A stretch of DNA of 64,000 nt from Clostridium sp. DSM 17811 (GTDB lineage: Bacteria; Bacillota; Clostridia; Clostridiales; Clostridiaceae): contig NZ_JAHLDU010000006.1 in the NCBI RefSeq assembly GCF_018861905.1, positions 124,001-188,000 on the forward strand, read 5' to 3'. Of this stretch, positions 1 through 64,000 are shown one piece after another. Position 1 is the first letter of the stretch, and every line of letters starts with the position of its first letter. Position numbers and translations under genes: made by a program. The notes under the pieces are model-generated. The model was given only the letters and a program-made list of their open reading frames with translations. It was not told the origin of the DNA and ran no database searches.

Positions 1-11
1 ATAATTTTAAT

Positions 12-1382
12 CTATACTATTTTTATAACTACTTTCTCGTCATCACATATAAGTTTAATTTGATTTCCTACGCGTGTTGTTTTTAATGTTACAGTGTGCC
101 CCCACAACTCATATATATACCTTAGAGTAGCCTCTGCATAAGTGCTGTTTAATTCTCTACCATCATAAACATGCTCGAGTATTAGCGTTTTGTCCTTTTG
201 AGACATTTCCGTTACTCTAATAATAGGGATCCCACCTGCTCCACAAGAACTAGCTAAAGTATTTCTAATACTTTTAAAGCCATTATCGTCAGCAACTTCT
301 TTAACTACATAATTTCCATTGGTAGCCGCATATTCAAATAGATTAAGTTCTTCACATAATTCCTTTGTTAAATACTTTCTTAAAAAGGATTCATCTCTCT
401 CTATTTCTCTAACTTCAAATATTTTATCCATTCCATATCTTTTTAAAATATCTTCAAATATTTTAAAACCTATGAAATATGGATTTATAGTTCCTTGCCC
501 AGGAGCTATAACATCATTCTGACGTTTAATAAATTCTAAATGAAGTCCCTCTGTTAATTTAAGCTGCTTCACTAAATTATAATGCCAAAAACTAGCCCAT
601 CCTTCATTCATTATTTTTGTTTCTATTTGAGGAATAAAATACGCAGTTTCTTGCCTTACAATTTCGAGTAAACTTTTTTCCCATTCCTCTATATCACCAT
701 ATTTTATTATAAAATATAAAAGATCTTCCTCAGGTTCTAATGGTATTTTATTTATCTCGGGAAATTCTAATTTTGCATATTTATCTAAATTATCATGAAC
801 TTTATTGTTCCTTTTATAATCATCCAAAATTCTTTGCTTTAAAACTTCATCAGTTATTCTCTTTGCCCCAACAACTCTATTCGTCTGAAACTTTATGGCA
901 TGGGCTGCATCTAGTATTCTCTCTACCTTTTCATATCCTATACTTGGGTCATTTATAAAACTTCTTACCTTATCCGCATGAAACTTAAACATTTCAACAG
1001 TAGATGCAGCTCTGGTTCCCTCCTTAAAAAGCCTATTGTTTTTAAAGAAATCATTATGCCCATAAACATGAGCTATAGTTAATATCTGTAATAAAAGCGT
1101 ATTTTCCTTCATTAAGTATGCAATGCAAGGATCAGAATTTATTACCATCTCATATGGTAATCCACTTAAATTATATTTATATGTTGTACTATTTTTTTCA
1201 TATGATTTACCAAAACTCCAATGTGGATAACTTGAAGGCATCCCAAAATAAGATTCGTAAGCTAACATATCTTTATATCCAATAATTTCGAATTCTTGAG
1301 GATAGTAATTAAGCCTTGTTTGTTTTACTATATCCTCAATTTTTTTATTCCAATCTTCTAAATCTTTTAAGGTATAGTACAA
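12..1382 (-). CDS. spoVR: SpoVR family sporulation protein
   Basis: A 456-residue protein of the SpoVR/YcgB family. In Bacillus spoVR is needed for normal spore cortex formation; the biochemical activity is not known. The family-typical segments PSSYPHWSFGK (about 49-59), HVYGHNDF (105-112) and NEGWASFWHY (259-268) are present, and their His/Glu residues could be metal ligands (inference). The start is a TTG preceded by GAGG five bases upstream; the yhbH stop overlaps this ribosome binding site, so the two are translationally linked. It is the last gene of prkA-yhbH-spoVR, the same trio as yeaG-yeaH-ycgB of enterobacteria. Length is slightly below the Bacillus protein, but both ends look complete. 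Confidence 0.93.
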   Translation of the reverse strand: MYYTLKDLEDWNKKIEDIVKQTRLNYYPQEFEIIGYKDMLAYESYFGMPSSYPHWSFGKSYEKNSTTYKYNLSGLPYEMVINSDPCIAYLMKENTLLLQILTIAHVYGHNDFFKNNRLFKEGTRAASTVEMFKFHADKVRSFINDPSIGYEKVERILDAAHAIKFQTNRVVGAKRITDEVLKQRILDDYKRNNKVHDNLDKYAKLEFPEINKIPLEPEEDLLYFIIKYGDIEEWEKSLLEIVRQETAYFIPQIETKIMNEGWASFWHYNLVKQLKLTEGLHLEFIKRQNDVIAPGQGTINPYFIGFKIFEDILKRYGMDKIFEVREIERDESFLRKYLTKELCEELNLFEYAATNGNYVVKEVADDNGFKSIRNTLASSCGAGGIPIIRVTEMSQKDKTLILEHVYDGRELNSTYAEATLRYIYELWGHTVTLKTTRVGNQIKLICDDEKVVIKIV

Positions 1383-1384
1383 AC

Positions 1385-2557
1385 TTACCTCACCCCATCC
1401 TTTTTCAACATATATTTAAGACCTTCCCATAAATCTTGTTTTTGCTTTATTTCGATTGAAAGAAAATTTTCATTAGTTACCGCCTTCGAAAACACATCTT
1501 TCATAGAAGCAGAATAATAACTATTCATAAGCTCCGCATAACCAAATAAATTACTTACGTCACAAATGTTTTTTGCAGCCTTTATAGCTTTTTCATTGTC
1601 TTCTTCCCAATTATCTCCATCACTTACGTAAAAAACATACACATTCCAATTATCAGGATTATATCTTTTATCAATTATTTCTAAAGCTTTATTTAGTCCA
1701 CTAGAAATATACGTACCTCCTGATTCAACTTTATGAAAAAAATCAACTTCATTTACTTCCTTTGCAACAGTTGTATGTGCAATAAAACTAACCTCTACAT
1801 TTGAGTATTTTGATTGAATAAATTGAGATAAAATAAAAAAGAATGAACGTGCTAAATATTTTTTTGTTGTATCCATTGATCCCGATACATCCATTACACA
1901 TAGAATAACTGCATTTGATTCTCTCTTCAAAACTTTTTCAACTCTATGATATCTTAAATCATCATTTTTGAAGGGCAATCTTTCAATTTTATTGCCCTTA
2001 TCTTCTTCCATTAAAGCTTTATTTTTCGCCTGCTGCCTTTTAATCTTTTCGGCTACTGTTCTTTTTTTAGCAAGACGTGGATTAATACCATGTTTTTGAT
2101 AACCCGCTCTTTTTAGACCATTCTCCGTTAGAACCTCTGAAAATTTCTTCTTATCCATTTCAGGAAGTTCTAAATCCTCTAAGAGATAATTCAGTGCATC
2201 TTCAAGGGTTATTTCAGTTTCATAGATATCTTCACCTTCTTTGTCTCCTGCTTTACCTCCTCCTTTTCCTTCCCCCTGTGCTTTTTCTTTTCCTATTACT
2301 TGATCTCTTTTTTCCGTGCCGTCACCGCTTGCAACTCCCCCCTTATTTTTACCAAAAATAAATTCATATTCCTTCAATCCTTTTATTGGTATTTTAATTT
2401 TTTTATCCTTACTTTGCCCAATAATACTCTCCTCTGACAATATATCTCCCAGATTTTCTTTAATAGATTTTTCAACAAGCTGACGGTGCCTTCGTCTGTC
2501 CTCCGAAGCTCTATCGTGCTCTATAGGAGTTACATTATAGTCTCTAAATATTGCCAT
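1385..2557 (-). CDS. yhbH: YhbH/YeaH family protein (DUF444)
   Basis: A DUF444 protein of about 390 residues. The C-terminal half is a von Willebrand factor A-like fold with the metal-site sequence VMDVSGSMD followed by a conserved GGTYISSG segment; the N-terminal part is charged, with a glycine/lysine-rich linker around residues 75-110. In Bacillus yhbH is a sporulation gene, and its enterobacterial homologue YeaH is co-transcribed with the kinase YeaG. The ATG at 2557 (MAIFRDYN) is chosen because AAGGAT lies just upstream and an upstream in-frame extension would run into prkA. It starts 5 bases after prkA stops. Its role with PrkA and SpoVR is inferred from context. Confidence 0.92.
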
Positions 2558-2561
2558 GATT

Positions 2562-4484
2562 CTAATCCTTCCATAAATTGTTAGCTGCATATTTTAGTAT
2601 TACATCACAACAATGATCACAATACCCATTAGCCTTCATTTGCTCAACCATTACATTATATTTTTCATCTTGATCTTTATCTCGAACTCTAGACCTAGTT
2701 ATAATTCTTGATAATTCTTTTACTGAACTTGTTAGTTTCTTTTCTATTGCTTCCTTCAAAGGCTCATAAGATTCATATTTAATTTTCCCACCATTTCTAA
2801 CTACATAAAACATATATGAAGTTACATCACTTCTAAAACCCTTAGATGAGCTCACAGATATTCCAATTTGTTCTTCTATTGACCTCATAAATGATTCATC
2901 AGCCTTAAGTTCCTCACCAGTAGCTTTATCCTTTAATTTCGCCTTATTCACAAAAGCTTCTGCATTATCTATATAGTTATCAAATAAACTTTCGGCTTGT
3001 TCCTTGTAGCTGTGTATAAAAGCCTTAGTTACTTCTTTCTCTAATATTTTGTTATATTCTTTTCTAATACTATCTTGAATAAAGCCCATATACTTCTTCT
3101 TCTCATCTTCAGCTATATCCATTTCCCTAACAGACTTAATTATACTTTCCATAATACTTAGTGGATTTATACAATCCGAATCTGAATCCGAAATAGCATT
3201 ATCAATAGCCTTTACTATAAATCTTGTAGAAATTCCATGCATACCCTCGTCCAGGCCCGCTTCTTCTCTTAATTCACTAATATCTATTTTCTGAGTAGTT
3301 CCATTTTCTACTATTTCTTCACCGTTATATATCTTAAGCTTTGTTATAGGATCTACCTTATTGGATGGTTTAAACCTTGAGAGCAATGCGAACATTGCAG
3401 CAATTTCAATGGTATGTGGTGCTATGTGAGGTTTAAAATTACTCTTTTTAAGTATCTTATCGTATATTTTAATTTCTTCATTTAGCTCAAGGCAATAAGG
3501 AACCTCGACCTTTACAATTCTATCTAAAATAGCTTCATTCGTATGATCAGATTTAAATCTATTCCATTCTGCTTCATTAGAATGGGCAATAATTATACCA
3601 TCAAAGTAAATCATGGAACCCTTTCCTGGTGATGGTATCGATTTTTCTTGAGTTGCGGTTATTATTGTATGAAGATATTCAACATCATTTTTAAATACTT
3701 CTATAAATTCTACCATTCCTCTATTACCAACATTAAATGCTCCATTAAGAGAAAAAACTCTTGGGTCATCCTCTGAATACATATCCATTTTGGATATATC
3801 AACTGAGCCTGTTAAAATTGAAGTATCTTGATTATTAGGATCAACCGGTGGGACAACACCTATGCCCTTTCTTGATCTTACTGAAAATGATGTAGTGGTA
3901 ACAGGGAACTTTTCATATTCTCCATTGTATTCATTAATTAATTTATATTTACATGCTGGGCAAAGATCCCCTTCAATTTTCACATTGAGCATTTCTCCAA
4001 TTTTGCCTCTGAGATGTTTTGGTATTAAATGAAGTGGCTCTTCATTCATAGGGCATCCCTTTAAAACATATACTGGATCCGTATTTTCAAAAGCATTCTT
4101 TAAAGCTTCCACAAGTGATGACTTTCCAGCACCTACTGGTCCCGCTAAATACAATACTTGCCTAGATTCCTCTCCCTTCATGGATGCAGAATAAAAGTAA
4201 CTAACCAGTTTCATTAATACTTTGTCAATTCCAAAAAAGTCATCTTTAAAAAATGCATATCTTTTTATAATATCATTACCATATATTTTTCTTATTCTTG
4301 GATTTTCTTCTGGTTTTAATGTTTCATATCCACCTTTTATTATTGTGTCATACATCCTCTTATGCGATAACTTAGCCTTATCAGGATCTGCTTTAATAAT
4401 ATCTAAATATTCTAAAAAAGTTCCTTCAAATTTATCTTTGGCCTTGTTTCCTCTATCATTTTCTATTATGTTTTTAAAATCCAT
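2562..4484 (-). CDS. prkA: PrkA family serine protein kinase / AAA+ ATPase
   Basis: A 640-residue PrkA protein. It has an N-terminal AAA domain with Walker [10 protein letters not shown] (115-123), a CPAC pair (175-178) in a likely zinc-binding insertion, and a C-terminal kinase-like region ending in a Cys-rich segment (GYCDHCC). In Bacillus PrkA supports sporulation through sigma-K-dependent expression; ATPase, protease or kinase activity has been reported or proposed for family members. It is the first gene of the prkA-yhbH-spoVR operon. A GGGGG run lies 6-10 bases before the ATG. The 197 bases upstream to the divergent side hold no convincing gene and must contain the promoter. Confidence 0.94.
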
Positions 4485-4681
4485 TTAATACCCCCTAAGA
4501 TAAAATTATTTTTAATAATATTAAATATATGCAAGAGCATACCCCCAAAATGATTAAAAATAAAAAACTTATGAAAATTTTAAAATACCACTATAGAATA
4601 AACTTTTTAAAATTTTATAATCCTTCAATAAATATACAATCAAAAAAAACACAAGCCCACTGTAAATGTGAGCTCGCATTT

Positions 4682-5899
4682 TTAATTATCAAATCTATCA
4701 ACTTGAAATAGCTTTAAATCCTCATTGTATTTACCTAAATATAAATCACTAAGCATTCTTCCGCCGAGCATTGAAAATAATATTCCATTTGCACCATACC
4801 CCAAACAATACCACAACTTATGATTATCTGGGTCTTTTCCTATAAACCCCAAATTATCTTTTGTAGATGCAAATGCACCACAATATTTATATTCTACTTC
4901 TATACCTTTAATATCGTTAAACATGAATTTTAACCTTTGCTCCAATATATCATATTTGTCCTTTGCAGCTTTTTCATTAAATATATCTGGTACAAATCTT
5001 ATATCCTCTCCACCTATAATTATTCTATTATCCTCAGTGGTTCTATAATAATTATATGGTGAATTGTTATCACGGATAAGTGCTCTTTTGTACCAACCTG
5101 AAAAGTCGCTAACAGGTTTTGTCGCCAAATTAAAAGTAGTAGTTTTAGTTCCAAAATTCCTTTTACTAAACAATCCTGTATTGTACCCAGTAGCTACTAT
5201 AATTATCTTTCCCTTTACTTTATAACCATAAGTAGTATAAGCGAGCACGCCACTATTTTCGTAATTCACAGCTGTGACCTCTGTGTTCTCATAAATTCTA
5301 ACTCCTTTTTTTAGGCTTATATCAATAAGTTCATGCGTATACTTATATGAATCAAATTGTGCACCACCATTATTACTATAAACTCCAGCTTTCAAATCAA
5401 AACTAAAAGGATTACTAGTTTCATCAATAAAATCCACATCAAATCCATTTTCTTTTCTAATTCTATATTCTTCGTAAATCTCATTAATTTCTAATTTTTT
5501 AGAAGTATATAATAACGTGTCTTTTCTTCTATAATCACATTTATTTCCATATTGATTTATAATATTATCTATCTCATTTAAAGCTTTTAATCCCAATTCA
5601 TAGGATCTTATTACATTGTTTTTGGTTGTAGCTTCCATTAAATCATTGAGGTTATCATCTAGTTCGTACTGAAGTAATGATGTTGTCACGCCTGTACTAC
5701 AATAACCTATTCTATTTTTCTCGAGTATGACACTTTTGATATTTGCTTTTGAAAAGTAATATCCTAAAATACTTCCTGTAACTCCACCTCCTACTATTAT
5801 CACATCGGTTTCAATATTTTCTGTTAAATATTCATACTGCTTTGGTACTTTATTTGTTTTCGTGAATATAGGTTCTCCTTGTACATATTGTAAATTCAT
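4682..5899 (-). CDS. FAD-dependent oxidoreductase (DAO family)
   Basis: A 405-residue amino-acid-oxidase-like (DAO superfamily) flavoprotein. The FAD dinucleotide fold is clear: VIIVGGGVTG at 33-42 and the ribose-binding Glu at 60 (VILEK). A second conserved glycine segment near the C-terminus (WYCLGYGANGILFSMLGG) closes the FAD site. It resembles clostridial proteins annotated as glycine/D-amino-acid oxidases; as an anaerobe's enzyme it more likely acts as a dehydrogenase with an unknown acceptor. There is no Rieske domain at the C-terminus, unlike some close relatives. It is monocistronic, and the substrate cannot be assigned from sequence. Confidence 0.85.
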   Translation of the reverse strand: MNLQYVQGEPIFTKTNKVPKQYEYLTENIETDVIIVGGGVTGSILGYYFSKANIKSVILEKNRIGYCSTGVTTSLLQYELDDNLNDLMEATTKNNVIRSYELGLKALNEIDNIINQYGNKCDYRRKDTLLYTSKKLEINEIYEEYRIRKENGFDVDFIDETSNPFSFDLKAGVYSNNGGAQFDSYKYTHELIDISLKKGVRIYENTEVTAVNYENSGVLAYTTYGYKVKGKIIIVATGYNTGLFSKRNFGTKTTTFNLATKPVSDFSGWYKRALIRDNNSPYNYYRTTEDNRIIIGGEDIRFVPDIFNEKAAKDKYDILEQRLKFMFNDIKGIEVEYKYCGAFASTKDNLGFIGKDPDNHKLWYCLGYGANGILFSMLGGRMLSDLYLGKYNEDLKLFQVDRFDN

Positions 5900-6186
5900 T
5901 GTATACCACCTAACTAATTATATTTTATAAACTATCCGAATTGACTCTAATTTAATAATGCAATCCACTTATTAACTTTGAATATAGTGTTTCTTAATCA
6001 ATATTCCTATATGCATATAATAAATATTAAGATTTAAATATCCTATTTGTTATTTTGTATACCATAATTTTTTTATGTTACAATATAAATTAAAGTGCCT
6101 AAAAATATAAAATGCAAATAAGATTTACTTTTTATTTTATATTATCATAGCTCTTTTATATAGATGACAAAAGGAGATGTTTAGGT

Positions 6187-7404
6187 TTGAAAAAGTTGTA
6201 CTATGAAGATCAATATAGAACAGAATTCACAGCTGAAATAGTAGATATAATTGAAAAAAATAGCAAATATCATGTTGAATTAAATGGAACATATTTTTAC
6301 CCAAAAGGTACTGGCCAGCCAAGCGATACAGGACATATAAATGGGTCTTTAGTTATAAGCGTATACGAAGAAAACAATAAAATATATCACATATTAGAAG
6401 TGAAACCTTTAAAAATTCATAAGGTTAAATGTAATATAAACTTTGATTTACGATATGATTATATGCAGCAACATTTAGGTCAACATATCCTCACGGCCTG
6501 TATTTCTAATTTATTTAATCTAACTACTATTGGTTTTAACCTTGGTTTAACTTCTTCAACTATTGATCTTGATAAAGGTATTTGTGCCCAAGAAATTAAA
6601 GATTGCGAGAAAAAGGCTAATGATATAGTTAATAAAAACATTAAAATAGAGACCCTAAATTTAACAAACTCAGAACTAAAAAAATTATCACTAAAAAAGG
6701 TTCCAGTAAAACCTGGTGAAAAAATTAGGGTTGTGAAAATCGCTGATATTGATATTTTCCCATCCCAAGATATATATCCAAATTCTACTATAGAAGTCCA
6801 ATTAATTAAAATTATAAAATTTGAAAAATATAAAACTGGGGTAAGAATTGAATTTATATGTGGACAAAGAGCAGTTTCTGATTATATTTCAAAATTTGAA
6901 GCCATTGAGAGAATGTCTAAACTCCTATCTTGCAATAATGCTACGGTTATATCTAAAGTTGAGAATCTTACTGATGAGCTTAATAAGGCACTTACTACGA
7001 GTAGAGTACTAAGTGCAACAGTTGCTACATATGAAGTTCAAAATATGTTAAAAGAAGCTGAAAAAATAGATGATGTTAGGATACTTAAATTCATTTATGA
7101 TAAAATGGACCTAAAATATGCTACCATGTTAGCAACAAAATTAGTAACCTCGCCAAAAGTTATAGTTTTATTTGGGGTAAAACTTCAAGATAAAGCAAAC
7201 CTCTTGTTCATGTGTTCGAAAGATTTAAAAATTATAAGAATGGATTCCCTTTTAAAAGATGCAATAACTCTTATAGATGGCAAGGGTGGTGGAAGTGAAT
7301 TTTCTGCACAAGGTGGCGGAAAAAATAATAACAATTTGGATTCCACGCTTGATTATGCCTTAAGTAAAATTAAAGAAAATATAATGTCTAGTTCAAAAAA
7401 TTAG
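6187..7404 (+). CDS. AlaX-like alanyl-tRNA editing domain protein with incomplete zinc site
   Basis: A 405-residue stand-alone homologue of the alanyl-tRNA synthetase editing (SAD) and DHHA1 regions, the AlaX-L type that normally hydrolyses Ser- or Gly-tRNA(Ala). Seen: YPKGTGQPSDTG (38-49), the HLGQH zinc half-site (His96, His100), ICGQRA (224-229) and a C-terminal DHHA1 glycine-rich stretch near 363-375. The second half-site, normally Cys-x3-His (CGGTH), reads SQDIY here: Ser193 and Tyr197 replace Cys and His. Two of the four zinc ligands are therefore missing, and editing may be lost or altered. Start is TTG with GGAG upstream. Monocistronic. Confidence 0.82.
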   Translation: MKKLYYEDQYRTEFTAEIVDIIEKNSKYHVELNGTYFYPKGTGQPSDTGHINGSLVISVYEENNKIYHILEVKPLKIHKVKCNINFDLRYDYMQQHLGQHILTACISNLFNLTTIGFNLGLTSSTIDLDKGICAQEIKDCEKKANDIVNKNIKIETLNLTNSELKKLSLKKVPVKPGEKIRVVKIADIDIFPSQDIYPNSTIEVQLIKIIKFEKYKTGVRIEFICGQRAVSDYISKFEAIERMSKLLSCNNATVISKVENLTDELNKALTTSRVLSATVATYEVQNMLKEAEKIDDVRILKFIYDKMDLKYATMLATKLVTSPKVIVLFGVKLQDKANLLFMCSKDLKIIRMDSLLKDAITLIDGKGGGSEFSAQGGGKNNNNLDSTLDYALSKIKENIMSSSKN

Positions 7405-7510
7405 ATATTAATTTGTTTTGTGAGTAGATTATTTAGAGTTAGTCCTTGATAATAAAATCTCTAACTCCATATAATCCTTCAATTTAAGTTTTACCATCAA
7501 TTGCTACACC

Positions 7511-8734
7511 CTACTCTTTTTTATTTAGAATTTTTGGTACTTTAGATGCTCGAAGTCTGTGTGCATAATGCATTTCTGATCCTAATAATGGCCTAGCATA
7601 ATTTATAAATGCTTCAGTCACATTATTGCATGCGCTATTAATAAAATTATCAGGCATTACCTTTGTCTTGCCTGCTACTAGGTCTAGTGGAGTAAGTCTA
7701 TAATCTACAGAATAATGTCCTGTTCTATGAATAGTAATTGAACCACCAACATTATCCCAAAGTGCATACTGTGCAGCTTTTTCTCCTACTTCTCGGGCTT
7801 CGTTTCTATCTACATCGGAGACACATCCCATAAAACATCTTTGAGGATATCCGAATGTATCTGATCTAACTCTTTTAATATTTAAATTTTTCCTAATGTA
7901 CTTACCTAAAAGATCACCTAATGCTCCTGTTCCTGAAAGTTGGATATTTCCATGATCATCTTTTTCTACTCTTTCCATGAGATTTGCGATTATTGGTACT
8001 CCTTTTTCATCCTGAATACCTTCTGAAACAGCAATTACACATCTTCCATATTTATCATAAACATTTTTTACATCCGTTAAAAATTGTTCTATCTTAAAAA
8101 CTCTTTCAGGTACATATATTAAATGCGGTCCGTCATCTTCGTACTTTTTAGCAAGGGCTGCGGCGGCCGTCAAAAAACCTGCATGACGTCCCATTACTAC
8201 TCCTATATAAATTCCTGGTAACGCTCTATTATCAAGATTAGCTCCAATAAATGCATTGGTAATATATTTAGCTGCAGATCCATATCCAGGAGTATGGTCA
8301 TTAATCATGAGATCATTGTCTATAGTTTTTGGTATATGAATTGCTCGAAGTTCATAATTTGAAATTATAGCTTGCTGATTTACTATTCTAACTGCATCTG
8401 ATGAGTCATTTCCTCCAATATAAAAAAAATATCTTATTTCATGAGCTTTAAGGACCTTAAATATTTCCTTACAATATTCCTCATCTGGTTTATCTCTTGT
8501 AGACAAAAGTGCAGATGATGGAGTCATTGCAACCTGCTCTAAATTATGAGTAGTCTCACGGCTAAGATCATGGAGATTTTCATTAACTATCCCATTTACT
8601 CCATTTATAGCACCATAGACTTTTGTTACCTGCGCAAATTTTCTTGCTTCTAAAACCGCACCAACTAGAGATTGATTAATAACAGCAGTTGGTCCACCAC
8701 CTTGTGCAATTAAAACTTTACCTTCAATTATCAT
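7511..8734 (-). CDS. pfp: 6-phosphofructokinase, probably pyrophosphate-dependent
   Basis: A 407-residue phosphofructokinase-family enzyme of glycolysis. The N-terminal phosphate loop is GGGPTAVINQS (12-22). GGND (107-110) stands where ATP enzymes have GGDG, and PKTIDNDL (135-142) carries the Lys that marks PPi use rather than the Gly of ATP-PFK. GRHAGF near 185 is also family-typical. By these rules the donor is predicted to be pyrophosphate, which would make the step reversible; this is inference from motif residues. GGGGG upstream of the ATG is a strong ribosome site. Single gene, downstream of the thiE terminator. Confidence 0.88.
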   Translation of the reverse strand: MIIEGKVLIAQGGGPTAVINQSLVGAVLEARKFAQVTKVYGAINGVNGIVNENLHDLSRETTHNLEQVAMTPSSALLSTRDKPDEEYCKEIFKVLKAHEIRYFFYIGGNDSSDAVRIVNQQAIISNYELRAIHIPKTIDNDLMINDHTPGYGSAAKYITNAFIGANLDNRALPGIYIGVVMGRHAGFLTAAAALAKKYEDDGPHLIYVPERVFKIEQFLTDVKNVYDKYGRCVIAVSEGIQDEKGVPIIANLMERVEKDDHGNIQLSGTGALGDLLGKYIRKNLNIKRVRSDTFGYPQRCFMGCVSDVDRNEAREVGEKAAQYALWDNVGGSITIHRTGHYSVDYRLTPLDLVAGKTKVMPDNFINSACNNVTEAFINYARPLLGSEMHYAHRLRASKVPKILNKKE

Positions 8735-8897
8735 ATTTATAGCTCCCCCTTATAATTTCATGCCAGTACTCTTTTAAAATTATTCTACTATATATTGTTA
8801 TTTTAAATTACATTAATATATTTTACTTGTTACAATATATATATATTATAGTACATTTGTATTTTATTACATTAATCATATATATAAACGCAATATA

Positions 8898-8931
8898 AAA
8901 GCCTAATAGATTATTTATCATATTAGGCTTT
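8898..8931 (-). terminator. intrinsic terminator after thiE
   Basis: An 11-bp perfect inverted repeat (AAAGCCTAATA / TATTAGGCTTT) with a 12-base loop lies 36 bases beyond the thiE stop on the minus strand and separates the thi operon from the phosphofructokinase gene. Confidence 0.75.
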
Positions 8932-8966
8932 ATATATTTTGATCCCCTATTTAATTTTCTTTACCT

Positions 8967-9590
8967 TTATTTCATTACCGCTACTAATTTCTCTGTTGCT
9001 TCTTTTATACATTTTTTCGCAAGAATATCTGAAATCACAGCTACTCCATCAATATTTGCTCTCTTTAATAAATTAACATTTTTATTTGTAATTCCACCAA
9101 TAGCAACTACAGGAATTGATATATTATCTTTTATTTCTTTTAAGCAGTGCACAGAAACAGCACTTGCATCATCTTTAGTAGTTGTAGGAAACATTGCACC
9201 AACACCAACATAATCTGCCCCTTCTTTTTCTGCCTCTCGCGCTTCCTCAACTGTTGATGTAGAAATTCCAATTATCTTATCATTTCCTATTATACTTCGT
9301 GCAATGCTTGCTGGCATATCGCTTTGCCCCAAATGAACCCCTGCAGCATCTATAGCTAAAGCAATATCTATTCTATCATTTATAATCAGTGGTACATTAT
9401 ATTTGTCAGTAACTTTTTTAACCTTTGATGCAATATTATAAAATTCTAAAGTACTTATATCCTTTTCTCTAAGTTGAACTAATGTAGCTCCACCTTTTAT
9501 TGACTCTTCTACTGCAGTATATATATCTGTATCCACAAGCATTTCTCTATCTGTAAGAAGATAAAGACTGTAATTTATTTTATTCTTCAT
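8967..9590 (-). CDS. thiE: thiamine phosphate synthase
   Basis: A 207-residue TIM-barrel enzyme that joins HMP-pyrophosphate and HET-phosphate to make thiamine phosphate. Visible motifs are LVQLREKD, INDRIDIALAIDAAGVHLGQ, GVGAMFPTTTKDDA (phosphate-binding loop) and VVAIGGI. Length is normal for ThiE. It is the last gene of the operon, overlapping thiM by 11 bases, and is followed by a terminator. Expression should follow the TPP riboswitch upstream of thiW. Confidence 0.96.
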   Translation of the reverse strand: MKNKINYSLYLLTDREMLVDTDIYTAVEESIKGGATLVQLREKDISTLEFYNIASKVKKVTDKYNVPLIINDRIDIALAIDAAGVHLGQSDMPASIARSIIGNDKIIGISTSTVEEAREAEKEGADYVGVGAMFPTTTKDDASAVSVHCLKEIKDNISIPVVAIGGITNKNVNLLKRANIDGVAVISDILAKKCIKEATEKLVAVMK

Positions 9591-10416
9591 TTATCTTGCT
9601 CCTTTTATTTATTTCTATATCGCATAAATTGTACATAACATCTATCATTTTCACCCTAAAAGTTCCTGGACCTTCGATCCTTTTATCTAACCTTTCGTAT
9701 GCTGTTTCACCTGCTATCCCCATTGAAACGACTCCTGCAAGCGCAGCTATTAAATTATTTCCTCCTGCCCCTAAATAACAACCAATAACTGCAGTACACA
9801 TACACCCAGTACCTGTAACCCTCGACATCATTTTATGACCATTTGATGTGGTGTAAAGAGTTTTACCATCGGTTATAATGTCTACCTCGCCTGTTATAGC
9901 TACAACTGTTCCAAATTTAATAGCAAATTTTCTTGCCATTTCCTTCGTTTTTGTAAATTCGTTACTGCTTACATCAAAGCTCTCAGAAGCATCCACACCT
10001 CTTGTCACAGTATCAATACCATATATTATTTTTATTTCAGACAAATTCCCTCTTATTACTGCTAGTTTGACCTCGCTTATAATCCTTTTACAGACTTCTG
10101 TTCTATAAGATGTTGCCCCTGCTCCAACAGGATCTAGGATAACAGGGATCTTTAACTCATTTGCCCTTTTTCCTGCCTTTATCATAGACTCTACACTTCT
10201 ACTATTTAGCGTTCCTATATTTATAACAAGTGAAGATGAAAGTGATACCATCTCAAGAACTTCATTAATATCATCTGCCATAACAGGAGACCCACCAATA
10301 GCCAGTGTAATATTAGCACAATCATTAACAGTAACATAATTCGTTATCTGGTGAACTAAAGGTGTCTTTTCTCTTAAATCATCTAATAATTTAATTATTA
10401 TATTGTTAATTTCCAT
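9580..10416 (-). CDS. thiM: hydroxyethylthiazole kinase
   Basis: ThiM phosphorylates the thiazole alcohol HET for salvage into thiamine. About 278 residues with the ribokinase-like ThiM signatures PLVHQITNYV, GGSPVMADD, LDPVGAGAT and the C-terminal anion hole VTGTGCMCTAV. The ATG at 10416 is preferred: GGAGG lies 11 bases before it, inside the end of cytX; an in-frame TTG at 10434 contains that ribosome site and is unlikely to be used. It overlaps cytX by 19 bases and thiE by 11, so the genes are translationally coupled. Confidence 0.95.
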   Translation of the reverse strand: MEINNIIIKLLDDLREKTPLVHQITNYVTVNDCANITLAIGGSPVMADDINEVLEMVSLSSSLVINIGTLNSRSVESMIKAGKRANELKIPVILDPVGAGATSYRTEVCKRIISEVKLAVIRGNLSEIKIIYGIDTVTRGVDASESFDVSSNEFTKTKEMARKFAIKFGTVVAITGEVDIITDGKTLYTTSNGHKMMSRVTGTGCMCTAVIGCYLGAGGNNLIAALAGVVSMGIAGETAYERLDKRIEGPGTFRVKMIDVMYNLCDIEINKRSKINEE

Positions 10417-11609
10417 TTTGACATCATCCTCCAACTTATTAAATATATAAATCCTGTAATAACCATATCAGGCATTGTAGCTCCTAGTACAAAATCAAGT
10501 TTTATAAACCAATAATAAAGTATTATTCCTATAATCCACACAAAAATTGCTCCCCAATTTATAAGTACATCAGATTTAATTTTTGTATTTTTCTTTATTA
10601 TAAAATAATCTGTAATTAAAACTGCAAATAATGGTGCAAATACTGACCCTATAGCGTATAAAAAGTTTTCATAGTTTTCCATAGGAATTATAATTGCCAT
10701 AAGCGTTCCAATAACCGTCATAATGATACCAATCTTTTTTTCACCAAGTTTTGGAACTATGTTTAGAAATGAAACTCCTGCCGAGTACACATCTAAAAAT
10801 GTAGTAGTTACTGTGGATAACACTACTATTCCAAGAGCTGCTATTCCTAAATTAGCTGCAAGCATCATAACCGAAGGATCTGAATTATTTGAAACAATGG
10901 CAGCCCCAAGTCCTATAATAAACATCCATGAACTTCCAATAAAATAACCTATAAAGCTTCCATAGGCTCCTCCCTTTTCACTCTTTGCAAATCTAGTGTA
11001 ATCTGCAATTAAAGGTAGCCATGAAAGAGGCATAACTATACTAAGTTCTAATGCTCCTCCAAAAGAAATTCCACCAGTAGCTGCTTTTGTTAGAAGTGTT
11101 TTATCTTTAAATATTATTGATCCAAGCACCAATGTAAGTATAAAAAGTAATGATACCGCTGTAATATTCAATTTTTTCATGCCTGCATTTCCAAAATAGA
11201 GCCACAATATTGTAAGTACACCTATAAGAACTATAAATACTAAAACATTACTTACGTTCCATAAGCTTTGTGATATTAAGTTTACAGAGCTCGCTGCTAC
11301 CTTAATCATAATTGCAGTCCAACCTATTAGCTGAAGTATATTTAAAATTGAAAATAAATAGGTACTATATACTCCAAAAGAAATATTAGTTGAAGTCATT
11401 GCAGGCACTTTTTCACGAGACCCGATGATCCCACCGAGTATTAATATTCCTGTTCCAATCAAGTGACCTAGAAGTATTACTATTATTCCAACTTTAAATC
11501 CTAAAGGTGCAATTAATCCACCTGTCATTATTTCAGCAATAGATACTGCAGCCCCAAACCACAAAAATACAAAGGTCCAAAATCCTAATTTTTCTTTATC
11601 CTTAATCAT
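10398..11609 (-). CDS. cytX: hydroxymethylpyrimidine transporter CytX (NCS1 family)
   Basis: A membrane permease of about 403 residues with roughly 12 hydrophobic segments, of the NCS1 (cytosine/purine/HMP) family. CytX members under TPP riboswitches are assigned HMP uptake. The N-terminal segment (FWTFVFLWFGAAVSIAEI) is the typical first NCS1 helix. The ATG at 11609 (MIKDKEKLGFW) overlaps the thiD stop by 8 bases and has GGGG upstream; an in-frame extension to 11672 would lie wholly within thiD. Its place between thiD (HMP kinase) and thiM supports pyrimidine salvage. Confidence 0.9.
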   Translation of the reverse strand: MIKDKEKLGFWTFVFLWFGAAVSIAEIMTGGLIAPLGFKVGIIVILLGHLIGTGILILGGIIGSREKVPAMTSTNISFGVYSTYLFSILNILQLIGWTAIMIKVAASSVNLISQSLWNVSNVLVFIVLIGVLTILWLYFGNAGMKKLNITAVSLLFILTLVLGSIIFKDKTLLTKAATGGISFGGALELSIVMPLSWLPLIADYTRFAKSEKGGAYGSFIGYFIGSSWMFIIGLGAAIVSNNSDPSVMMLAANLGIAALGIVVLSTVTTTFLDVYSAGVSFLNIVPKLGEKKIGIIMTVIGTLMAIIIPMENYENFLYAIGSVFAPLFAVLITDYFIIKKNTKIKSDVLINWGAIFVWIIGIILYYWFIKLDFVLGATMPDMVITGFIYLISWRMMSKWKLTI

Positions 11610-12426
11610 TTGCCATCCCCGCTTTTTTATATAGTTCATAGAAATGGTTTGTTGGTCCAACTCCATGCCCAATATCCAAAGAGTGTTCTATAGCGGTTGT
11701 TATATATTGTTTTGATTTTTTTATTGATTCCTTCATGCTAAAACCCAGTGATAAATTTGCAGCAATAGCAGATGACAAAGTACATCCCGTGCCATGAGTA
11801 TTTTTTGTGTTTATTCTTTCAGACGTAAAACGCGTAATTTCCTCTCCATCATAAAATACATCTATCGCTTTACCCTTCATATGTCCACCTTTTAAAAGTA
11901 TATTTTTGCATCCCAGCTTATAGATTTCTTTAGCTGCTTTTTCCATATCTTCTATAGTTTCTATGTCTGGAAATTTCAGATTTTCTTCGCGAAGTATTTC
12001 TTCAGCTTCTGGTACATTTGGTGTAATAAGTGATGCCAGTGGTATAAGTTTCTTAATTAAAGCTGATTTCGACTCTGGCTTTAGCAGTGAATAACCACTT
12101 TTTGATATCATTACAGGATCAAGTACAATGTTTTTAGGTTTGTATAATTCCAGCCTTTCACTTATTGCATCAATAGTAGAAATTTTAGACACCATACCAA
12201 TTTTAACTGCATCTACAATTATATCTGTAAAAATAGCATCAATTTGCGCCTTGATGATTTCTGCATCTAGATCCCGAACTTCAAAAACGCCCATAGTATT
12301 CTGTGCCGTTATAGCTGTAATTACGCTCATTGCATATACGCCGTTTGCGCTTAAGCTTTTTATATCTGCCTGCACTCCTGCACCTCCACAGCTGTCAGAT
12401 CCTGCTATAGTTAAAACTTTTTTCAT
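11602..12426 (-). CDS. thiD: bifunctional HMP kinase / HMP-phosphate kinase
   Basis: A 274-residue ribokinase-fold enzyme that phosphorylates hydroxymethylpyrimidine twice to HMP-PP, the substrate of ThiE. It shows TIAGSDSCGGAGVQADIK at the N-terminus (substrate site), LDPVMISKSG, and the catalytic/anion-hole THGTGCTLSSAIA. Length and motifs are standard. It sits 26 bases after thiW and overlaps cytX. Confidence 0.96.
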   Translation of the reverse strand: MKKVLTIAGSDSCGGAGVQADIKSLSANGVYAMSVITAITAQNTMGVFEVRDLDAEIIKAQIDAIFTDIIVDAVKIGMVSKISTIDAISERLELYKPKNIVLDPVMISKSGYSLLKPESKSALIKKLIPLASLITPNVPEAEEILREENLKFPDIETIEDMEKAAKEIYKLGCKNILLKGGHMKGKAIDVFYDGEEITRFTSERINTKNTHGTGCTLSSAIAANLSLGFSMKESIKKSKQYITTAIEHSLDIGHGVGPTNHFYELYKKAGMAND

Positions 12427-12452
12427 ATTATTTTCCTCCTATTTTATCCTTT

Positions 12453-12947
12453 TTAAACTTCTTTATTTAAATTAACAAGTTTTTTTAAATCTATTACTCT
12501 AAGAATAAAAAATGCAATTAGACTTCCTCCAATAGTACTTATTAAAAATGGTGCTACAAAGAATAATGCACCCACTTTTTTGCCCATTATAATATTAGCA
12601 ATAGGAAATGCTAATATTCCTCCAATGATTCCTGTTCCAAATATCTCTCCGACTACTGCAAGTAGATTCATTTTAGTTTTCTTATATAATATTCCAGCTA
12701 AAAGTACTCCGATCACACTTCCAGGGAATGCCAAAAGTGAACCTGTTCCTAAAATATTTCTTAGTAAAGATATACAAAAGGCTATCGCTACACCATATCC
12801 AGGGCCTAATAATACAGCTGATATAACATTAATTGTAGCCTGCACTGGAAAGCATTTTGCTACTCCCACCGGGATAAATATGATATTACCAGCTATTACG
12901 CCAATAGCTATTAAAAGTGATGAAATAGTTAACTTTTTAGTCTTCAT
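12453..12947 (-). CDS. thiW: thiamine-precursor ECF transporter S component ThiW
   Basis: A 164-residue integral membrane protein with about five to six hydrophobic segments, matching ThiW, the substrate-binding S component of an energy-coupling factor transporter thought to import the thiazole precursor HET. The segments PVGVAKCFPVQATINVIS and GPGYGVAIAFCISLLRNIL are typical. The shared ECF module (EcfA, EcfA', EcfT) is not in this window and must be encoded elsewhere. It is the first gene after the TPP riboswitch. Confidence 0.93.
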   Translation of the reverse strand: MKTKKLTISSLLIAIGVIAGNIIFIPVGVAKCFPVQATINVISAVLLGPGYGVAIAFCISLLRNILGTGSLLAFPGSVIGVLLAGILYKKTKMNLLAVVGEIFGTGIIGGILAFPIANIIMGKKVGALFFVAPFLISTIGGSLIAFFILRVIDLKKLVNLNKEV

Positions 12948-13025
12948 GCATTTACACTCCCTTCTCTTATATACTTAAAAAGGAATAAACTCTAAATAAA
13001 CTAGCGTAAATAGTATGCTACATAA

Positions 13026-13056
13026 CTAAAAAAACACAAATCCAAAGGATTTGTGT
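13026..13056 (-). terminator. riboswitch expression-platform terminator
   Basis: On the minus strand ACACAAATCC-TTT-GGATTTGTGT is a 10-bp perfect stem followed by seven U. It lies between the TPP aptamer and thiW, so it is read as the OFF-state terminator. Confidence 0.88.
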
Positions 13057-13101
13057 TAAATTAACGTGATATATAATAATTCATATATAATACACCAATA
13101 A

Positions 13102-13194
13102 ACAACTTCCTACGCTGGCATTATCCAGTTCAGGTCATAGGGTCAAAGAATTTCGATTCTTGTTCTCAGTTGGCATATCCAACTCCCCTGTGCT
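13102..13194 (-). promoter_or_regulatory. TPP (THI-box) riboswitch
   Basis: The minus strand carries the conserved TPP aptamer elements in order: CAGGGGAG, CTGAGA, GACCCTATGACCTGA, then CTGGATAATGCCAGCG and TAGGAAG. It is about 90 nt and lies directly upstream of a strong terminator hairpin and the thiWD-cytX-thiME operon. Established: TPP binding to this class lowers thiamine gene expression. The layout here indicates control by premature termination. Confidence 0.97.
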
Positions 13195-13223
13195 ATTTTA
13201 TTCTTTTTTATTTCATGTCTCTA

Positions 13224-13252
13224 ATAATAACATAACAAATTATTATACACAA
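13224..13252 (-). promoter_or_regulatory. sigma-A type promoter of the thi operon
   Basis: The minus strand reads TTGTGT, 17 bases, TATTAT. The predicted start is about 20-25 bases before the TPP aptamer. Confidence 0.6.
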
Positions 13253-13260
13253 TTAAATTT

Positions 13261-14769
<1,509 letters not shown>

Positions 14770-14806
14770 TTATTAGTTTTATTGAATCGTTTACAAATTA
14801 ATACAC

Positions 14807-14848
14807 AAAAAAAGCGCCAAAATAAAGCATAATACTTTATAATAACGC
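14807..14848 (-). terminator. terminator hairpin inside the glpK leader
   Basis: On the minus strand GCG plus ATAAAG-type pairing (14814-14848) forms an imperfect hairpin followed by seven U. It lies about 35 bases downstream of the predicted transcription start and 56 bases upstream of the glpK ATG, so it must be passed for expression. A GlpP-type antiterminator, as known for Bacillus glycerol genes, is the obvious candidate (inference; no glpP is in this window). Confidence 0.5.
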
Positions 14849-14888
14849 GGCTCATTATCTCTGCCAAATATCATATATCATTAATTAA

Positions 14889-14917
14889 AGTATAACTTAT
14901 TATTATAGCTTTTGCAA
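14889..14917 (-). promoter_or_regulatory. sigma-A type promoter of glpK
   Basis: The minus strand has TTGCAA, a 17-base spacer and TATACT. The predicted start near 14882 leaves a leader of about 130 nt. Confidence 0.65.
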
Positions 14918-15073
14918 TATTAGTTATAATTTTCACAATTTTTCTTTGTTTTTTTACCTTTTTTCGCTATTTATAGTATTACATACTACTAATGGTCTAA
15001 ATTCATTACACTAATGTGTTTTTTATTCATAATAAGAAAAAACAGCCATTATTTTTGTAAATAATTGCTACTA

Positions 15074-15099
15074 TATTTTATAATAAAGTGGGTAACCTA
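15074..15099 (+). promoter_or_regulatory. 26-bp box shared with the small gene at 20.67 kb (copy 1)
   Basis: A 26-base segment ending TGGGTAACCTA, 53 bases before the ATG at 15153. It matches 22 of 26 positions with the segment at 20599-20624, which lies 48 bases before another small gene. Position and the xxATA, about 15 bases, GGxxA layout resemble forespore sigma-factor promoters, but the sigma factor is not determined. Confidence 0.5.
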
Positions 15100-15152
15100 T
15101 ATAATGCACTGAATATGCACAGTGTAATTTTTATATTTGAAAGGAGATTTTT

Positions 15153-15596
15153 ATGAATAAATATAGTTTAGAAGAGACTAAAAAATTAAATAATCAATCA
15201 GCTACAAACGGAGGTTCAAATGCTTCATCAAATGCTGGTATGACTAACAGTTCTAGCGATGCTAATTTACAAGAGACAATACAATTAAATAATCAATCAG
15301 CTTCTAACAAGGGCACTAGTAGTGCATCAAATTCTAGTATGTCAGGTATGTCTAACATGTCAGGTGCTTCTAATATGTCTAGTAGCACTAATGATTCAGC
15401 TTTAGAGGAAACAAAAAAACTAAATGCTCAATCAGTTTCAAATAAAGGTACTAGCGATGCTTCAAGTTCTAGTATGTCAGGTATGTCTAACATGTCAGAC
15501 GCATCTAATATGTCTAGTAGTACTAGTGATTCTGTTTTAGAAGAAACAAAGAAATTAAACGCTCAATCAGCTTCGAATAAAGGAACTAGTAACTAA
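15153..15596 (+). CDS. Ser/Asn/Met-rich repeat protein, possibly gamma-SASP-like spore protein
   Basis: A 147-residue protein built from four repeats of a core such as LEETKKLNAQSASNKGTS (starting near residues 6, 39, 84 and 129). The second and third are each followed by a SxxMSGMSNMSxASNMSSS spacer. There are no hydrophobic segments, and it is rich in Ser, Asn, Lys and Gln. The core K-x-N-x-Q-S-A resembles the repeat of gamma-type small acid-soluble spore proteins (RKQNQQSA in Bacillus SspE), but the usual protease site TEFASE is absent. Function is therefore only suggested. AAAGGAG is a strong ribosome site, and a 26-bp box upstream is shared with another small gene. Terminators follow. 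Confidence 0.8.
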   Translation: MNKYSLEETKKLNNQSATNGGSNASSNAGMTNSSSDANLQETIQLNNQSASNKGTSSASNSSMSGMSNMSGASNMSSSTNDSALEETKKLNAQSVSNKGTSDASSSSMSGMSNMSDASNMSSSTSDSVLEETKKLNAQSASNKGTSN

Positions 15597-15621
15597 TAAA
15601 GCATTTTCTTTATTAGTTATT
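15593..15621 (+). terminator. terminator hairpin after the repeat protein
   Basis: AACTAATAAAG / CTTTATTAGTT (11 bp) directly overlaps the stop codon. A second hairpin with a T run follows at 15662-15697. Confidence 0.65.
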
Positions 15622-15661
15622 AAAATATATTTAGAATAAATATGAATAATATTCACCACTT

Positions 15662-15697
15662 TTAGGGGAGTCAAATTTATTTTGGCTTCCCTTACTT
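15662..15697. terminator. terminator between convergent genes
   Basis: AGGGGAGTCAA / TTGGCTTCCCT, imperfect, followed on the plus strand by TTACTTTTTT. It separates the repeat protein from the convergent 95-residue gene and may work both ways. Confidence 0.6.
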
Positions 15698-15713
15698 TTT
15701 TCATCAAAAAGCT

Positions 15714-16001
15714 TTATTCTTCTATGTAAGTAATATTACCATCGAAAATGTAAGTCAAAGAAGTTTTTGTACCTTCTAGTGCATACATCATTTTTTCAAT
15801 AATAATTTGTTCTTCTTTATTAGTTGTTATTGAAAGTTTGTCTTCTTCATGAACCTCAGATTCAAGTTCAAATTCATATATAAAATCATTAATTAGTCTT
15901 ATCCACTCGGCTGTGTCATTGGATCCTACATTTTCTTTCTTTCCAAATTCTTTTAGTGTTTTATCTAATTGTTTTTTTGAATATCTCAATATATTTGCCA
16001 T
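15714..16001 (-). CDS. hypothetical protein, 95 residues
   Basis: I do not recognise this protein. It is small, acidic and soluble, with an N-terminal basic helix (RYSKKQLDKTLKEFGKK), a central acidic part and an aromatic C-terminus (SLTYIFDGNITYIEE). There is no Cys, membrane segment or known motif. AGGAGG lies upstream of the ATG with good spacing, and codon use matches its neighbours, so it is very likely a real gene. Monocistronic between rplY and the small repeat protein. Confidence 0.78.
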   Translation of the reverse strand: MANILRYSKKQLDKTLKEFGKKENVGSNDTAEWIRLINDFIYEFELESEVHEEDKLSITTNKEEQIIIEKMMYALEGTKTSLTYIFDGNITYIEE

Positions 16002-16072
16002 TCTTTCGCCTCCTACCTATCACTTCTCTTAAAATTTTCTTTTGTTTTACACTGAATTTATCCACAATAACA

Positions 16073-16106
16073 TAAAAGGATGAACCTTTATGGTTCATCC
16101 TTTTAT
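16073..16106. terminator. intrinsic terminator after rplY
   Basis: AAAAGGATGAACC-TTTAT-GGTTCATCCTTTT is a 13-bp perfect stem, with U runs on either strand. Confidence 0.85.
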
Positions 16107-16127
16107 GTTTAAATAACTTCTATTTTA

Positions 16128-16745
16128 TTATGCCTTAACTTCTGGTTCAGCAGCTGCTGCTTCAGGAGTTGCAACTACTTCTTCAACTTCTTCTTCAACC
16201 TCTTCCTTCATTTGTGTTATAGATGCGTAAACTTCATCTTCCTTATCAGTAACTCTTATTTCTTTATTTAAATCAAAATTCTTTATTGTAATTGAATCTC
16301 CAAGTGCCATTTGTGATACATCAACACTTAGTGCATCTGGCATTATAGCCATCTTACCAAAAACATCTATTTCTGATTTTTGAACTTGTAATTGAAGACG
16401 TTGTGAACTTAAATTCTCTTCACCCTTATAAGAAATAGGCAATTGCATTTTAATTTCATGATCTTTAGATACAAGTTGCACGTCTATGTGTGTGATTTTA
16501 GCAGTTACTGGATGTCTTTGAATTTCTTTTATAAATCCAGTTTTTTCTTCTTCTCCGTATTTAACTACAACTTTTGCATTAGAACCATGTTTTACAAGAA
16601 TTTTTCTTAGTGGTACTAATTCAAATTTTACAGAAGTTGCTTCTGTAGAACCATCTCCATACATTACTCCTGCTATAAAACCATCTTCATTAAATTTTTT
16701 ATTGCTTGTAGTTCTTTCAAGTGCATTCAAAATAACCTGTTCCAT
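16128..16745 (-). CDS. rplY: ribosomal protein L25, Ctc/TL5 form
   Basis: A 205-residue 5S-rRNA-binding protein of the large subunit, in the two-domain Ctc (general stress/TL5) form: N-terminal L25 domain (about 1-92) and C-terminal beta domain (about 93-185), then a Glu/Ala/Val-rich tail of low complexity. Conserved segments are IQRHPVTAKITHIDVQLV and DALSVDVSQMALGDSI. It stands alone with a strong terminator downstream. Confidence 0.95.
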   Translation of the reverse strand: MEQVILNALERTTSNKKFNEDGFIAGVMYGDGSTEATSVKFELVPLRKILVKHGSNAKVVVKYGEEEKTGFIKEIQRHPVTAKITHIDVQLVSKDHEIKMQLPISYKGEENLSSQRLQLQVQKSEIDVFGKMAIMPDALSVDVSQMALGDSITIKNFDLNKEIRVTDKEDEVYASITQMKEEVEEEVEEVVATPEAAAAEPEVKA

Positions 16746-17266
16746 AATAATTCGCTCCTCTTGGCTTATAAAGCCTTTCTGTTTATTATTTTATATACAT
16801 ATGTTACCAATAATAATTTCCAATAGTATTTGTGTTAAACTTCAAAATGACGTGATTTTTTTAATTAACAGTACGTAAAAATTTAATCTATGTAATTGTA
16901 AACATTAAAAGACAACATAAATACTCTGCTGCCTTCGTAAATACATTTGTTGAATTTCTATATTGTACATATCATTTATACTAATAAATAAAAAAAACCA
17001 GCATCATTACCCAAAAGGTAACATTAGTAATTAAAACATAATTATATTATAGCACATTATATCATATATTAGCAACAGAAGTTGTCCGTCACCATATCAT
17101 CTTTTTTAATGTCATTGTAAACTAATTTTCTTAATAAATCAATTTAAAACTGGTATAATTAAATAGGTTAACTTCTTAGTTTTAATTGTTAAAACACATA
17201 ATATATCCATATGTTCATTATTTACTGTTATACTTGTATATATAAATATTGATTGGAGGAATTACA
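16746..17266. other. intergenic region, 521 bases
   Basis: Divergent promoter space between rplY and the AI-2E family gene. On the minus strand a small stem (TTACC-TTTTG-GGTAA, near 17017-17031) followed by GATGCTGG and a run of eight T lies about 245 bases upstream of rplY; it could be a terminator or leader element. No gene or clear homology seen. Confidence 0.4.
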
Positions 17267-18361
17267 GTGATTAAATATAAAAAAATACCTTATATAGAGT
17301 TTGTTCCTATCATTATAATTACTTTTCTTCTTTACAGAATAGTAAATAATATTGAAAATGTAGGTTCAATACTTCATAAGATTTTTTCATTAATGAGCTA
17401 TTTTATCTGGGGGTTCGTTATAGCTTATTTACTCAATCCACTTATGGTGTACCTTGAGAAAAAAGTTAAGATAAAAAGACTCTATAGTATAGGAATAATT
17501 TATACACTATTGGTGGGCATTATAATTTTAATAACAACTCTACTTGCCCCGAATATTATTGGCAGTGCCGTAGATTTATTTAATAATATCCCTAAATTTG
17601 CAGATAAATCATATAAATGGTCTACTCTTTTTATATCTCAAAACCAGTTATTAAACAAATTTGATATTACATCTTACTTGAATAAGTACCTTAATACTTT
17701 TAATAACGATATATCAAAATATTTTGCCCCGGGGTTACAACTTGTTCTTGATAATCTAGTTGGTTTAAGTTCTTTATTTATGAAATTAGTGTCTGGTATA
17801 GTAATATCCGTTTATTTTCTAATAGATAAAGAATCTATTATTTTATATCTTCAAAAATTTATTTATTCTATTTCAAGTGAACATATCGCTATTACCATAA
17901 TTGATTTTTTGAAAATAGTTAATACTATATTTAAAAAGTATTTCGTTGGTAAAACAATTGACTCTATTATTTTTGGGATTATATCATTTATTGGATTTAT
18001 TATATTAGGTATTCCTTATGCTTTGCCTTTTAGTTTAGTAATTGGAATAACAAATATGATTCCATACTTTGGAAACATTATAGGAATGGCTCCTGCTGTT
18101 ATAATAACACTATTCTTTAATCCAGTTAAATCTGTAGAAATAATATTATTTATTGTAACCCTTAGTAATATCGATGGTTGGTTCATTTCACCAAAAATTA
18201 TTGGTGATAAGGTCGGTATTAGTCCTCTACTTATAATCCTTGGGATAGTTCTTGGCGGAGGGTTATTCGGAATTATAGGAATGTTACTCGGTGTTCCAGC
18301 TATTGCATTAATTAAGACCCTACTAGAAAACTTCATGAATAAACAAGTTGAAAACAAATAA
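17267..18361 (+). CDS. AI-2E family transporter (YdiK/PerM type)
   Basis: An integral membrane protein of about 364 residues with some seven to eight hydrophobic segments and the family's C-terminal signature (PYALPFSLVIGITNMIPYFG and ISPLLIILGIVLGGGLFG). Members are put in the autoinducer-2 exporter superfamily, though most have no proven substrate; several act as Na+/H+ or solute exporters. The GTG at 17267 is preferred, with GGAGG seven bases upstream; an in-frame TTG at 17249 sits before that site. Convergent with the MFS gene, sharing a terminator. Confidence 0.9.
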   Translation: MIKYKKIPYIEFVPIIIITFLLYRIVNNIENVGSILHKIFSLMSYFIWGFVIAYLLNPLMVYLEKKVKIKRLYSIGIIYTLLVGIIILITTLLAPNIIGSAVDLFNNIPKFADKSYKWSTLFISQNQLLNKFDITSYLNKYLNTFNNDISKYFAPGLQLVLDNLVGLSSLFMKLVSGIVISVYFLIDKESIILYLQKFIYSISSEHIAITIIDFLKIVNTIFKKYFVGKTIDSIIFGIISFIGFIILGIPYALPFSLVIGITNMIPYFGNIIGMAPAVIITLFFNPVKSVEIILFIVTLSNIDGWFISPKIIGDKVGISPLLIILGIVLGGGLFGIIGMLLGVPAIALIKTLLENFMNKQVENK

Positions 18362-18374
18362 ATACACTAAGTAT

Positions 18375-18417
18375 AATAAGACACTTGCAAAGTAAATCAC
18401 CTCGCAAGTGTCTTATT
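18375..18417. terminator. bidirectional terminator between convergent genes
   Basis: AATAAGACACTTGC / GCAAGTGTCTTATT is a 14-bp perfect stem with a 15-base loop, between the AI-2E and MFS genes. Confidence 0.8.
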
Positions 18418-18424
18418 ATTTATC

Positions 18425-19867
18425 TTATAACTTACATAAATTTTTTTTTGATTTTGCATCAAACATAAAAGAAAGCGCAAGTGACACTATCGCGATTATG
18501 ATCATTGATACAAATACTTCATGAAGCCCTGATTTTAAAGATAATTTTACTTGAATCATACTTAGACTGTTACTCGAAATTGAACTAGAATATAAATTGC
18601 TTGGCTTTATACCACTTATGCCTAGATTGTTAAAATATTTAACTATATACATATTTAATATGGTTCCAAAAACACTTACTGCAATAGTTTGTCCTAATGT
18701 TCGCACTAGCGAATTCACTGCTGTCGCTGCCCCTCTTTTATTATATCCTACAGACTCCTGCACCACTATTGTTAATGTAGTAAATGCCCCTCCAAAACCA
18801 AATCCCATGATAAAACCATAGACTACAACTAATTGTAATGGAGATTCAATATTTAAGGTAGATAAAAACACACAACTAATAATTAAAATAAGATTAGCTG
18901 TCCCAACCACTATTTTCTTACCATACTTAGGAATAGCTTTGCTCAAAACAAATGATGATAAGAGCCATGATATAGACATCGGCGCCATAGATATTCCAGA
19001 AATTGTAGGTCCAAATCCCAAAACATTTTGCATATATAAAGGCATATAAACCTCAGCGCCTATTAAAACACCTGATGCTAAAAAACTTATAGCATTTACT
19101 ATATTGCTAGTCTTTGTAAAAATATCAAAAGGTATAATAGGTTCTTCCGCCTTTTTTTCCACATAATAGAATAAAACTAACAACACAATTGTAACAGCTA
19201 TTGCTATTACTGTTTTCATTTTACCACCAGATAACCCCCCCAGTAAAAAAGTTATAATTGCGAATGAAAATAATAATGTACCTACATAATCTATTTTGTG
19301 TTTCTTCCTTTCAACGGTTTCAATTAAATTCTTTTGCAAAAGTACTATAGATATTATCCCAAAAGGTAAATTTATAAAAAAAATCCAGTTCCAAGAAATA
19401 TTTTCTATCAAAAACCCTCCTAAAAAAGGTCCAGCTAAACTTGCTATTCCCCATACTGTACTTATACCTCCTTGAATCCTTGTACTTTCTTTAGCAGTGA
19501 AAATATCACCAACTATAGTATAAGTAATAGTAAATATCGCTCCTGCTCCAAGTCCTTGAACGCTACGAGACGCTATAAGCTGATACATACTTTGTGATAT
19601 TCCACAAAGACAGCTTCCGACTATAAAAATTACAATTCCAATCGATAGAACATTTTTTCTTCCATACAAGTCAGATAATTTTCCATAAATTGGTGTAGAA
19701 ATTGCAGATGTCAATAAATAAGCAGAAAAAACCCAACTTATAAGTTCAAACCCATTTAAATCTTTTACTATAGTGGGTATTGCAGTAGTTACAACTGTAC
19801 CCTCTACAGCTGCAAGAAACATCGCCACCATTAATGCAATTACTATACCTCTGTTTTTAGATTTCAT
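18425..19867 (-). CDS. MFS multidrug transporter, DHA2 (EmrB/QacA) family
   Basis: A 480-residue permease with about 14 hydrophobic segments. It has the MFS motif A form GKLSDLYGRKNV near residues 61-72 and the motif C-like VWGIASLAGPFLGGFL around 143-158, typical of drug:H+ antiporters. It starts with MKSKNRGIVIALMVAMFLAAVEGTVV-type DHA2 sequence; Glu/Thr in helix 1 fit the family. No regulator is adjacent. Substrate unknown. Confidence 0.9.
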   Translation of the reverse strand: MKSKNRGIVIALMVAMFLAAVEGTVVTTAIPTIVKDLNGFELISWVFSAYLLTSAISTPIYGKLSDLYGRKNVLSIGIVIFIVGSCLCGISQSMYQLIASRSVQGLGAGAIFTITYTIVGDIFTAKESTRIQGGISTVWGIASLAGPFLGGFLIENISWNWIFFINLPFGIISIVLLQKNLIETVERKKHKIDYVGTLLFSFAIITFLLGGLSGGKMKTVIAIAVTIVLLVLFYYVEKKAEEPIIPFDIFTKTSNIVNAISFLASGVLIGAEVYMPLYMQNVLGFGPTISGISMAPMSISWLLSSFVLSKAIPKYGKKIVVGTANLILIISCVFLSTLNIESPLQLVVVYGFIMGFGFGGAFTTLTIVVQESVGYNKRGAATAVNSLVRTLGQTIAVSVFGTILNMYIVKYFNNLGISGIKPSNLYSSSISSNSLSMIQVKLSLKSGLHEVFVSMIIIAIVSLALSFMFDAKSKKNLCKL

Positions 19868-20002
19868 TCCTTATGTCACTTCCCTTAATATGATAATTAT
19901 CTTCAATATTTGATCTAAACAATAATAGAAGACAAATACCATTTTACCATCAAAACATGAATATTTGTACCCAAATTTAAACACCTTATATAAAATTTTA
20001 AA

Positions 20003-20419
20003 TTATTCATTCTCTTTGCTATTTTTCAAAGTTTCTTTTAACGATTTTATTCCGAGCTTACCAGCACTTATCGCTATTGCAGCAAGTTCATCTACAGTTG
20101 AATCTTCTCTAGCTGAAAATACCCCAAGCAACATAGGAATATTTGCTCCAGTTATAATATCCATATTTCCTCCTTTTGCTGCTATCCTACTAGCTGCATT
20201 GAAAGGGCTACCACCAAACAAATCTACCATAAAAAGAACACCTGCTTCGCACCGCAAAGACTTTATAACATACTCATATTTTTTCATCAAGTCATCTGCG
20301 CCTTCTCCTGGCAAGTAAGTTATTGTAGCAACGTTTTCCTGCTTTCCTAAAATCAATTCTGTCAATTTTAATATTTCTTCGGAAACCTTACCATGGGTTG
20401 CAATTATTATAGCTATCAT
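20003..20419 (-). CDS. PTS mannose-family EIIA component
   Basis: A 138-residue EIIA(Man)-fold protein. IIATHGKVSEEI carries the phosphorylated His (about residue 9), and DLFGGSPFNAA is the family signature. It normally takes phosphate from HPr and passes it to EIIB. No IIB, IIC or IID is adjacent; the neighbouring GH1 enzyme faces the same way but is about 470 bases off, with another gene between. It may serve a remote permease or be regulatory. ATG at 20419 is chosen: GGAGG is eight bases upstream, while the in-frame TTG just before is not needed. Confidence 0.88.
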   Translation of the reverse strand: MIAIIIATHGKVSEEILKLTELILGKQENVATITYLPGEGADDLMKKYEYVIKSLRCEAGVLFMVDLFGGSPFNAASRIAAKGGNMDIITGANIPMLLGVFSAREDSTVDELAAIAISAGKLGIKSLKETLKNSKENE

Positions 20420-20598
20420 CAATTAGCCCTCCAATTCAAGTATTTAATACTTTCTCTTATATATATTTATATAGCAAAATCCATTTCTTAAGACAAATCA
20501 CTACTTATTATAATACTCTTTTATTAATACACTATTCAATGACGTATTAATATTAAAGACAAATAATAAAATTCACTAGTTAATGCAATTATTATTCA

Positions 20599-20624
20599 TA
20601 TTTTACACTAAAATGGGCAACCTA
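20599..20624 (+). promoter_or_regulatory. 26-bp box shared with the repeat-protein gene (copy 2)
   Basis: Matches 22 of 26 bases of the segment at 15074-15099, ending TGGGCAACCTA, 48 bases before the small gene at 20673. A similar AATTTGAAAGG ribosome-site context follows in both. Confidence 0.5.
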
Positions 20625-20672
20625 AATGTAACGTACTTTAAACATAGTTTTTAATTTGAAAGGTTGGTGTTT

Positions 20673-20840
20673 ATGAGTAAAAATAATAATAAAAACAAAA
20701 AGAAATTGAACAATCAATTAGATGGTAATAATTTTTCAAATTTCCCTATAAATAGTAGTTTGATAAACATACCTATTATACCTAACATGGTCAATATTAA
20801 TAGCAATATTCCTGAGGAAGAAATAAAAAAGAGAAAATAA
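20673..20840 (+). CDS. small Asn/Lys-rich protein, 55 residues, possible spore protein
   Basis: A 55-residue protein beginning MSKNNNKNKKKLNNQ and ending EEEIKKRK, with an Ile/Pro/Asn-rich middle (INIPIIPNMVNIN). It has AAAGG upstream of the ATG, a shared 26-bp upstream box, and a strong terminator after the stop, which together argue that it is real despite its size. The segment KKLNNQ also occurs in the first repeat of the 147-residue protein at 15.2 kb. No known family recognised; a forespore or spore-core role is a guess from the shared box. Confidence 0.65.
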   Translation: MSKNNNKNKKKLNNQLDGNNFSNFPINSSLINIPIIPNMVNINSNIPEEEIKKRK

Positions 20841-20847
20841 TTTTCAT

Positions 20848-20885
20848 AATAATTAAGACAGGCGTGTTTGCCTGTCTTAATTATT
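20848..20885. terminator. strong bidirectional terminator
   Basis: AATAATTAAGACAGGC / GCCTGTCTTAATTATT is a 16-bp perfect stem between the small gene and the convergent GH1 gene. Confidence 0.88.
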
Positions 20886-20890
20886 ATAGA

Positions 20891-22231
20891 CTAAACTTCT
20901 AACCTACGGGTCTTGATAAGTTTTTTATACCAAATTGAACTATCTTTCATGATTCTTTCCTGCGTATTATAATTTACGTACACCATTCCAAAACGTTTTG
21001 AATATCCATATGCCCATTCAAAATTATCCATAAAAGACCATAAATAATAACCTTTTAGATTTCCACCTTCCTTAATGAATTCTTGCATCACTTGAAGATG
21101 TACTTTAATAAAATTTATTCTATCTATATCGTGAATCTTATTATCTCCTGTTACTACATCATCATATGCAGCACCATTTTCAGTAATGTAGAGTGGCAAT
21201 TTTGTATATTCTTGCTTAATTCTTGTAAGTAAATCATGCATTGACTCTGGGCTATTCTCCCATCCCATCGAAGTTTTTTCTTTTTCACCATCTACTCCTC
21301 TAAATTTCAACTGCGAATGTTCATCATATTCTACTATACTTCTAGTATAATAATTTATTCCTAAAAAATCTATATCAGTAGATATAATATTTAAATCTCC
21401 CTCTAGAATGAAATCTAGTGCTCCAACCTCTTTCTCATATAAATCAACCATGTCCTTTGGATAATGACCCTTAAGTAATGGATCTAAGAACCATCTATTA
21501 GTGTATCCATCACTAATTTTTGCAGCTATCACATCTTCCCTCTTCTTTGATACTGCATATGTTGGTGATAAATTCAAAGTGATTCCTATGCTACTATTTT
21601 CAAATTTAAACTTTTCAAATGCCCTTGCTACAATACCATGAGATAGTAATAAATGATGCGCAACTATTAATGCCTTTTTTAAATCTTTATTTCCCGGTGC
21701 ATGTATTCCTAAATAGTTTCCAAGTATAGATGCACAAAAGGGTTCATTATGCGTTATCCACATAGATACATCCTGTCCAAATTCCTCAAATATTTTTGTG
21801 CAATAATCTTCAAACCAATATATGCACTCCCTATTTTCCCAACCCCCTAAATCCTGGGCCCATTGTGGTAAATCCCAATGATATAATGTAATTGCCGGAG
21901 TGATTTTTTTATCTTTTAATTCCTGGATTAAATTTTTATAAAATTTTACTCCCTCGGGGTTAAACTCATCCTTACGCGGAAATATCCTAGACCAAGAAAT
22001 AGAAAATCTATATGAATCCACTCCTATATTCTCTAAAATCTTCACATCCTCCTTAACCCTATGGTAATGGTCACAAGCTATATCTCCAGTATGACCCATA
22101 AAAACATTCTCTTCTTTCTTTGAAAAGGTATCCCAAATCGATGGCATTCTTCCACCTTCATTAACCCCTCCCTCTATTTGGTATGCTGCCGTAGCCGTTC
22201 CAAGTATAAAATCATCTTTGAATTTATTCAT
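20891..22231 (-). CDS. bglA: 6-phospho-/beta-glucosidase, GH1 family
   Basis: A 446-residue glycoside hydrolase family 1 enzyme. The acid/base Glu lies in THNEPF (near 163-168) and the nucleophile in YITENGAA (near 353-360). The N-terminus FILGTATAAYQIEGG is canonical. In the C-terminal region WSFMDNFEWAYGYSKRFGMVYV has the Glu-Trp-Ala pattern usual for beta-glucosidases; phospho-glucosidases typically have Ser/Lys/Tyr residues here, so unphosphorylated cello-oligosaccharide or beta-glucoside is the better guess. No signal peptide: cytoplasmic. Confidence 0.92.
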   Translation of the reverse strand: MNKFKDDFILGTATAAYQIEGGVNEGGRMPSIWDTFSKKEENVFMGHTGDIACDHYHRVKEDVKILENIGVDSYRFSISWSRIFPRKDEFNPEGVKFYKNLIQELKDKKITPAITLYHWDLPQWAQDLGGWENRECIYWFEDYCTKIFEEFGQDVSMWITHNEPFCASILGNYLGIHAPGNKDLKKALIVAHHLLLSHGIVARAFEKFKFENSSIGITLNLSPTYAVSKKREDVIAAKISDGYTNRWFLDPLLKGHYPKDMVDLYEKEVGALDFILEGDLNIISTDIDFLGINYYTRSIVEYDEHSQLKFRGVDGEKEKTSMGWENSPESMHDLLTRIKQEYTKLPLYITENGAAYDDVVTGDNKIHDIDRINFIKVHLQVMQEFIKEGGNLKGYYLWSFMDNFEWAYGYSKRFGMVYVNYNTQERIMKDSSIWYKKLIKTRRLEV

Positions 22232-22300
22232 TTCAATACCCCCTAATCAAATATTTCTTGCATTATCTTCTCTACTGTGTTTTTATATCTGCTCTTCTCT

Positions 22301-22843
22301 TTATGACTCTTCCCACTCAGGTCTTAATAACCCATATAAGTACATATCATATCGTCTACCATCTCTGTGAATAAACTCCCTATAAACCCCTTCTCTTTTA
22401 AATCCTAATTTCTCATATAGTTTTATTGCAGGTTCATTATATTCAAGTACCGTAAGATATATTCGATGAAAATTTAATTCCTCAAACCCAAACTCTATAG
22501 TTAATTTAAGAGCTTCTTTTCCGTACCCCTGTCCTCTATTTCCACTCTCACCAAGTCCTATGTATATTAAAGCAGTACCATTATTCCAAGATATATTTTC
22601 AAATCCTGTAACTCCAATGATTTTTTGCTTTTCAAGTATTTTAACAGCAAAAATATAAGCTGTATTACTTTTCCTTACATCATTAATTGTCTCTAATACA
22701 TCTTCAAAATTTTTAGGCGTTGCACTTACTACATCATAATTACGCATGAATGATACATCATTGTGCCATTTTTGAACTTCTAGCATGTCTTCCTCGTTTA
22801 TAGACGTAAGATTTACTTTTTTTCCCATCAACAAATTTTTCAT
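22301..22843 (-). CDS. GNAT N-acetyltransferase, RimJ/RimL type
   Basis: A 180-residue GNAT protein. The acetyl-CoA loop reads RGQGYGKEAL (about 114-123), the family's R/Q-x-x-G-x-G/A. The C-terminal VLEYNEPAIKLYEKLGFKREGVYR is typical of the RimJ/RimL and SpeG-like branch. Substrate not known. AAGGTG upstream of the ATG; followed by a terminator-like hairpin near 22897 that belongs to the next gene upstream. Confidence 0.87.
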   Translation of the reverse strand: MKNLLMGKKVNLTSINEEDMLEVQKWHNDVSFMRNYDVVSATPKNFEDVLETINDVRKSNTAYIFAVKILEKQKIIGVTGFENISWNNGTALIYIGLGESGNRGQGYGKEALKLTIEFGFEELNFHRIYLTVLEYNEPAIKLYEKLGFKREGVYREFIHRDGRRYDMYLYGLLRPEWEES

Positions 22844-22896
22844 TATTTCACCTTGCCTTCACTTTATTTTAATTATAAACATAAGACTTATTCAAA

Positions 22897-22927
22897 AAAA
22901 TAGACTAGCTAAGCGCTAGCCTATTTT
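22897..22927. terminator. terminator after the DUF2156 gene
   Basis: AAAATAG-A-CTAGC / GCTAG-C-CTATTTT, 12 pairs with one mismatch, between the DUF2156 gene and the GNAT gene. Confidence 0.6.
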
Positions 22928-22957
22928 AAAATAATTATTAAAGCATTCTATTTAAAT

Positions 22958-23863
22958 CTATAAAACATTACTAGAACTAAGAATATATTTTTTTTCTAAT
23001 TTAAATGGATGATATGATAATTTAGATTTTCTAAGACCTTCAATTCCAAGATCCTGTTCTCTATTTATTATTTTTACATCACTAAAACTTCTATCAACAA
23101 ATGCCTTGTTAATAAAGCTGTACACACCACTATAACTAGTATCTGCTTTTTCTATATGAATTACAGCTAGATCATCATTCAATTTTTCTCCTAAACTAAA
23201 AGCTACAATTTTCTCATCTACATAAACAGCTATACCCTTTGTGTCTACAATTTCAATGTTTTCTAGAATGTCCTTTATTCCTTGAAGTTCAAAATTAAGC
23301 ATACGATCATTGTTATTCGCCTCATACCATTTTTCCGCAGCCACGACAACATCTTTTATTACCTGTGAATCTTTAATATCTTTAACTTCATAATTGTAAT
23401 TTTTTATAAACGAATTGTAATGATTTTTTTTCCCATGAAGTTTCTTACCAGAAAGTTTTATAAGTTTTTCTGCTTCATATAAATAATCAAAGTTATCTCT
23501 ATCCTCTTTAATACAGATGCCCTGTGCATCCCCATATATATTTTTTATCTCTTCCATAAAACTTTCATCAAGATCTTTAAATACAAATTCCATATTATTT
23601 TCTTTTTTATAATCCATTAACGCATCTATTAACTCTTTAAGATTTTCTTTATTATATCCCAAAGGTTGCATAAAATAATATCTTCCCTCAAAATCCATTT
23701 TTTTTATTATTAAAGCATCTTTATAAACAGTAAAACAAATATCGCAAGCCTCTCTCCATATATATAAAGTTGTAAAAGAATATTCACAGCTCAAAAATTT
23801 ATATGGATATATATATTTTTCAAATATTTCCTTATCTTCAATCGTAAGTCTTTTAAAAATCAT
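22958..23863 (-). CDS. DUF2156 domain protein (phosphatidylglycerol lysyltransferase C-terminal-like)
   Basis: A 301-residue soluble protein with the double-GNAT fold of DUF2156, related to the catalytic half of MprF lysyltransferases but without membrane helices. Seen: YFMQPLGYN, KLSGKKLHGKKNHYNSF (about 131-147), INREQDLGIEGLRKSKLSYHP near the C-terminus. These are standard for the clostridial group. Its acyl or aminoacyl acceptor is not established. Monocistronic. Confidence 0.85.
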   Translation of the reverse strand: MIFKRLTIEDKEIFEKYIYPYKFLSCEYSFTTLYIWREACDICFTVYKDALIIKKMDFEGRYYFMQPLGYNKENLKELIDALMDYKKENNMEFVFKDLDESFMEEIKNIYGDAQGICIKEDRDNFDYLYEAEKLIKLSGKKLHGKKNHYNSFIKNYNYEVKDIKDSQVIKDVVVAAEKWYEANNNDRMLNFELQGIKDILENIEIVDTKGIAVYVDEKIVAFSLGEKLNDDLAVIHIEKADTSYSGVYSFINKAFVDRSFSDVKIINREQDLGIEGLRKSKLSYHPFKLEKKYILSSSNVL

Positions 23864-24206
23864 AATCTCAACCTTTCTACTTAATGTAAATCATAAATGT
23901 TATCATCTTAATCTATTCTTATATCATTTTAGACTGTAAACTCATTTTTTGCAAGTAGATACTTTTAAGAACTTTAGTTCCCAAAACCATACCTTTGTTT
24001 GTAATATATCTTTGTATATATATTAACTACTTATTAAAACATAATTTGCCATTCCTTTTATGTTTATTCCATAAATATATAGTATACTGATATATAGTAT
24101 AATGATATGATAGCATATTGATACATAGAAAACATAACCTTTTTTATTTTCTTTAGTTTATGATGTGATTTTTTTATGCTAAATTTTAAGGAGAGTGAAA
24201 TATATT
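23864..24206. repeat. AT-rich spacer with short tandem-like repeats
   Basis: At 24074-24128 there are three to four imperfect 15-16-base units of the form ATATATAGTATACTG / ATATATAGTATAATG / ATATGATAGCATATTG. The rest is promoter space between divergent genes. No gene seen. Confidence 0.45.
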
Positions 24207-25451
24207 ATGGTCCCTGATGGTACATTGCAAATTATATGTTTAATAATTTTATTATTATGTTCAGCCTTTTTCTCTGCTTCTGAAACTGCATTAATGACCT
24301 TAAGTAAAATAAGGTTAAGGAATATGGTAGAATCAAAAATCAAAGGTGCTAACATTATTAATAAATTGCTTCAAAACCCAAGTAAACTTTTAGGTGGTAT
24401 TCTAGTAGGAAATAACATAGCAAATATTGGAGCTTCTGCGCTAGCAACATCTCTGGCAATTACACATTTTAAAGACTCCGGAGTTGCTATTGCAACTTTT
24501 ACAATGACAATTCTTGTATTAATTTTTGCTGAAATAACACCAAAATCATTAGCTGCACAAAATTCCGAAAAAATTGCTTTAAAAATCGCTAAGCCCTTAA
24601 GTCTAATTACATTCATTCTAAATCCACTTATTACAGTCTTAATTTATATAACAAATACAATAATCAAAATGCTCGGTGGCGAGGTTAACAAAAGTAGGCC
24701 CTTTATTACTGAAGAAGAGTTAAAAACTATGGTTAGTGTAAGTCATGAAGAAGGCATGCTTGAAGGCGAAGAAAAACAAATGATTTATAACGTATTCGAC
24801 TTTAGAGATTCACAAGCAAACGATGTTATGACCCCAAGAACCGATATGATTGTGGCTAACTCTAACTCAACTTACGCAGAACTTATAAATATTTTCAGAG
24901 AAGAACAATTCTCAAGGCTTCCTATATATAAAGATACTATTGATAATATTATCGGAATTTTATATATTAAGGATTTGATTTTCTTTGAAGATGGGAAAGA
25001 AGATTTTAAAATAGAGAAACATATGCGCACACCCTACTTTACCTATGAATTCAAAAGAACTGCTGATTTATTTGCAGACATGCGTTTAAAACGAATTCCT
25101 ATATCAATAATACTCGATGAATATGGTGGTACTGCTGGACTTGTTACATTTGAAGATTTGGTAGAAGAAATTGTTGGAGATATAGATGACGAATACGATG
25201 ATGATATAGATAAAATACAAGTTATCAAAGAAGATGAATTTATTGTAGCTGGTGATACTAAAATAAGTATGGTTAATGAAATGATAGGTTTAAATATTGA
25301 ATCTGATGATTTTGACTCAATAGGAGGTTTCGTTACTGGATTACTTGGCCGGCTTCCAAACACAGGTGAAACAATAAATTATAATGATACAAAATTTATT
25401 GTACAAGATATAAGTAAAAATCGTATAGTAAAATTAAAAGTTATAACTTAA
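24207..25451 (+). CDS. CNNM / HlyC-CorC family transporter with CBS pair
   Basis: A 414-residue membrane protein: N-terminal CNNM domain with three to four helices (to about residue 185), including the signature SAFFSASETALMTLSK and the conserved ITPKSLAAQNSE; two CBS domains (about 200-320; VMTPRTDMIV, EYGGTAGLVTFED); and a C-terminal CorC_HlyC domain. Bacterial relatives are implicated in Mg2+/Na+ transport. Start choice: AAGGAG lies 13 bases before the ATG at 24207; an in-frame GTG at 24195 is only one base from that site and so unlikely. The old hemolysin label is not supported. Confidence 0.9.
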   Translation: MVPDGTLQIICLIILLLCSAFFSASETALMTLSKIRLRNMVESKIKGANIINKLLQNPSKLLGGILVGNNIANIGASALATSLAITHFKDSGVAIATFTMTILVLIFAEITPKSLAAQNSEKIALKIAKPLSLITFILNPLITVLIYITNTIIKMLGGEVNKSRPFITEEELKTMVSVSHEEGMLEGEEKQMIYNVFDFRDSQANDVMTPRTDMIVANSNSTYAELINIFREEQFSRLPIYKDTIDNIIGILYIKDLIFFEDGKEDFKIEKHMRTPYFTYEFKRTADLFADMRLKRIPISIILDEYGGTAGLVTFEDLVEEIVGDIDDEYDDDIDKIQVIKEDEFIVAGDTKISMVNEMIGLNIESDDFDSIGGFVTGLLGRLPNTGETINYNDTKFIVQDISKNRIVKLKVIT

Positions 25452-25453
25452 AC

Positions 25454-25495
25454 AAAGCACCTAAAGCTAATTATTGAATTGGCTTTAAGTGCTTT
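25454..25495. terminator. bidirectional terminator
   Basis: AAAGCAC-C-TAAAGCTAAT / AATTGGCTTTA-A-GTGCTTT between the convergent CNNM and helicase genes. Confidence 0.75.
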
Positions 25496-25523
25496 ATTAT
25501 ATTCTTTACTTTTTAATTACATA

Positions 25524-26630
25524 CTACAATATTTTTCTAGGAATTGGACTTTTTAATTTTCTTTCTATTGCATCTAAAAGAAATTTGTCTTTTGGTGCTG
25601 AAAATAAATATGTATATCCATCCTCGCCAGCTCTACCAGTTCTACCAATGCGGTGGATATAACTCTCAGCAGTTTCTGGCATATCATAATTATACACATG
25701 ATCTACTCCATTTATATCAAGGCCTCTAGCCGCAACATCTGTGGCAATCAAATATTGTATATCGCATTTTTTAAAGTCTCTCATTATTTTTTCTCTCTTT
25801 GCTTGTGTTATATCAGAATGAAGCTTCTTGCAATTATACCCTTTTTTATAAAGTGCTACCTCAAGATCATCAACTCTTCTTTTCGTTCTACAGAATATGA
25901 TAGCCATAAACGGATTATCCTCGTCTATTACCTTACATAAATCTTCTTGTTTTTTTCTGTCTGTAGTCTCTATTAAAAATTGCTTAATATTCTTAAGCGT
26001 CGCCTCTTCTTTTTTAATAATTACTTCTATAGGATCATTCATATATTTATATGCCATTTTTTTAACATCTGAGCTCATAGTTGCTGAGAAACATAAAGTC
26101 TGCCTATTTTTAGGTGTCACCATTAAAATGTTCTCAATGTCATTTTTAAACCCCATAAGAAGCATTTGATCTGCCTCATCTAACACTACTGTCTTAAGTT
26201 TATCAAGATTCACAGTACCACGTCTAAGGTGATCGAGTAACCTTCCTGGTGTTGCAATGACAAGATGAATATTCCCCTTTAGTTTTTTGAGTTGCGCACC
26301 AATATCTTTACCACCATAAGCTGCTAAAATATTTAAATTTTTAGCTCCGGCAATCTTCTTCGCTTCCCCAGTTATCTGAATAGCAAGTTCCCTTGTAGGT
26401 GTAACTATTAATCCTTGTATTGTATCAATATCCGCTGACATATTATCAAACATTGGTAGCAAAAATGCAAGTGTCTTTCCCGTTCCTGTTTGTGCCTCTG
26501 CTATAACATCCTTGCCATCCTTTATTAATTGAATACTCTTCTCTTGAATAGGAGTTGGCTCAGTTATTCCTTGAATTTTTATCGCACTTAAAATATCATC
26601 GTTAAGCCCTAATTTTTTAAACTTTATCAT
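25524..26630 (-). CDS. DEAD-box ATP-dependent RNA helicase
   Basis: A 368-residue core-only DEAD-box protein. Motifs in order: EPTPIQEKSI (Q motif), AQTGTGKT (I), PTRELA (Ia), TPGR (Ib), DEAD (II), SAT (III), DVAARGLDI (V), HRIGRTGR (VI). It ends soon after motif VI and lacks the C-terminal RNA-binding or RGG-rich extension of DbpA/CshA, so specificity must come from partners or the core itself. A cold-adaptation or RNA decay role is common in the family; nothing here decides it. Confidence 0.93.
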   Translation of the reverse strand: MIKFKKLGLNDDILSAIKIQGITEPTPIQEKSIQLIKDGKDVIAEAQTGTGKTLAFLLPMFDNMSADIDTIQGLIVTPTRELAIQITGEAKKIAGAKNLNILAAYGGKDIGAQLKKLKGNIHLVIATPGRLLDHLRRGTVNLDKLKTVVLDEADQMLLMGFKNDIENILMVTPKNRQTLCFSATMSSDVKKMAYKYMNDPIEVIIKKEEATLKNIKQFLIETTDRKKQEDLCKVIDEDNPFMAIIFCRTKRRVDDLEVALYKKGYNCKKLHSDITQAKREKIMRDFKKCDIQYLIATDVAARGLDINGVDHVYNYDMPETAESYIHRIGRTGRAGEDGYTYLFSAPKDKFLLDAIERKLKSPIPRKIL

Positions 26631-26887
26631 TTTTATTTACCTTTCTATTTCAAAATTATTTTTATTGTTTTTTTATACAAACCATTTAATTATAACAGAC
26701 ATTAATTATAATAAAAAGTATTTTATAAAAATGCATTTCTTTTTTACAATTATTCAAATAGTAAAGCACATACTTTACTATTTTTTATATAATGATATAC
26801 TTATGACAAATAGTCGATAACTAGCTGCTATTTCACTTTAAGTTTACAAATAATATATTTAGAATATAACGAAAGAGGCGATTAATA

Positions 26888-27931
26888 ATGTCAAAATTAT
26901 TTAGTAATTTTAAAATAAAAGATATGGATTTAAAAAATAGAATAGTTATGGCTCCAATGTGCATGGATTCTTGTAATGACAAAGATGGTTTTGCAAATAA
27001 CTGGCATTTTATACATTACTCAACTAGAGCTATTGGTGGAGTTGGTCTTATTATTTTAGAGTCAACAGGAATTCAGCCTGGCGGTCGTATAACTGATAAT
27101 GATTTAGGTATATGGTCTGATGAACATATTAAAAACCTTTCAAATATAGTTGACGAATGTCATAAATACGGATCAAAAATAGGTATTCAAATTAATCATG
27201 CTGGAAGAAAATCTGAGACTCTTTCCTATCCAATTATAGCTCCAAGCCCTATAGCTTTTAATGCTGATTATAGACTTCCAATTGAAATGACAAAAGAAGA
27301 TATTGTTACTACTATAGATTTATTTAAATCTGCTGCTAAAAGAGCATTAACTGCAGGTTTTGATTTATTAGAATTACATGGTGCCCATGGGTATTTAATA
27401 GGGGAATTTTTATCACCCCTTACCAATAAAAGAGAAGATGAATACGGAGGTACAAATGAAAATAGAGTAAGATTCTTAAAGGAAATTATACAGGCTGTAA
27501 AAACAGTTTGGCCCGAAACTAAACCATTACAATTAAGAGTATCAGCTGTTGACTATGCAAAAGGCGGAAACAGTTCAGAGGAAACATCCTCACTTATAAA
27601 TCTTATAAAAGCTATGGGCATAGATATAGTAAATGTTAGTTCTGGTGGAACTGTACCTGCAAAAATATCTACCTACCCGGGATATCAAATTTGTTATTCT
27701 GAAATAATTAGAAAACAATGCAATATTCCAACTATAGCTGGTGGCCTTATCACTTCACCTTTAATGGCAGAAGAAATATTAAACAATAAAAGATCAGATT
27801 TGGTGTATTTAGGAAGAGAACTTTTAAGAAATCCTTATTGGGCATTTGCAGCAGCCAATCAATTAGGGGATAATATCGAGTGGCCTGTCCAATATGAACG
27901 TAGTAATAAAGTAAATAAAAATGGTTTTTAA
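26888..27931 (+). CDS. NADH:flavin oxidoreductase (old yellow enzyme, YqjM/NamA-like)
   Basis: A 347-residue FMN TIM barrel. VMAPMCMDSC carries the Cys position typical of the YqjM class, INHAGRKS is the substrate-binding His/Ala pair, ELHGAHGYLIGEFLSPLTNKR and DEYGG are the family signature, and IAGGLI and YLGRELLRNPYW bind FMN phosphate. It lacks the Fe-S and second flavin domain of 2,4-dienoyl-CoA reductases. Likely reduces activated C=C bonds (ene-reductase), physiological substrate unknown. Monocistronic with terminator. Confidence 0.92.
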   Translation: MSKLFSNFKIKDMDLKNRIVMAPMCMDSCNDKDGFANNWHFIHYSTRAIGGVGLIILESTGIQPGGRITDNDLGIWSDEHIKNLSNIVDECHKYGSKIGIQINHAGRKSETLSYPIIAPSPIAFNADYRLPIEMTKEDIVTTIDLFKSAAKRALTAGFDLLELHGAHGYLIGEFLSPLTNKREDEYGGTNENRVRFLKEIIQAVKTVWPETKPLQLRVSAVDYAKGGNSSEETSSLINLIKAMGIDIVNVSSGGTVPAKISTYPGYQICYSEIIRKQCNIPTIAGGLITSPLMAEEILNNKRSDLVYLGRELLRNPYWAFAAANQLGDNIEWPVQYERSNKVNKNGF

Positions 27932-27956
27932 GATAATGTCTATAAATAAGTTTAGT

Positions 27957-27995
27957 ACAAAGTCCAGTAGAATAATTTATTCTACTGGACTTTTA
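27957..27995 (+). terminator. terminator with CCAGTAGAATA stem
   Basis: AGTCCAGTAGAATA-ATT-TATTCTACTGGACT followed by TTT. The same stem core recurs at 49343-49379. Confidence 0.85.
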
Positions 27996-28102
27996 CGTTT
28001 TAAAATATTTTATTTTATTAATAGATGAACAATGTTTATGTATACCATTTTTTTTTGTGTCAATAATTATAATGTGATATTACAATTGAAAGGAGCATTT
28101 TA

Positions 28103-28810
28103 ATGAAAAGTATTATTAAATTAATAAGTGATGAAACTTTAGTTAAACAATATATAGAAAAAGGCAAAGGTCTATTTAATGATGGAGAGATTGAGAAAGC
28201 ATTTAGAAATTATAATAAGGCAATTTTACTAAATAATAAATATTCTCTAGCGTATTTTGTTAAAGCTGACGCTTTTCTAGAACTATATGAAGCTGATGAG
28301 GCTGAAAAATGTATAAAAGAATATCTTAAATTAGTTCCGAGTGACCCAAACGCTTACTGGAAATTAATTGATATAAACGATTTAACAGGAGACTTTGATA
28401 AATGCGTTTACTATTGTGAAAAACTTCTTGAAGGCGATAATCAAAATGCTCTCATCTATTTAAAAAAAGGAGAGTTCTTAACTATTCTCAATAGTTTAAA
28501 AGAAGCATTAGATTGCTTTAATATTTGCCTTAAATTAAGCCCTGATTTTTATGATGCTATATGTGGTAAAGCTAGCGTACTTTTCTCACTATCCAATAAA
28601 GAAGAGGCCCTTAAACTGTATAATAGGGCCATCTTCCTTGACAATACTAAGAGCATTGCCTATTTTGGGGCTTCTGAAGTGTGCGTAGTTATGGAAAATA
28701 ATGAAAGTGCTTTATTATTTGCAGAAAAAGCATATGAAATAGAACCCAAAAATGAATGGTATAAATGTCATTATACCGTATTGAAAAATATGTATTTAGA
28801 TATTAAATAA
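28103..28810 (+). CDS. tetratricopeptide repeat protein
   Basis: A 235-residue all-helical protein with about five to six TPR units from residue 10 to the end, with typical positions (for example GLFNDGEIEKAFRNYNKAIL, AYFVKADAFLELYEADEAEK, ALKLYNRAIFLDNTKSIAYFG). No signal peptide or other domain: a cytoplasmic protein-interaction scaffold of unknown partner. AAAGGAG ribosome site. Convergent with the SNF2 gene. Confidence 0.9.
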   Translation: MKSIIKLISDETLVKQYIEKGKGLFNDGEIEKAFRNYNKAILLNNKYSLAYFVKADAFLELYEADEAEKCIKEYLKLVPSDPNAYWKLIDINDLTGDFDKCVYYCEKLLEGDNQNALIYLKKGEFLTILNSLKEALDCFNICLKLSPDFYDAICGKASVLFSLSNKEEALKLYNRAIFLDNTKSIAYFGASEVCVVMENNESALLFAEKAYEIEPKNEWYKCHYTVLKNMYLDIK

Positions 28811-28812
28811 CA

Positions 28813-28843
28813 AATTGCTCCTACTTAATAAGCAGGAGCAATT
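28813..28843. terminator. terminator after the TPR gene
   Basis: AATTGCTCCT / AGGAGCAATT stem directly after the stop codon. Confidence 0.65.
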
Positions 28844-28935
28844 CGTTCATTTCTTTTATATCATTATTTACAACCATAATCTCACCTCAGTTTATTGTGA
28901 GCATTACTTTATTTCATTATACAATATATTTATAT

Positions 28936-31900
28936 TTACTCTTTAATCTCAAATAAACCATATATTTCATCATCACTTAGCGTTGCGAACCCTTCACCGC
29001 TGGCCATTTCATCTCCCATAAGTTCAGATATAAGTTTTTTCTTTTCTTCTTGAAGTAACAGAATTTTTTCCTCAATTGTCCCTTTGGCTATAATCTTTAT
29101 AACACTCACTACATTTTTTTGTCCTATTCTATGAGCTCTATCAGTAGCTTGTTCTTCCACAGCTGGGTTCCACCAAGGATCAAAATGAATTACTACATCT
29201 GCTGAAGTTAAATTTAGTCCCGTTCCTCCAGCCTTTAAACTTATTAAGAATACGGGATCTTCTCCATCATTAAATGTTTTCACCAAATCCATTCTCTTTT
29301 TAGACGGCACAGAACCATCCAAATAGCTAAAAGTAATTCCCTCTACCCTAAGCCTCTTTTGTATATTCTTAAGTACAGATGTAAATTGAGAAAAAACAAG
29401 TACTTTATGCTGCTCATCTACACACTTATGAAGATGTTCTACAAGAGCTTCTATTTTTGCGCTACCTCCACTATAATCATTTAATAATACAGCTGGATCT
29501 AAACATAATTGTCTTAACTTTGTGATATACGAGAGTATCTCTATTTTGCTATTTTTAAACTCGTCGTTTTTCACCTTGTTTTTAATAAGCTCCATTGCAT
29601 GATTTGCATATGTCTTATAGACTTTTTTCTGCTGATGCTCTAAATTAACCATTAATGTTTTTTCTATTTTATCAGGTAATTCCTTCAAAACATCTTTTTT
29701 TCGTCTTCTTAAAATAAAAGGTTTTATAAGCCTATTTAAGTCCTCTAACACCTCTGGATTTGCCTTAAGTTTCTTATGATATCTTACACTAAACATTTTT
29801 TCATCGTATAAGTATCCTGGCATTATAAAATCAAATATAGACCACAAATCCATAACTGAATTCTCTATTGGCGTACCCGATAGTGCAAATTTTGTCTTTG
29901 CCACTATCTCCTTAATTGCTATCGCATTTTGAGAATGTGGGTTCTTAATATTTTGTGCTTCATCTATTATGCAATAATCGAACTCTAATGGCGCGTAATC
30001 TTCTAAATCCCTTTTTAATAAATTATATGTGGTTATAAATACATCAAATTTTTCTATATTTTTTATTACCTCTACTCTCTCATCCTTAGGTCCACTAATT
30101 GCAGCCACCTTTAATGTAGGTGCAAATTTTTCAAACTCACTTATCCAATTGTATATAAGCGAGGTTGGCGCTACAATTAAACTCTTACTTCCCTTACTTG
30201 ATAATATAAAAGTAATCGCTTGAATAGTTTTACCAAGGCCCATTTCATCTCCGAGTATTCCACCAAATCCTAAATAATCTAATGTTTTAAACCAATTGTA
30301 CCCAATCTTTTGGTATTTTCTTAATGTACCTTTTAAATCATCTGGCTCTTTGAAACTTAGTTTTTCAATATTCTTAAGTTTGTCATGTACCTCTTCTAGC
30401 TCTTTTTTACCTTTTATATATCTAATATTATTATCTTCTAAATAACTATCTAAAAAGACACCTTTACCTTTTGATATTTCAATATGATTGTCAAAGCTAT
30501 TAGGTGGCGTAATAACATCTAAAAGCTTTAAAAATTTATTAAGTTCTAATTCCTCCAAATCAAGATACTCACCATTTTTGAGTTTATAATACTTAATGTT
30601 ATTTCTAAATGCACGTAATATATTAGTAGTTTCTTTTGGCTCTATATCGCCTATTTTAAAATCCATTTCGAAGTAGTTATACTTCCCACTTTTAATATTT
30701 CCACTTATCGCTTTAGTCCCTAATGATTTTATACCCTTAAAATTTTGAGAATAATATACTTCACCTATTTCTTGAAGTACACCTATATCACTCTTGAAAA
30801 ATTTGAATATATAGTCTTCTCCTTTTAAGAAATAAAATCTTTTCTTAATTTCCTCAAATCCCAAGTTCTTTAAAACAGTTATAACCTGAGCCTCTTTTTT
30901 AGAATCCCTGTATATTATCTTTTCATCACAATCCTCAAAAATATTAAACTCAAATGTTCCATACTTAACCCTTAATGTTAGGGTAATATCTTTTCCTACC
31001 TGATCAAAATAGAAACTAATTTGACATTTGGCCATTATTATTTTATCTTTAATAGCTTTCGATAAAACAACACTAGGTGATAAAGAATTTAGATTTGGAA
31101 TTAACCGTCTTAATATTGTCTCTTCCTGAGCACTCTCCATAGTTACAACCTTTGCCTCATTAAAAATTTGTAGATATGGATTTATTTTATAACAAAATTC
31201 ATAATCTGGAAGATATATAATGCTTCCATACAAAAAAACATCATTTTTGGATCCTAAAGGAACTGGCATTCCACTTGATGACTTTAGTACATAAGTATCT
31301 TTAATTAATTTTAAATCAAAATCTAATGGTGGAGATTCATATAAAATTTCTGTATCAACAGGTCTATAAAAAAAACCATCATTTAAATAAACCCTATGTT
31401 TAGTTATAACTTCAAAAAATTCTCTTGTTAAATACTGAGGTATTTTTATGTTTTTTCCATCTACATATCTTTCTTCATTTCTACGTGCACTTCTTTGTTC
31501 ACCCTCTATAGTCTTTAACATTTCAATAAAATCAATAAGCCTTTTATCCTTAGTACTTAATTTTTGATTTTTAACATTAAAGGTGAAATTTTTACTATAG
31601 CTTATAGGAATATTATTATAACATGCTAATATAAAGTGATTAACGTCCTTTAAAACATAAAGATTACTTGAAGTCATAGAACTTAACCCTATCTTAAATT
31701 CCGCGGTAAGGTCGCCTGTCCACTGATTTTTATTTATATATACTTCTATTTTAGTCTCATCCTTTTGTTTTTCATCCCCTAAAAGCATAGATAATATATT
31801 ACTTTTACTCTTATATATACTTGGTTTCTCTACATCATCTTCTCTTAAAAGAGGGTGCCTTGATAAATCATCTAATGCTTTATAAAATGTTGCAACCAAA

Positions 31901-32187
31901 TGTTTACAACAATAATTTTCTTTTTTAAACTCATTATTTTCAAAATCAGCGCAGCTACAGAAAGTAGAAAATATACTTCTTCGGCCTGCATCCATTTCGA
32001 TTTTTGTGTGATATTCATTAAAAAGTTTCTCTGAAATCACATTACCATCGATACATATTAGTTTATCTTCGTTTGTAATATCTATCGAAGAAACTAAATC
32101 ATTACTAAGGACCCTTTGCCCTTTAGATCCATTTTTACCACTTGTTCCTTCATTGAATATTTGTAAAATCATATCTTCATTCAACAT
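28936..32187 (-). CDS. SWIM zinc finger plus SNF2-family ATPase/helicase
   Basis: A 1083-residue protein. The N-terminus has a SWIM finger (CSCADF then CCKH, about residues 57-84). A middle region (about 150-600) corresponds to the bacterial SNF2-associated domain. The C-terminal Snf2 motor has motif I DEMGLGKTIQ, motif II DEAQ, ALSGTPIEN, FLISLKAGGTGLNLT and QATDRAHRIGQ. Bacterial members of this class are thought to act on transcribing RNA polymerase or DNA-protein complexes (RapA-like), but a specific role is not known. No restriction or methylation genes accompany it, so I do not read it as a defence gene. Confidence 0.93.
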   Translation of the reverse strand: MLNEDMILQIFNEGTSGKNGSKGQRVLSNDLVSSIDITNEDKLICIDGNVISEKLFNEYHTKIEMDAGRRSIFSTFCSCADFENNEFKKENYCCKHLVATFYKALDDLSRHPLLREDDVEKPSIYKSKSNILSMLLGDEKQKDETKIEVYINKNQWTGDLTAEFKIGLSSMTSSNLYVLKDVNHFILACYNNIPISYSKNFTFNVKNQKLSTKDKRLIDFIEMLKTIEGEQRSARRNEERYVDGKNIKIPQYLTREFFEVITKHRVYLNDGFFYRPVDTEILYESPPLDFDLKLIKDTYVLKSSSGMPVPLGSKNDVFLYGSIIYLPDYEFCYKINPYLQIFNEAKVVTMESAQEETILRRLIPNLNSLSPSVVLSKAIKDKIIMAKCQISFYFDQVGKDITLTLRVKYGTFEFNIFEDCDEKIIYRDSKKEAQVITVLKNLGFEEIKKRFYFLKGEDYIFKFFKSDIGVLQEIGEVYYSQNFKGIKSLGTKAISGNIKSGKYNYFEMDFKIGDIEPKETTNILRAFRNNIKYYKLKNGEYLDLEELELNKFLKLLDVITPPNSFDNHIEISKGKGVFLDSYLEDNNIRYIKGKKELEEVHDKLKNIEKLSFKEPDDLKGTLRKYQKIGYNWFKTLDYLGFGGILGDEMGLGKTIQAITFILSSKGSKSLIVAPTSLIYNWISEFEKFAPTLKVAAISGPKDERVEVIKNIEKFDVFITTYNLLKRDLEDYAPLEFDYCIIDEAQNIKNPHSQNAIAIKEIVAKTKFALSGTPIENSVMDLWSIFDFIMPGYLYDEKMFSVRYHKKLKANPEVLEDLNRLIKPFILRRRKKDVLKELPDKIEKTLMVNLEHQQKKVYKTYANHAMELIKNKVKNDEFKNSKIEILSYITKLRQLCLDPAVLLNDYSGGSAKIEALVEHLHKCVDEQHKVLVFSQFTSVLKNIQKRLRVEGITFSYLDGSVPSKKRMDLVKTFNDGEDPVFLISLKAGGTGLNLTSADVVIHFDPWWNPAVEEQATDRAHRIGQKNVVSVIKIIAKGTIEEKILLLQEEKKKLISELMGDEMASGEGFATLSDDEIYGLFEIKE

Positions 32188-32240
32188 ATTTTCTCCCTAA
32201 ATAAATTTTATAATCCTCTAATTATACCATAAATTCGAAA

Positions 32241-32268
32241 AGAACATAAAATCTTCATTCTATGTTCT
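32241..32268. terminator. terminator after the M16C peptidase
   Basis: AAAAGAACATA / TATGTTCTTTT stem; on the minus strand it ends in TTTT after the peptidase stop. Confidence 0.65.
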
Positions 32269-32279
32269 TTTCTAAAGGA

Positions 32280-35200
32280 CTACTTAGTTTTTTTAATAGG
32301 AACTATGATTTTATCAAATAAGTTTTTATTACTATTTATTTTAGTTTCACTTCCTACAACGCAATGTAAATCCTGTTTTATTACTACATCTAGAAGACCA
32401 GCTAAATCTCTTATATCGCTGGCCGTCGTTGCTAAAACCTCGTCGCGTATTTTTTGAATGTCCTTTTGAGTAGTTCCTGAGAAATACATATTATCACCTA
32501 ATATGCCTTTAGCATAAGGGCCTTTCAAATAATCCATATTTCCTATAGTTCCTATTATATAATTAGTCATTTCCTTATCATCTGCATTAAATTCTTTTAA
32601 AAATTTTACTACCCCATCAAAAGTATCTAATGTCTCCTTCAAGTTTGGGTCACGATAAGAATAAAACAATACCTCATCTTTCGTAAAATTAATGGAGCCA
32701 CCATAAGCACCACCTTTTACTCTAAGTTCCTTCCATAAATAATCACTATTTAAAATATTTTCAAGAACCTTCATATGTCCATTATAAGTGTACCCTGATT
32801 TTGTAAAATCTCCAGCCTTAACCACATATTGAACTTGAGATGGAATTACAAAGGCTTCGTTTTTATTTGAAAAATCAAATTTGTAGATTTGCTTAGTAAA
32901 TTTCTTATCCTTAATTGTTTCTTTAAATTTATTAAAATTACAAATGAATTTTTCATAATTCTTCTCGTCTCCTGTGTAACTTACAACTAATCCTTTCTTA
33001 TTAAATACAATATTACTAACATCACTTAAATTTGTTGTCATTTCATCAAACCGTGATTCATAGTTATCATCTAAATCACAAATAAAATCATAATATGGAA
33101 TACTATTCAAATCTTTATATTTACCACTATTAGATAAATAAGACAATGTACGATTTATTGCCAGAGTGTTTCCTTGATTAACAAACATCGACTCATAATT
33201 TACTCTCAATGTTTTAATTAAAGCTTTCATACGTGGTTTATCGTTAAACACACTATGATTCATTATCTCACTTAAAAGATCCAAAGCTTCTGGCAATGTA
33301 CTATTAAGCGAGTTTGCGCAAATACTAATTTTTGGGACATATTCATCACTATTAGTATTACTCTTAAATGATGTTGAATTAAAGACCATGCCACCAGTAT
33401 ACTTCATCATTCTATTTGATATCTGCATAGGATTGTATTTTTGTGTATTAACATTTCCTAAAATACTAGCGAGTAATTTTAAATATAACACCTTATTTTG
33501 AGGCACATTTGAGCTATCAAAATATAAATTATAATAAGTTATGCCATTAGTAAACATTGGATGGCTTAATACTTTTGTACCTTGCTCTATTTTTTCTATC
33601 ATTGGAATTTCTTCTTCTTTTAGTTTTATATCTTTGCGGGTCAGCGTTGGTAGTTTTGATAAATTTTCTTTTGAATCCGCTGTCCCCTGCCACTTTTTTA
33701 ATTCCTCTGTATCTTTTTTAATTGATGTCAATTGGTTTTGTGATAGTGATTTTTTGTAGACAGCTAACTTCTTCTTTAGTGCTTCTTCTTTGATCTCATT
33801 TAATCCATTTGATGGCTTTAACACAACCAATGAATTATGTTCATTATCTAATAAATATTTTTGTACTAGTTTTTCAAAATACTTATCTGATAATTGGGTT
33901 TTTATTCTTTTTAGAGAAGGTGTAATTTCCAAATACTCTGTTGGATTAATATCATAATTCCAGGAATTTAAAGCAGTTAACATGTAATTCATTCCTCTAT
34001 TTGCATCTGAATTTTGAGTGCGCAAACTTAATTCTAAAGCACTTAATACCGAATTTACAGTTTCTTTATCAAACCCCTCTTTCACAACTTGCTTTAATGC
34101 ATCATCCACTAAATTTTCAAATTGATGCTTTTGTGATTCGTTTGCATTAGTGGCAATTATGCTGAAAGTTGGTTGCAGTGTTGATGGATTAAAACTTGCA
34201 TAAACATTTGTTCCAATGCCGTTATCGTGCAGTGTTTTCCTAAGAGAGGATGATTTAGTATTTAAAAGTATTTCTTGCAGTATTTGAAATCCTAAGATAT
34301 CCTGTGCACTCGGGGTTTTGTCAATCACATAGTTAGCTGATAAATAAGTCATATTTGATGTACTTGCAGTCTTCGCCACTGGATATAATGCTGTTTTTTC
34401 AACTTTTTTTTCATATTTATTTTCTAATTTAATTTTACTATCTACATTTACCATTTTTGCTTTACTAAGATACTTATCATTCATAAATTTTAATGAATTA
34501 TAAATATCCAATTTTCCGTATAAATATATAGAGCTGTTTGATGGAACATAATATTTTTTATAAGTCTTTATAAATTTTTCATAAGTTAAATCAGGTATAT
34601 TATCCGGATTACCACCTGATTCAAATTTATATGAATTATGATTAAAAAGCGATTGATTAATAGTATTTGATAATAATACCTGTGGTGAAGAATAACTACC
34701 TTTCATCTCATTATATACAATTCCATTATAATTTAAATCACCAGTCTTGCTATTAACCTCATAATGCCATCCTTCTTGTTTAAGTATTTTAGGATCCTTA
34801 GTTATATTAGGAGAAAACACTGCATCTAGATATACACTCATTAAATTATTAAAATCTTTTTCATTCTTACTAGCTACTGGATACATTGTAAAATCCGTAC
34901 CTGTAAAAGCATTTAAAAATGTGCTTAGTGATTGTTTAGTCATAATTAAAAATGGATCTTTAACGGGATAATCCTTTGAACCACATAAAACCGAATGTTC
35001 AATAATGTGATTAACACCAGTATTATCATTAACTGGTGTTCTAAAGCTTATGGAGAATACCTTATTTTCATCTTCATTTTGTAAATAAATTAATTTAGCT
35101 CCACTTTTATTATGCTTAAATATCATAGATGTAGACTGTATATCTGAAAGCCATTTTTTTGATTCAAGAGTAAACCCTGATATATTATCACCGACTTCGA

Positions 35201-35417
35201 TTTCTCTCTTCTCACTAATAATAGGCTTAGTATTACCAATCTTTAACTGTGGCCCCAGTGCATCTTGTACAATTTGTGCTCCTAATGCGGTTTGTGCTCC
35301 TGGCATGACTTGTGCAAATCGAGCGCCATGTATCCCTAGAACATTACTAAATATATTGATAAATAATGCTGTTGCAAGCAATATAGATACTTTTTTCGTA
35401 AATTTTTTTATTCTCAA
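32280..35417 (-). CDS. secreted M16C (insulinase/PreP-like) zinc metallopeptidase
   Basis: A large peptidase of about 1045 residues. The N-terminus is basic then hydrophobic (KKVSILLATALFINIFSN), a likely signal peptide or anchor. The inverted zinc motif HIIEH lies near residue 140 in HIIEHSVLCGSKDYPVKDPF, followed by the typical LNAFTGTDFTMYPV. The four-domain M16C length fits presequence-protease homologues, but these are normally cytoplasmic and lack this leader, so surface or spore-stage use is possible. The start is taken as TTG at 35417, with GGGGG six bases upstream; an upstream in-frame TTG (35432) would include that ribosome site. Confidence 0.88.
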   Translation of the reverse strand: MRIKKFTKKVSILLATALFINIFSNVLGIHGARFAQVMPGAQTALGAQIVQDALGPQLKIGNTKPIISEKREIEVGDNISGFTLESKKWLSDIQSTSMIFKHNKSGAKLIYLQNEDENKVFSISFRTPVNDNTGVNHIIEHSVLCGSKDYPVKDPFLIMTKQSLSTFLNAFTGTDFTMYPVASKNEKDFNNLMSVYLDAVFSPNITKDPKILKQEGWHYEVNSKTGDLNYNGIVYNEMKGSYSSPQVLLSNTINQSLFNHNSYKFESGGNPDNIPDLTYEKFIKTYKKYYVPSNSSIYLYGKLDIYNSLKFMNDKYLSKAKMVNVDSKIKLENKYEKKVEKTALYPVAKTASTSNMTYLSANYVIDKTPSAQDILGFQILQEILLNTKSSSLRKTLHDNGIGTNVYASFNPSTLQPTFSIIATNANESQKHQFENLVDDALKQVVKEGFDKETVNSVLSALELSLRTQNSDANRGMNYMLTALNSWNYDINPTEYLEITPSLKRIKTQLSDKYFEKLVQKYLLDNEHNSLVVLKPSNGLNEIKEEALKKKLAVYKKSLSQNQLTSIKKDTEELKKWQGTADSKENLSKLPTLTRKDIKLKEEEIPMIEKIEQGTKVLSHPMFTNGITYYNLYFDSSNVPQNKVLYLKLLASILGNVNTQKYNPMQISNRMMKYTGGMVFNSTSFKSNTNSDEYVPKISICANSLNSTLPEALDLLSEIMNHSVFNDKPRMKALIKTLRVNYESMFVNQGNTLAINRTLSYLSNSGKYKDLNSIPYYDFICDLDDNYESRFDEMTTNLSDVSNIVFNKKGLVVSYTGDEKNYEKFICNFNKFKETIKDKKFTKQIYKFDFSNKNEAFVIPSQVQYVVKAGDFTKSGYTYNGHMKVLENILNSDYLWKELRVKGGAYGGSINFTKDEVLFYSYRDPNLKETLDTFDGVVKFLKEFNADDKEMTNYIIGTIGNMDYLKGPYAKGILGDNMYFSGTTQKDIQKIRDEVLATTASDIRDLAGLLDVVIKQDLHCVVGSETKINSNKNLFDKIIVPIKKTK

Positions 35418-35594
35418 TTTGTTCCCCCTCAAATATAAAATTTTAATAAAACGATTCTAATGTTATAAATAGTATGTTTTATTTGTATTTTTATATTCGA
35501 GACAATAATTAGTATATATACTATATTATTGATATTGATAGGTTTTTTTGATTTGTTTTTATAGATATTTTTTCGAATAATTTTATAGAACAAA

Positions 35595-35628
35595 AAAATC
35601 TAGCAGCTCTTAACATCTGCTAGATTTT
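35595..35628. terminator. terminator after the lysozyme-like gene
   Basis: AAAATCTAGCAG / CTGCTAGATTTT, 12-bp perfect stem with U run. Confidence 0.82.
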
Positions 35629-35664
35629 CTTATATTTTTACTCACTCAAAACTTATTAAGTAAA

Positions 35665-36582
35665 TTATGCATTTAACATATTAAGCATATCCTGCTTTTC
35701 TCTTGTAAATCTATTGTATACACTTTGCTTTACAGCTTGTGAACTATCTCTAAAATAAACATCAACCTTTTGGCGCTCGTTATATAAATCATTTATAATA
35801 TTCTTATCACTATTTTTCAAATTAAGTTTTGAGAACACTGATAAAGTACCTGTAACACCATGTTGAACCACTGTAGACAGTAGACTTTCTTTTAAAGCAT
35901 CACTTTTCTTGCTTATATCAAAACCATACTTTTGCTTTAATTCTGATGCTGCTACATCGTAATAATTTCCTTTTATACTGTTTTGCTGCAATTTTAAAAA
36001 TTTATCTTTATTACATAATGCAATACTTGTCCATGTTTCATCAAAGTTCTTCCCAAATTCGTTACCATCTTTGGCTTTTGCTTCTGTTAACCTCGAATAA
36101 ATCTCTTTATCTTTTATTTTTAGTGAACTTATAAATGAATCTAAAGAACCAGTCTTCGATGAAAATTGCCATGCTCCATAAGATTTCCCACCATAATCAC
36201 CTAATGTATTGCTTATTGCTGCTGGATTAAGATTAGATTCATATTTAGCCGATGTAAGCCCCAATCCATTAGAATTATTATCATTTGGTAATGATTTGGA
36301 GGCATCTCTCATTTTAGCATTAAAATCACTCAGTGAATTTAATGAATCATCAACGTTGTAAGAATTTTGATTTGATATAGCACTAGACATTAGTTGTGTC
36401 ATCATCGAAGTTCCCGAACTATCCATCATTTGAATAAGCATTGTTTGAAACATAATTTTCTGATTCTCTATTTCCTTATTAATACTACTTGTGCTTGTAT
36501 CCGAACTTATAATATTGGTTTTCGTTTGTGCTTTATATTGGTTCAACATCCTATTAAAAATAATATCCGAAGATAATGCCAT
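35665..36582 (-). CDS. putative lysozyme-like cell-wall protein
   Basis: About 305 residues. The N-terminal part (1-110) is Ser/Met/Asn-rich and helical, like the leader regions of clostridial SLT or FlgJ-like proteins. The C-terminal part (about 120-305) contains DYGGKSYGAWQFSSKTGS, close to the SYGxxQFSSxTGS segment of phage-tail or Vgr-associated lysozyme-like domains, followed by a helical Trp/Tyr-containing region. There is no signal peptide. A peptidoglycan-cleaving or wall-binding role is inferred; catalytic residues are not certain. ATG at 36582 is chosen over an in-frame GTG at 36591 because GGGTGA lies suitably upstream. Confidence 0.7.
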   Translation of the reverse strand: MALSSDIIFNRMLNQYKAQTKTNIISSDTSTSSINKEIENQKIMFQTMLIQMMDSSGTSMMTQLMSSAISNQNSYNVDDSLNSLSDFNAKMRDASKSLPNDNNSNGLGLTSAKYESNLNPAAISNTLGDYGGKSYGAWQFSSKTGSLDSFISSLKIKDKEIYSRLTEAKAKDGNEFGKNFDETWTSIALCNKDKFLKLQQNSIKGNYYDVAASELKQKYGFDISKKSDALKESLLSTVVQHGVTGTLSVFSKLNLKNSDKNIINDLYNERQKVDVYFRDSSQAVKQSVYNRFTREKQDMLNMLNA

Positions 36583-36694
36583 GACTATCACCCATTTTAA
36601 ATAAATTTTTTCTATATGTTTATTATCGTATACTTTAAATTAAACTTTATTCTTACAATTAAATATTTTAGAATAATAATATAAATTCTTTAAT

Positions 36695-37087
36695 CTAACT
36701 CCATTCTTTTAAAATATTTTCCACCTTAATATCGAACAAAATTCTAGAGCATGTCCCGCTTAATTTTAATTTTAAAAAATACTCATATTCTTCAAATTGT
36801 AACCCCATTTTTTCTTTGATTCTATTATTTAGAATATCATGAGTATAATCCAACTCTTCATAAGGAATATTATCTATAAGAAAAATCTCCAATTCTTCTC
36901 CCGCAACACCTTTGCTTTTAAAATTATTAGCCATCTTATTAATCATGAACCACTTTTTTATGTTTTCGTATTCATTAATCATTTTTTCTAATGACATATT
37001 ATATATAGCTTCTTCTAAAAATGGCACCTCGTTAAGACAATTTACATTCATTACATTTTCTTCTACATCTCCAACAAAATAAAACAT
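36695..37087 (-). CDS. hypothetical protein, about 130 residues
   Basis: I do not recognise this family. The product is soluble, acidic and mostly helical by composition, with four Cys-poor segments and a conserved-looking LNEVPFLEEAIYNMSLEKMI near the N-terminus. The ATG at 37087 has GGAGG nine bases upstream; an in-frame TTG at 37105 contains that site and is rejected as a start. It is isolated, with 280 bases of non-coding sequence to the divergent NUDIX gene. Codon use matches neighbours. Confidence 0.72.
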   Translation of the reverse strand: MFYFVGDVEENVMNVNCLNEVPFLEEAIYNMSLEKMINEYENIKKWFMINKMANNFKSKGVAGEELEIFLIDNIPYEELDYTHDILNNRIKEKMGLQFEEYEYFLKLKLSGTCSRILFDIKVENILKEWS

Positions 37088-37368
37088 ATTATTTTCCCTC
37101 CACAACTTTTATATATACTTTTATATTATTCATTATAATTTTATTTTCCGTAAACATTATAACAAATGTCCATTTTATTTTCTATTAATTATTAAAGCCA
37201 TTAAATAAACAATTTCACTTTTATAACATCATTTCTCATTTTTGTTCCATTGTTATTTCCATTTTAAAGTGCTACTATTAATTTATGTATACATATGAAT
37301 AAGAACTTAACATTAATAAAATCTATAGATACTTATTCATAAAATAAAACATGATAGGATATGAAATA

Positions 37369-37947
37369 ATGAGTATGAAAAATATTACAACACTAGCAGA
37401 TACACAATATTTAAAACTCTACGATGCAGAATATATTAACAAAAATGGAGAATGCAAAAATTGGTCAATAGCTTCTAGAAAAAACATAGATACATTAAAA
37501 AATATCTATTTTAATAAAGCAAAGTGCGCTATAGACGCCGTAATAATAATAGCAACTCACACCGTTGAAAATAAATTAGTAATTATAAAACAATTTAGAG
37601 TCCCTCTTAATGATTATGTTTATGAAATTCCCGCTGGGCTTATTGATCCTGGTGAGGATTTTAAAACTACTGTTGCTCGAGAACTAAAGGAAGAAACTGG
37701 ACTTGATTTGATCCAAATTGATTATTCTAAAACAAAATCACAGGCTTACATTTCAACTGGTATGACAGATGAATCCGCTGCACTCGTGTATTGTACTTGC
37801 CAAGGTAAAGTATCAAAAGATTATCTAGAACCTGATGAAGATATTGAAGTTGTGCTTTTATCCAAGGCAGAAGCTAAAATTTTAATTGATTCTGATAAGA
37901 AAATAGACATTAAGGCTTTTCTTTCAATACAAAACTTTATCGCTTAG
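37369..37947 (+). CDS. nudF: NUDIX hydrolase, ADP-ribose pyrophosphatase-like
   Basis: A 192-residue NUDIX protein. The box matches exactly: G-x5-E-x7-REL-x-EE-x-GL within the segment starting GLIDPGED (about residues 90-112). The preceding KQFRVPLNDYVYEIPAGLID is the ADP-ribose pyrophosphatase pattern. It probably splits ADP-ribose to AMP and ribose 5-phosphate, recycling NAD breakdown products. ATG at 37369 is chosen because AGGA lies nine bases upstream; the ATG at 37351 has no ribosome site. Confidence 0.88.
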   Translation: MSMKNITTLADTQYLKLYDAEYINKNGECKNWSIASRKNIDTLKNIYFNKAKCAIDAVIIIATHTVENKLVIIKQFRVPLNDYVYEIPAGLIDPGEDFKTTVARELKEETGLDLIQIDYSKTKSQAYISTGMTDESAALVYCTCQGKVSKDYLEPDEDIEVVLLSKAEAKILIDSDKKIDIKAFLSIQNFIA

Positions 37948-38012
37948 TTGGATCTAAAGTACAATTTATTCTTTCCTCGTGAAGTGTTTATAAAGCTTTA
38001 TATTTATAATAA

Positions 38013-38053
38013 AACAAATCCACCAGAACATTATTTATTCTGATGGATTTGTT
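38013..38053. terminator. bidirectional terminator between nudF and hydA
   Basis: AACAAATCC-A-CCAGAA / TTCTG-A-TGGATTTGTT followed by TTTTT. Confidence 0.8.
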
Positions 38054-38055
38054 TT

Positions 38056-39738
38056 TTATTTATATTCTACATGTAATAACTTGTGAACCTTATCTTTTAA
38101 CAAACCTTTATACAATGTATCCATCAGAGGATTTTCCTCTGATCGCCTTATAACATTCATTCTGTCAGCTTCATATAATAAAGCACCACGTTTTAATTTT
38201 CCCTTTGATTTTACAAATGGTTGTCCTGCACCACCGATACATCCGCCGGGACACGCCATAACTTCAACAAAATCATATTGTGCCTCGCCTGCCTGTATTT
38301 TTTTCACAAGTTCATCAGCATTTTTAAGTCCACTTACAACAGCTACATTTATTAAACGCCCACCAACTGTAATACTTGTTTCTTTAACTCCATCCATCCC
38401 CCTTACTCTAGCGAAAGTAATAGCACGTAATGCAGAAGGTGATTTATCCTCTATTACGCGACGTATAACAGCCTCAGTTACCCCACCTGTTACTCCAAAT
38501 ATAACGCCAGCTCCACTACTAACACCAAATGGCATATCAACTGCTTCTGGCAATACCTCAGAAAAAACAATACCTGACTCTTTTATCATTTTAATAAGCT
38601 CTTGCGTAGTTATTACATAATCTACATTATTAACCCCATTCTCTATAAATTCATCTCTTTGTGATTCAAATTTTTTTGCTGTGCAAGGCATTATTGCCAC
38701 ATGTACAATTTTCTTATTAGATTCCTTATACTGCTCTTTAATTACAGATGCAAACATCTGCATAGGTGAACGACATGTAGAAACATTTTTAATTAAGCTA
38801 GGATAATTATTTTCAACATAATTTACCCAAGCAGGACAACACGATGTAAATAATGGTAATTTTTCATTCCTTTCAAGTCTTGAAAGGAATTCTTTTGTCT
38901 CCTCAAGTACTGTAAGATCAGCTCCGGTCGATGTATCAAAAACTTCATCAACACCCATTTTCCTAAGACTACTTACAATTTTGCCCATAACATTTGCATC
39001 ATTTTTTATACCTAACTCCTCACTAATTCCTACACGTACTGCAGGTGCAATCTGAACCACGACTAATGTTTCTATATCACTAATATCTTTCCAAAGCCTC
39101 TGCGTATCATTTTTCACGATAATTGCGCCAGTCGGACACACTGCTGCGCACTGTCCGCACCCAACGCAATTGGTCTCGGCAAGTGGTACATCAAAAGCCG
39201 TCCCTACAGTCATTTTCGAACCTCTATTAACAAAATCAATAGCTCCAACATTTTGCACTTCCTCACACATACGTACACAATCACCACATAAAATACACTT
39301 ACTTTTATCACGCACTATGCATACTGAAGAGTCATCTATTTCGCTCTTCACGGAAGTGTTACTGAATCTTACTTTTGTTATCCCAAACTGTTTAGCAAGT
39401 TCTTGCAATTTGCACTGACCACTTTTCTCACATGTAGTACAATCTCTACAATGCGCCGCTAATAATAATTCAAGTATCATTTTTTTATATTTACGAAGTT
39501 TAGGTGTATTTGTATAAATCTCCATATTAGCCTTTGGAGGAGTAGAGCAGGCAGCTTCCATTCCTCCCCATTTGTTTTCTACCATGCACATACGACAGGC
39601 ACCATACACTGAGAGTTCCGAATAATAACATAAGGTGGGCAAATCAATGCCTGCTTTCCTAACTAACTCAAGAATATTCTTTTCTCCATTTATCTCTACA
39701 GGAATATCATCTATAAGCATAAATTGACCAGTCATCAT
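38056..39738 (-). CDS. hydA: [FeFe]-hydrogenase catalytic subunit
   Basis: A 560-residue group A [FeFe]-hydrogenase. In order: N-terminal [2Fe-2S] domain (YGACRMCMVE), His-ligated [4Fe-4S] (HCRDCTTCEKSGQC), two [4Fe-4S] clusters (CILCGDCVRMC; CVGCGQCAAVCP), and the H-cluster motifs TSCCPAW, MPCTAKKFE and EVMACPGGCIGGAGQP. The last has Ala where Gly is more usual. The C-terminal small-subunit-like tail (ADRMNVIRRSEENP) is fused. As part of hydCBA it should make H2 from NADH plus reduced ferredoxin by confurcation. The hydE, F and G maturases are not in the window. Confidence 0.96.
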   Translation of the reverse strand: MMTGQFMLIDDIPVEINGEKNILELVRKAGIDLPTLCYYSELSVYGACRMCMVENKWGGMEAACSTPPKANMEIYTNTPKLRKYKKMILELLLAAHCRDCTTCEKSGQCKLQELAKQFGITKVRFSNTSVKSEIDDSSVCIVRDKSKCILCGDCVRMCEEVQNVGAIDFVNRGSKMTVGTAFDVPLAETNCVGCGQCAAVCPTGAIIVKNDTQRLWKDISDIETLVVVQIAPAVRVGISEELGIKNDANVMGKIVSSLRKMGVDEVFDTSTGADLTVLEETKEFLSRLERNEKLPLFTSCCPAWVNYVENNYPSLIKNVSTCRSPMQMFASVIKEQYKESNKKIVHVAIMPCTAKKFESQRDEFIENGVNNVDYVITTQELIKMIKESGIVFSEVLPEAVDMPFGVSSGAGVIFGVTGGVTEAVIRRVIEDKSPSALRAITFARVRGMDGVKETSITVGGRLINVAVVSGLKNADELVKKIQAGEAQYDFVEVMACPGGCIGGAGQPFVKSKGKLKRGALLYEADRMNVIRRSEENPLMDTLYKGLLKDKVHKLLHVEYK

Positions 39739-39739
39739 C

Positions 39740-41614
39740 TTAATCCTCCTTTATAGCTTTAAATGTGCAAGCTTCAATACAGGCGCCACACTTAATGCAC
39801 TTATCTTTGTCAATTGTATAGGTTGACTTTACTTTTCCTGAAATTGCATTAACTGGGCAAATCCTTGAGCATTTTGAACAACCCCTGCAAAGTTCTTTAT
39901 CAATAAATATAGTCTTAAGCCCAACACAAGTTTTTGATGGACATTTCTTTTGATTTATGTGTGTTTCATACTCAGATCTGAAATTTTTAATAGTACTAAC
40001 AACTGGTAATGCAGCTGTTTTTCCAAGGCCACATAATGCAGTTTGTGATATGGTGTCTGCGAGTTCGAGTAACATGTCAACATCTGATGGTTTACCCTTG
40101 CCTGAAGTAATTCCCTGAAGAATTTCAAGCATTCTTTTAGTACCCTCACGACAAGGAATACATTTTCCACAAGATTCATTTTGAGTGAATGTCATAAAAA
40201 ATTTTGCAACCTCAACCATGCATGTATCCTCATCCATAACCACAAGTCCACCTGAGCCTATCATTGCTCCCACTTTTTTTAATGAATCAAAATCAAGTCT
40301 TAAATCAAGATCTGATGTTATAAGACATCCTCCTGATGGACCACCTATCTGGACAGCCTTAAATTTCTTGCCACCTTTAATTCCTCCACCTATTCCAAAT
40401 ATTATTTCTCTTAATGTTGATCCCATCGGAACCTCAATAAGCCCCGTGTTTTCTATATTTCCAGTTAAAGCAAAAGCCTTTGTACCAGGACTATTTTCAG
40501 GTCCTATAGATTTATACCATTTTGCACCTTTATTAATAATTAAAGGAACATTAGCAAATGTTTCTACATTATTAAGTACTGTTGGTTTAGCAAAAAGTCC
40601 TTGCTCAACTGTCCTTGGAGGTTTTACTCTTGGCATGCCTCTTTTCCCTTCAATTGAAGCTGTAAGAGCACTCCCCTCTCCACAAACAAAAGCACCGGCC
40701 CCTTTGTTTATTTTTATGTTAAAGCTAAAGCTTGTACCAAGAATATTATCACCTAAAATACCATAACTTCTTGCCTGAATAATAGCATTTTTAAGTCTAT
40801 TTACAGCAAGAGGATACTCAGCCCGCACATAAATATACCCTTCATGAGACCCACACGCGATAGCCGCAATCATCATTCCTTCAAGTACTCTATGTGGATC
40901 TCCCTCCATAAGACTTCTATCCATAAACGCGCCTGGATCGCCTTCATCACCATTACATACAATATATTTTATATCGGTTTTCTGTTTTTTTACCTGTGAC
41001 CACTTACGGCCTGTAGGGAATCCACCGCCTCCACGTCCTCTTAAATTAGATTCCTCTATTTCTTTAATGATACTTTCTTCATCCATATTAAATAAAGCTT
41101 TCTCAAGTGCTGTATATCCTCCTATAGCAATATATTCTTCTATAGACGTTGCATCAATATGTCCACAATGTTCAAGCGCTAACCTTGTTTGACTCTTATA
41201 AAAAGGAATTTCCTCTTGCTTTTTATATATTTTTCCGTTTTTAGTATATGCAAGCCTCTCAACACATTCATTATTTAAAATAGTTTTTTCAAGTATTTCG
41301 GCGCAATCCTCCACTTTTACTTTTATATATAAATATCCCCATGGCTCAATCCTTACAAGCGGTCCCATTTCACAAAATCCATGACATCCACTCTTTTTAA
41401 TTCCAACAGACTCATCATGTGGTTCCTTTTGGAGACCTAATTCACAATCTATCCCTTTATCCTCCATAAGCTTTACAAATTCATCATAAATTTCAAGTGC
41501 ACCACCTGCTATGCAACCAGTACCTGCACATATAAGAATTTTTTTATGTTGCCTATTAAAACTATCAGTATATTCATTTCTAACATTAATTAAATCATTT
41601 CTACTAAGAAGCAT
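39740..41614 (-). CDS. hydB: bifurcating hydrogenase NADH/FMN subunit (NuoF-like)
   Basis: 624 residues in four parts: thioredoxin-like [2Fe-2S] domain (CAGTGCIAGG; CHGFCEMGP), a NuoF core with NADH/FMN loops RGRGGGGFPTGRKWS and NGDEGDPGAFMDRS, the NuoF [4Fe-4S] site (CGKCIPCREGTKRM; CGLGK), and a C-terminal two-cluster ferredoxin domain (CRGCSKCSRICP; CIKCGACIEACT). This build is that of HydB in trimeric electron-bifurcating hydrogenases, where the FMN is the bifurcation site. It lies 1 base from both neighbours' coding ends, in a tight operon. Confidence 0.96.
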   Translation of the reverse strand: MLLSRNDLINVRNEYTDSFNRQHKKILICAGTGCIAGGALEIYDEFVKLMEDKGIDCELGLQKEPHDESVGIKKSGCHGFCEMGPLVRIEPWGYLYIKVKVEDCAEILEKTILNNECVERLAYTKNGKIYKKQEEIPFYKSQTRLALEHCGHIDATSIEEYIAIGGYTALEKALFNMDEESIIKEIEESNLRGRGGGGFPTGRKWSQVKKQKTDIKYIVCNGDEGDPGAFMDRSLMEGDPHRVLEGMMIAAIACGSHEGYIYVRAEYPLAVNRLKNAIIQARSYGILGDNILGTSFSFNIKINKGAGAFVCGEGSALTASIEGKRGMPRVKPPRTVEQGLFAKPTVLNNVETFANVPLIINKGAKWYKSIGPENSPGTKAFALTGNIENTGLIEVPMGSTLREIIFGIGGGIKGGKKFKAVQIGGPSGGCLITSDLDLRLDFDSLKKVGAMIGSGGLVVMDEDTCMVEVAKFFMTFTQNESCGKCIPCREGTKRMLEILQGITSGKGKPSDVDMLLELADTISQTALCGLGKTAALPVVSTIKNFRSEYETHINQKKCPSKTCVGLKTIFIDKELCRGCSKCSRICPVNAISGKVKSTYTIDKDKCIKCGACIEACTFKAIKED

Positions 41615-41615
41615 A

Positions 41616-42092
41616 TTATTCTTCCTCCTTAAGTGTGTTTAAAAGTTCCATCGCTTTTTGTGGAGTCATAGCACCATGTACTTTATCATTAATAGTTATA
41701 GCAGGTGCAAGCCCACAAGCCCCAAGGCAAGAAACCGTTTCCACGGTAAACATCAAATCATCCGTTGTAGTCTTCGTCTCTGACAATCCTAACTCTGCTC
41801 GCATTTTGTCTAAAATAGGAATAGACTTTCTTACATGACACGCTGTGCCATCACATATTTTTATAACATACGTGCCTTTAGGTTCTAAAGAGAAGTTATC
41901 ATAAAAAGTTGCCACACCATATATTTTGGCCATACTCATTCCAAGCTTTTCTGAGAAATATGCAAATATCTCTTTAGGTAAATACCTATATATTTCCTGG
42001 GCGTCTTGTAATATTGCAATAATATTGCTAGATTTATTTTCATGATTTTGGAGTATCTTATCTAAGTTACTAAAATCAATTTGAGTATTCAT
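41616..42092 (-). CDS. hydC: bifurcating hydrogenase [2Fe-2S] subunit (NuoE-like)
   Basis: A 158-residue thioredoxin-like ferredoxin. The four cluster ligands lie in CDGTACHVR (C-x4-C) and CLGACGLAP (C-x3-C). The YLPKEIFAYFSEKLGMSMAKIYGVATFYDNF region is the classic NuoE N-terminal helical part. It is the first gene of hydCBA. Its partner subunits follow with 1-base spacing. AGGAGGAG precedes the ATG. Confidence 0.96.
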   Translation of the reverse strand: MNTQIDFSNLDKILQNHENKSSNIIAILQDAQEIYRYLPKEIFAYFSEKLGMSMAKIYGVATFYDNFSLEPKGTYVIKICDGTACHVRKSIPILDKMRAELGLSETKTTTDDLMFTVETVSCLGACGLAPAITINDKVHGAMTPQKAMELLNTLKEEE

Positions 42093-42267
42093 TATTCTTC
42101 CTCCTCCTAAGGTACTTTGTTAATTTATTATCTTAACTGTATTCTATAATAACTTTAACAATATTACAACAATCATAATTATTATTTTTTGTATTTTTTA
42201 TCCTATAAGAGTATATATTGATAAATTTGCTAATTGAAAGATTTTCTGTTTTCTTTTAGACATCAAA

Positions 42268-42292
42268 AAAGGTATTCATGGAGAATACCTCT
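42268..42292 (-). terminator. terminator after the Met-rich gene
   Basis: The minus strand reads GGTATTC-TCCAT-GAATACC then six T, 27 bases after the stop codon. Confidence 0.8.
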
Positions 42293-42319
42293 TAATCCTT
42301 AATAATAATTAACTATTTG

Positions 42320-42904
42320 TTATTTACCAATAAAAGCAGCCATTCCATTATCTCCGCTGTAAGGAGGCGCGCCTTTAACTGTTACATAACAAATTATTAA
42401 CATATACTCTGCTCCTCTAGGAATTAATTGATTAAAAGTTAATATAAATGTTTTTGCTGAGCCATTCATTGAATTTATTTTAACCATACTACTCGTAAGT
42501 GAATTTCCAGCATTCACATTGTCATTTCTACCAAGAGTAGCTATACCTTGTGGACTAGAATTCATTATGTCCTTGATCCAGTAATTAGTTGGTTTCATTC
42601 CGAGTTCAACATCTACATCTCTATCGTAGGTAATTTGAATTTGGGTAGATGAAATCTGTTCCAATTTTACTAGCTTCGGAATAGGAAACTGCATATTCAT
42701 TCCCATCATTTGACCCATACCATCCATATTCATCATAGGATACATATTCATCATATAATACATATTTTGCATACACATCATATTATACATACTCTGCATA
42801 TACATCATCTGCAACATTCCAGACATCCCATTCGTCTGTGAAAATTGGCACATATTACTCATTTGTGGCATGCCCTGCATATGATCTTCTAAATATTTTT
42901 TCAA
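42320..42904 (-). CDS. methionine-rich protein with C-terminal beta domain
   Basis: About 194 residues. Residues 5-75 are extremely rich in Met (about 30), with Tyr, Asn and a few Cys in patterns such as MMCMQNMYYMMNMYPMMNM. Residues 80-194 look like an Ig-like beta domain (QISSTQIQITYDRDV; AKTFILTFNQLIPRGAEYMLI). No signal peptide is evident. Met-rich stretches often bind Cu(I), and the remnant just upstream belongs to a multicopper oxidase, so copper handling is a possible role (inference). The start is taken as TTG at 42904, with GAGGTG six bases upstream; a GTG at 42913 overlaps that site. Confidence 0.75.
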   Translation of the reverse strand: MKKYLEDHMQGMPQMSNMCQFSQTNGMSGMLQMMYMQSMYNMMCMQNMYYMMNMYPMMNMDGMGQMMGMNMQFPIPKLVKLEQISSTQIQITYDRDVDVELGMKPTNYWIKDIMNSSPQGIATLGRNDNVNAGNSLTSSMVKINSMNGSAKTFILTFNQLIPRGAEYMLIICYVTVKGAPPYSGDNGMAAFIGK

Positions 42905-43144
42905 TAAATACACCTCATTTATAATTTTATCTACATCAATATTATATGAATTAAACTGATACTTGTGATAAATCTAATATACTTACAAGCTGGCACAAAG
43001 GACGAAACATAGATAGAAAACAAGCATTCTTAAAATAATATTCTGCATCTAATAACATGGTAAGTATTTCGAAAGATCACAGTATAAATCAGTAATAAAA
43101 CAGTAGATTAGTTTCTATGAAATTGAATATATATAAATTTTTAT

Positions 43145-43322
43145 TTAACTATACTTAGTAACAATATAAAATTGCTCATCCGGCTGTACCCCACCAAAAA
43201 TCACATCTTTGATGTTATTGATATTTCTTGCTTTTAATTGTGACATTACCCACTTCTCATCTTTTTGAATTAAAGATAAGTGTGAGGATATTATGTTTCC
43301 ATCTAGAATAATATCTACCATC
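43145..43322 (-). pseudogene. remnant of a DUF421 (YetF-like) protein C-terminus
   Basis: The reading frame encodes VDIILDGNIISSHLS and KARNINNIKDVIFGG, followed by YIVTKYS and a stop. This matches the C-terminal soluble domain of DUF421 membrane proteins. The N-terminal helices and a start are missing; upstream it runs directly into multicopper-oxidase sequence in another frame. Confidence 0.6.
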
Positions 43323-43652
43323 ATTATAATCAAAACAGCTTCCAGATAATATTTGAGGTGATGGCTATACCCCTGGAACCCCATCCATTGAATTTGGTAT
43401 GTCTAACCCATGCCAATGTATACTTGTTGGTTCATCTAGCTTATTATATACTCTTAGGTTTACATAATCTCCCGGATATACTTGTATTGTAGCTCCAGGT
43501 ATATTACCGTTGTATCCTAATCCATTTATATATAAGCCTGGTAATATCTCTTGTTTTACATTTTCTGCTATCAATTCAAAATACTTAATACCATTTTTTA
43601 TTTTATAATATAGATTTGAAACATCAGGTGTAATAACCAAATGTATTCTCCT
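43323..43652 (-). pseudogene. remnant of a multicopper oxidase N-terminal cupredoxin domain
   Basis: Encodes GATIQVYPGDYVNLRVYN and SIHWHGLDIPNSMDGVPGV, the copper-binding HWHG motif of multicopper oxidases (CotA/laccase type). An in-frame TAG stop (43365-43367) follows, after which the same frame continues with PSPQILSGSCFDYN, which still fits the family, before homology ends. The N-terminus joins unrelated sequence, and the other cupredoxin domains are absent. Confidence 0.75.
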
Positions 43653-43800
43653 TAAATAAATTAATTGAATATTATTATATTCAATTATAACGTTATTGAC
43701 ACATCTTATAGCCTGAAGAAAATCTATAAATAATTTTAAAACGCCTGCACATCCTTTATTATTAGGATAATTAAATATAAATATATTTTTTATTTTACAA

Positions 43801-44013
43801 TTAAAACAGGACATTTGGAATGGAGAACATAGGCAATGCTCTTGGAATAAACTTCATTACTTTTGCTATTTTACATACTCCAAAAATCACTTGGATAACA
43901 CCTGTTAACATTGTTGCTACTAACAAATAATCTAGTCCATATTCTTTTACCAGTGGAACCATTAACAATGCCATGGAAACTGTCGCTGCTGAAATCATTC
44001 CAGGACGACCAAG
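43801..44013 (-). pseudogene. remnant of a SulP-family anion transporter
   Basis: The frame reads [19 protein letters not shown], then [18 protein letters not shown] and KFIPR. This is the conserved early membrane region of SulP sulfate/bicarbonate transporters. Only about 60 residues remain; both flanks are unrelated and it ends in a stop. Confidence 0.72.
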
Positions 44014-44137
44014 AAAACCTGACGATAATGTAAAACGAGCTATTGTAATGTATCAAAGTAAAAAATATACTCTGGTTAAAATAAAAGATGAAACCGGAAT
44101 TAGCAAGTCAACCTTATATAGATATTTAGAAAATTAA
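44003..44137 (+). pseudogene. C-terminal remnant of a serine recombinase/resolvase
   Basis: The plus strand encodes 44 residues, [18 protein letters not shown] to ISKSTLYRYLEN, then a stop. This is the C-terminal helix-turn-helix of Hin/Tn3-type serine recombinases (GRP linker, then HTH). The catalytic domain is missing. It begins at or within the opposing SulP fragment, where both frames encode Gly-Arg-Pro from the shared GGACGACC. Confidence 0.72.
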
Positions 44138-44181
44138 TATAGTTTATAATGTAAACTAAGACATACATTATAAACTATATT
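44136..44181 (+). terminator. terminator after the recombinase remnant
   Basis: AATATAGTTTATAATGTA / TACATTATAAACTATATT, 18-bp perfect stem with a 10-base loop. Confidence 0.75.
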
Positions 44182-44198
44182 ATTATTTGGATCTATTT

Positions 44199-44233
44199 AA
44201 AAATAATCAGTAGTTAACTACTGATTATTTTTT
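44199..44233. terminator. terminator after nhaA
   Basis: A perfect palindrome centred on GTTAAC (AATAATCAGTAGTTAAC and complement) flanked by A and T runs, 80 bases beyond the nhaA stop. Confidence 0.7.
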
Positions 44234-44312
44234 ATTCTCATAATATTTTTCATAACACATAACATATATAATTATTACTAATCTCAACAATAATAATGTT
44301 ATAAGATAATTT

Positions 44313-45506
44313 TCAATTATGAATTTTTATAGATTTAAAAACTAAAACACCTGCAATTGCTGATATCATTGAGGCAGATATTACACTTATTTTAGCCATA
44401 GATAATAGTTCTCCTCCCGGAAAAGATAATGAAGATACAAATAATGACATTGTAAATCCGATACCACCAAGTAAACTTGCACCATATATATGTTTTAGAG
44501 TTACCTTCGACGGAAGCTTAGCAATTTTAAAATGTATTAGTAAATACGATGCCCCAAATATTCCTATTTGTTTCCCCAAAAATAGCCCAAAAATAATTCC
44601 AAGTCCAACTGGTTCTACTAAAATTTTTGAGAAACTGTCAAAACTAAAAACTACACCTGCGTTTGCTAATGCAAATATAGGCATAATAACAAAACTAGAC
44701 CAAGGTGTTATCATATGCTCAAGCTTATATAACATAGAACTTTTAAATTCTGATTTATCTTTCTTAACGGGTATAGTCATAGCAAGTAGTACACCAGCAA
44801 TAGTAGAATGTATGCCTGATTTTAAAAGACTTGCCCATAGTATAAAACCTAAAAACATAAAGAGCGATACATACTTAACCTTAAATTTATTCATTAATAT
44901 AAGTATTATTACAACTATTAAGGACAGCAAAAGTGCAGTAAGTGAAATTTGGTTAGTGTAGAAAATAGCAATTACAATAATAGCGCCTAAATCATCAACT
45001 ATGGCGAGTGCTGTAAGAAAAGTAATTATTCCCTTAGGTGCTCGCTTGCTTCCTACTAAAGAAAGCACTCCAAGTGCAAAAGCAATGTCTGTTGCCATAG
45101 GAATTCCCCAACCTAAACTAGTTGGCTGATTATAATTAAATATTGAATAGATTATAGCTGGTATTATCATTCCACCAATAGCTGCTCCCACAGGCAATAT
45201 AGTTTTGTTAATAGACTTAAGTTCTCCTACAACTAGTTCCCTTTTTATCTCCATACCAACTACAAAGAAAAATATAGCCATTAATCCATCATTAATCCAA
45301 TGTAGAATGGACATTGATAATGAAAAATTTTTGTATCCGATTGATATGTAACTATGGAGAAACTTATCATAGCTAGATGCAATTCCAGAATTAGCCACTA
45401 TTAATGCAATTACAGCACAGATCATCAGAATTATACCACTGGCAGATTCATTTTTAAAAAAGCTTATAATTGAACAAGTAATCTTATTGTTTTTTTTAAA
45501 ATTCAT
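44313..45506 (-). CDS. nhaA: Na+/H+ antiporter NhaA
   Basis: A 397-residue membrane antiporter with about 12 helices. The sodium-binding pair of adjacent Asp residues is present in FLTALAIVDDLGAIIVIAIFY, and GMEIKRELVVGEL and PMATDIAFALGVL are family signatures. It exchanges Na+ for H+ across the cytoplasmic membrane and would work with the ion gradient set by Rnf (inference). Monocistronic. Confidence 0.95.
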   Translation of the reverse strand: MNFKKNNKITCSIISFFKNESASGIILMICAVIALIVANSGIASSYDKFLHSYISIGYKNFSLSMSILHWINDGLMAIFFFVVGMEIKRELVVGELKSINKTILPVGAAIGGMIIPAIIYSIFNYNQPTSLGWGIPMATDIAFALGVLSLVGSKRAPKGIITFLTALAIVDDLGAIIVIAIFYTNQISLTALLLSLIVVIILILMNKFKVKYVSLFMFLGFILWASLLKSGIHSTIAGVLLAMTIPVKKDKSEFKSSMLYKLEHMITPWSSFVIMPIFALANAGVVFSFDSFSKILVEPVGLGIIFGLFLGKQIGIFGASYLLIHFKIAKLPSKVTLKHIYGASLLGGIGFTMSLFVSSLSFPGGELLSMAKISVISASMISAIAGVLVFKSIKIHN

Positions 45507-45688
45507 ATTAGCATTCCTCTCCGTTTATATTTCTTATTTTAGGTCAAAATACAATTTAATATTCCCACGTAATTTTTTCAACTGCCTATTAGTTTAATAT
45601 TTTTATATTGTATAAAATAAAATTATTATCATGTCCTACATATTGTAGCTTATTGCCTATTGTGTTACAAAAATCAAAAAACAAAAGC

Positions 45689-45712
45689 GGGAACCTCAAA
45701 TAAGAGTCTCCC
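45689..45712 (-). terminator. probable terminator after the GGDEF gene
   Basis: The minus strand reads GGGAGACTC-TTATTT-GAGGTTCCC with GC then TTTT, about 85 bases after the stop. Confidence 0.5.
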
Positions 45713-45796
45713 ACCCTAGAAACAAATTTCTTGGAATCAAACTTTATATTAGTTTGTCCAACCGATAACAAATATATATTGTAGTATATCACATGT

Positions 45797-46420
45797 TTAT
45801 TTATTATACTTTTTAAATAAACCATCCAATGCTTCTCTTAAAAGAAATGCTTCGGTTTTATCATTTGCCTTAGAAAGTTCCGATAACCTGTCAAGTTGTG
45901 TCTTAGTAAAATAACTTGATTTTAGTACCATACTTTCTGCCTCTGATAGACAAATTCTATTTCTGCCCTCTTTTTTAGCTCTGAAAAGGCCGCTATCAGC
46001 AACTCTAAGAAGATCTATAACATTTTTCGAATCGCGTGGATAACTAGCAACTCCAAAGCTTAGAGTAATATTAATATTTTCTGTTTTAGTTAAACTTTTT
46101 AAATCGAAGGTATTATCCGATAAATATCTTCTTATTTCTTCTAAGTCCATAAAACTTCTCTCTGCACCTTTTTTTACAAGTAACAAAGTAAATTCGTCAC
46201 CACTTCTGTTTATTAAATCTGTATCAGATAAATTATTACTAAATATAGAAATAACTTTATTAATTACTTCATCACCTATATCATTTCCATGAATTTTATT
46301 AATATTATTTAGATTATCAATATCACATGTAACTACACTAAAAGGTCCTTCATTATTTTTAATTAAATCTTTAACTCTTGATGTTATTTCCTCTATAGAA
46401 ATTAGTGTTTTATCCATCAT
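45797..46420 (-). CDS. GGDEF-domain protein with C-terminal ribbon-helix-helix-like segment
   Basis: 207 residues. Residues 1-160 form a GGDEF fold (FSVVTCDIDNLNNINKIHG; RSGDEFTLLLV; ITLSFGVASYP; ADSGLFRAKKEGRN). The signature is SGDEF rather than GGDEF, and the inhibitory RxxD site is absent (SDTD). SGDEF can be active in some enzymes, so c-di-GMP synthesis is possible but not assured. Residues 164-207 (KSSYFTKTQLDRLSELS, then KTEAFLLREALDGLFKKY) look like a ribbon-helix-helix DNA-binding unit. There is no sensor domain. AAGGAG precedes the first ATG. It lies 18 bases after the clc stop, probably co-transcribed. Confidence 0.85.
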   Translation of the reverse strand: MMDKTLISIEEITSRVKDLIKNNEGPFSVVTCDIDNLNNINKIHGNDIGDEVINKVISIFSNNLSDTDLINRSGDEFTLLLVKKGAERSFMDLEEIRRYLSDNTFDLKSLTKTENINITLSFGVASYPRDSKNVIDLLRVADSGLFRAKKEGRNRICLSEAESMVLKSSYFTKTQLDRLSELSKANDKTEAFLLREALDGLFKKYNK

Positions 46421-46437
46421 AACTTCTCCTTAAAATT

Positions 46438-48024
46438 TTATTTTAATATCTCACAACTTGATGTCATTATTGTCAAAGCATCATTCATTTTAGCGACTCT
46501 ATCCTCATTGGTGAGTACAATCAAATAATCGCCGGGAAAAATAACGGTAGATCCTTTTGGAATTATCTCATGTTCTCCTCGCTTAACTGTTACTAATAAG
46601 CAATGAGATGGCCATATGACATCTTTAATTCGTTTTCCATCTAAATCTGATCCCATACAAACAACAAACTCTAGTATAGCCTTGTTTCTCTTATTACCAA
46701 ATGATATCTTTTCTCCTTGATTATGTAGAAATTTTTCAAGTAACGATTCATAAATAGGTTTTGATGCCAAAATATCAGCCACAATGTATGCAACAATAGA
46801 TACAACAGATAAAGAAAGTAATTGACTAAAAGAACCTGTCATTTCAGTAAGTAGAATAATTCCAGTTATAGGCGCTCTAACTACAGCTGTGAAATATCCT
46901 GCCATTGCAAGTATTATAAAATTATTAATATATATGCTATTAAAATGTGCAAAATGTACGAGTGTTATCCCATAAACATTTCCTATTAAAGCTCCAATAG
47001 CAAGGAGTGGAAGAAATATTCCTCCTGGTGCGCCAGATCCAAAACTTAGCATAGTAAATAAGAATTTTATAAAAACTAGAATCACTAAAATTGTTAAAGA
47101 TGGGTTTCCTGTAAATAGCGAGGTTATTAATTCGTGACCTCCCCCTAATGCTTGTGGTAATAGAATTCCAATTATAACTGAAATTAATAATGGTACTACC
47201 ATTCTCATTTCTTTTGGGAGCCATGTTTGGGCTACATATATATCCTGAGTTTTCAAAAGAATTTTATTAAATAAAACCCCTAAAACCCCAACAATAACAC
47301 CTAATATAATCAAATAAAAATAAAATTTAAGTGGCAATATAGATAGATTTTTAATTATGAAAATTGGTTTTAAGCCCAAAAAGCTACTTGCTACAAAATC
47401 AGCTGATAATGCCGCAGATAATGCAGACAGTAAAATTAAAGGTGAAAAGTTTTTATGAACCTCTTCTAATGCAAACAATGCTCCAGCGAGTGGCGCATTA
47501 AATGCAGCTGACAGTCCTGCACTAGCTCCACTTGTCATAAGGTATTTCTCTTCAATCTTTATTCTTTTAAAGACCTTACTAAACCCTTGACCAACGGCTG
47601 CACCTAATTGAACCGATGGGCCTTCCCTTCCTAAGGAAAGCCCAGATCCTATTGAAAGAACCCCTCCAAAAAATTTACCAATTATAACTCTCCACCACGT
47701 CATATCAAGTTTTCTAAGTAAAACTCCTTCCACTTGAGGGATTCCACTTCCAGTAATCATGGGTTCATGTTTAACCATTAGTCCTACAATATATCCTATA
47801 AGTATTAAAGCACAAATCCATGGTAAAATAAGTACTGGGTTTATAGATATAGTTTTGTAAACATAAGTTACAAAAATTCCTGCTTTTTCGAGTGTATAAC
47901 GATACAGTACAATTAATAAACCGGTAATAATACCTACCCCTATTCCTTCAAACACAAGCTTTAATCTAAGACTACGCCAGTTGAACAATGAATTATAGGT
48001 ATTGTGTTTGTTTTTTGATTCCAT
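46438..48024 (-). CDS. clcA: CLC-family Cl-/H+ antiporter with TrkA-C domain
   Basis: About 528 residues. The CLC selectivity motifs are all present: GSGIPQVEG, GREGPSVQLG (with the gating Glu) and GAPGGIFLPLL. A C-terminal RCK/TrkA-C-like domain (about 440-520; VKRGEHEIIPKGSTVIFPGDYLIVL) suggests ligand control. The gating Glu indicates an antiporter rather than a channel. ATG at 48024 has GGGGG upstream; an in-frame TTG at 48054 lies before that site. The GGDEF gene follows 18 bases downstream. Confidence 0.92.
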   Translation of the reverse strand: MESKNKHNTYNSLFNWRSLRLKLVFEGIGVGIITGLLIVLYRYTLEKAGIFVTYVYKTISINPVLILPWICALILIGYIVGLMVKHEPMITGSGIPQVEGVLLRKLDMTWWRVIIGKFFGGVLSIGSGLSLGREGPSVQLGAAVGQGFSKVFKRIKIEEKYLMTSGASAGLSAAFNAPLAGALFALEEVHKNFSPLILLSALSAALSADFVASSFLGLKPIFIIKNLSILPLKFYFYLIILGVIVGVLGVLFNKILLKTQDIYVAQTWLPKEMRMVVPLLISVIIGILLPQALGGGHELITSLFTGNPSLTILVILVFIKFLFTMLSFGSGAPGGIFLPLLAIGALIGNVYGITLVHFAHFNSIYINNFIILAMAGYFTAVVRAPITGIILLTEMTGSFSQLLSLSVVSIVAYIVADILASKPIYESLLEKFLHNQGEKISFGNKRNKAILEFVVCMGSDLDGKRIKDVIWPSHCLLVTVKRGEHEIIPKGSTVIFPGDYLIVLTNEDRVAKMNDALTIMTSSCEILK

Positions 48025-48373
48025 TTTTCTGCCCCCATTGCTAGATAAAAACAATTATTATTTATATCTTCAAATTCTATAAAGTATGTGATTAAATTAT
48101 GCTGTTATATATATAATAACATATAACGTCATATATATGTTATTGTATATATATGTGTTGTTATATATATATATGCTATGGCAATTGTAGTACTAATCTG
48201 ATTTGTAATTAATTAGGAATATATAGCTACTAGCCATTCATGTAGAAACTTATGTCGAAATCACTGTTTCTTAATGAGTAATTTTATTACGTTCTATTCA
48301 CTCTTTTCTAATCACTATTTTAATAAAAAAAATAAGACAGAACAAATATAAAAAGAGAGGTGAAGTACATTCA
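48025..48373. repeat. AT-rich spacer with TATATA tracts
   Basis: From 48100 to 48180 the sequence is almost pure TA/TAT repeats forming overlapping inverted repeats (ATAACATATAAC / CATATATATGTTAT). This is divergent promoter space between clcA and the recombinase-like gene. No gene seen. Confidence 0.5.
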
Positions 48374-48799
48374 ATGTTTGCTAAGTATAATGTTACTAAA
48401 ATTTTAAATGCAATTGAGAAAGACTCCTTTCAAAACAAATCTGATTGTTATTTAATTATTTATTACTTTAAGTGCTTTTTAAGAGAAAAATACAAAAGGA
48501 AATTTACAATTGATGCATATATTAAAGATGTGGAACAATATATTAATTGGTATTTTTTAAAAAGTATGTCCACGTTTTCCATTTTAAGTAAAGATAGCTT
48601 TAATCAATATGAATTTTATTTGCAATACATAAAAATGTATAAAAAAAACACCATAACATATAAAAAGGTAGCTTTACGTAAGTTTTACAAATTTTTAATT
48701 GAATTTAATCAACAAAATATTGATGAAGAATCTGATAATCATACTAAAACAAATAGAACCCAATACAACTATTTAACAAAATCATATATAAAGCTGTAA
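48374..48799 (+). CDS. XerC/D-like N-terminal core-binding domain protein, no catalytic domain
   Basis: 141 residues resembling the SAM-like N-terminal DNA-binding domain of tyrosine recombinases (YYFKCFLREKYKRKFTIDAYIKDVEQYINW; TYKKVALRKFYKFLIEFNQ). The protein ends before any catalytic R-H-R-Y domain, and the following 580 bases do not encode one. It is either a truncated recombinase or a stand-alone DNA-binding protein. The open frame has a plausible GAGGTG site, though spacing is 11 bases. Confidence 0.6.
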   Translation: MFAKYNVTKILNAIEKDSFQNKSDCYLIIYYFKCFLREKYKRKFTIDAYIKDVEQYINWYFLKSMSTFSILSKDSFNQYEFYLQYIKMYKKNTITYKKVALRKFYKFLIEFNQQNIDEESDNHTKTNRTQYNYLTKSYIKL

Positions 48800-49342
48800 T
48801 TCATTTTTATTATACGTATTAATATGATGAAATAATCCTTTTATCATTATTAAAAGCATGCCCAAATATTTATTCATTTCTATGAACGAATATCATTTAA
48901 AAAGATATCAATAACCTTATTATTGTTATTTTAACTTGTTATATCATATTTCTTGAATTTTCATTTGCTTTTCTTCAAATTTATTTCTATCTTTTTTAAT
49001 CACTGATCTTTTTTGCGTAATTATTTAACTTCAATTACAATGTTTTGAATTTTATCTTATTATAATGCAATATATTTTTTATGTAATGCATTATAAAAAT
49101 TAGGAGGCCCTTTCGTTGTTATTACATAGCAGGAACAAGTCTAATTTATTTGGTAAAAATTTTTAAATATAGCAAGCTAATTATAAATATTCTCCGAGTT
49201 GAAATACTCGCTTCCACTTTATATGGTTTTATTAAAACATCATAAATTGCTTGGACACTTAGGAATATTGACATTAAGGTTTTAAAAGACTACGAAGAAC
49301 AGCTTAAAATTGGAATAGGAAAAAATTTCTTAAAAGAAAAAT
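48800..49342. other. gene-poor spacer, possible gene remnants
   Basis: No intact gene seen. At 49246-49359 a plus-strand frame of 37 codons without start (IAWTLRNIDIKVLKDYEEQL and on) has coding-like composition and could be the tail of a decayed gene. A GGAGG at 49102 is followed by no convincing frame. Confidence 0.35.
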
Positions 49343-49379
49343 CCAGTAGAATAATTTAATTATTCTACTGGATTTTGTT
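49343..49379. terminator. terminator with CCAGTAGAATA stem
   Basis: AATCCAGTAGAATAA / TTATTCTACTGGATT, just after the SPFH gene stop on the minus strand. Shares its stem core with the terminator at 27957-27995. Confidence 0.8.
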
Positions 49380-49385
49380 TATATA

Positions 49386-51620
49386 CTATTTGCTTTGTGT
49401 TTTGGCTACCCCTTTAACATCAATGTTATCAATACTTTTGGGTATTATCGAACCTTTTTCACTTGCCATATTTGCAAGTACCATACTCATTATACCTTCC
49501 ATTGCGTTAGGTGTTTTTCCATCAGCTCCACCCATTATTATAGTTTGTGGCACTAGTGGAGACTTACTTATCTTTAACGCCTCTGCAAATGCTATCATAA
49601 CACTTTGCCTAACTTGTAAATCGGGGCCACCATATGCCTCAACTAAAGCCTTAGCTGCAGCTCCCTTTGCAATTCCTACCTTTGTTTCCTGCTCAGCAGT
49701 AGCATCTGCAACTGCTTTAATATTTAATGCTGTTGCCTTTCCAACTGTTTCAAGTTTAAATGATTCTGCTTTTGCTTGAAGTTCTACCTGCTTCGCATTA
49801 GCCTCAGCTGTAAGTTCTATAGTCTTCGCCCCTGCTGCTGCTTGTGCTTCCCTTGTATATCTCTCAGCATCCGCTTCTTGAGTTCTCTTGTATTTGTCGG
49901 CTTCTGCAAGTTTCTGAGTTTTAAATGCTAACTGTTCTGCCAGTCTTAATTCAGATTTTCCCTTATTATCAGCAACTTCTATATCGATACTTGATTGTGT
50001 AAGAGCTGACTGCGCCATTGCTTTTGCCTCTGCCTCATTTAGTTCTCTTTGCTTTTCAGCAGATTTTTGTTTAGCTTCATTCGTCTTAATTTCTTCCATA
50101 GCTACTTGTCTATCTCTTAACTGTGTAAGAATTTTTTCAATCCTTGTATCACTAGCAGAAGCAGCTGGTGTTCCAATTAATACTTCTTGTAGTTCTAGAT
50201 CATATAGTTTAAATTTACCCGTCATTTCATCCGCTGCTTGTTGTTGAATCTGGCTTCTATCTTGAACAAGTTCTATAAGAGTTTTAGTTTGCCCAATGTT
50301 TTTAAAATACCCGGCTACCATTGGATCAAGAGATTGCTCTATAAGCATTTTAATATCTCCAAACCTTTGTATAACTGATGATGCTTTTCTATAATCAATG
50401 TTAAATACTACGGTTAATGGTAAATTAGGCTCGAAAGCATCCTTTGTTATCAAACTGATTTCTTTTAAATTATCATCTAACTTATGCACACCAGTTTGGC
50501 CACTAATCCACTTAAGTATTACATTGGTAGTAGGAACTGGAACCACTTTACCAGCATAAGTATTAAATGCATACTTTCCTGGCATCATAGAATCTCTCCA
50601 AATACCCTTTTTACCTTGTTCTACAAGTTCTCCATGAGAATACCCTTTTCCAGAAACATCTTCACCTTTATCACCAAAGTAGCTTACCACTACCCCTACA
50701 TATCCAATATCTATTATGCTTTTAGGTACTATATCAACAGTTGCAAACATCCTATTAATGAAATAAACTCCATCAGTAAGTACTTGCATTTGTTTACCTT
50801 TTCTACCATCTGCAGCTAAAAATTTCTCTGGTTCTTGAAAATTGTTGTGATAGAACTCATTATTTATACCCTCACCAACAATAGGTGCTATAATTGCTCC
50901 ATTGTCAGGTGTTGGACCTTCATTAATAGTTACAATACCTATAGTATCACGGTTAGTTGACCTTTTAGCTGTGTTTTTATTAAAAGTATTTTCTATTTCA
51001 CTACCATCATCCTGCTGAGTATATGACTCAGAAACTTTTGAACTTGATATAATTACAGGATTAAACCCACTATCCTTAGCTAAGTCACTTCTCATTGTCT
51101 CTATTTGAGCTGTTTCAGCTTTTGAAGTAAATATTGAATGTACTTTATCCTTCGTAATTATAATAAATTGTGCTAAGTTAAATGCATAGGTACCCTCACG
51201 AAGAATTTGCCTTTGTGGTCCTTTTTGTCCACCATTATTTAAAAATCCTACAACGTCTTGGAATGACTTGCTTTGTGGTATAACCTTACCTAAAGTTTGG
51301 CCCTCTCCTAGACTTTCTCCAGACCTTGAAAATACATAAGCTATTTGTCCTTGTGGTATAGTTACAAGCCTCACCTTTTTAACCTTATACTTGAAAGGTG
51401 TTTTGAAATGAATACCAGCCCTTAGCACTTCTGGTTGGTAACCTGCTTCTCCTTTAAGTGCTATAAGTCCATCAGCTGGCACTGAACCACCTGAACTCCA
51501 CCATTTCTCAACAATACCTACTTCATCTGATCCTATGCTTGTAGCCCCTATTCCATAAATAATTAAAATTAGCACTACTATTACTATACCTACTATAACT
51601 AATAATGTGTACGGAATCAT
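49386..51620 (-). CDS. SPFH/band 7 domain membrane protein
   Basis: 744 residues. One N-terminal membrane segment (TLLVIVGIVIVVLILIIYGI), a long N-terminal region with repeated 'REGTYAFN / DGVYFIN / MPGKYAFN' hairpin-like elements, an SPFH core (about 360-480), then an Ala/Glu/Lys-rich coiled coil (about 500-670) as in flotillins, and a short C-terminal tail. Unlike classical flotillin (about 500 residues) it has around 250 extra residues before the SPFH core. It may form membrane scaffolds; no NfeD partner gene is adjacent, which is unusual for bacterial SPFH genes. Confidence 0.86.
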   Translation of the reverse strand: MIPYTLLVIVGIVIVVLILIIYGIGATSIGSDEVGIVEKWWSSGGSVPADGLIALKGEAGYQPEVLRAGIHFKTPFKYKVKKVRLVTIPQGQIAYVFSRSGESLGEGQTLGKVIPQSKSFQDVVGFLNNGGQKGPQRQILREGTYAFNLAQFIIITKDKVHSIFTSKAETAQIETMRSDLAKDSGFNPVIISSSKVSESYTQQDDGSEIENTFNKNTAKRSTNRDTIGIVTINEGPTPDNGAIIAPIVGEGINNEFYHNNFQEPEKFLAADGRKGKQMQVLTDGVYFINRMFATVDIVPKSIIDIGYVGVVVSYFGDKGEDVSGKGYSHGELVEQGKKGIWRDSMMPGKYAFNTYAGKVVPVPTTNVILKWISGQTGVHKLDDNLKEISLITKDAFEPNLPLTVVFNIDYRKASSVIQRFGDIKMLIEQSLDPMVAGYFKNIGQTKTLIELVQDRSQIQQQAADEMTGKFKLYDLELQEVLIGTPAASASDTRIEKILTQLRDRQVAMEEIKTNEAKQKSAEKQRELNEAEAKAMAQSALTQSSIDIEVADNKGKSELRLAEQLAFKTQKLAEADKYKRTQEADAERYTREAQAAAGAKTIELTAEANAKQVELQAKAESFKLETVGKATALNIKAVADATAEQETKVGIAKGAAAKALVEAYGGPDLQVRQSVMIAFAEALKISKSPLVPQTIIMGGADGKTPNAMEGIMSMVLANMASEKGSIIPKSIDNIDVKGVAKTQSK

Positions 51621-51744
51621 AATTTTCCCCCTTTACTATTTATATTTTATTCTATAACTGATATTAACATACTATTGTACTATATGTTGGTATTTTTAAA
51701 ATAGTATTCAAAAAACATTAAAATCATATTTTTCACCTTAATAA

Positions 51745-51975
51745 CTAAGTTAACTTTCTACCACACATAGGACAATAATAAATCTTAATTGTTTGAACTG
51801 CTATCCCTTCCTTATCCAAGCGAATTTCGTTTTTACCTTCATCAATATAGCAACTATTTTCCCCTGTTGTATCTAATAACTGTTTGCCCTCTTTACAATA
51901 AGTACAACCCTTTGTATTAGTTAGCTGAATATTAAAATGTTCTTTGTGATTATCCATAGTAACGCTATATCCCAT
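51745..51975 (-). CDS. small zinc-ribbon-like protein, 76 residues
   Basis: Two Cys pairs, CTYC (about 24-27) and the C-terminal CPMCGRKL (about 68-75), suggest one zinc site, as in small phage- and clostridial-type zinc-ribbon proteins. The sequence between is charged with an acidic patch. AGGTGG precedes the ATG at good spacing. I do not recognise a named family; function unknown. Confidence 0.75.
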   Translation of the reverse strand: MGYSVTMDNHKEHFNIQLTNTKGCTYCKEGKQLLDTTGENSCYIDEGKNEIRLDKEGIAVQTIKIYYCPMCGRKLT

Positions 51976-52099
51976 AATATACCACCTTTTAATTTATTTA
52001 GATGCCAATTTGCAACTGTATATTTACTTTATATTTCCCTTCATTCATAATCCTCCATTTTCTTATATGATTATTATATACATTTTAAATAGAAAAAAT

Positions 52100-52129
52100 G
52101 CAGATACCTCAACGCTTGAGATATCTGCA
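52100..52129 (-). terminator. terminator of the tRNA-Lys gene
   Basis: The minus strand reads TGCAGATA-TCTCAAGCGTTGAGG-TATCTGCA followed by TTTTTT, eight bases after the tRNA. Confidence 0.82.
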
Positions 52130-52136
52130 TATATTA

Positions 52137-52213
52137 TGGTGCTCCATCAGGGAATTGAACCCTGGACCCCCTGATTAAGAGTCAGGTGCTCTAACCAGCT
52201 GAGCTAATGAAGC
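52137..52213 (-). tRNA. tRNA-Lys (anticodon CTT)
   Basis: A complete 77-nt cloverleaf on the minus strand: acceptor GCTTCAT / ATGGAGC, D arm with AGCTCAGCTGGTTAGAGC, anticodon stem CCTGA / TCAGG around loop CTCTTAA (anticodon CTT), T arm with GGTTCAATTCC, and an encoded CCA end. Single-copy locus between the zinc-ribbon and nitroreductase genes, with its own promoter and terminator. Confidence 0.95.
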
Positions 52214-52231
52214 ATGTTAGACAACTTCTTT

Positions 52232-52260
52232 AGTATATATTACTTTTATGTATTTGTAAA
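52232..52260 (-). promoter_or_regulatory. sigma-A promoter of tRNA-Lys
   Basis: The minus strand has TTTACA, a 17-base spacer and TATACT, placing the start close before the tRNA. Confidence 0.65.
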
Positions 52261-52324
52261 TACTTTTTTTATAAAACTAATAGATAAATGTATATCTATT
52301 AGTTTTACTAAGCAAATCATACTA

Positions 52325-52885
52325 TTATTTTATATAATTTACATTATTTTCTTTTCTTTTTGGTGCATTAGTTACTTCGATTTTTTTATACCCTAGGCAA
52401 AATGAATGTATTTGTTTAAATCCTTCTGGAATTTCAAGCTCTTTAATAAAGTCTTTGCCCTTTTCACTGTTTAGTAGAATAGAAATAAGTCCAACCCAAC
52501 AAGAACCAATTTCTAATGATTCAGCAGCTAGTAGCATATTCTGTGTAGCAATGCCACAATCTACTGGAGCAGACTTAATATTTATGTCCCCAGATACTAA
52601 TACTACTGTTGGTGCATTATAAAATACATGGAACTTTTCATTATCAGAAAATCTTCTAATATATTCATTATCAGAGTCTTTTGCAATTTCTTTAAAAGCA
52701 TCGCTTAATCTATCGATAATGTCTTTTCTTTGTATTACAGTAAAATGCCATGGTTGCTGATTATTAGCACTTGGTGCATATATGCCTGCATCTATTATCT
52801 CTGTTAAGTGTGCACCATTAATTTGTTCTGGTAAAAATGCTCTTGTACTTCTTCTATTTCTTATATTTTTCAAAGTTTCATTCAT
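52325..52885 (-). CDS. nitroreductase family protein
   Basis: A 186-residue FMN-dependent nitroreductase-fold enzyme. RNRRSTRAF (FMN phosphate site), APSANNQQPWHFTVI and the C-terminal GSCWVGLIS / FCLGYKK match the family. Electron donor should be NAD(P)H. Substrate cannot be stated. AGGAGG lies upstream of the ATG. Monocistronic. Confidence 0.92.
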   Translation of the reverse strand: MNETLKNIRNRRSTRAFLPEQINGAHLTEIIDAGIYAPSANNQQPWHFTVIQRKDIIDRLSDAFKEIAKDSDNEYIRRFSDNEKFHVFYNAPTVVLVSGDINIKSAPVDCGIATQNMLLAAESLEIGSCWVGLISILLNSEKGKDFIKELEIPEGFKQIHSFCLGYKKIEVTNAPKRKENNVNYIK

Positions 52886-53052
52886 AATAAATCCTCCTAA
52901 GTATATTTGATTTTTTTTAACATCTAGTCACTAAAACAATACTATATCACATTTTCTTCATTAAACGCACAGAATCACTCATTTCTTGTTAAAAAAAATA
53001 AAATCTATGCTATAATTAAAGTTATTAAATTTAAACATAAGAGGTGAAACAA

Positions 53053-54696
53053 ATGATAGATATAAATGATAAATTAGAAATAAATAATAAAATTACAATT
53101 TTATTAGAAAATTTAAAAACTTCAGATGATAAACAGAGATCCGCTATAATAAACAAACTATCTCTTGATTATAATAATGCCATTCCATTGTTATGGTCAA
53201 AAATAATAACTGAGGATGACCCTAGGACATTATTATCCGTTATGAGGGATATTTTGAAAAAGGAAAAACCAAAGGGAATGTTTAAAAGAACTATCGGAAA
53301 TTCAAAGGAAAAGCTCATTGCTTTTCTTTCACATCCTGATCCTAAGGTTCGAAAAAATGTATGTGGTGTCATAGGTGAACTAGCAGACCCTGCATATTTA
53401 GAAGGCTTATATAACGCCTATAACGCCGAAGAGAAGCTATTTGTGAGATATTCATATGTACTTGCGATAGGTAACTGTGGTAGTGCTATTGATGGAGAAA
53501 AACTAAAGAAAATGTTTGAGGAAGTAGTCCATAACGAACAAATTTCAAAAGATAATAACTCACTGATTACAACTAATAAACATATTAATGAAGAAAAGCT
53601 AGCACTTACAAGAGCAATAGATAAATTATCTCCAACTGCACGCCATGAATTTAAAGGATTTGCTAGTCCTGTACCAATGCTACTCACAATTATGAATTAT
53701 CAATATCAGCTTACTTTAGCTGAACTTGATGAAAAATTAATCGAAGGTAGACTTATTAATGATGGTATACTTATATGTGAAAATGATTTAGATAAGATTT
53801 ATAGTTGCAGGACTTTTTATGAACTTTTATATCCTTTAGGTGATTGCTCTGACGTGTTGTTTGATTATAAGATAATTGCAACTGAAATTATGAATGCAGA
53901 TATTGTAGGCTTTTTAAATGATTGTCACGATAATGAATCGAATACACCTTTTGGGTACAGAATTGAATTTAAAACTACGGACTCCAACAGAGATAGATCC
54001 GATTTTGTAAAAAATTTATCTAGAGAGTTAGATTCAATCTCCTCTGGAAATTTAAGAAATAGCCCATCCTCATATGAAGTTGAAATTCGAATACTTGAAA
54101 AAGATAATCTTTGTAATGTATATATTAAGTTATATTCCTTTAAAGATGATAGATTTGACTATAGAAAGAATGACCTAGCTACATCTATAAATCCAGTAAC
54201 TGCAGCTATTGTAATAAAATCCATAGAGCAATGGCTAGAACCTACTGCTAAAGTTATAGATCCATTTTGTGGCGCAGGAACAATGCTTATAGAAAGATCT
54301 AAATTAGAACAATCCGAGTCTTTAACAGGAATTGATATATTTAGAACCGCTATAACAGCTGCAACAATAAATTCTAAGTTAGCTAATGTAGATATAGAAC
54401 TTATAGCTGATGATACATTAGAATTTATTCCTTATACTCTATATGATGAGATTATAACAAATATGCCTTTTGATAATAAATCTACCACTCATAACAAGTA
54501 CGCAGACCTATATAATGCATTTATAACTAAAATTCCGAGGCTAGTAAAATCAAACGGAATGGCATTTGTGTACACAATAGAAAAAGAGTTATTTAGAGAA
54601 ATTTTACTAGATAATGATCAACTTGAATTGCTTAAAGAAATAAAAATTGAAAGTGGTAGACTTACGCCTCATGTTTTTGTTCTACGAGTAAAATAA
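53053..54696 (+). CDS. HEAT-repeat protein fused to RNA methyltransferase domain
   Basis: 547 residues. The N-terminal part (about 15-190) reads like HEAT repeats (HPDPKVRKNVCGVIGEL; VRYSYVLAIGNCG). A middle part (about 195-370) resembles the predicted RNA-binding region of THUMP/Trm14-like enzymes. The C-terminal part (about 375-547) is a class I SAM methyltransferase with VIDPFCGAGTMLIER (SAM motif I) and TNMPF in the catalytic NPPY position. It probably makes an N2-methylguanosine in tRNA or rRNA (family inference). ATG at 53053 is preferred, with AGAGG eight bases upstream; the in-frame GTG at 53044 is part of that site. Confidence 0.83.
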   Translation: MIDINDKLEINNKITILLENLKTSDDKQRSAIINKLSLDYNNAIPLLWSKIITEDDPRTLLSVMRDILKKEKPKGMFKRTIGNSKEKLIAFLSHPDPKVRKNVCGVIGELADPAYLEGLYNAYNAEEKLFVRYSYVLAIGNCGSAIDGEKLKKMFEEVVHNEQISKDNNSLITTNKHINEEKLALTRAIDKLSPTARHEFKGFASPVPMLLTIMNYQYQLTLAELDEKLIEGRLINDGILICENDLDKIYSCRTFYELLYPLGDCSDVLFDYKIIATEIMNADIVGFLNDCHDNESNTPFGYRIEFKTTDSNRDRSDFVKNLSRELDSISSGNLRNSPSSYEVEIRILEKDNLCNVYIKLYSFKDDRFDYRKNDLATSINPVTAAIVIKSIEQWLEPTAKVIDPFCGAGTMLIERSKLEQSESLTGIDIFRTAITAATINSKLANVDIELIADDTLEFIPYTLYDEIITNMPFDNKSTTHNKYADLYNAFITKIPRLVKSNGMAFVYTIEKELFREILLDNDQLELLKEIKIESGRLTPHVFVLRVK

Positions 54697-54710
54697 ATTA
54701 AGATTATATA

Positions 54711-54753
54711 AAAAAAACAAATGCATCTAAATAATAGGTGCATTTGTTTTTTT
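54711..54753. terminator. bidirectional terminator
   Basis: AAAAACAAATGCA / TGCATTTGTTTTT between the methyltransferase gene and the convergent nadE-like gene. Confidence 0.82.
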
Positions 54754-54756
54754 AAT

Positions 54757-55560
54757 TTATTCTACCCACCAAGTATCTTTTGTTGAAACTGGTAAATGCC
54801 TTTTGTGTTTAGATACATTGTATAACTTCAATATCTTTGCCTCATATTCATTAGAAATCTCTTCACCTCTTAAATACATACAAACTTGATGATTTAATTC
54901 TGTTACTTCTTCTAAATTTGATTTATTATCCCACATACCGCTTGTAGATACCTTATCAATTATAGATTTAGGAGCATTAAATATCTTAGCCATTTCATAA
55001 ATTATACCTTTTGTTATCCCAGCAAGTGGTTTTACATCTGCAGCATCATCGCCAAACTTAGTTACCATTCCTAGAGTTAATTCAGCAACATTTGTGCAGC
55101 CTGCAACTAAAACATCATAAACTTCAGCTATTCTATATATAACTGTCATTCTTATTCTAGATTTTGTATTGCCTATATCTACTTTTGAAGAAGGCAAATT
55201 ATGGAGAAGATCAAGTGATTCATTTACAGGTCCTGTTATATCATAAGTTCTAAATACATCAGGTTGTATTACATGCTTCTCAATTTCTAATTCCTCTATA
55301 TCTGGATTAATTCCAAAAGGAAGCGATAAATTGATTAGCTCAAGTCCTGATTTTTTGATAAGCATACTAGTAACAAAACTGTCTACTCCACCTGTTAGAT
55401 TACATACGTAGCCTTTTTTACCAGCAAGCTGCGCATATTTTTTTAAAAAAGTACAAGTTTCCTCTATCATTCTATATGCGTATTTTTCATCCGACTCATC
55501 TTGAAGAGGACAAGGTATACCAAATTCACTCATTATCTCATCTTGTTTAATTTTATCCAT
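54757..55560 (-). CDS. nadE: NadE-like NAD+ synthetase, copy 1
   Basis: A 267-residue N-type ATP pyrophosphatase related to ammonia-dependent NAD+ synthetase; no glutaminase domain. The pyrophosphate loop reads TGGVDS (56-61) instead of SGGxDS. KVDIGNTKSRIRMTVIYRIAEVYD and FGDDAADVKPL fit NadE. The usual C-terminal GQTDE loop is replaced by NKSNLEE. It is gap-free alignable to the next gene upstream over its full length, roughly three-quarters identical by eye. Substrate may be deamido-NAD or a variant. Confidence 0.8.
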   Translation of the reverse strand: MDKIKQDEIMSEFGIPCPLQDESDEKYAYRMIEETCTFLKKYAQLAGKKGYVCNLTGGVDSFVTSMLIKKSGLELINLSLPFGINPDIEELEIEKHVIQPDVFRTYDITGPVNESLDLLHNLPSSKVDIGNTKSRIRMTVIYRIAEVYDVLVAGCTNVAELTLGMVTKFGDDAADVKPLAGITKGIIYEMAKIFNAPKSIIDKVSTSGMWDNKSNLEEVTELNHQVCMYLRGEEISNEYEAKILKLYNVSKHKRHLPVSTKDTWWVE

Positions 55561-55747
55561 TTCTTTCCCCCTTAAACTTATTTATATTCTCATTATAACA
55601 CATATTATATATCTTACGTTAAAACATTAACAATATTCACCCAATATTAACTATTATTATGATATAACTAATAATCATCTATAGACTTAGTAAACAATAT
55701 TTATTTTATGATTAATCATTAATTTAACTCAAAATAAATTCAACGAA

Positions 55748-55774
55748 AAAAAGAGATGTTAAACATCTCTTTTA
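55748..55774 (-). terminator. terminator after nadE copy 2
   Basis: AAAAGAGATGTT / AACATCTCTTTT palindrome just after the stop. Confidence 0.75.
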
Positions 55775-55792
55775 CTGTAGGTTTTTATAAAT

Positions 55793-56596
55793 TTATTCAA
55801 CCCACCAAGTATCTTTTAACGAAACTGGTAAATGTCTTTTGTGTTTAGAAATTTCATATAGCTTTAATATTTTTTCTTCATATACTTTTTCTATATCTCC
55901 ACCTCTTAAATATATACAAACCTGATGATTTAGTTCTGTTACTATTTTTTGATTTGTTCCATTATCCCATACACCAGTTGTAGATAGCTTATCAATTATA
56001 GATTGAGGTGCATTAAGTATTTTTGCCATTTCATATACTACACCTTTTGTTATTCCTGCAAGTGGTTGTACATCTGCTGCACCATCACCATATTTAGTCA
56101 TCATTCCGAGTGTCAACTCTGCAGCATTTGATACACCAGCAACTAAAACATCATAAACTTCAGCTATTCTATATAACACAGTCATTCTTATTCTAGCTTT
56201 TGTATTTCCGATATCTACCTTTGAAGAAGGTAAATCACGTAAAAGTTCAATAGATTCAATAACAGGACCCATTATGTCATAGGTTTTGAAAACCTCTGGT
56301 TTTATCACACATTTAGCTTTTTCTACATCATCTATATCTTGTTTTATTCCAAAAGGAAGTGATAAATTAATTAATTCTAGTCCAGATTTTCTAATTAGCA
56401 TACTTGTAACGAAGCTATCTACACCACCTGTAAGGTGACAAACATAACCTTTTTTTCCTGTAGCTTTAGCATATTTTTTTAAAAAATCAGAAGTTTCTTC
56501 TATCATTCTATTTGCATATTTTTCATCTGACTCATCTTTAAAAGGATGAGGTATAGCAAATTCTTTCATGATTTTTTGTTGCTTAATTTTATCCAT
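55793..56596 (-). CDS. nadE: NadE-like NAD+ synthetase, copy 2
   Basis: A 267-residue paralogue of the preceding entry, same length, in tandem and same strand. TGGVDS at 56-61, SSKVDIGNTKARIRMTVLYRIAE and KYGDGAADVQPL are present; the latter is closer to canonical NadE (YGDGxADI) than copy 1 (FGDDAAD). GQTDE is again absent (NGTNQK). The 18 bases ATTATAACACATATTATA upstream of this gene (56628-56645) recur exactly upstream of copy 1 (55592-55609), so the duplication took the promoter along. Confidence 0.82.
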   Translation of the reverse strand: MDKIKQQKIMKEFAIPHPFKDESDEKYANRMIEETSDFLKKYAKATGKKGYVCHLTGGVDSFVTSMLIRKSGLELINLSLPFGIKQDIDDVEKAKCVIKPEVFKTYDIMGPVIESIELLRDLPSSKVDIGNTKARIRMTVLYRIAEVYDVLVAGVSNAAELTLGMMTKYGDGAADVQPLAGITKGVVYEMAKILNAPQSIIDKLSTTGVWDNGTNQKIVTELNHQVCIYLRGGDIEKVYEEKILKLYEISKHKRHLPVSLKDTWWVE

Positions 56597-56706
56597 TTAG
56601 AGCCTCCTTAAACTTATGTATACGATTATTATAACACATATTATACTATTTTCACCATATGATAACATCTAATATTAATTAAATCATCTCCTGGGTCGCT
56701 GCAATA

Positions 56707-56907
56707 TTAACGACTTCAGAAGGAGATTTATATTCCCGCTGAAATTTTCTATTTGTTAGGGTATGTATCCTCTGGGTAGATCTCTGGGGTAGATAACAAT
56801 TCTCAATTGTTATCCTCCCACTTATAGAAGTTGGAGACGTTCCTTCTGAAATGTCGTTAAAAATAAAAAAAAGCCTCTAAAATTAACATACAATTTTAGA
56901 GGCTTTT
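56707..56907 (+). ncRNA. candidate structured RNA of unknown class, followed by terminator
   Basis: Positions 56707-56724 and 56841-56860 pair as an 18-bp closing stem (TTAACGAC / GTCGTTAA plus TTCAGAAGGA / TCCTTCTGAA, two-base bulge). Inside are TTCTAT (56747-56752) with ATAGAA (56824-56829), a small hairpin AGGGT-ATGT-ATCCT (56758-56771), TGGG / CCCA, and an apical 10-bp hairpin GATAACAATT / AATTGTTATC (56792-56814). No reading frame fits. A strong terminator follows ten bases later on the plus strand, which favours plus-strand transcription. I cannot assign an Rfam class; 6S or another ornate Firmicute RNA are candidates. The promoter is not identified. Confidence 0.6.
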
Positions 56908-56909
56908 TA
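56865..56909. terminator. strong bidirectional terminator
   Basis: AAAAAGCCTCTAAAATT / AATTTTAGAGGCTTTTT, 17-bp stem. It ends the rnf operon on the minus strand and the candidate RNA on the plus strand. Confidence 0.9.
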
Positions 56910-56924
56910 TAAATTTATAAAATT

Positions 56925-57809
56925 TTATTCAGATAAAGTTTTATTTTTAACTGGTTCTGCTGCTATATTTGCTGATGGAGCTTCTTTTATATAAGTTTTA
57001 ATTGCTCCAGTAGGACATTTAGCTGTGCAAGTAGCTTCATTACACTCTGACATACAAATTTTGCTGTCTACTACAGCTAAATTGTTTTCAATTTTTATTG
57101 CACCGTGGGAACAATTTTTAACACAAATTCCACACCCAATACACGCTATAGTACAAAGTTTACGTGCTACTGCGCCTTTGTCTTTTGAATTACAATTTAT
57201 AGCCACATGAATTCCAGGTGAAACTAAATCAATAACTTTCTTTGGACAAACTGATTTACATTTTCCGCAGCCTGTACATTTTTGTTCATCAATAATAGGT
57301 AAACCATTATCACCCATTGTCATTGCATCAAATGGACAATTGTTAACACAGGTTCCAAAACCAAGACAACCATATTGACATCCCTTAGGTCCTCCCTGTA
57401 GTAATGATGCAGCAACACAGTCTTGTACGCCTTTATACTCATAAGCTTTATTTGCTTTATCTGTGCTACCAGCACAATGTACAAAAGCAACCTTTGGTTC
57501 CACTTCTAATGCTGCTTTACCAGTTAAATCAGCTACCAATTTTGCAACAGCTGCCTTACCCGGAACACAAAGATTTGGTGGTACCTCATCATTCATAACT
57601 ACAGCTTCTGCATATGCCATACAACCAGCAAATCCACAGGCTCCACACTGACCTTTTGGTAATATATCCTCAACGATATGAATCAATGGATTTATTTCAA
57701 TAGAAAACTTTTTATTAGCAAATGCTAAAACTAAACCAAACACCAATCCAACTATTGTCATTACAATTAACACTGCAATTGCAATATCTAAATTACTCAT
57801 ATTACTCAT
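56925..57809 (-). CDS. rnfB: Rnf complex subunit B (multi-cluster ferredoxin)
   Basis: 294 residues: one N-terminal membrane helix (about 10-30), then a [4Fe-4S] domain CGACGFAGC ... CVPG, and several ferredoxin-type clusters (CQYGCLGFGTCVNNCP; CTGCGKCKSVCP; CIGCGICVKNC; CMSECNEATCTAKCP). RnfB is thought to receive electrons from reduced ferredoxin. The clostridial form is longer than the gammaproteobacterial one, with extra clusters, as here. It is the last gene of rnfCDGEAB. Confidence 0.96.
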   Translation of the reverse strand: MSNMSNLDIAIAVLIVMTIVGLVFGLVLAFANKKFSIEINPLIHIVEDILPKGQCGACGFAGCMAYAEAVVMNDEVPPNLCVPGKAAVAKLVADLTGKAALEVEPKVAFVHCAGSTDKANKAYEYKGVQDCVAASLLQGGPKGCQYGCLGFGTCVNNCPFDAMTMGDNGLPIIDEQKCTGCGKCKSVCPKKVIDLVSPGIHVAINCNSKDKGAVARKLCTIACIGCGICVKNCSHGAIKIENNLAVVDSKICMSECNEATCTAKCPTGAIKTYIKEAPSANIAAEPVKNKTLSE

Positions 57810-57829
57810 ATTAATTTTTCAGCTCCTTT

Positions 57830-58411
57830 TTATACTGGTATCATCCCAGAAAAACCCAAGAAGGCTAATGCAAGCATTCCAGCTAAAATAAACGCTACAC
57901 CAAGCCCTTGAAGTGGTTTTGGGACATCCGCAAGTCTTAATTTTTCTCTTAAACTTGCCATAAGGACGATCGCCAAAGTAAAGCCTAAACCGGCACCTAC
58001 TGCAGTTACCGCACTGTCTAAAAACGAATTATTATTTTCTACATTTAAAAGTGGTACACTAAATACAATACAATTTGTAGCAATTAATAATAAATAAATT
58101 CCCCACATATTATATAAAGTAGGTGCATGTTTTTTAATAATCATTTCTAAAAGCTGAACAAAACTAGCAATTAGTAGTACAAATACCACTGTTGTTAAAA
58201 ATGTTAAATGAAAAGGCGCTAATACAAAATGGTAAACTAACCATGCCATCATAGAACTTAATGTCATAACAGAAGTTACAGCCATTCCAATACCAATAGA
58301 TGCATTTAAACTTTTTGAAACTCCAAAGAAAATACAAAGTCCTAAAAACCTTGTTAAAACGAAATTGTTTACAACTATATTACTTGCAAGTATGGTTAAA
58401 TAATGACCCAT
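57830..58411 (-). CDS. rnfA: Rnf complex subunit A
   Basis: A 193-residue membrane subunit with six helices, homologous to RnfE and NqrE. The half-site LASNIVVNNFVLTRFLGLCIFFG holds the Cys that with RnfE forms the membrane [2Fe-2S] cluster. Its first base overlaps the rnfE stop. Part of the ion-translocating core. Confidence 0.96.
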   Translation of the reverse strand: MGHYLTILASNIVVNNFVLTRFLGLCIFFGVSKSLNASIGIGMAVTSVMTLSSMMAWLVYHFVLAPFHLTFLTTVVFVLLIASFVQLLEMIIKKHAPTLYNMWGIYLLLIATNCIVFSVPLLNVENNNSFLDSAVTAVGAGLGFTLAIVLMASLREKLRLADVPKPLQGLGVAFILAGMLALAFLGFSGMIPV

Positions 58412-59034
58412 TACATCTCACCTCTTTCGAGTTTAACTTTTTCACTATGGTCAATCCACATCTTAAAACCAGCTACCATGTAGCCAATTAATATAAATGC
58501 ACCTGGTGATAAAACCATAATAAGTGCTGGATTATACCAAGAACCAAGAACTTTTATTCCAAATAATGTTCCTGCACCAATAAGTTCACGAACTATCCCG
58601 ATTAATACAAGTCCAAGCGCAAAACCACATCCCATTCCAAGTCCATCAAACATAGATGGAATAACTTTATTCTTTGATGCAAAAACTTCTGCTCTAGCTA
58701 AAATTATTGCAAAAACAACAATTAGTGCAAGATATATTCCTAAAGCCTTATTAAGTGCTGGCAAATACGCTTGTAATACCAACTGTACTACAGTAACAAT
58801 TGTTGCAACTGAAGTAATGTACACCGGTACACGAACCGTCGGATTTACTAATTTTCTAGTAACAGATACAACCATATTATTAGCAGTAATAACAAACAGT
58901 ACCGCAAGTCCCATAACCAAAGAATTTAGCGCACTACTTGTTACCGCTAAAGCAGGGCAAAGACTAAGTGCAAGAACAAAAATTGGGTTCTCTTCAATAA
59001 TCCCTTTTTTAAATATGTTCCATAACTCTTTCAT
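58411..59034 (-). CDS. rnfE: Rnf complex subunit E
   Basis: A 207-residue six-helix membrane subunit, NqrD-like. NPIFVLALSLCPALAVTSS carries the conserved Cys, and GLGMGCGFALGLVLIGIVRELIGAGTLFG is the second family segment. Overlaps rnfA by one base and is one base from rnfG. Confidence 0.96.
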   Translation of the reverse strand: MKELWNIFKKGIIEENPIFVLALSLCPALAVTSSALNSLVMGLAVLFVITANNMVVSVTRKLVNPTVRVPVYITSVATIVTVVQLVLQAYLPALNKALGIYLALIVVFAIILARAEVFASKNKVIPSMFDGLGMGCGFALGLVLIGIVRELIGAGTLFGIKVLGSWYNPALIMVLSPGAFILIGYMVAGFKMWIDHSEKVKLERGEM

Positions 59035-59035
59035 A

Positions 59036-59620
59036 TTATTTCCTCCCTACAAACTGTGTAACTTCTTGCACAGCTTCTTTAATGCCTTTAGTTACCGCTT
59101 TAGAAGAAATGGTAGCACCAGTCATTGCTTGAATATTATTTGTTTTTGTTGGATCTTTTGTCACTTCTAAATCTTTGACTGACTTACCTTTAAATTGGTT
59201 TCTAAAAGGATCTTTACTTGCATTGTCTCCAAGTCCAGGTGTTTCTTTAGTTTCTAATATAGTAAATTCAATAATTTTACCTTGTGGCGTAACTGCTACA
59301 AGCATTTTTATCGCTCCACCATATCCTTTACTTTCTGCTGGCACAACATATCCAACTACTTTTCCATCTTTTTCTGCAGTAAACCATTCTGCCTTACCCT
59401 TTACAGGCGTAAATTTTTGTGCACCTACCACTAGTGATTTCATTGCATCAGTTTTAATTCCTGCCGCTGTTTTCACTGCAACTGGTGCTGTAAAAAAATA
59501 TACTACAGCAATAATCAATCCTGATATAAAACAGGCAATTGTTAAATTTATAGTGATTTGAAAAATGCTATATTTTTTCTCATGATTAACTTTAGGCTTG
59601 ATATTATTCTCATCTGACAT
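59036..59620 (-). CDS. rnfG: Rnf complex subunit G (covalent FMN)
   Basis: 194 residues: one N-terminal membrane anchor (about 20-42), then an extracytoplasmic FMN-binding domain. The FMN attachment Thr is in MTGATISSKAV (consensus S/T-G-A-T-x-S/T), near residue 168. GYGGAIKMLVAV and ETPGLGD are family-typical. Lies 6 bases after rnfD. Confidence 0.95.
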   Translation of the reverse strand: MSDENNIKPKVNHEKKYSIFQITINLTIACFISGLIIAVVYFFTAPVAVKTAAGIKTDAMKSLVVGAQKFTPVKGKAEWFTAEKDGKVVGYVVPAESKGYGGAIKMLVAVTPQGKIIEFTILETKETPGLGDNASKDPFRNQFKGKSVKDLEVTKDPTKTNNIQAMTGATISSKAVTKGIKEAVQEVTQFVGRK

Positions 59621-59626
59621 TTTTCA

Positions 59627-60616
59627 CTACCCCCTTGCTCCAAATTTTACTGGCTTCATCAAGCGATCAATAAGCGGTGTAACTGCATTCATTAATAAAA
59701 TAGAATAACAAACCCCTTCAGGGTATCCACCCTTAAGCCTGATTAAAACAGTAATAACTCCAGCGCCAATAGCAAAAACTATCTGCCCTTTCTTTGTAAT
59801 TGGAATGGTAACCATATCTGTAGCCATGAAAAAAGCTCCTATAATAAGGCCTCCAGCCATCATATGAAATAACGGATCCCCAGTAAACAAACCTGTTGGT
59901 CCACATATCCAAGTTAAAATACCTACAGTTCCAATCATAAATGCAGGAACTACCCAATTTGCATAACCTTTATAAATTAAATATATACCACCAATCATTA
60001 GTAAAACCGTAGATGTTTCACCAATACTTCCATTACGAAAGCCAACAAACATATCTTTATACATTTGAGGCGCACTTCCAAAAGTATCTATTAATTTTGA
60101 ATATCCTTGTTGTTTTAAAATATTTAAAGGTGTTGCAGTAGACACTACGTCTACACTTGATGTAAATTTTGACCAAGTTGTCATAGCAACAGGCCATGAC
60201 ACCATAAGAGCAGCACGCCCAATATGAGCTGGATTGAAAATATTATATCCAAGACCACCCATAGCATGTTTTGCAATTACTATAGCTATAAATGAACCAA
60301 CAATTGCCATATAAGGTGGTATTGCTGGTGGTAAACACATTGCAAGCAATAGTCCTGTCAAAAATGCACTTCCGTCTTTTATAGTTACTGGCTTTTTTCT
60401 AAGTTTTTGTACTATATATTCAAATCCTACCGCAGACAAACTTCCCGCAAGTAATACGAATAAAGCAGACGTTCCAAAATGATAAATTGCAAAAAGCGCA
60501 GCTGGTGTTAATGCCATAGTAACAGTCCACATAATTTTAGAAATAGATGCTTCTGCACGTATATGTGGAGAAGTTGATACGGTAAAGAGATTCTCTTGTA
60601 ATTTCACTTCACTCAT
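59627..60616 (-). CDS. rnfD: Rnf complex subunit D (covalent FMN)
   Basis: 329 residues with about nine to ten membrane helices. The flavinylation site is STATPL (near residue 180, Thr ester to FMN). PHIRAEASISKIMWTV, DGSAFLTGLLLAMCLPP, GGLGYNIFNPAHIGRAAL are standard RnfD/NqrB sequence. Its start overlaps rnfC by 4 bases. Confidence 0.96.
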   Translation of the reverse strand: MSEVKLQENLFTVSTSPHIRAEASISKIMWTVTMALTPAALFAIYHFGTSALFVLLAGSLSAVGFEYIVQKLRKKPVTIKDGSAFLTGLLLAMCLPPAIPPYMAIVGSFIAIVIAKHAMGGLGYNIFNPAHIGRAALMVSWPVAMTTWSKFTSSVDVVSTATPLNILKQQGYSKLIDTFGSAPQMYKDMFVGFRNGSIGETSTVLLMIGGIYLIYKGYANWVVPAFMIGTVGILTWICGPTGLFTGDPLFHMMAGGLIIGAFFMATDMVTIPITKKGQIVFAIGAGVITVLIRLKGGYPEGVCYSILLMNAVTPLIDRLMKPVKFGARG

Positions 60617-61950
60617 TTAGCTAGAGCCTCCTTTTTTTTAGCAGCATCTGCATTGTTTCTCATTTTACTGTATTTAATGTATTGTACAATATTACGTTTA
60701 GCTGGACATACATAAACACAGCTTCCACATTCAGCACAATCGAAAAGATTTTGTTCAAGTTTTGCTTCCTCATACATATCTCTTTCTCCGAGTATACTTA
60801 GCATACTTGGATTAAGTCCACAAGGACAAACACTTACACATTTTCCACAACGTATACAGGGAGATTGAGTTCCATTATTAATATCTTTCTTAGTTAATCC
60901 AAGTATTCCAGAAACCCCTTTAATTATAGAAATATTTAAATTTGATTGAGCAAATCCCATCATAGGACCACCCATAATAATTTTAGCTGGTGGTTCGTTA
61001 AATCCGCCACAATTATCAATAGCCTCTTCAAATGTTGTTCCAATTCTAAGTAAAAGATTTTTAGGTTCTTTAACAGCACTTCCACTTATTGTTGTTACTC
61101 TTTCAATTAATGGGATTCCCCTTACAACTGCGTCACAAATTGCAACAACTGTACCTACATTTTGAACAACAACGCCCACATCCATTGGTAAGCTTCCTGA
61201 TGGAACCTCACGATCTACAAGTACTTTAATAAGCATTTTTTCCGCACCTTGTGGATATTTAGTTGGTATCGCCATTACTTTAACCGTAGTTCCTTCAAAC
61301 GCCTTTTGCATAGCAATAACAGCATCTGGTTTATTGTCTTCTATTCCAACAAATGCTTTCTCAACTCCAAGAACCTTCATTACTAATTTTACCCCAATAG
61401 CAATTTTATCTGAATGTTCAAGCATCATTCTGTGATCTGCTGTTAAAAAAGGCTCACATTCTGCTGCATTCAAAATAAAAGTATCTATTTTCTTATCTTT
61501 TGGTGGTGATAATTTTACGAAAGTTGGAAAAGTAGCTCCTCCCATTCCAACGATACCTGCATCTTTAATGATACCTTTTATTTCATCAGAACTTAACTTC
61601 TCCCAGTCGCGAACAAGAGGGATTCCTTCTATCCATTCGTCTTTTCCATCATTTTCAATTACGATAGAAAGACATTTTCCAAATACCGGATGAGGATACA
61701 AAGCTATATCCTTAACCATACCTGATATAGATGCATGTACTGGACTTGAAACAAAAGCTGGACTAGTTGCTATAACCTGTCCCTTCTTTACATAATCACC
61801 CTTTGCTACAGTTGGCACACAAGGAGCACCGATATGCTGACTCACAGGAATAACAACTTTACTTGGTAAAGTTGCTATTTCTATAGGCTTGCTCGCGGTG
61901 TAATTTTTAGAACCATTTGGATGTATTCCTCCACGAAAACTTTTTATCAC
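60613..61950 (-). CDS. rnfC: Rnf complex subunit C (NADH-binding)
   Basis: 445 residues. The N-terminal part is an RnfC barrel-sandwich domain (GGIHPNGSKNYT), the middle has the FMN/NADH site related to NuoF (GIVGMGGATFPTFVKL; NAAECEPFLTADHR), and the C-terminal part has two [4Fe-4S] clusters (CIRCGKCVSVCP; CAECGSCVYVCP). It passes electrons to NAD+. First structural gene of the rnf operon; the protein is peripheral on the cytoplasmic side. Confidence 0.96.
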   Translation of the reverse strand: MIKSFRGGIHPNGSKNYTASKPIEIATLPSKVVIPVSQHIGAPCVPTVAKGDYVKKGQVIATSPAFVSSPVHASISGMVKDIALYPHPVFGKCLSIVIENDGKDEWIEGIPLVRDWEKLSSDEIKGIIKDAGIVGMGGATFPTFVKLSPPKDKKIDTFILNAAECEPFLTADHRMMLEHSDKIAIGVKLVMKVLGVEKAFVGIEDNKPDAVIAMQKAFEGTTVKVMAIPTKYPQGAEKMLIKVLVDREVPSGSLPMDVGVVVQNVGTVVAICDAVVRGIPLIERVTTISGSAVKEPKNLLLRIGTTFEEAIDNCGGFNEPPAKIIMGGPMMGFAQSNLNISIIKGVSGILGLTKKDINNGTQSPCIRCGKCVSVCPCGLNPSMLSILGERDMYEEAKLEQNLFDCAECGSCVYVCPAKRNIVQYIKYSKMRNNADAAKKKEALAK

Positions 61951-62024
61951 TTTTCCACACCTCTTTTAAAATATTTAAAATTTGTGAACTATAATAGATA
62001 TAATCAAATTCGAAAAAATTATAT

Positions 62025-62444
62025 TCAAGATAAACTTTTAGTAATCACAGGTTGCATTTTGTCATTATTATGAGCGTACTTTTCAAAGTGTTTTATATTA
62101 ATAATTGATAATACAAATGTTATTATTCCGCCTCCAATTTGAAATCCCCGAACAGGATACCCAAATTTTCTAGCTATCACTTGTCCAACAATAACACCTA
62201 TTACAACCATAACAAGAGGAAGTATATATACAACAAAAGCTGCCATTAACATATTTGTATCTTTCATTTCAAATGCAATTCTCTGACCAATTTTAGCTCC
62301 AATAGGATTTTTAGCCTCTATTACAACTGAATTATCGCCAGGACATGCGCCACAATTTTTACACTCATTATGCCTTCCTACTTTTACTTTCGCAATATTA
62401 TCCTTAGAAATCTCTATTATAATTCCTTCTTCTTCTTTTACCAC
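62025..62444 (-). CDS. rseC: SoxR-reducing system protein RseC family
   Basis: 139 residues: an N-terminal soluble part with a Cys cluster C-x2-C-x2-C (CKNCGAC, about 23-29) and two membrane helices (about 68-88 and 97-118). RseC-like genes often accompany rnf clusters, and the products may aid Fe-S or flavin assembly or electron routing. Lies 74 bases before rnfC, so probably in the same transcript. AGGAG upstream of the start. Confidence 0.88.
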   Translation of the reverse strand: MVKEEEGIIIEISKDNIAKVKVGRHNECKNCGACPGDNSVVIEAKNPIGAKIGQRIAFEMKDTNMLMAAFVVYILPLVMVVIGVIVGQVIARKFGYPVRGFQIGGGIITFVLSIINIKHFEKYAHNNDKMQPVITKSLS

Positions 62445-63161
62445 CTCTACAGCTCCTTTCTCTACTACAATATTAATTATATTATACTTGCAAGGAACTA
62501 TTTATATGATAATTAAACGCTCCCCCTTTGATTATAATATCAATTATATTATAAGCCTATAATAAAATTCGTCTAATTACTTCCTGTCGAATTATATATA
62601 TAATTAAGCTCCTATCTCTCAAGATAGTTTTATTTAGTATAAAAGTCAACAATAATTAAATTTTTAACAAATGTCTATGTAATAATTTACATGCCTTATA
62701 TATAAGAAACTATTTTTAAAATATACACAGTTGCTTATTCATTATTTTAACCTTTATATATAATATTGATTTTACTAATGTTTTTGGCAATACAGTCCCA
62801 TATTTCCGAATTAGCGTCTTATAATAACAAAGCATTCTGTTATATTTACTTTTTTCAGTACTAGAACAGTTATATACATTAATTACTTATTATTTTTTTA
62901 GATTTTTTTAGATTTGTTAAGTTTTTGTTAAATAACGTTAAAACATTAACAACTACCGTTTTTACGTATAGATTTATGGTATAATTTTAATCACGAAGAT
63001 AGGTAATTGAGGGGGTTAAGACCCACCACTTTAAAATTATTTAACTTTATATTTTCAATATTGATATCATTTAATTGAAAACTAATCCTTTTTTTCTATA
63101 TAGTCAGGAATTTGTAAAACTACTCGTAAAACAGAATATAATTACAATTAAATCTCTCAAT
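62445..63161. other. intergenic region, 717 bases
   Basis: The longest gene-free stretch in the window; very AT-rich. It must hold the rnf promoter on the minus strand. On the plus strand a TATAAT (62979-62984) is followed by GAGGGGGTTAAGACCCACC (a small GGGT/ACCC hairpin) and TTTTCAAT / ATTGAAAA with a T run near 63053-63100, which could be a short transcript with terminator. No gene or known RNA class recognised. Confidence 0.35.
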
Positions 63162-63794
63162 TTATAATATCATTAAGCCTTTTATTAAAACTATTCTAGC
63201 AGGTGCACCATCTATCCCTTTAAGTTTAAGTGGAAGCGCACACATGAAGTACTCATCCTCTGAAACTTCTTTTAACCTGACACCCTCTATTATAATTATG
63301 CCTTTATTAAAAAGTGTTTTATGGGTTTCATGACCTGGCTGAGCTCTTTCTATTCCAAAGGAATCTATTGCCACCCCAGCTATTTCCTTTTCTGCCAAGT
63401 ACTCTGCTCCACTTATTGAGAGATATACAAAATCTGATTCATACCCCTCCTTAAATGAATTTTTAGTTTTAAGTAATAAGAATTCAAATGGCTTAATGTT
63501 TTTATCTATAAGATCATCTTTTGTTATTGAACCTATAACTTTAGTTAAGTCTATCACTCTACATTTTCTAATCAATTTAGTTAGATCTATAACATCTATT
63601 GTATCACCATCATTATCCACATGAAATGCTGCATCAATATGAGTTCCTGTATGTACATTCATATACAAACTAGATTCATTTATTTTATCTTTGGGAATTT
63701 TACTTTCAAATTTAATTACTGGTCTTTTTTCCTCTTTATTCTTGTATACTCCCATATCCTTTTCAATAATCATAGATATATCATATATAATCAT
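63162..63794 (-). CDS. cyclase family protein (kynurenine formamidase-like)
   Basis: A 210-residue metal-dependent hydrolase of the cyclase family. The metal motif H-x-G-T-H-x-D is HTGTHIDAAFH (about 50-60), which lacks the usual Pro before the last His (AAFH instead of APxH). Relatives hydrolyse N-formylkynurenine, isatin or cyclic amides; no tryptophan-degradation genes are nearby, so substrate is unknown. ATG at 63794 has AGGAGG six bases upstream; an in-frame TTG before that is rejected. The ribosome site overlaps the zwf stop region, so the two are co-translated. Confidence 0.87.
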   Translation of the reverse strand: MIIYDISMIIEKDMGVYKNKEEKRPVIKFESKIPKDKINESSLYMNVHTGTHIDAAFHVDNDGDTIDVIDLTKLIRKCRVIDLTKVIGSITKDDLIDKNIKPFEFLLLKTKNSFKEGYESDFVYLSISGAEYLAEKEIAGVAIDSFGIERAQPGHETHKTLFNKGIIIIEGVRLKEVSEDEYFMCALPLKLKGIDGAPARIVLIKGLMIL

Positions 63795-63805
63795 GTTATC
63801 CCTCC

Positions 63806-64000
63806 TCAAAGTTCAGTGCTCCACCACTGTCTGCCATCCTTTTCAATTAAATCTACTGCTCCCGTAGGTCCTGGTGTTCCCGCCGCGTAGTTAGGGTAAT
63901 TAGAAACATCATTCTCATATCCTTTTTCAATACTTTCAATGAATTTCCAAGAATATTCAAGTTCATCCCACCTTGTGAATAAAGATGAATTATTTCTAAT
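63806..64000 (-). CDS. zwf: glucose-6-phosphate 1-dehydrogenase, C-terminal part
   Basis: The last 64 codons of a gene that continues beyond the window. The frame reads FTRWDELEYSWKFIESIE, then NYPNYAAGTPGPTGAVDLI and ends DGRQWW plus STEL and a TGA. This is the conserved C-terminus of Zwf, where the pentose phosphate enzyme ends with Gly-Pro-x-x-A-x-x-L and a DGRxWW motif. Only the end is visible, so completeness and cofactor type cannot be judged. Confidence 0.9.
   Translation of the reverse strand: MRNNSSLFTRWDELEYSWKFIESIEKGYENDVSNYPNYAAGTPGPTGAVDLIEKDGRQWWSTEL

Follow-up and report, generated by a model that had tools for sequence, protein, structure and literature searches.

PATEs are short elements derived from IS200/IS605. 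REP elements are described, in the consulted part of one report, as a hairpin accompanied by a guide tetranucleotide (PMC6006769). The element presented here resembles REPs, REPINs and PATEs in being short, intergenic, hairpin-based, multicopy and gene-less, with a tetranucleotide beside its ends. However, it differs from them in that no GT[AG]G adjoins the hairpin (judged by eye), in being a fixed composite of a hairpin and a long inverted-repeat core, and in lacking a regular association with Y1 genes (in one host, no whole Y1 gene was seen).

Another point of comparison is provided by Correia elements and RUP, MITEs that share with the element a length of about 100–180 bp, inverted repeats and a dispersed location between genes. 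According to the consulted part of one report, Correia elements occur in forms of 107 and 155 bp, the long one carrying about 50 bp of additional sequence internally, while the target reported for RUP is TA (PMC2229807). The long Correia form, as described there, resembles those copies of our element that carry an internal insert of about that size. In contrast to the TA given for RUP in that source, the target of the element is TTAA(A). Furthermore, unlike Correia and RUP, it has outer ends that are not inverted repeats, and no autonomous partner was found among the ends paired in two genomes (see below). The piggyBac family has a TTAA target, and this target is what likens the element to piggyBac/IS1380; however, a related transposase was detected in 2 of the 17 genomes of the host genus, in one of them over the cut-off. 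6S RNA (RF00013) is similar in forming a long closed rod on paper, whereas the element is dispersed, mobile and without a 6S match.

To our knowledge, mobilization has been settled for few families of short, gene-less repeats. In 2007, the movement of such repeats in bacterial chromosomes was put forward as a matter for later research, in the part of the report consulted (PMC2229807). Here, we describe a repeat from the cold-loving (psychrophilic) group of Clostridium, which is its host genus. Our starting point was a 64-kb window (the whole stretch of Clostridium sp. DSM 17811 DNA that was analyzed), in which the feature between nadE and rnfB is the sole copy. This feature is very probably one insertion, at TTAA, of a small non-autonomous mobile DNA element that resides mostly outside genes. 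In the broad sense, the element is a MITE, having many unlinked copies, no coding capacity and clean empty orthologous sites; the terminal inverted repeats that MITEs in the strict sense carry at the outer ends of the unit are absent. A search of the literature for the element returned no description. The undescribed class offered as one option in the initial annotation is supported to the extent of this search, but what lacks a description there is a mobile DNA repeat and not a stand-alone RNA.

Anatomy of the locus and of the repeat unit

The whole inserted element (H, C core and I insert, see below) spans 56679–56860 on the plus strand, as delimited by comparison of copies and by empty sites in two relatives (G001 and G004), and is bounded by TTAA on both sides. 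Its left end is not at 56707, as in the initial annotation, but at the TTAA of 56679. The element lies 5′ of nadE and 3′ of rnfB; the identities of rnfB and of both nadE copies are borne out by NCBIfam and Pfam. The two nadE-type NAD+ synthase genes are adjacent (54757–55560 and 55793–56596, minus strand) and encode 267 aa each. It had been claimed that the element has no reading frame and that it did not come with the nadE duplication, and both claims hold: it contains no ORF of at least 60 aa, and no second copy precedes the other nadE. Elsewhere in the window, a TPP riboswitch (13089–13199), a Na+ riboswitch (DUF1646; 45705–45763) and a tRNA (52140–52213), all on the minus strand, exceed their Rfam gathering scores.

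Downstream of rnfB, folding reveals a terminator-like 17-bp hairpin (56868–56908, minus strand), which corresponds to the terminator previously noted beside the fold. This hairpin exists but is also found 3′ of rnfB in both element-free relatives, G001 and G004 (loci L032 and L033), and is therefore part of the rnf operon and outside the element.

The repeat unit reads, in order, TTAA, module H, TTAA and a C core of 108 nt with the terminus GTCGTTAA. It measures about 136 bp without the I insert, and 182 bp in the window copy. The left TTAA (56679–56682, no strand assigned) is the target site, as defined by the empty sites. Module H (56679–56710, plus strand), delineated by copy comparison and genus-wide H scoring, is a subterminal hairpin unit; the window copy has the CTCC-TGG-GTCG subtype, whose 4-bp stem is broken. 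The left part of the C core (56707–56768, plus strand; from the fold and copy comparison) includes the 5′ arm of the closing stem. Copy comparison further defines module I (56769–56814, plus strand), a 46-bp insert in the core that holds a 10-bp apical hairpin and is missing from most copies, and the right part of the C core (56815–56860, plus strand), which comprises an inner hairpin, the 3′ arm of the closing stem and the terminus GTCGTTAA.

In the predicted fold, 56707–56725 pairs with 56840–56860 to form the closing stem, of 19 bp in this fold and 18 bp in the fold of the element alone, with a single AT bulge on the 3′ side. The apical hairpin (56792–56801 with 56805–56814) has 10 bp, and the inner helices are smaller, weaker and mostly absent from the centroid structure. 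The 154-nt core including the insert reaches −53.8 kcal/mol on the plus strand (z −5.2; 0 of 200 shuffles equally low) and a z of −5.5 on the minus strand; that both strands fold equally well is expected for an inverted repeat. The elaborate fold of the initial annotation is thus real, at z about −5 on each strand, with its bulged closing stem of 18–19 bp and its 10-bp hairpin, but the inner helices that had been drawn with them are weak.

Of 177 genus cores, 164 have an H-like sequence (score of at least 12) on their left, and none of the 177 has one on the other side. The H arms come in compensating types: CTCC/GGAG, CACC/GGTG, CATC/GATG and CTTC/GAAG. Under a strict pattern, 53 of 74 H units are fully paired, whereas 1000 shuffles gave 32.7 on average and never more than 41; the CTCC/GTCG subtype with the broken stem, to which the window copy belongs, accounts for 11 of the 74. 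The closing stem of the core is 96.7% paired over 36 cores and shows double changes in 6 of 16 pairs (alignment A1, which holds 36 of 56 distinct cores and leaves out cores with an I insert or of odd length). A further helix between the left CTCCCACT and the right arm, extending the stem, was dropped, as it showed no covariation. At its outer ends (left of H and right of C), the H+C unit is not complementary and has no inverted repeats, judged by eye.

The I insert occurs in a minority of copies, in either of two places in the core, and 22 of the 177 genus cores exceed 140 nt, the length expected from its presence. I-like repeats also lie outside any core, at L010 1677–1720 and L046 203–246, with a further GTGCTCACAT common to both on the right; these possibly represent an independent small repeat family. 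At the other end of the size range, distances of 52–55 between left and right ends recur in one genome, G015 (10 of 56 paired ends), corresponding to a short core of ~72 nt that is perhaps an even smaller active form.

Insertion at TTAA and spread among genomes

The window copy is absent from the intact nadE–rnfB gap of G001 and G004, the RnfB proteins of which are 98% and 97% identical to that of the window, respectively. In these empty gaps, the flanks join at a single TTAA in G001 and a single TTGA in G004. The syntenic copies that the initial annotation had proposed to seek in related clostridia are missing from the same gap in these two. Across the ten genomes other than the window's own whose rnfB flank was compared (nine with nadE in place and one, L034, with another neighbor), none has the element beside rnfB. 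Four further insertions (L101, L102, L178 and L180) have an empty counterpart, which for L102 reads TTAC in the second relative. Our survey drew on G001 and G004, with about 500 kb from either genome, and on about 240 kb of G000 (the window's own genome); it covered the 18 copies or fragments in these sequences. Among them, five complete insertions have a clean empty counterpart. For every one of the five, the empty site of one relative or more carries TTAA; for two of them, the site of a second relative reads TTGA in one case and TTAC in the other. The remainder of the 18 are shared copies, remnants, fragments or copies with no counterpart for comparison. Ends-only remnants, as after internal deletion, were seen at L096 7561–7595 and at the G004 site matching L159 689–824.

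Immediately after the right end, 88% of 150 genus copies have an A, which the empty sites compared also show, so the target is usually TTAAA. TTAA is found on both sides of 102 of the 150 genus copies, which is compatible with a duplication as well as with a fixed right end (the left-end finder is a crude pattern that worked in 150 of 177 genus copies and in 23 of 31 copies of the other set). At L006, TTAG adjoins both ends.

Short palindromes can expand by slippage or gene conversion, and partial deletions of copies are seen here, which would suit a palindrome that is spread by replication slippage or gene conversion with no dedicated enzyme. However, the ends are exact, the unit is fixed and the unlinked sites have TTAA(A) as their target, all of which runs counter to such a process, and we consider it very unlikely.

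A DNA search of 40 genomes (the window's own and its relatives) found the element in 17 of 17 genomes of the genus, while 0 of 23 non-genus genomes had a model-supported match; a match in G034 (E 4.6e-4) was discarded, as the covariance model did not back it. This covariance model (R1), which represents the core and was derived from 36 copies, gave 20 matches at 19 places in G000, one place being matched on both strands, and 4 to 124 matches in each of the 16 other genus genomes (E up to 0.01, 150 candidates scored per genome, both-strand doubles possible). A right-end pattern occurs 28, 27, 50 and 143 times in G000, G001, G004 and G015, respectively, and its reversal 0, 0, 0 and 1 times. An exact 29-nt right-end pattern was found in 30 stretches, from C. 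psychrophilum, C. frigoris, C. tagluense, C. bowmanii, C. lacusfryxellense, other relatives and MAGs. In G015, 131 copies or fragments were placed relative to predicted ORFs of at least 100 aa, and 127 of them are outside.

Further afield, a phylum sample yielded matches in 0 of 397 other genomes, with 9 candidates scored in each, a depth at which low-copy hosts would be missed and at which G000 itself gave 9 of its 20 matches. A blastn search of plasmids and phages returned nothing beyond one 23-nt match (E 0.02). In viral contigs, a 17-nt pattern had four matches, with no model match at those loci, and the consensus-corrected pattern had none.

A second, distant host is the MAG Halothermothrix sp. 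B5_bin.9 (G436), with 113 R1 matches, or 91 under stricter filters. Its name places this MAG in the order Halanaerobiales; the Clostridium group is in Eubacteriales. No model match was found in any of 40 searched relatives of this MAG. The core is retained in its copies, with 76 of 108 consensus letters shared in a plain column comparison, but the H position holds a hairpin of about 10 bp by eye that is unrelated to the H of the genus. This hairpin scores at least 12 at 27 of 30 true copies (the set has 31 members, of which L393 is Clostridium-like by its flank). The two hosts have the layout in common, with a hairpin that is free in sequence, and the patchy distribution suggests horizontal spread of the element. 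Two copies of the MAG, L410 and L417, apparently have yet other hairpins at the H position (by eye).

RNA or DNA role of the fold

The strong fold, the compensatory changes in the core stem and the H arms, and the location 5′ of nadE and 3′ of rnfB speak for a structured RNA with a function for nadE or rnf, be it 6S-like, a riboswitch or an attenuator. However, there is no copy beside rnfB in the ten other genomes viewed, copies are dispersed through genomes, and the plus and minus strands fold equally. Rfam covariance models, the check that the initial annotation had proposed, gave no match to the element above the gathering threshold; at E up to 10, the element region has weak matches only, and the best of these include the hairpin of the rnf terminator. 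For 6S RNA (RF00013) in particular, there is no match at gathering in the window, and relaxing E to 10 brings up none near the element.

The stems also allow a direct comparison, as copies kept as RNA would show one-sided stem changes that favor G-U over A-C on the transcribed strand. The genus set has 65 G-U and 81 A-C cells, 26 of the 65 falling at a single pair, a concentration that a shared subtype would produce; the set from the MAG (with one row misassigned) has 24 and 27. In view of this lack of a G-U excess over A-C, copies appear to drift after insertion and not to be kept as RNA. Covariation among homologs, to which the initial annotation had pointed, is thus found as double changes in stems between subfamilies, but it comes without a G-U preference within copies. 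These paired changes look like subfamily marks, with the pairing conserved between subfamilies, and the evidence points to a DNA role of the structure in movement. A strong fold and covariation, taken alone, are insufficient proof of an RNA gene. The empty sites largely refute an RNA that serves nadE or rnf, which we regard as extremely improbable. The 6S-like RNA of the initial annotation, or any single-locus housekeeping RNA, is contradicted by dispersed TTAA copies, empty gaps in close relatives and the lack, on either strand, of signs that copies are kept as structured RNA.

Candidate routes of mobilization

We propose that the gene-less element would be moved in trans by an enzyme encoded elsewhere. 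Its paired arms and hairpins would act as DNA that is read by the mobilizing enzyme, and each copy would decay once inserted. As to mechanism, our preference, held at slightly less than even confidence, is an IS200/IS605-like single-strand route, which best fits the ends and the orientation of the copies. In single-strand transposition like that of IS200/IS605 or REP, subterminal hairpins would be recognized and the DNA cut at a flanking tetranucleotide. Subterminal hairpins that preserve their pairing while the sequence varies, as in IS200/IS605- or REP-type elements, are indeed present, while no Y1 gene flanked by element ends was found among 30 fetched Y1 loci.

The orientation of the copies is biased. 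Those pointing against the replication fork number 84 of 131 in G015 and 40 of 60 in G004, with the origins located by dnaA and, for G015, in agreement with GC skew. In the Halothermothrix MAG, 38 of 48 copies do so; these are the ones, among 91 matches, that sit on six contigs for which GC skew was sampled and assigned per contig. A second tally, overlapping those 48 copies, gave 35 of 43. As predictors of orientation, flanking gene direction has a logit z of 2.4 and the fork one of 1.6, and the copies that oppose the fork amount to 74 of 102 between tandem co-fork genes, 29 of 47 in gene-neutral positions and 4 of 11 between counter-fork genes. The bias fits single-strand transposition, without being proof of it. 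A lagging-strand reading was not taken beyond a lead, since gene direction explains the bias equally well.

End pairing in G015, with 97 of its 112 left ends and 93 of its 143 right ends, revealed no longer, gene-bearing version of the element. Four left–right pairs in this genome are 1.5–3.6 kb apart, the left end belonging to its own copy in three and to a fragment in the fourth. None of the four delimits one element, and they were rejected as autonomous copies; the pair at 3033487–3035697, the one whose intervening sequence was read, has an RNase J-like ORF (by eye) between two separate small copies. In G004, with all ends listed, there is no longer version outside one pair 2.1 kb apart, a left end at 146608 and a right end at 148681 of contig C1 in the same orientation.

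A REP/RAYT-type element could be moved by the Y1 proteins of about 305 aa that the genus encodes. Y1_Tnp matches are present in 17 of 17 genus genomes, many of them in frames of about 305 aa (14 of 30 fetched loci have frames of 305–327 aa), and hairpin units also occur without the core. However, among these 30 loci, fetched from 96 matches, one has a full copy of the element and one an H unit, and by eye no GTAG-type guide adjoins H. The Halothermothrix MAG has one partial Y1 transposase and one scrap, with no whole Y1 gene seen, although MAGs often lose IS genes. Movement by these Y1 proteins is therefore unlikely in our estimation. At L071 2061–2091 (G003), a core-less H unit interrupts a tnpB-like frame (by eye) beside an IS200-type tnpA, and host-gene bases are missing beside this unit.

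A TIR-type MITE moved by a TTAA-duplicating DDE transposase (piggyBac/IS1380-like, or of a YTAR-target family such as IS701, which prefers YTAR targets) would account for TTAA being present once before insertion and at both sides after it, as well as for the TTAG beside both ends of L006. The C core alone, moreover, has TTAA-bounded inverted repeats. The inserted unit, however, is H+C, the outer ends of which are not inverted repeats. An IS1380-type transposase (PF13701, the DDE family searched) was found in 2 of 17 genus genomes, once over the cut-off, and in neither G015 nor G000. We see a DDE transposase as possible, if on the unlikely side. That the mobilizer is something else, neither IS200/IS605-like single-strand nor DDE, is rather doubtful. 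The same doubt applies to a more specific proposal: a modular hairpin-plus-core family that psychrophilic Clostridium and the Halanaerobiales MAG would share, using a TTAA route that is neither IS1380-like nor Y1/RAYT, in which the left hairpin would be exchangeable and the core alone recognized by sequence.

Whichever enzyme is involved, the interest of this repeat family is chiefly its testable mobilizer question. Clean empty sites, together with complete genomes that contain 50 and 143 right ends, make the mobilizer huntable by genetics and biochemistry. The distant host with about 100 copies, and a good picture of conserved versus free positions, also aid the hunt for the enzyme.
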